Source: Phylloscopus collybita
Taxonomy: Eukaryota; Chordata; Aves; Passeriformes; Phylloscopidae
Direction of reading: 5' to 3'
Length of the DNA stretch: 64,000 nucleotides
Assembly (NCBI GenBank): GCA_027886175.1
Contig: JAJNNQ010000024.1
Location: forward strand, 30,235,001-30,299,000
Made by a program: the position numbers and the translations under genes. Shown here in pieces: positions 1 to 64,000 of the stretch. The notes beneath the pieces were generated by a model. That model was not told where the DNA came from and made no database searches. It was given only the letters and a program-made list of their open reading frames with translations. Position 1 is the first letter of the stretch. Every line of letters starts with the position of its first letter.

Positions 1-2718
1 TGAAGTCCTTTGCCAGGAGGCTGATCTCAGCACGGGGAGCACGGAGTGCAGAGTGAGACCTGCGTGTCTCACCCCAACTCAAAGGCTTGACCATGTCTCT
101 CAGTCTCATGGAGCACCTCATGCTCTCAAGTTGGGTCTATCCCAACCCAGGGACAGCTCTTGCCTCAAGGGAGGGATTTTGTGACACTCCTGTGGCTGAC
201 AGTAAAAGTTGTGCCTGCCCTCATCTGGGCACAACAGCCCAAATGCTGAGGAGGGGGAGAAGGCAGAGCAATCACCAGCACCTTTCCAGACTGCCCAAGT
301 CTCTGCTAGCATGAACTTCTGAGGGGTAAGAACCAGTCTGCCTAAATATTCAATGGGAAGGCCTTATTGCCAGTCCAGAGATACAATCCTAAAAGGATGG
401 TCTTGGACAAAATGTTCAAGAGGTCAGCACTCAACAGCCAGTCCTGAGCTGAATGCTGACAGAGGGACTGCCCAGATGCATCCTGCCATGGAACCCCATT
501 CAGTCTGTGCCTGGACTGTTCTTGGGCATTAAACATTCACATTAATGCACTGACACTGCGACAGACAGGACTTGATATTGCTTCCTGAGCAGGCACTGCC
601 AGAGAGGTGTCCTGGAAAAGAGGTGACATTAGGGACTCGAAGAAGCAACACAGCACTGAGCAGTTCCCCAACATCACAGTTCCCAGCAGGGTGCAGGGTG
701 GAGAGAAGCAGTCTCAGTACTCCCCAAAGAATGAAAAGGAGCCCACAGAGAAGAAGCCAATAGACAGAGGGACCACATCTCATTTCAGCATCAAAGATGT
801 GGGGTCATTACTGCTGGACATGTAAGTGGCCCAGCTAACACTGGAGGCCTTGGGCTGTGCTTCCCACACTGAGAAATTGCTGAGGCAAAGGATCCATGTC
901 GCATATCCTGCCAGAGAGATCTTGGAGGCTGTCAGACTGGTGGGGAGACAGACCCTCTTGCTGGTGACAGAATTCACCAGGGAACAGCATCTTGCACACG
1001 TGGGTGGTGGAGATTTTGGTTTGACGGCAAAATGGAGTCCTGGCAGGCCGTGTGGGACCGGGGTCACCACCTGTCCTGGGACATGGGTGTCTAACAGCAT
1101 CTGCTGCTCCTCTGGGCCATGACTGCTCGAGGCAGAGATGTCAGTCCTTCTGTGCTTCACGCCTGAAATCTCTCAGGGTACGTACTCTGCAGTCTCGTGG
1201 GTTCCTTAAGCAGTACCAAGGCAAAGGTATGCACATCCTGGATTATGCACAGGGGAAGCCAGAATTTGTCAGCCACTCACAGATCTCTCCACAGGAGAGA
1301 AAGAGCCGAAAACACTGCAAAGACACCTCCAGGAAAGGTGATCTGCATAAAAATGAAGAGCCTCCAGGCAGGATAGGAAGTGATCCCTGATCTACTGTGT
1401 GTGAGGCATCATCACTTGAAAGTAGAAAACTGAAATAGTAAAATATTTCCTCTGGCTTTTAGGTAGAAAAATAAAGAGGCAAGAGGGAAAGAAATGGAAA
1501 CAATTGAACAAGGTGGCATGCAGGTGATGGCCATGGCAGGCACTGAGGCACGCACCTCCCCATCTATCCACACATCCACAGACAGCCAGGGCTTCTGCTG
1601 CTTCCCAGCACCCTGCTGCTCCCGTGAAACACTTTCCCACTTTCCTGCAAGAAGCGAAGACGGCAGTCAGGAGACACAGCCCAGCCACAGCAGACCACAG
1701 GCCAAGGAACCTCCCCAGCACCAGCAGTGTTCCACCTGCACCCTGATTTCCTGTTTCCTGCTCAATTCTTCTGCCATTTAGAGACTCACCCCCCTGCCAG
1801 CTCTAACCAGCCAGTTCAGCCCCTGCTGAAATGCCAACACAGGCCTTAACACGTTGTGCAGGCACAGGCAGAGCACCTCACCCTGCCCAAACACGGATGC
1901 TGTGCAGGGGTGCATGGATGCCACAGCGCTCCCAGCTCAAGCACCCAGCAGCATCACCACCCAGGCCACATCTACGGATGGAAACTCTTGCATCCCTCAG
2001 CCCCTATTTTAGCTTCCATACCTAGCCTTAGCAATGATCCCAAAACTGATCGACTGCCATGTCCTTTCTCTTCCCTTCAGTACCTTTAGTGGGAAGCATT
2101 TTTTTTTCTCCAGAGCTTCACCTGCCTTGGCTGTGTCCACTTCTCCGTGATCACACTGCCTTTGTGGACCACACTGCCTCTCAGGAGGCTGCTCGCTCCC
2201 TCCTGACACCCTGCCAGGCCCCAGCCCCCATCACCACCAGAGGAGCAGCTGCTGCAGCCAGCCAGGAAAATGCTACAGGAGATGGTGGGACAGGGGATCC
2301 CCCACTGCGGTTACACTGAGGTGGGATATGGGACTGAGGGCAGGCAGGAAGGTGCTCTGGGATGCCCTGGTGTGGCAGAGGAGGCCAGGAAGCAGGAAGA
2401 GGAAGGTTCACAAGTCACAAGCCAGGATCAGTTTCGTTTTCCATCCCTCAGCCTCTGCACTGATGATGCTCCAGATTAAAAACAAGGCAGCCCATACAGC
2501 ACCCAGTGCCTGTTGAGGGCCAGTGGCTCTCAGAACAGGGATCTCACCACTGTCCCACCAGCCAGTCCCACCTGGCACGCCCAAGGGATGGGACTGTCCC
2601 ATGGGGAGACCCACTGACGTGGGCTTGGGGTCTGACGGACGACAGCCCTGCCTCAAACCCCGCGGCAGCAGAGGGAGAGCCCACACCCAGCCGAGCTGTA
2701 GAAAAGGCAATTGTCCCA
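1..2718. other. Left flank, no gene recognised
   Basis: I find no exon chain or recognisable protein here on either strand. The open frames present (the longest about 126 codons, minus strand, 780-1160) match no family I know and show no clustered splice sites. By human synteny the next gene leftwards would be GAPDH, but no GAPDH coding sequence is visible. A plus-strand AATAAA occurs near 1470-1475. It could belong to an upstream plus-strand gene or be chance. Confidence 0.5.
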
Positions 2719-3333
2719 TTTAATGACCTCGCCCCCGTAACACAGAGGTGAGCGCATCGCCGCCGGGCGGCCAAGCAAAGTGCACAGTGAGCGGGACTCG
2801 GCCCCGCCCTGCAGAAGGCGCGGCAGGGCTCGGCGTGCCCGGCCAGCAGCAAGGACAGGGAGAGCCCCGGGCTCGGTCCAGTTGGCACCAGTGTCAGGTC
2901 CAGTTTGCAGGGAGGTACGGCTCTCGTTGGGCTCCGTGCAGCACAGGGAGGGCAGGGGCAGGTCGGGTGTACCAGGACGGAGGCCAGAGGAGGTGGGTCT
3001 GGGGGCGCCTGGGAACGCGTCCCGCAGAACGCCACCGCGGCAGGTTTGGAGCCTCCCTGCCCGAACCACGGCTTAACCAAAGCAGGGAAAGGGAATAGAG
3101 AAGGGGCTGAAGGCAGAGCAGCCCCGGCAAGGGCCCTCAGGTCTATCTAGCTATTCCCATTTGCAAGGTATCCGGTGAGGGGGTGTGTGGGATCCGCCAA
3201 GCACCCCAAAACGGGAGTGAGCCTGGGTGACAGACGTTTACCAGCAGTTCCACGTCCCTGACAGTCTCTCCCAGGTGTGACTCAGGCAACCCCGTGCCAG
3301 GAAGGGGGTCCGAGGGAGCCGGGCCTCCCCTCA
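2700..3333 (-). other. IFFO1: Probable IFFO1 3' untranslated region
   Basis: This is the sequence between the IFFO1 TAA (3334-3336) and the candidate ATTAAA. It is unusually GC- and CpG-rich between about 2640 and 3070. No second gene was recognised in it. The CpG richness could also mark a small promoter, but I see no other support for one. Confidence 0.4.
2719..2724 (-). terminator. IFFO1: Candidate IFFO1 poly(A) signal (ATTAAA)
   Basis: The plus strand reads tttaat, which is ATTAAA on the minus strand, about 610 bases past the IFFO1 stop codon. It is the first hexamer of this type I see downstream of the stop. Cleavage would fall near 2695-2708. It is the common variant hexamer rather than AATAAA, so confidence is moderate. 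Confidence 0.4.
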
Positions 3334-19785
<16,452 letters not shown>

Positions 19786-19805
19786 TTGAGCAAGAGTATA
19801 AAACT

Positions 19806-19811
19806 TTTAAT
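19806..19811 (-). terminator. NOP2: NOP2 poly(A) signal (ATTAAA)
   Basis: The plus strand reads tttaat, ATTAAA on the minus strand, about 190 bases past the NOP2 stop codon. Cleavage would fall near 19785-19795, giving a short 3' untranslated region. No other hexamer lies between the stop and this site. Confidence 0.6.
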
Positions 19812-20001
19812 GGGTCAATGCATCAGTCCTTGATGCAAAGGGAAAGGAGCAAAGGGAAAGGAGCAAAGGGGGCTATCATTGTCCCAGACGGTCAGAGCTG
19901 CAGAGATGATCTGCACAGGGCAGCAAAGTGGGGGTTCACACAGAGCTGCAGCAGCCTTTGCTCTCCAAGGAAGGGACCAACACCTGGAAAAGCAGTTCCT
20001 C

Positions 20002-23000
20002 TCACTGTCCATTCGCTTTCACTCTATGCTTCTTCTTCCTGCTATGGACTTTAGGCTGCATCATTCTGGGAGAAGGCCGGACAGCCTTCAAGGGTCTCCT
20101 CTGTGCTTGCAATGAACGTTTCTTCTTTAAAGCAGGTTGGGGCAGCTTCTGCTCTTCTTTAGCTTTTGATCCCTCGAGTTTCTTCTTTTTTGACGGAGGC
20201 TCCGCGATGACGGCATCGGGGACTGCGGAGGGAGCTGCCGCTTCCACGGCAGGCCCTTCATCTGAAAGGAGAGAAAGGAGAAGGGTGAGAGCAACTCGTG
20301 TGCCTCCTGCAGGGGAAGCAGCCTGGGAGGGCAGGCCCAGCCAGCTGAGCTGAGCTCCAGCACTGTGTTACCTTTCTGTGCCTGCGGGATGGCGTTGGAG
20401 AACTTCTTGAACTTGGCGATGAAGAAGCCGTCCATATTGTGCGTGTGGGGGTAGAAACGCCGCGTAGACTTGAGGGACGGGTGGAAGCGACGGTCCTTGA
20501 ACCTGGAGGAGGAAGTGGGGTGAGGAGCAATAGAGCACCTCTGCTCAAACCTGGCCCCCCAGGAGCAGTCACGTGTGCAGCTTGTGACCTGGCACGCACC
20601 TGGTGAAGCCCTCCTTGCCAAAGTCCAGGCCTGTGGCCACCAAACGGACATTGCGCTTCTTCAGGGCATAATCCACAACCCACTCGTTCTCCTCCACCTG
20701 CCAGAGGCTAAGCATTAGGATCCAAAACTCGCCCTCTCCTGAGGAGGAGGTGACCACAGCAGAACACAGTAGAAGGCGCTTACCATGATGGAGCAAGTGC
20801 AGTAGACAATGTAGCCCCCTGTCTCCGAGGCAGCGTTGACTGAATCTATGGCACTAAGAATCAGCTCCTTCTGCAGGTGGGCACAACGCAGGATATCTGT
20901 CTCATCCTGAGAGGGAAAGAAAGGTTAGGATGCCACAGGCACAGGGAAGCACCCCAGGCCTCTGCTATGGATGAGGGAATGACAGAGAGCAAAGCACATG
21001 TAATATACAAGAGTTTGGAGTCTTCTGCAGAAGTAATCTCAAAAAACTAGCCCTGGTACAACGCACAGAACAGGAAAGGAAAAATGTACTGTAGGTGTCT
21101 CTCAAGAACAAAGCTGCCCCGAAGGCCTTCCTCTTGTGACTCATACTTGAGTCTGCACTGGTCACCCACCTTGTTGGTTTTGACAGCAGGATCTTTGGAA
21201 ATGACGCCTGTTCCACTACAAGGAGCATCAAGCAAGACACGGTCAAACCCTCCAAGAACCTACAGGCAGATGCAGATTTGGAATTACACTCACAGGTGGG
21301 GACTCAAAACAAGGCCAAGAATAGAAGGGGAACCAGAAGACTGGGAAGGCAAGAAAGACTCCTCCTGCCTTCCTGCCTCTGTATCCAGTAACACTCCCCA
21401 GCAGCTCTGCTCATCCTCCTGGGACAGGTGACTTTGGAGGGCACTGTTTCACTAAAGGGACAGCAGAGCAGCTCTGGGGAAGTGCTGTGAACAGGAACAT
21501 ACCTTGGGGAACTGGCGTCCATCGCAGTTACTCACAACAGCGTTGGTGACTCCCAGCCGGTGCAAGTTCCCTACCACGCTGCGCAGCCGCTCGGCACTGC
21601 TGTCATTGGCCAGGATCATCCCTGTGTTCTTCATCAACTGAGCTGCCAGAGGACAAAACACACCAGCAAGGGGCTGAAAAAACCTCTTGTGCCTTTGTCT
21701 CCAGTGACAGCCACCCCCTCCTTTCCTCCAGTTCAGTCCCCCTCCATTCCCCCTTTCTGTGGAAACTCCTCACTTGACAGAGCATCCCTCCCAAGGCTCC
21801 AGGGTGGTACCTATGTAGCTGGTCTTGCCTCCTGGGGCACAGCACATATCCAGGATGCGCTCATTCTCCTGGGGAGCCAGCGCCATCACAGGGAGAAGGC
21901 TGGAGGCTCCTTGCAGCATGTAGTGTCCAGCCAGATACTCTGGGGTGGCACCTGGGCAGGGAAGGCAAAACACATGATGATGACACGTGCAGGAAAGGGA
22001 AGCAGGAACGGGTGAGCTCAGCCCTGTACAGCAAATGTGATCTCACCGATGGGCACAGTGGAGTCATAAATAACAAGTCCCGTCTTCGACCACTTCCCCA
22101 AGGGGTCCAGATTCACGCCACGGTTGATTAGAGCCTGCAAGGCAAGGAGAAGGGACTGAGGCGCTGCTCCCTGGCACAGGCAGCTCAGGACACAGCCACT
22201 GGCTCCTGCTCACCTGTGCCAGGTCCCGCCGCCGCGTCTTCAGTGTGTTGGTGCGAATGGTGACAGGGCGGGGAACCTCGTTGGCCTCCAGGAAGTTCAC
22301 CAGCTGGATGGAAGGAGGGACAGAGAAGAGAGATAAAAATGAACTCTCAGGGAGGCAGCCAAACCCCTGCTGGTCAGCACAGCCACGGGCAGGGCAGGAA
22401 CCCACCTCAGGGAGCGGGAAGATGTCCATGAGCTTGGCGAGCAGGAAGTCGCTGTAGGAGTAGTAGGCGGCCATGTCCCGGCGCAGCAGCGCCAGGTATT
22501 CCTGCCGGGAGCGGCCCTCCTCCCGCTTCACCCCAAAGTCCTGCAGCACCTCCATGTTGCCCTGGATGCGCTGGTGGATGACGTGCAGGTCGGGAGGCTC
22601 AGCAGGTGGGAGCGCCGTCAAGGAATCACCAACAGCCACGGAAGGGGCACAGGGGCTCTTTACAAGCAGGATCAGCCGCGCTGGGCTCGCGCCCCGCAGC
22701 AGCGCCCGCGCCAGAAGGGCTCTGCTGGAACACTGCCTCCATCAGAGCTCAGCAGGGGCAGGGTTCAAGGGATGAAACCAGACAAAAAAGTTCACGAGGC
22801 AGAACTAGAGGGTGTTTAAAAGAATTGCTCTAGATAAACAGGGAAAAATAGAAAACAAAAAAAACCAAAACCCCAACAAAAGAAGTGTTTTAATACTGAA
22901 AGCATTACCTGCAGCAGAAAAGAGGCTAAAGCTCCCCAAGAGCAACCAAGGGGTACAGAAGAGAGTAAGAAGGGAGGCAGGAAATTAAAATCATCAAAGT

Positions 23001-25763
23001 CCAGCAGCAAGCACTTTGGATGCTAGAACTGCTGTCATCAGAAACTCTGGGAATGGGTCACACAAACACCCACCAGGAAAACCAGAGAGGCACAAACCAC
23101 GTAATAGAACATTGATATGTATTTAGGCCTAGAAAGGAAATTAGGGCAGGTTCCAAGCCCCACACAGGGCATCACAGATTTCCTAACTGTGCTATACAGA
23201 AGCACAGCATTATACAGTATCTATTAGGACAGCTCAGCTAAAAATACCTTGTCATGCACAGACACTTTTGCTAAGCAATATGCATGATAAAGTCCAAGTG
23301 AAACTCTCTGGTTGCAATCTGGGCCCCGTGCTGCATCACGCACATGGCTTATGGATGTCACAGATAAAAAGGATATCCTCCTTCTCCATCTCTTCACTAG
23401 TTGGCAGTTTAAATGGTTCATCTATATCCAGGTTGAGCTGCAGATCAGGGCCCTCTTCTTCCTTCTGTCCCATTTTCTGCTTGCTTGCCTCCTCTGCTTC
23501 CTCTTCCTCCTCCTCCTCCTCCTCTTCACTGTCATCTTCACTGAGGCCTTCCCTAAGGACAAAGAACAGGATCAAACAGACACTTCTCAGCTACCATTTC
23601 TTAGATGGCAGGAAAGGCAGAAGAATAACAACACAGGCTTCTCATCTATCCAGGAAAGGTTCTAGACACTCACCTGTCAGGCTTCTGCTTCAGGGCAGCT
23701 TTTTCAATAGGCAGCAGCTAAACAGAGACAAAAGATCAATCAAAAAAACATCCACAGTCTCCCCTTATTTCCCACCACCTGTGAAATTTACTTGCTGTTT
23801 GACAACAAACAAAAGCACTGAATGTTATGCTGGAATCAGCTACTAAACTTAAAATCATTCTTGTGAAGGAAAGAAGGGGAAAGTTCACCACCACCTCACC
23901 ATCCCCTGCCACTAAAGCCACCCCCCTTTCCCCCCAAGCCCAAGGAGTCCTTTCAGCCAACACTCCAAGTATTTCTCGTGTAATTAAGGGCAGGAAGTCC
24001 CTACCTCTTCTTCCTCTGATGATGAGGCACCATAATCGTCCACCATTTCCTCGCTGCTCCCATCCTCCTCCTCCATCTCCCAGCTTCCCTCTTCCACCTC
24101 ACCATCACTGGATAATTCCACATGGTTTCCTTTAGGTTGGGTTTTCTTGGCTTTGGCTGGAGCCAGCCACCTGGAATTGCCATCACTGAAGCCAGACTGG
24201 CCACGGGCAGTTTGTCCTGCTGCCTTTACAGCACGTTTCTTCTTCTGTGGAGACAGCTGCTCTTCAACTAGAGGCAGAAAAAATGATTAGAAGTTAGGCA
24301 TTATTTCCAAAATCAGCTGTTCTGCTTTTTCAGCTATTACACAAAGAGGCCTCAGTCCAAGTCCTGAGCTGCCTGTCCAGAGAGAGGGACTGCTTGCTCT
24401 CTACACCTCATAAATTACTGGGCATAGTCTCACCTCTCCCCCAGTGAACCTTTCAGGAGATTTAACTGGAATTACCAAACTAAAACACTGCCATAAAATT
24501 CTTATGGTATTTGCTCTGACATATTACGATACCCTCTGTCCCAAATCTTTGTCTACCCTTCCTTCTTTCTATTTCAAGAGTTTCCTGGGCTACGCAAGAC
24601 GTAACACAAAGATTTAAAAGCCTCAGCTATAAAAGCAGCCTGCAACAGCCTTGCTGTGAATGGAGGATAAGTAAAAAATGGATTTAACATACAGGGGAGA
24701 GACCTTTGACTAGTCCTACAGACAAAACTGCCTCCTGCATGGCAGCCACCAGCAATCAGATAGAATTCATTGTTATTATCTGTTAGAGGGAACCCAAAAG
24801 AGGGCCAAGATGAAGGGTCTGGAGGAGAAGCCTTGAGAGGAGCAGCTGAGGTCACTTGGTCTGTTCAGCCTGGAGAAGAGGAGACTGAGGGGAGAGCTCA
24901 CTGCAGGCTACAACTTCCTCAGGAGGGGAAGAGAAGGGGCAGGCACAGATCTCTTCTCTGTGATGACCAGTGACAGGGTCTGAGGGAATGGCAATCAAAG
25001 TTGTGTCTGGCGATACTTAGGTTGCATATCAGAAAGATTCTTCACACAGAGGGTGGCTGGGCACTGAAACAAGTTCCCAAGGAAAGTGATCACAGCCCCA
25101 AGCCCGCCTGAGTTCAAGAAGTGTTTGGACAACACTTTCAGGAATATGCTGCGGCTCTTGAGGTGATCCTGTGCAGGGCCTGGAGCTGGACTCAGTTACC
25201 TTTGTGGGTCCCTTCCAGCTCAGGATACTCTAGGATTCCGTGATTTAAAACAATCAAATTCCACATGTCCCTTGCCTCGAAAACGACGCCAGACAAGGCC
25301 GGTGGCGGCAGCGCCCGGGGGTTAGCAGGACGGGGGCTGGCCGGCCCGGTTCGGACCCGCTCCCAACACTCACTCACTCACCTGCCGGCTCCTGCTGTTC
25401 TCCTCCTGCTCCCAGCCGCCTCCTCCCCGCCGCTCCCAGCCGCCTCTTCGCAGCCCTGCATCGGGGAGGGAAGCGGCGATCAGCCCCGGCCCGGCCCGGC
25501 CCGCACACCCCGGCCCGCCGAGCCGCGCCCCTCACCTCCTTCTGCCGTGACTGGAGAGCTTCTTCCTGCCGGCCTCCGGCTCTGCGGGAAGACACGCGGC
25601 GGTCAGAGGGCCGCGGGCGCCGCGGGGCGGCCGCGGGCCGGTGCAGGCCGCACTTACCTGGCGGCAGGAAGCGGGCGAGCTCCACCTCGGCCCCGCGCTG
25701 CTTGCGGGCCTTGCGCCCGGGGCCGCGCTTCTCCTTCTTGGTGGGGTCGAGCTTCCGCCCCAT
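20002..25763 (-). CDS. NOP2: NOP2 (NOL1/p120), nucleolar 28S rRNA m5C methyltransferase
   Basis: Proliferation-linked nucleolar protein of 60S biogenesis; it transfers a methyl group from SAM to a 28S rRNA cytosine. Coding exons 5' to 3': 25658-25763, 25536-25581, 25382-25455, 24005-24267, 23674-23717, 23377-23552, 22406-22605, 22214-22303, 22047-22134, 21811-21951, 21503-21642, 21170-21259, 20784-20906, 20600-20697, 20372-20502, 20002-20261. Total 1980 nt, 659 aa. It starts [20 protein letters not shown] (basic, nucleolar-targeting type). Acidic runs follow in exons 4 and 6. The SAM loop [11 protein letters not shown] is near residues 395-406. Both NOL1/NOP2/Sun cysteines are present: PCSG Cys about 470 and YCTCS Cys about 524, 54 apart as in human 459/513. 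The C-terminal Lys-rich tail is far shorter than in human (812 or 855 aa). Confidence 0.96.
22606..23376 (-). other. NOP2: U12-type AT-AC intron of NOP2 ('P120 intron F')
   Basis: No GT donor in this region gives a frame-compatible join. Reading the intron as AT-AC does: the donor ATATCCTTTTT (plus strand 23366-23376) fits the U12 5' consensus exactly. TTCCTTGAC (plus strand 22617-22625) fits the U12 branch consensus TTCCTTRAY, with the branch A 12 bases from the 3' end CCCAC. The join gives MEKE-A-AEPPDL, aligning with human MEQDAQAPDL. The human p120/NOL1 gene carries the classic AT-AC intron at this place. Length is 771 nt. Confidence 0.93.
24790..25245 (+). mobile_element. CR1 LINE 3' fragment in NOP2 intron 3
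   Basis: Carries successive CR1 landmarks: 'ctgttcagcctggagaagag', 'ctgaggggagagctcac', 'caggaggggaag', 'agtgtttggacaacactttcagg', and the end 'gggtcccttccagctcaggatactctaggattccgtgat'. The longest CR1 copy here (about 455 bp), non-coding, antisense to NOP2. Confidence 0.93.
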
Positions 25764-25960
25764 GGCCGCCCTCCGCCACACGTGCCGCGCTCCCCGCCGC
25801 CCCGCGCACGCGCCCGCCGCCGGCCCGCCCCCGCGCCGCCGATCCTGACCGCTGATTGGCCCTGCCCGCAACGTCATCGGCGCGGGGCCCCGCCCCCGGG
25901 GCGCGTGGGGCCGCGGGCCCGCCCCGCCGCGGCAGCCCCGGGAGCGGGAATCCTGCCGCA
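25764..25960 (-). promoter_or_regulatory. NOP2: NOP2 promoter and CpG island
   Basis: CpG-rich sequence surrounds the first three NOP2 exons (about 25270-25960). Upstream of the start codon, the minus strand carries a CCAAT box (plus strand attgg, 25855-25859). It sits between GC boxes (cccgcccc) and a CRE-like half site (cgtcatcg, 25871-25878). No TATA box. Typical of a housekeeping promoter; binding is inferred from motifs only. Confidence 0.65.
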
Positions 25961-26084
25961 GGCACTCACGGGCGGCCCCCCAGCCGCGGCAGGGGCTCAA
26001 CAGCCCGAGGCAGGCAGCAGAGAAAGGCGGGGGGCAGAGGCAAGGGAAAGGAGTTATAGAAGCAGAGACTGTTAAGGTGGAGGC

Positions 26085-26200
26085 GAAGAGGTTAAGATCA
26101 TCTGGCCCAACACCCACGCCATGGTTAGGGACACCACTCCTGAGACCTCAAAGCCTGATCGAACCTGGCCTTAAACACTGCCAGGGTTGGGACATCTACT
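26085..26200 (-). mobile_element. CR1 LINE fragment between NOP2 and CHD4
   Basis: The minus-strand reading gives the CR1 segment order 'ccagg.. gttgggccagatgatcttaac'. On the plus strand, 'gatcatctggcccaacacccacgccatggttagggacacc' and 'cctggccttaaacactgccagggttggg' are visible. Short and diverged. It lies in the roughly 550-bp spacer between NOP2 and the CHD4 3' end. Confidence 0.85.
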
Positions 26201-26319
26201 GCCCTTCTCAGAGGTGCAGGATACCTCAAAAGCTGCTCTGATACAGCAGAAAGACACGACTTCTTTCACTGCTGAGACCACATACTTACCCACAGTACAC
26301 TCATGATAACACAGACAAC

Positions 26320-26873
26320 AAAATAAAATACAAGGAAACTTTATTTTTCAGTTTTATCAACGTTTTGCTCTGTTTTTTGTTGGTTTTTCATTGTTGTTTT
26401 CTTTTGTCTTCAAGCTGCTTATTAGTTGACAAGTCCGGTCAGTTTTTTGTATTAAAAAGGATTTTGATGGAGGTAGCTTTGTCTCTGTCCTGGCTTTTGC
26501 TTGGTCTTGCCTGCGCACTTGTCTCAGTAAACAAACTCAAAATAAAATTAAGAACGAAAACTGGAATTCCAGGCGGAGGCAGCGAGCAATGCAGCCAGGT
26601 TCTCCATGTAACAGACATGGCGCTGGGGCCTCCAGTCACTATATACAGAGTCCATCATACATCCATCCCCCTGTCTCCTAAACACACTCCTTGCTCCAAC
26701 GGGCTGGCTGCAGAGGAAGGAGTTGCTTCTCCTTCCAGAGACCTGAGCAGCAGCTTCCATGGAGGGAAACAGCACCCAGTCAGGAATGTCAGGCAGAGGG
26801 GTAGAGTGTGAAGGGGTGGGCTAGGGGGGTCACTTCAGCTTGGCCGAAAGGTCAACAGCACTGGGCCAGGAAC
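26320..26873 (-). other. CHD4: CHD4 3' untranslated region
   Basis: The sequence runs from the CHD4 stop codon (26874-26876) to the predicted cleavage site. It contains A/T-rich stretches and no recognised open frame. It ends only about 350 bases from the NOP2 promoter island, so the two genes are packed head to tail. Confidence 0.65.
26340..26345 (-). terminator. CHD4: CHD4 poly(A) signal (AATAAA)
   Basis: The plus strand reads tttatt, AATAAA on the minus strand, about 530 bases past the CHD4 stop codon. It is followed in the transcript direction by a U/GU-rich stretch (TTTTGTTGTCTGTGTT), as expected downstream of a cleavage site. Predicted cleavage is near 26315-26328. Confidence 0.75.
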
Positions 26874-46258
<19,385 letters not shown>

Positions 46259-47148
46259 TTACACAGGTTGTCGTCTTCTTGCCAGTATGGCCAGTACTTC
46301 ATTGAAAAGAAAAAGAGAAAGTTACAGCGAACCTGAACTCCGTTCTCCTAAGCAATAGTGCTACTAAGAGGATCTGCGAGAAAGCTTAGACAGCAACTTT
46401 ACTGGCTTTGGAGCCTATGGATAATAGAAACACTGGCAGCAAGTATCAGTTTAGAGTTGTGATAAAGCAGGCTTTGAAGACACCAGATATTAAACTGAGT
46501 CAGCAACTCATCTCTGGCGAGGAAGCCAAAACAGCTGTCCTAAAGAAAAACTCTCCCGTCCTCTGCAGCCGAGTGCCCTCGGTTATTTCTGCCTTCTCCA
46601 TGCCGGGAGAAGGCAGCGGGGCAAGCAAGGCAGCCGGGCTTCCAAGGGAGCCCTGGGGCCAGCGGGGCGGCTGTCAGCGCGGTGCCCTGGCCAGCAGCCC
46701 CAACCCGCCCCGGGCTGGCACTGCAGCGCTGGCCCTGCCCCTGCCCGGCCGCCGGCCGCACACAAAAGGCCGGGCGGGCTCGACAGCCCCGCTCCGCCGC
46801 CCCCGCCCGGAGCGGGGCTGCGCGGCGCAGGGCGGGGGCGGGGGGCACCGTCTCCCGGGCGGGGGCGCGGGGCGGGGCCGGGCAAGTCCGGCGGGCGTGT
46901 GGCGAGGGGCCGCCGCTCCCCGGGGACCGACGCAGGCCTGGGCTGCGGGCACCGGCGAGGCGGTTGCGGGGCGGGGGAGGAGGGGCCGAACCCGTCCTGC
47001 GGCCGCCCGGGCAGGGGGACGCCGCGTCCCCGGAGGAGCTGCGGCTGGAGCCGACGGGACGTCCGGCAGAGAGACGCGTCTGCTGGCCTGGACGCCCCGG
47101 GAGGCCGCAGATGGCCTTGCCCACCCTCCTTCCCTCCCGGCTCCTCAC

Positions 47149-47235
47149 CCGGCTCCGGACCCCAGCTCCTCTCTCGCCGCTGCCGCCGCTGAAGGGAAAA
47201 TGGCTCCGGCCGCGGCACCGCCTCTTAAAGGGGAA
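47149..47235 (-). other. CHD4: Probable CHD4 untranslated exon 1
   Basis: The minus strand shows GCCATTTTCCCTTCAGCGGC followed by a (CGG)-rich stretch, GAGAGAGGAGCTGGGGTCCG, and a good donor GCCGG|GTGAGGAG (donor bases at 47147-47148). A matching acceptor (CCCAG, near 46253) precedes the start-codon exon. The 5' end was not placed: the upstream CTTTAAGAGG block near 47220-47230 is only a guide. With this exon the gene has 40, the human number. Confidence 0.5.
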
Positions 47236-47269
47236 AAAAACCCGGCTAGGCTCCGCCCCCTCCCGCCTA

Positions 47270-47870
47270 CATCCCATAATATGCCCCGGGACCCCGGCAA
47301 CAGGCCCCGCCCCCGTCTCCCCGGCAAATACACACCCCCTTCCCCCCCCCCCCCCCCCCCGACATCCCATAATACTCACCCTCCCCTCAGAACTTCCCAC
47401 TCACTGCCCGGCCCGGCATCCCATAATAATAACCTCCCCTCCCGCCGGTAACATCCCATAATACTGTCCGTTCCCCCCCCCGCCCCGCACCTTCACCCCG
47501 AGAAACATCCCATAATACTCCCCCACGCTCGCACCCCTTCGCTCCGGCATCCCATAATACTGACCCCCACCACCAAACATCCCATAGTACTGTCCCCGCG
47601 CGGGACCCCGCGCGCCGGGGCAGGGCGCCCCCCCCTTGCACCTCCCGGGGCTGCCATCCCATAATAGGCACGTCCCCCTCCCGCGGGGAGAGCGCGGTGG
47701 GGGGGGGGGGAGGGCGCACTGTGAGGACCCCCCCCCCGGAACATCCCATAATAGTCACACCCCGAGCGCGCACATCCCATAATAGTCACACCTCCCCCCA
47801 CCCCGCGCGCCCAGGCAGGCATCCCATAATAGTCGCCGGGAGCCACCGTCCAGCCCGGCATCCCATAATA
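47270..47870 (+). promoter_or_regulatory. CHD4: CHD4 promoter array of ZNF410-type sites (12 copies)
   Basis: CATCCCATAATA occurs at 47270, 47363, 47417, 47452, 47506, 47548, 47655, 47742, 47773, 47820 and 47859. One variant, CATCCCATAGTA, is at 47578. All are in the same orientation (TATTATGGGATG along CHD4). Start-to-start spacings run from 30 to 93 bases with no fixed period, and the sequence between copies is unrelated GC-rich DNA. These are therefore reiterated binding sites, not a tandem satellite. The word matches the published ZNF410 motif. ZNF410 is reported to activate mammalian CHD4 through clustered sites at its promoter. Binding in this species is inferred. Confidence 0.93.
47342..47360. 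repeat. C19 homopolymer in CHD4 promoter island
   Basis: Nineteen C in a row, ending two bases before the second site of the promoter array. Its length may be affected by sequencing error. Confidence 0.85.
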
Positions 47871-48339
47871 CTCGCGGCCGCCCGCCCCGCACCCGCACCC
47901 GCGGGGCTCCGCCGCCGCCCCCCGCCCGCCCTGCCCGGAGGCGCGGGGCCCGCTCCGGCCCAGCCCCCGCTCCGGCCCGGGGCACGGGGCCGACCCCTGG
48001 CACCGCGCGGCCTCCGCGCACCTTCCGCCCTCCTGCGCGCTGGCACCGGCCCCGGGCACAGGCTCCGGGCACCGCCCTCCCACCGCCGACCGCCCCCGAC
48101 CTCGGGGCTGAGCGCCCCGCTCTCCCTGCCCCGTCCTGCCGTGCCCCGTCCCGCACGCTCCGCCCGCGGGGCCGCAGGACCCCTCCAGGGCTATCCGTGC
48201 CCGGCGCGGCCACTGCCACCGCCAGCCTGTGTGTGGGGAGCCTGCAGTGACTTTGGTGCTTCCCCTGCACCTCGAGGCTTCCTGGCTGCTGGTACCTGCA
48301 GAACTACCGACCCCAGGGATACGCATTCTCCCGGGCAAC

Positions 48340-48605
48340 TAGCGACAGGATGAGAGCATGTCGTTTCAAGCGGTGCCAGGGGAGGCTTAGGCTGGACATC
48401 AGGAGGAATTTCTTCATGGAAAGGGTGATCAGACACTGGAATGGACCACCAGAGAAATGGTGGAGTCACCATCCCCAGAGTTCAGGAAAGGCTGGATGTG
48501 GCATTTAGCGCCATGGTCTAGTTGCCATAGTGGTGTTCGGTCAAAGGTTGGACTTGATGATCTCAGAGGTCTTTTCCAGCCTAACTGAATCTGTGATAGA
48601 CGGTG
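48340..48605 (+). mobile_element. CR1 LINE 3' fragment upstream of CHD4
   Basis: Landmarks: 'ggcttaggctggacatcaggagga..tttcttca', 'ggtgatcagacactggaatgg', 'ccagagttcaggaaaggctggatgtggcat', then the tail 'aaggttggacttgatgatctcagaggtcttttccagcctaa..gaatctgtga'. It lies at the outer edge of the CHD4 promoter island, pointing away from CHD4. Diverged and non-coding. Confidence 0.95.
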
Positions 48606-51600
48606 TGTCCACGTACTCCATTCCTGCCTGTTACCCGGCACCCTGCTCCCTGCGGCAGCCTCCGCCAGGAAGCTCAGCACTGATTTACACAGACGGGAAC
48701 GGTCCGTACGTATAAGTATACTCCAATTATGCACATACAACTGTATCATTAATTTCCCATTAAACAAAATCACGTCCCATAATGCCGCCTTATCCTCTGT
48801 TGAGCATTTTCATAACACTATTAATCTCAACAAAGAGGCGCAGTCCTGTCCGTCAGTCAATGCGTGGGTGTCAACAACTGCACTCGCTGCCTGCGCTGTC
48901 CCACGCCCGCTGGTGCGTGTGCACGTTTCGTCCCGCCACAGTGAAACGCGCCGCAGCACAAGGGGAGGATTGGCTGTTTACAGACGGCAACAAGTCGTTT
49001 ACAGATCCCGTAACACAAGCCGGGCTTTGTCTGCTGAAGCTCACTCAAAATACATCCACGCACACAGCAGCGTGCAGGTGTTCCACAGCTCCATCCCATG
49101 CCATCACCTCGGCAATGTGCCGAAGTGACTCTGGCTATTGGCTCTCCCTTACCTGTGCACGCAGGCTCCAACCACCTCCTCGCACCGGCAACTCTGCTGA
49201 GATACCACCAGGCTCCACCACCCCATCCGTGTGCCCGTCTCCACTGCGTGTTCCCGCAGAGTTCCACGATGTACGACACGCGTGCGGCCGTGCCGCAGCA
49301 CAAGTTGCGCCTCCCATGCCCTCGTTCTCACCTTGCCAGCCAAGACTAGACCGATACATCCCAACAGGCTGCTGTAATCCACGTTCCTGCACGTATAAAA
49401 ATCCCACCGACCTCTCCAGCCATCAGCAACACGCACCCTGTACTTGTCCCTGTACGTACCTTTGCCCACATGATGATGATGCTCTCATTTATCTCAGCTC
49501 CATGGAGGAAAAGTGGTAGGAAAGAGCACACTAGTCTTCCACAGATGCTATCCATTCTCTGCATAGATCAAGCAGACCCATCCAGGGCTACAGAAACATG
49601 TTGTGATGACACCACCACCAAACTCACATGGACCTCTGCAGGACTTCTCATTCCCTCTTTTGTGTGCTGACAGCCGTAATCCCCTCTTAAGAGGAGCCAG
49701 GCAGACAGCCACACCAAAATCCCGAGCTGAGCAGCCCAGCCCCAACCAGTGTGCACCAACTCCACGTTTGCCTCTTTCCACCAGTGGCTTGGGCACAAGG
49801 GGAGAGGCGTGATGCAGATGAAGGTCCTGCAAAGGGAGTTCGGTGCTGGGGCTCTCTCTGCAGGTGATTCCCAGTGCTCCTGCCAGCACAGTTATGGTCT
49901 GAAGAAGGCTGTTTGCTGTAGGTTAGGCAATGCGTGCCCCAGTGCCTCCGATGCTAAAGCATGAGGCTTCCCAATGAGCCACCACCTCCCTGAAATCTTT
50001 CTCTGCATGACAAATGAACACATTTTTGTCATTGATGTGCCCAAGGCTCCTCACCTCAGCTCCAACTGCTTTTTCTCTTTGTAAATTGAAGTTTCTTAGC
50101 AGAAATCTTAATTTTCCCTCAAAACAAAAACTCCATATGAGATATACGTGATTATGATTAAGGCGTTTTTACTGTTTGTGAGGGCCAAGTAAATTAAATG
50201 GATTTTTAAAAAATAGATTTCTAAACATTTTCCTTTGATGAGGAAAGGATAGATTTCCATGAGATAGATTTCCCAGTCATTTGGCTGCTTTAAACTTGGA
50301 AGTTGCTGTACCTTACTGTGGTTCAATTACTTACCCAGTTTAATTGAATCTTTCGAGTTTATAGCACTTGGCTTGGAAACAATTACAGCAAGATCTGTGT
50401 AATAGAATCTTCCCTACCTGTGTTGATGGGTGTCGACACCCTGAACAACCCCACAGCACACTTCCCATGGGGAAAATGCCTGCAACATCTTGCTTTGGTG
50501 CTGAGCCCTTGCTGGGAAATCCAAACTGGCCAGAGGACCTTCCACACACCCCTGCCCAGCTCTGCTTCCAAGAACAACTGGGTGAAGTGGGCTCTGTAGT
50601 CCCACAGCAACAAGCTGGGGTGACCTATAAATAATTTCTGTAGTTTCGTGCATGGCTTAAGTCAGTCAGGGCTCAGGAGAGTCCTGCCCCATCTTCCACC
50701 ACCTCGTGGGCAGCTGTCCCTGTCCAAGCTTTTATCAGGCCCACAGCCCTTCCTGACTTTCACTTTTAATTTATGTTCACTTTTAAACATATTTCCCCAA
50801 GGTAACAAGAAGAACAAAGCTTTTGACATTGTTTCACCCTGGAACTCGGAGTTGTAGGCTGGAAACCTTCATCCTGTGTGTTTCAGAGCTGCCCAGTGTG
50901 GGAGGCAAGGGTGGGAGGAAGGAACTCCAGAGCATTTTGGAAAGAAGGGAGACTCTCCAGCCTAGCATGAACCGTTCATATGTGGGACACAGATAACAGA
51001 CTACAAGCTTGACATGCTGGTGCTGCAGACAATGTGATCTGAAAGATCGGTTTATGGTCTTTCAGGCTATTTTTTGTCAGCTCTTGCATTCCATAACAAT
51101 GCAGAGGGGCTGATGGGTTTAGACGCTGGCCACTGCAATGCTGCCACTATATTGCTTCATCTGTGTTCTGGGACACAGCCATACTTCTGTTCTCCTCATT
51201 TTTGCTGCTTCCTGGAGTGAGGCTTGATCCAGCCAGTCTCTACTATCTGCTTTGTCAGGTTACATACAACCAGTAACATGAAAAATATATTTCAGTATCT
51301 GCGCAAAACTGGCAGTCCCTGATGTACCCATGAATGTGATGCTGTTCTGCAACGGCTGCAGCTACGTTTCACCTCTTCTTTTAACCTAGCTTTGACCATT
51401 TGTAACTAATGTGGATGGACTTACTCCTCGTGTTTGTCACTCAGCAGCCCTGTAGGCTCTCTAGATCATGCTGATGCTTGCCATGACTGAACTAAGGTTT
51501 TACCACTTCTGCCAAGGAACCCTGAAGATCCCAGGATTTCTGAGAAGCCCTGCCCTTTTGTTTTTTTGTTTTTTTTCTTTGGTAAAGCAAGGAATTTTGC

Positions 51601-53740
51601 CCTAGATCATTTGTTGAGCAGAGAGAGGGTATCAAACTCTGAGATAGGTAATTTTTTTTACTTTGAAATTAGCAAGAAAATGGTTCATACTTTCACTCAG
51701 TATCTGGTTGTTGTCCCAGAGTGTGTGTCTCTTCAACACCCAAGTCCCCTTGCCCCCATTTTAAACGATCTTGTGAGAATCCTGTGTACCCAGCACTAGC
51801 CAAAGTAACTGTTCTGAATTCTGCAAGTCTCCCCAACACTAAAAGCTTCTCCACTCCCAGCTTTCTACATGACAAGCTAAGGAAATCTAAATGACCAATT
51901 TTCATTGTTGTTTTCTTCATCATGCACCCCCTCCTTCTATTTTTATTCCTCATTTAGTTTGAGTGGGGTTTTTTTTCAAAGGAAAGCATGAGCTTATTTG
52001 TTTAGCCCAATGGAAGTATCTGTACTTCGGTGTTAGACATAGCAGAAAATGACACAGGAAAGTCTCCTCATCTTGTGGAGAAAAGACAAGAGCCCTTTCT
52101 GTCATGTCCAAGGAGCTGCTCCGGCAGCAAACAAATGTCACTGGAACAAGAGGCAGACAGAGACTTGCGCACAGAGGATTCTGGAGCGCACAACCAGAAT
52201 AAGATCAAGAATCACTCAAGAGACCACGTGTGCTTCTTTTTTGAGAACATTCTACTGTCAATGGAGGATCGAGTCTCTCTCTAACAGCCACCTAGGTGAG
52301 GGCTGCCCATATGCCAGCGTGACTCTGCATCTACTTCCCGTTAGGGGAAGAGCATTTCAGACTTCGCTCAGCACTCGTCATGAGCCTCGTCTCCTGTTTT
52401 GCCAGAAGGAGGGGGCAGGGAGAGCGGCGTGGCCGCGCAGCCGGAGCCGCACCGTGTCAGCCAGACGTGCACGGTGCAGGAGGCAGTGCTGGCGGCACAG
52501 AACTGAGGCGGGGGAGAGATGGAGGAGATTGGGGGTTGCTCAGCCCCCTGGAAATCAGAACGGCTGATCTCTATCTCTCTGTGCTTCGCTGGTTTGTTTG
52601 CTTTAAAAAACATCACATACTTGATACTGACACCTATAGCTAAGGTTACTCGATATTTTCCATCACAAGTCTGTTTTCAGTTACTCAGAAGTTTGCCAGA
52701 CATCAGATAGTCAGATTCGAATTTTCCATGTTTATTTTCACTTTTTTTGTTTTCCTGAAGATGGAAGCACTTAGTAAGGCGTAAAAAACAAATGCTATTT
52801 TGCAATTATAAAAATTTGACTTTGACACCAGTCTTTCAACATAGAATAATGTATATGATGAATAACAAAAGCTGCAAGTAATACACAAAAATTAAGAGTG
52901 CTTATTAGTTACCATTTTTTTAGGTTTCCATTTCTGTGAAGTGCCATAGAGATGCCCTGATCCCCTCCCCTCTTCATGAAACAAATAGTTGGATCCAGCC
53001 AGGGACAGAGCCAGTGGTCTTAGAGGGGCTGCAACAGCAACACACTGGTTTGAGCTGCCTGGACTGCAGTTCTGCCATACCTATTTTTACCTCCTGTATC
53101 AAAGCTGGTGCATGCTGGCAAAAAAATCACTAACACCGACACACATCTCTTGAACTCATTTAGCAGAAATACTGAAAAAACAGGCTGGGACAGAACTCTC
53201 CTTCATCTCCTACCTCCAGCTGGATCTGGGAGAGGTGTTTCCAGTGCTGCACCCAGCAACAACTGTGCTCCAGGGAACAGTGCTAATTAGCCTGGAGGTT
53301 GCATTCCTCATTTGGCTGGGTGAGAACACCACTGCTGCTGAGCAGAGCTGATGGCCTCGGGTTGGCTGGAGAGGAGGAGAATCACATCTCGATGGTGATA
53401 CCTACTAAGTCACCATGGGCTCCAAACCGGGCGGGGGTTTGCAGAGCTTCCACAGCCACACAGGTCTGGAGGAGGTTTTCTCTCATCTCGGGCAAGAACC
53501 AGACCAGGTACTTTGGGCTTGTGTCCCCGGTGCATAAAGCAAGGATCACGTATCAGGCTCTGCTCTGGGATGCACCGTGCAGGGATATGTCTTGCTTTGC
53601 GCCATCGTTGTGCACGTTTCTTGAACTTAGAGCTTTGTGACACTTGGACTTAGACGGCAAGTTTCATCCTAAAAACGATACACTTGGGACTAAGGTAAAG
53701 GTGAGATGCTCAGATGCTTCACAGCCCCAGGTTGAATGGC
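48606..53740. other. Region between the two CHD4-linked CpG islands
   Basis: About 5.1 kb with no recognisable exon. One imperfect relative of the array word (GTCCCATAATG) lies at 48774-48784. The open frame at 48782-49519 (245 codons) looks like non-coding sequence: no known family and no splice context. A small CpG-rich patch at about 52400-52500 is unassigned. Confidence 0.55.
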
Positions 53741-53749
53741 TGTGGGCTT

Positions 53750-54910
53750 TCTCCCTTCCTACGTCGGGGTCAGAATTTGCTTGCCGGGGCAGGCGGGAGC
53801 CCGCAGCCTCGCCATGCTGGGGACCCGGCCGAGGGCTCCTGTGGAGCCCACGTGCAGTTGGCAGCCAGGAGCCCGCCCCGCCTTGTGCCCCATGCCCGGC
53901 GCATCCCCGCCTTCCCATCCTCCCGCCGCGCTGCCCCGGGGGGCGGCGGGGCCCGCTCGGCCCCACCCCGCATCCCATAATAGTTCACAAAGGCGACTCC
54001 ATCCCATAATAGCCACCCACGGGAAACACACCATGGCAACCACCCCCCCACCCCACCCCCGCGCCATCCCATAATACCCTGCCGGCTTTATTGGTCCCGA
54101 CCGAGGAGGGCAGGGGGGGCCGGGGCCGGACGGGGGCACCGCGGGGAGGTCCCGGCGGGCACCGCCAGGAAGCCTGGCTGGGGCTGCAGCCTCCCCTCGG
54201 CATCCCGCAGCACTCCCCCCCCTCCTCCTTCCTGCTGCATCCCATAATACTTCCCAGGGAGGCAGCCCCGCTGTAAGGTAGAGCCATCCCATAATAGTGG
54301 CCCGGTCACACCGCGCTGGGAATGGTGCCATCCCATAATACTCTCGCCCCACGCCGGCTGCGGCGGGCCCTGCCATCCCATAATAGCCGCCCGCTCTCCC
54401 CCGCCCCCCCCGCTCCTTGTGGGGCATCCTCCTCATCCCATAATACTCCGCCCGGCGGCACGAGCGCCCGCCATCCCATAATATGCCCTGCCACCCACCT
54501 GCCCCCCTCCGGTCGCGGGAGGCCTCGCCATCCCATAATAGTCGCGGCTCGCCCTTCCCCCCCCCCGCAGAAGGGCTCGCCATCCCATAATACTCGCCGC
54601 TTGCCATCCCTTAAAGCCGCGGCTGAGGCCTGACCCCGTGGGCCGCGCTCGCCTGCCCGGCCCGGCCCGGCCCGGCCCCCCCGCACCCCTGCACCTCCGC
54701 TCTGCCGCCTGCCCCGCTGCCGCCACCGCGCTGCCTCGCCCCGGCCTCGCCGTGCTGCTCTGCCCTGGCTTCCCCCTCACCTGGCAGCCCAGCTGCCGCT
54801 GCCGCCCCAGCTGCAGCCTTGGCCGTGCGCCTTCCCAGAGCCTTCTCCTGGGTGCCCCCGGCCCGTGCTGGGCCCCTCGCTGTGGTGCCTTCCCCACTCA
54901 GCCCTGGGTG
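53750..54910. promoter_or_regulatory. Distal CpG island carrying the second array
   Basis: A CpG-dense island 6.5-7.7 kb upstream of the predicted CHD4 first exon, centred on the second CATCCCATAATA array. No coding exon was recognised beside it. It could be an enhancer, an unannotated non-coding RNA promoter, or both. Confidence 0.75.
53971..54592 (+). promoter_or_regulatory. Distal array of ZNF410-type sites (11 copies), putative CHD4 enhancer
   Basis: Exact CATCCCATAATA starts at 53971, 54000, 54065, 54238, 54285, 54329, 54374, 54434, 54472, 54529 and 54581. Decayed relatives are CATCCCGCAG (near 54200) and CATCCCTTAAA (54604). All are in the same orientation as the promoter array, with start-to-start spacings of 29 to 173 bases. 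Distance to the predicted CHD4 exon 1 is about 6.7 kb. In mammals a second ZNF410 cluster about 6 kb upstream of CHD4 acts as its enhancer; the position and word agree. Activity here is inferred. Confidence 0.92.
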
Positions 54911-56470
54911 TCCACCCCCAGCCCAGGCACTGTCCGCTAGCCCAGCCACCATCGAGTCAGCAGAAAAGCACAAAGCTGGAGCGAGCGCCATGTCATGACA
55001 CCCGTGACACCGTGGGTGCGTGTCTGGTTTGGACGGAGCCCCTGCTGCCAGGGGGCCCGGGGCTGCGCTGGCATGGCCTTTGTGACCACTGAGCCCTGAC
55101 CTAGTTTGCCAGGTGCTGTGCTGCCGTTGGGAAGGCCTCCCGCTCCTTGCCCGAGGCCACCGTGTGCCGCGTTTGGGGTCGGCTCGCTATCCACTCACAT
55201 CCACGTTATCACGTGTCTGGTATGGAAGATAACTCCACGTCTTGCCATTCGCTCATATTGAGCGTATTTATTTTACTTCTGAAAGCAGTTTTTACCGCTG
55301 TGTTGGGGTTTTGCTTTCAGCCCCATCCCTGCTTTTGTGCCCCAGCTGGATGGAGTGTTAGGGGCTGCAGGGAGTGTTTCTGAGCTGCTCCATTGTTTCC
55401 CTGGGTTCTTTCACTGTTACCTGCCCTTACAAGTACAGCTCGGCACTTGGAACGTGTACTTCTTGTGAAAAGCCAGCAAATGTGTCCTGATAGCTAAGAG
55501 AAGAATGGGAAGTGTAAGCCCCAGAAGCTGAAATAATGACGTGTAAAAGGCTGATATGCAGAAAAGAACCAAAAAACTGTAATTCCCCATACTCTGAACG
55601 GAAGCTACAAAATTATAGACTTAGTGGATTAAAGGGTGGGCTGGGAAATAGTAATGCACAGTGACAAGAGAGAGGTGTTTCCTTGTTGGATGGCACGCAG
55701 TAAAGATGCCTGCATCCATTCAGTCAGATCCTGGCAGAACGTTCAAAGGGATGAGGTTTTAGAGCAGCAGCAGCAAGTTCGGATGCTGCTGCAAGGAAAG
55801 GCGAGAAGCATTCTCTTTTTCCCGTCACAGACCCACAGCTGCTGCTGCTTCCAGTGGGGAAGGCTCTCCATGGGGCCTCACCCCGGTGAAACCAGAGAAG
55901 GGGTCTGCTTCCTTCGGCTGCGTGCCCACCGGCAGCCCCAGCGGTGGCCACCGGCACCGGCACTTACTGGTGAGGTGTGGTCCCTTTGTCTCTTGGCTTT
56001 CCCGCAGCAAATGCAGGAGCCCCCTTTGCAAACTCCGTGTTTTACAGGGAGTCCCCCTGTGGCAGATCTGTTTTACAGGGAAAGCGTCTGCAGGGGAGCA
56101 CGAGGCGGTCGAGGATGGAGTCTGCAAATTGCTGCCTGTTCCATTCTGCCTGTCATACGTTTTGTTTGCAGATGATCCTCTGGCATCGGTGAGAAACAAG
56201 TGAGCAAACACACGCAGCACTCCACTGTCGTGGAGAGGGAGCTCTGGACTCGGAGAATGGAAGCCCTGAGTCCTTTTGACAATTCTTCCCACTTGCTTTT
56301 TTTAAGGTTTCCGTGCACTTGGGCACCTCCTAAGTCGGGATCTAGCCTGCCTCCTTGGGAAGATACCTGTCTTTTCCTTCTTTTATCTAAAGAGTAGCTG
56401 AAGGGCGAAGCGAGGCTGTGCCAATTTGAGCTAACAGAGCTCTAGTTTGCAGTGTATGGTCTGTACCAAA

Positions 56471-56625
56471 CCATGCCATGCCATACCATGCCATACCATG
56501 CCATGCCATACCATACCATACCATACCATACCATACCATACCATACCATACCATACCATACCATACCATACCATACCATACCATACCATACCATACCATA
56601 CCATACCATACCATACCATACCATA
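56471..56625. repeat. (CCATA)n microsatellite, 31 units
   Basis: A 155-bp uninterrupted pentamer array. The first units alternate CCATG and CCATA, then it becomes pure CCATA. On the minus strand it reads (TATGG)n. The ATG/YG-rich peptides it yields in all frames are artefacts of the repeat. Confidence 0.98.
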
Positions 56626-59159
56626 TGCATGTGATATGTTTAAAGCAACTTTACATCTGTTTAATAAAACCATCAAGAATGCCTAATGCAGAGGATGAAC
56701 TTAAACTGCTCCAAGCCTGGCTTTTATTGGATAAGTCTGTGGTTTGGGCACGCACTCGTTTAGTGGAAATCCGAGTTTGGGTGCTCCTGTCCCCTGGCTG
56801 TTCACTCTTGACCTCCTGCAGCAGATGTTGCTCCTGTCTTGGCTCTGGCAACCGAGCAGATGTGCCTGCTCAGTGCCTGCTCCAGTGGGAAGTCCAGCTT
56901 TTCATGGCACGACAGCTGCAGGAGGAGGGCTGAGCTAAGGGAGCTGTTCTGACCGCAGTGGCCGCGTACAGACCCTGCTGGAGCATCCCACTTGTCAGGG
57001 CCTGCCTGCCCTGCCAGCAGCCATTTCCTCCTCTCCTCCTGTTCTCCTCAGCTGCCATGTCAGGTCCTGTACCGTGCAGCCTTTCTCGTCTTGCACCTCT
57101 CACAGGCAGGCAGGGCGAGTGCTGCAGCCGGGCTGCTGCCCCAGGGAGCAGAGCCGTATTTCTGCAGGAGCCAGAGTTGCCACCCAGCGTCTGTGAGCTG
57201 CAAGCGGGCACAGGAACAGCATTAGCGTCCTGGGCAGCGAGCCATGCCAGCCTGCAGGCTCTCGGTTTGATTGCACTCTGTGAACAGGTGCCTCATCCTT
57301 TAAGAATACACCAGATTTAATTATACCACTTCAAAATGTTCTGTCTTAGGTGAGGCTTTGAACGTGTCCACATTAGCCGTTTATGGAGGTGTGACAAGAC
57401 TGTTTTTAAGTGGATTGATTTACACTGGTGACATTGCTAACAGACCAACCATGTTATGAAAAGCTCCAGCTTTTGAGTTTGACCTTCTCTTTTTCCACAG
57501 AAATATTGTAGGCTTTGTGTGTGAATTTATTTCCAGCTATCAGGCCTCATTTCCCCATCTGCCTCACAATTCAGACAATGCTTCTGAGAAGCCCTGATCT
57601 ATGGCAAAGCAAGTCCTGTATTCCTGCTGTATTCTGAAGCTGCTAGGGACAGCAATGTGATTGATCCCAGAGTGGAAAGTTCAAACTGCAGGTTTTTGCA
57701 ACAAGAAATTTACCAGCAGAGATGGAATTAGACTGACTGGGCATTCCCACTGTAAATTATTCAGTTGCTTGTAATTTTCATGATTGGAGCTAAAATTTTC
57801 CATTCTGGCTGTCTGCCTACATCTGATTTTTTTTTATAATTTTTGTTTTCTTTTTAAATATGGCTTCAGCCTGTACATGAAATCTACTCAGGGGAAAAAA
57901 AAAAAGGCAGAGCAAAACATTTTGGTTTTGAGTGTAAAGTGTATGTTAAAAAGAACAGTCTTTTGCCCAACTGCTTTGGAGGAGGAAGCTGAAGCCTATG
58001 AAGGAGAGCTGTCCTTGCGTCAGAGCTACACTACTCACTATCCCCATAAAAATCCATGCCAAATTTTGATAAATGATAAGCCTTTTAAAAAAAAATCTGT
58101 TTCACACATGCTCTGTAGGGACATTTGAGATTTTCCCTGTGTAGTTCTTCCAAGATCTGCTGTCAGCAGTGTCTCACAAAGGTGGGATAAGGTTGTGTGG
58201 ATGCCAGCCGTCTTCTGCAAGGACCCAACTGCTGGTGACTGCCCTGGGCCAGGCAGAGGGAAGGAGGAGCAGCTGAGTGAAAGGAGAACAGCAAATCCCT
58301 TGGGAAGGGAAACATGGAGAATAGATGAGGGCCAGGAGCTTTATGATACTGAGTCTGTTGTGAGGATAAAGACAAGGAGTTACTGGAAAACAAAAGGATG
58401 GAATTGGGAGAAAAGACCCTTGACTGGCTGAATAATTTGACTCAATGGAAAATCAGAGTACATGGGATTATAAAAGCCAAGAGTGATCGCTGTAGCAGAA
58501 GCAGGGCCTAGAGAGAGGGAAGACTATTTGAAAAAGCAAGCAGCTAGTCTTGGGAGCTGAGGAGAGAGAAGCAGTATTGGAGCCAGTGAAACAAGGAGAA
58601 AAAGAGGAGCTAAAAGTGGTAGGAGGGGTGTAACAGCACTGGATGTGGAGATAGAAAAGAACAAGCTGTGCTAGACTCACTAAGGAACCAAAGAGCAGGA
58701 AGAGCATTCAGATAACTGAGCAAGGAGACTTGAGGCTGGGGGGTGGGCAAGGAGCTGGCCAAGCAAGCACCAATGTCCATCTTGTTCTAGGGGCACAAGC
58801 AAGCCTTTAGGTTCCTCCATCTCATCATTGCTGGGTCATGATTCAGGAATCCTGGGGCTGGCAGTACTTCTATCCTGAAATGTTAAAAGACAGAAAGAAA
58901 AAGAATAAAAAGTAAGACAGAGGAGATTCTACAACAGCTTCTGAGCTGTCATTCTCCATATGAAAAAACCCCACAAAAAGACCTGATTCCTTCACCTGCT
59001 CATACATGACATCCTGAGACCATCTTAGGGGCAAAAGAGCATCCCTCCTGGTCCCCACCTCCTCATTTGCTCCCTTTCCAGACTCCTGGGTAATGTCACA
59101 GAGACTGGACCAAAGGAATGAGGACTGTCTGTTTTAAAGTCTGTGGCTAACAAATCCTG

Positions 59160-59161
<2 letters not shown>

Positions 59162-59216
<55 letters not shown>
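59162..59216. repeat. Poly-T tract (about 55 bases)
   Basis: Uninterrupted T run followed by CTGGGGTGGGGGGGTGGGGAGGGG. It may be the A tail of a minus-strand insertion or a slippage-prone simple repeat. No retroposon body was recognised. Exact length is unreliable. Confidence 0.9.
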
Positions 59217-61905
59217 CTGGGGTGGGGGGGTGGGGAGGGGTTGAGTAAACAGACCTGATAGGAAGCTCTTTATATAGAAAAAGGATAAGAAGCTCCCAGT
59301 GTCTGTGCTCTGCCTCTTCCTAATTCCTATGTGCTCTGCTCACTTCCACTTAAAGTTTCCATACCTGCCCTTCACACTTGCTTGCTGCCCAAGCTGTAGG
59401 GGGTTTCACCAGAGTTGCTGATGGGCAGGAGACAGGCATGCCAGATCTGGATGTGGTCCATCCAAAATTTGTTGAAGGCTGTGTGATTCATCTCCTTTTC
59501 CCATCTTTCTCAAAATCTATGAAGCCACAGAGGCTGAAGGGGGACAGGCTGAGAGTGACTGAGTTGTGCCATTCCCAGACGTTTGCCTGGCTCTACAACA
59601 CCTGGTATGTTTGCTGGCAGATGCAGTCACCTACACTTGAAGCAGAAACAAGAATGACATTAAGAAACTTTGCAGAGCAGCACACAGAGACAATGTCAGA
59701 TGTTAAAGTTGGTCTTCAAGTCTTGTGTTACCATATTTTTGAAACAATTCTTTAGTTAACAGCCAAATACATTCCACCAGATACCCAAAACAAGGACATT
59801 GCACCTTACCAACAAAGTTTCCTGTTCATCCTGCCCTAGTTGCATGTACAGGCAAGTGGAATCTCTCTTTTTGTAATTTGACCCCTTTTATGGATGCTCA
59901 AGCTTTTTCTTCCTCTTTCCCTTTCCCTGCCCCTCCCCTCCTCGCCCTCCTCTCCCCCTGGAGAAGCTGTGGAAGGAACAAAATACAAGAAAGAGATGCT
60001 GACTTTCCTTCATCAGCTTTCTCTTCAAAATGATACCCTGGAAATAATTCCCTAATCTCTCTGGGAAAGGAACTTGAGATGGATTTGATGCAGGCTTGGT
60101 GCAGGACAAGGACTATCCACTGCACTCAGGAGCTACATGAGATCAGCAAGCTGTAAGCTCCAAATGGCTGCAGGTTCAGGCACAGGCAAGGCCTCATCAG
60201 CTTCCAAAAGCATCCATCACGGTGGCATGAGTCCAAGGAGATGAGACAAAAGGCCATTCTGGACATTTTCCCTGGCATCCCAGCACAGAGCCTGTGCTAT
60301 GAAGATCCTGTGTTCTCGGTAGGGTCACTGTGCTGATGATTTCTCAAAATACTCCTGTGGTAAAGAGCACAAGCGTCTTCTCCAAAAGGTCTCAGAGCCT
60401 TTCCTATTTCTTTCAGGCTTTGTTGCAGGCTGATACCTCATAGGCAGCCTTGGCAATTTGAAACAAAAAGCAGGACAACTACCCTCTGCAGCACTCTGCT
60501 GCTTCCAGGAGCTTGGCGTGGGGAAGAGACTCGGAGATCCACACCCACTACCTGACAGGCAGGAAAAGCAGTACAAAGCTAAGACAGCTCAAACCATCAG
60601 TGCTGAGGAGGTTATTTCTCAGGATCACTAATACCACCCCTGTGCTAAACATCAGTCAGTAGGAATTATTTTATAATTAAATTATTTTTTTATTTTCTTA
60701 ACTTGGTGAAGGCTACCCCCTATAGAGGGCTACGGAAGTCAACCCAAGGACAGAAATAAATGTGGTAAGAAAGGCAGGCACAGTCAGCTTCATCCTGTGT
60801 TTTGGTGTCCTTGGGAAATTGCTCTCCCAGCTGAATTACATTTTTGCTGCAGAGTCCCTCAGGTTTTTGCAAGAGCAGTTTTTCTTAGTACCTTCAGATT
60901 GCATGTCCAGAAAATGGCATGAGGAAGGACAGCATGGAGGGAACAGAGAGCACAGGGTCAGGTTGGAAGAAAGTGAAACAGAGAATTGTATCTATGACAG
61001 GGCCCTCCAAAGCTTCAAAAATAGCTCAAGTGATGAGCCTGACCATTTCCCTTTGAAGCATTGATGTCACCCTGCCTGTGGCAATGATCCACTTACCAGA
61101 CTGACGATATATTGCTACTGGCAGTTACTCTGAAACTAAAGTCAATAAATACCATTTCTAAATTAAGTAGCCAGAGAATTTTCCTATTGCTTCTCCTATA
61201 TTTAATTCTTCCTTGTCCAGTAAGTCACAGTGTCTCACTCATTGCCATAACTTTCCTTCACCATTAGAAAGTACAAAGTGCAAAATGACAGAATGGCCTA
61301 TGTCACTTTTTGTCTGTCTTACCCTTTTACTTCCTAAATTTCTCATTCATATTACCTCTGACTAAAAAGGCATTTCCCCCTTGATTACAGCTGTGGGCTC
61401 TTCAACTAGGTAATAAACTTCATGTAACCAACCACTAGAGGCACTGATGTTTTTCTCTCACTGTGTTTCTTCCTGAATAATTCCCCACATCACTTCCCTC
61501 TTCTGGAAGTAGGTCCTTTTGGAGCACCAAGTGTGCTCCTTGGTGGTTCAGGTTACATTCTAGATGTGCAAATAAGGTGACCTGGTCAAGAAGACAACCT
61601 CCAGTTCCCAGGCCAACAACAAATGCCTTGCCACCCTTTGCAACCTGACCCCAAACAAGCTGGCTTGTGGCAGCACAAGTCCTTTCCCCGCCTACAGATG
61701 GTCACCAATAATTTTGGCAAATGCTAATGAGGCATCATTACTGCAAAATCTCTCTCACACATTTCCCAGTTGCAGGTCTCCCATAGCATGTGTGCCACTC
61801 CCTGGCTCTGTATCCTGGGCACACGATGATGCTTTCAGCAGCTGTACTGCAGGGACTGCTGTCCCTCAGCTGTAGCAGCATGTTTCCCCAACACTTCTCT
61901 CTCTC

Positions 61906-61944
61906 TTTTTCTTTTTTTCTTTTTTTTTTTTTTTTTTTTTTTTT
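61906..61944. repeat. T-rich tract
   Basis: A pyrimidine tract ending in 25 consecutive T (61920-61944). No associated element was recognised. Confidence 0.85.
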
Positions 61945-62647
61945 AACCTCCCTGTCCCCTCTGAATAGGCTGTAACTGGGGACTTAAGCACGCTGAAATT
62001 ATGCAAATCGTCCCACCGGGTTTTTTGTAATGCTAATTATATCAAATGCATGCTCATCAATGAGAACGTCTAATTCCCCTTGCTCATTATCTAGATGTCA
62101 CACACTGATATAGAAGCATCTGAAAAAATTAATCTCCTCATAACACAGTGTTTGTGAGCCCCTTGCCACCACCTTCACAGCTCCTGCCTCTGCCCCAGGA
62201 CCCCCAGGTGATACTGGGCACAAGCACATGCACCAAAATTTCCCCCAAAACCACCGCTCCTTTGCTCCTTCCTACAGAGAAGCCTTATCATGAGGCTTTG
62301 GTGTTTGATTCACAGAATTGCTTAGGTCTTGTATTTGTGACTTCAATCAACAGGAGTGACACGATGGATATGTGCTATATAGTACTCCAGAAAGTGGCAT
62401 CCGAAGTAGTTCAGGACATACATCTTAGCTACTAAGTTTTCTGCCTATAAAATAGTAATAATACCTTATCAGTTAATGGGCCTCCTGGGAATGACGTTAA
62501 TTCGAATTTATGAAGCCATTGGATGAGGGGATGGTAAATGTTACAGAAAAGAGGGAGAAGATTGGGAGCCCTGTTTGCAGAATGGGGTGCACGTATGTGT
62601 AGTAGATAGCTGATGGATTTGTATACAGCATAGAAAAAACAAAAAAA

Positions 62648-62688
62648 GGGGGGGGAAAAAAAACACCTTTTTTTTTTTTTTCCCCCCC
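62648..62688. repeat. G8A8 / T14C7 inverted homopolymer block
   Basis: A G run then an A run, a four-base CACC spacer, then a T run and a C run. The two halves are near reverse complements and could form a foldback hairpin. This could also be a local sequencing or assembly artefact. Confidence 0.6.
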
Positions 62689-63129
62689 TCTGTGATCCAT
62701 GCTCATCCTACATGGTGAACAAAGAAGGGACTTCGAGGGGACTTCTGGCATTGCGTAACGAAGGACAACCGTGGCACCTATGCACGAGAAAACCAAGTGG
62801 CATTTCCCGACTCAAAGCGCAGGGCAGCGACACCTTCTGAGGGGACGTGCTTTCATTTATCGAAGCGCTCCCTAAAAGTGTGAGTTCAACTGTTTGCCAG
62901 GTTCTGATCAGGTAAAACCCTCAGGGAGACCCTGACCCGTGCCACGGGCTAGATTGCTTACAGATGCTTTTTGTCATTCTGTTCTTTACGCCTTACGGGG
63001 ATGTTGCCATCCTGACAACAAAATTAACTCCTTTTCTCCCCTTGCTCCCAGCCCAGAGGCACTCACACATTTACTTACTTCAGTTTCACAGCTTCTCGCC
63101 CTCATTAACATTTTTTTTTTCCTTTACAA

Positions 63130-63370
63130 ATTGCTTTTCTTCCAAAAGCTGAGAGGAGCCGCTTTTCCCCGGTGCATCTGGGAGGGGGGCGGTGCAGAGG
63201 GAGCGGAGGTGCCGGGGGCCGTGTGCCCGGAGCCCCTTCGCTTCGGGGGTCCCGCCGGTGCGGCCCGAGGCGCCGCCGGGGGCCGCTGTTGGCCGCGGAG
63301 AGCGCGGGGCGGGCGGGGAGCGGGGCGGGAGCGGAGCCTCCTCCGGCCGGCTGAGCACCGCCTCTCCTCC
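63130..63370. promoter_or_regulatory. Small unassigned CpG island
   Basis: About 240 bases of dense CpG with GC boxes (ggggcgggcggggagcgggg), immediately followed by a 49-base T run. Probably the 5' end of a transcript. No coding exon was recognised nearby, so I assign no gene. A 5' exon of the next gene is one possibility. Confidence 0.5.
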
Positions 63371-63391
63371 CCTTCTCCCCTCCCCCCAACT

Positions 63392-63393
<2 letters not shown>

Positions 63394-63442
<49 letters not shown>
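63394..63442. repeat. Poly-T tract (about 49 bases)
   Basis: Uninterrupted T run at the edge of the CpG island. Open frames crossing it (poly-Phe or poly-Lys) are not real. Confidence 0.9.
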
Positions 63443-63444
<2 letters not shown>

Positions 63445-64000
63445 CATGGTGTTGGAAAACCGCTTTTATCATCACCTCGAGGTGAAAAGTTTGATCCTCT
63501 CCCTCCACCCCTTGCCTTCCTTGGGAGAAAAGTTCTTCCCTGTTCCTTTGTATTTCAGGGGCTCAAGCGGAGGGGTTTCAGGGGCCAGCGTATGCAGTGC
63601 GGGGAGGTTTTACAGCTACCATGGAAGCCTTGTCGCTGCCACTCTGAAACAGGTAAAAGCAGTGATAGCTATGCCTGACTTTAGTATATGCAGACTCCCA
63701 GATAACCTCAAACAAAATCACCAGCATAGCAGGTTCTTCAGTGATGTTACACTATTTCTTCTTATTTTGCTTGGGAACCCTCACTGATTGCTATCTCGCT
63801 GCTCAAGAAGCTGTGCAAACCAACCAACGAAACAAAAACAAAACAAAAAAAAACAAACCCCAAAACGATCCATGCCCTAAGATCTCTCCGAGTGTAAGAG
63901 CAGAGACAATGGAAATGTGAGAAACAATAAGGAAACCCTGAGCCGGTTTTGGTCAGCAGGATGTGCAGCAGCATCAGAGCAGCGGCAGCCTGGCCTCTGC

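Follow-up and report, generated by a model that had tools for sequence, protein, structure and literature searches.

Two clusters of ZNF410-type sites at a bird CHD4 gene point to an avian ZNF410-CHD4 circuit

The CHD4 locus of this bird carries two clusters of ZNF410-type sites upstream of the gene. We consider it very probable that the locus represents an avian ZNF410-CHD4 circuit, in which the clusters are promoter-proximal and distal CHD4 control elements. The window, the whole 64-kb stretch of DNA that we analysed, contains the CHD4 gene and two site clusters with more than 10 motifs each, and the genome encodes an orthologue of the factor. Among the genome places listed, no comparable cluster appeared elsewhere.

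In the mechanism that we propose, the two homotypic clusters would act as promoter-proximal and distal control elements of avian CHD4. The five zinc fingers of ZNF410 would read CATCCCATAATA together with a weak 3' extension, S-T-C-N-C. Many copies of ZNF410 bound at both elements would then drive CHD4 transcription and set the dose of the NuRD remodeller. By analogy with mammalian work, binding, activation and a near-exclusive devotion of ZNF410 to CHD4 would be expected in the bird as well. The mammalian ZNF410-CHD4 circuit was reportedly described by Lan et al. in Mol Cell and by Vinjamur et al. in Nat Genet, both in 2021.

Results

The window contains CHD4 in a neighbourhood that looks conserved

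The first-pass annotation had named the gene as CHD4, and comparison of two exons with protein structures agreed: CHD4 chains were the best PDB matches among those listed. For the frame at 41062-41313, the best match was the full-length CHD4 chain (E 2.8e-64), and the frame at 38445-38696 scored 130 bits against CHD4 and 54 bits against CHD1. On one PHD-finger stretch common to the CHD4 and CHD5 chains the scores were close (114.5 vs 108 bits), and the choice of CHD4 therefore leans also on the longer match, the amino terminus, SCARNA11 and the neighbouring genes. The amino-terminal exon was read from a minus-strand open frame, with the start codon at about 46231. PHD fingers follow at 41062-41669, chromodomain and helicase exons at 32594-40364, and C-terminal exons extend to about 26986. 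SCARNA11 was the one RNA family found in the window, and human CHD4 hosts it likewise.

Downstream of CHD4 are NOP2- and IFFO1-like exons, and the upstream flank holds an LPAR5-like receptor frame (names assigned by eye). The NOP2 assignment is based on two RsmB/F-type matches below the Pfam cut-off in a search of ten long open frames. This gene order resembles the human one and looks conserved. The inferred promoter has, by eye, TTTAAG and GCCATTTT, and a GTGAGG donor follows at about 47148; these elements fall where the earlier note had placed the untranslated exon, about 35 bases from the start of the array. CHD4 is transcribed leftward, which puts cluster A directly upstream of the inferred first exon, with cluster B another 6.7 kb or so away in the same direction.

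Table 1. Features of the CHD4 locus (window positions)
Feature	Positions	Strand	Description
NOP2 (rRNA methyltransferase) exons	20005..26147	-	Neighbour gene; name by eye
CHD4 coding region	26986..46258	-	Open frames; two exons compared with PDB, the rest recognised by eye; not a full gene model
SCARNA11	30152..30290	-	Inside CHD4; RNA-family score 67.9 bits (gathering 37)
GC-rich island	46500..48499		68-76% GC in 500-base steps; contains promoter and cluster A
Core promoter and untranslated first exon of CHD4 (inferred)	47149..47235	-	Limits by eye
Cluster A	47270..47870	+	12 ZNF410-type sites at the CHD4 promoter; start-to-start gaps 30-93
Cluster B	53971..54592	+	11 exact CATCCCATAATA sites, about 6.7 kb upstream of cluster A; gaps 29-173
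Possible decayed site, CATCCCGCAGCACTC	54201..54215	+	Within cluster B's largest gap; scores 7.2, vs at least 22.7 for the 23 sites

Two clusters of one word lie upstream of CHD4

The repeated word, CATCCCATAATA, equals the ZNF410 motif of mammals. Our motif scan recovered the 12 copies in 601 bases, 11 exact and one variant and all in one orientation, that had been claimed for the promoter. The exact copies in cluster A start at 47270, 47363, 47417, 47452, 47506, 47548, 47655, 47742, 47773, 47820 and 47859 (plus strand), and the one-base variant, CATCCCATAGTA, is at 47578. The scan also identified cluster B, which was absent from the earlier note; it is on the same strand as cluster A and occupies 622 bp. 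The two intervals of 601 and 622 bp thus hold 23 sites, 22 of them exact. Excerpts from PMC9181152 describe one cluster at the CHD4 promoter and one at a distal element, each with over 10 perfect motifs, in regions that are highly conserved in evolution. Both bird clusters likewise exceed 10 perfect motifs, with 11 exact copies plus one variant in cluster A and 11 exact copies in cluster B.

After low-complexity filtering, no other 12-mer in the window was as frequent as CATCCCATAATA, with its 22 exact copies. When up to two mismatches were allowed, the window held 27 matches against 3.1 expected, a total that none of 100 shuffles attained. When each interval was dinucleotide-shuffled 2000 times, exact copies averaged 0.001 and 0.0005. 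Outside both clusters, four matches with up to two mismatches were left, which is about background. On this ground, with four out-of-cluster matches against 3.1 expected over the whole window, we dismissed the minus-strand near-matches at 18672 and 18755.

The relic-like site at 54201 also falls in repeat family D2, and it may be a chance match. Between the clusters, near 48360-48600, we recognised by eye a CR1-like LINE tail. It is from this tail, together with a genome size of 1.25 Gb, that we take the organism to be a bird.

Copies of the word elsewhere in the genome

In the 1.25 Gb genome, exact CATCCCATAATA occurs 258 times (163 forward, 95 reverse), and 22 of these copies are in the CHD4 clusters. 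The word read backwards occurs 47 times genome-wide. If the CHD4 clusters had the copy rate found elsewhere in the genome, they would be expected to hold 0.0002 exact copies rather than 22.

The genome-wide list of places is complete for copies followed by C (58) or G (35), of which 19 are in CHD4 and 74 outside. These 74 all lie at least 85 kb apart, and they form no second cluster beyond CHD4. Inspection by eye of the first 100 of the 258 places (through C24:30282506) showed no further pair less than 1 kb apart. The first-pass annotation had proposed a genome scan in which enrichment would appear only at CHD4. For the part of the genome list covered, namely the 93 C- or G-followed copies and the first 100 of 258 places, no rival cluster appeared. 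Outside CHD4, copies followed by A or T were more frequent on the forward strand than on the reverse (101 vs 61, p 0.002). This bias could reflect an oriented repeat of the word elsewhere, which leaves a gap in the claim that the CHD4 clusters are unique in the genome.

Among 20 fetched stretches that contain the word, 13 (on C11, C65 and C109) share flanks, two on C8 share flanks and five are unrelated singles. Eight loci from the list of exact copies also had unrelated flanks. The stretches on C11, C65 and C109 belong to a dispersed repeat of at least 13 copies, which carries CATCCCATAATAC and varies little across the 60 bases of flank that were compared; this repeat inflates the tally of the word for the whole genome. 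As a source of the CHD4 clusters this repeat was rejected, as its flanks are different.

The clusters do not look like repeats

If the word had been carried in by a satellite, a transposable-element fragment or tandem duplication, the clusters would have no regulatory role. The shared orientation of the copies, their packing into short intervals and the existence of a dispersed repeat with the same word (the 13 fetched copies with near-identical flanks) are what such an artefact would give. However, Tandem Repeats Finder placed no array over either cluster. The DNA between sites had been called unrelated, and site-pair flanks were indeed hardly more alike than random spacer, with a mean of 15.0 of 40 matches compared with 14.4 for 882 random spacer pairs. 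The most similar flanks, those of the sites at 54529 and 54581, matched at 27 of 40 positions, close to the highest value among random pairs, 28. With the motif masked, clusters A and B shared short, non-colinear matches only, among the matches listed; the best was 53 bases long and 81% identical (E 7e-6, low-complexity filter off). The same matches led us to reject duplication of one cluster into the other. The spacing of the sites is irregular too, as had been claimed (start-to-start gaps, Table 1). Taken together, these data make a repeat origin exceedingly unlikely.

Sites share one orientation and a minimum spacing

All 23 sites point the same way, for which p would be about 2e-7 under free orientation. 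The smallest gaps had a probability of 0.0036 in cluster A and 0.022 in cluster B given non-overlap of 12 bases, and of 0.012 and 0.057, respectively, if a 17-base footprint is assumed; this spacing-floor test (29-30 bases) is post hoc and its result modest. Site positions showed no helical phasing at periods of 10, 10.4, 10.5, 10.6 and 21 (Rayleigh p at least 0.2).

Some positions beside the motif are biased relative to the GC-rich spacer. Counted from the motif start, T occupies offset 13 in 17 of 23 sites (p 0.0003) and C occupies offset 16 in 20 of 23 (p 0.0017). G is found at offset -2 in 13 of 23 sites (p 0.001), and offsets 25 (adenine, p 0.007) and 15 (p 0.04) deviate too; all of these are p-values of single-column tests over 22 columns. 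The preferences at offsets 13 and 16 fit a footprint longer than the 12-mer.

A weight-matrix scan of the 64-kb window found no sites of intermediate strength. All 23 sites scored at least 22.7 and the next best score in the window was 8.4, a gap that arises partly by construction, since these 23 sites themselves went into the matrix.

One tentative reading of this anatomy, which we think rather unlikely, is a counted array. All sites would be kept at full strength and facing the same way, with no two neighbours nearer than 29-30 bases, so that ZNF410 molecules would bind without clashing and their effects would add up linearly. Site number would be conserved by selection and would set CHD4 dose while the spacer drifts freely, and the array would have been kept since the bird-mammal ancestor by a factor that serves essentially one gene.

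The bird ZNF410 orthologue has the same recognition residues as human ZNF410

The earlier note had made its reading depend on a ZNF410 orthologue with the same five DNA-contacting fingers, and such an orthologue is present. Using a human query exon by exon, we located it at C18:24243366-24259783 (minus strand). The segment at C18:24248032-24248232, 87% identical over residues 22-88, was the one orthologue-grade match among those listed. The human finger-domain query equals PDB 6wmi chain A at 144 of 144 residues. Between bird and human, 136 of these 144 residues are identical, seven differ and one is ambiguous at an exon junction. Within each finger, a 12-residue stretch separates cysteine from histidine; over the five stretches, 60 of 60 residues agree with human (PDB 6wmi), and all seven clear differences lie outside these recognition stretches. 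Residue 328 is lysine, which matches a statement on ZF4 in excerpts of a review.

The clusters could also be functional and be read mainly by another factor for the same word, with ZNF410 as a minor reader. Zinc-finger proteins are plentiful in this genome, with 279 C2H2 matches when 150 of 4726 candidates were scored. Yet the other listed C2H2 matches were at most 56% identical, all five recognition stretches of bird ZNF410 equal those of human, and human ZNF410 occupies CHD4 near-exclusively according to excerpts from PMC9181152. We therefore regard a different main reader as highly unlikely and ZNF410 as the predicted reader of both clusters.

Among the 279 matches, open frames of C2H2 zinc-finger type are abundant on C20, C54, C80 and C11, some of them with identical scores and frame lengths. 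No exact CATCCCATAATA occurs within the 40 kb surrounding the ZNF410 gene, and autoregulation of ZNF410 was rejected on this basis.

Discussion

Age of the circuit

By parsimony from one bird genome and published mammalian work, the circuit probably dates back at least to the divergence of mammals and birds. The second cluster is a stronger argument for a common origin than cluster A alone. Birds and mammals might instead have gained their clusters separately under the same factor, in which case the cis part of the circuit would not be ancestral. This would suit the spacers, which show little shared ancestry between sites or between clusters; the same observation also means that individual sites may turn over. 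Against separate gains are the promoter-plus-distal layout beside the same gene in both lineages, a gene order that looks conserved and the unchanged reading residues of ZNF410. Given the shared layout, the apparently conserved gene order and the unchanged residues, one origin with turnover of sites is simpler, and we judge separate gains to be very unlikely.

Relation to published work

In excerpts from PMC9181152, ZNF410 occupies eight loci in human erythroid cells, of which CHD4 is the functional one, and loss of ZNF410 lowers CHD4 in these cells. Excerpts from PMC9426921 also describe two clusters of conserved sites at CHD4, which is the top gene for predicted conserved ZNF410 sites (23 of 2,894 assigned to it). 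The same excerpts place all eight ZNF410 peaks in the CHD4 promoter region, unlike those from PMC9181152, and cite ZNF410 ChIP-seq in an erythroleukaemia line that gave thousands of peaks. These thousands of peaks weaken strict single-target language for ZNF410.

Among the matches listed in an open-licence subset of the literature on ZNF410 with chicken, zebrafish or bird, no title concerned bird CHD4 sites. The 12-mer CATCCCATAATA itself returned, in open-licence full texts, only papers that are unrelated by title. In excerpts from a turkey and a rail paper, ZNF410 has a single mention each, as an entry in a gene list, and CHD4 has none. The novelty of our observations is moderate, because excerpts from PMC9181152 already call the mammalian clusters highly conserved; given that conservation, vertebrate alignments of the CHD4 clusters have likely been seen before. 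The new details are the second cluster, the uniform orientation, the lack of intermediate-strength sites in the window and the spacing floor of 29-30 bases.

What the circuit may be for

Birds, to our knowledge, are without the human kind of fetal gamma-globin switch. The two-cluster layout and the unchanged DNA-reading surface in such an animal suggest that the circuit was not built for haemoglobin. More probably, it has long served to hold the dose of CHD4/NuRD. In excerpts of the published work, ZNF410 is presented as a candidate target for raising fetal haemoglobin. The bird locus offers a natural comparison in which one can ask whether selection preserves site number, orientation or spacing.

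Comparison with known systems

Most transcription factors serve many genes. Mammalian ZNF410 is a striking exception to this rule, as described in excerpts from PMC9181152, and the avian ZNF410-CHD4 circuit would share that character.

Two known arrangements can be set beside the bird locus. In homotypic clusters as a general class, one site is repeated many times within a short regulatory stretch close to a promoter. The bird clusters resemble this class in that respect. They differ from it in that all sites share an orientation and none is graded or of intermediate strength, and the genome places listed included no further dense target.

The nearer relative is the circuit at mammalian CHD4. 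The bird locus has 23 sites and human CHD4 has 27. Bird and mammal have in common the gene CHD4, the 12-base word and the promoter-plus-distal layout. Their clusters also hold roughly as many perfect sites, more than 10 each, and the reading residues of their ZNF410 proteins are identical.
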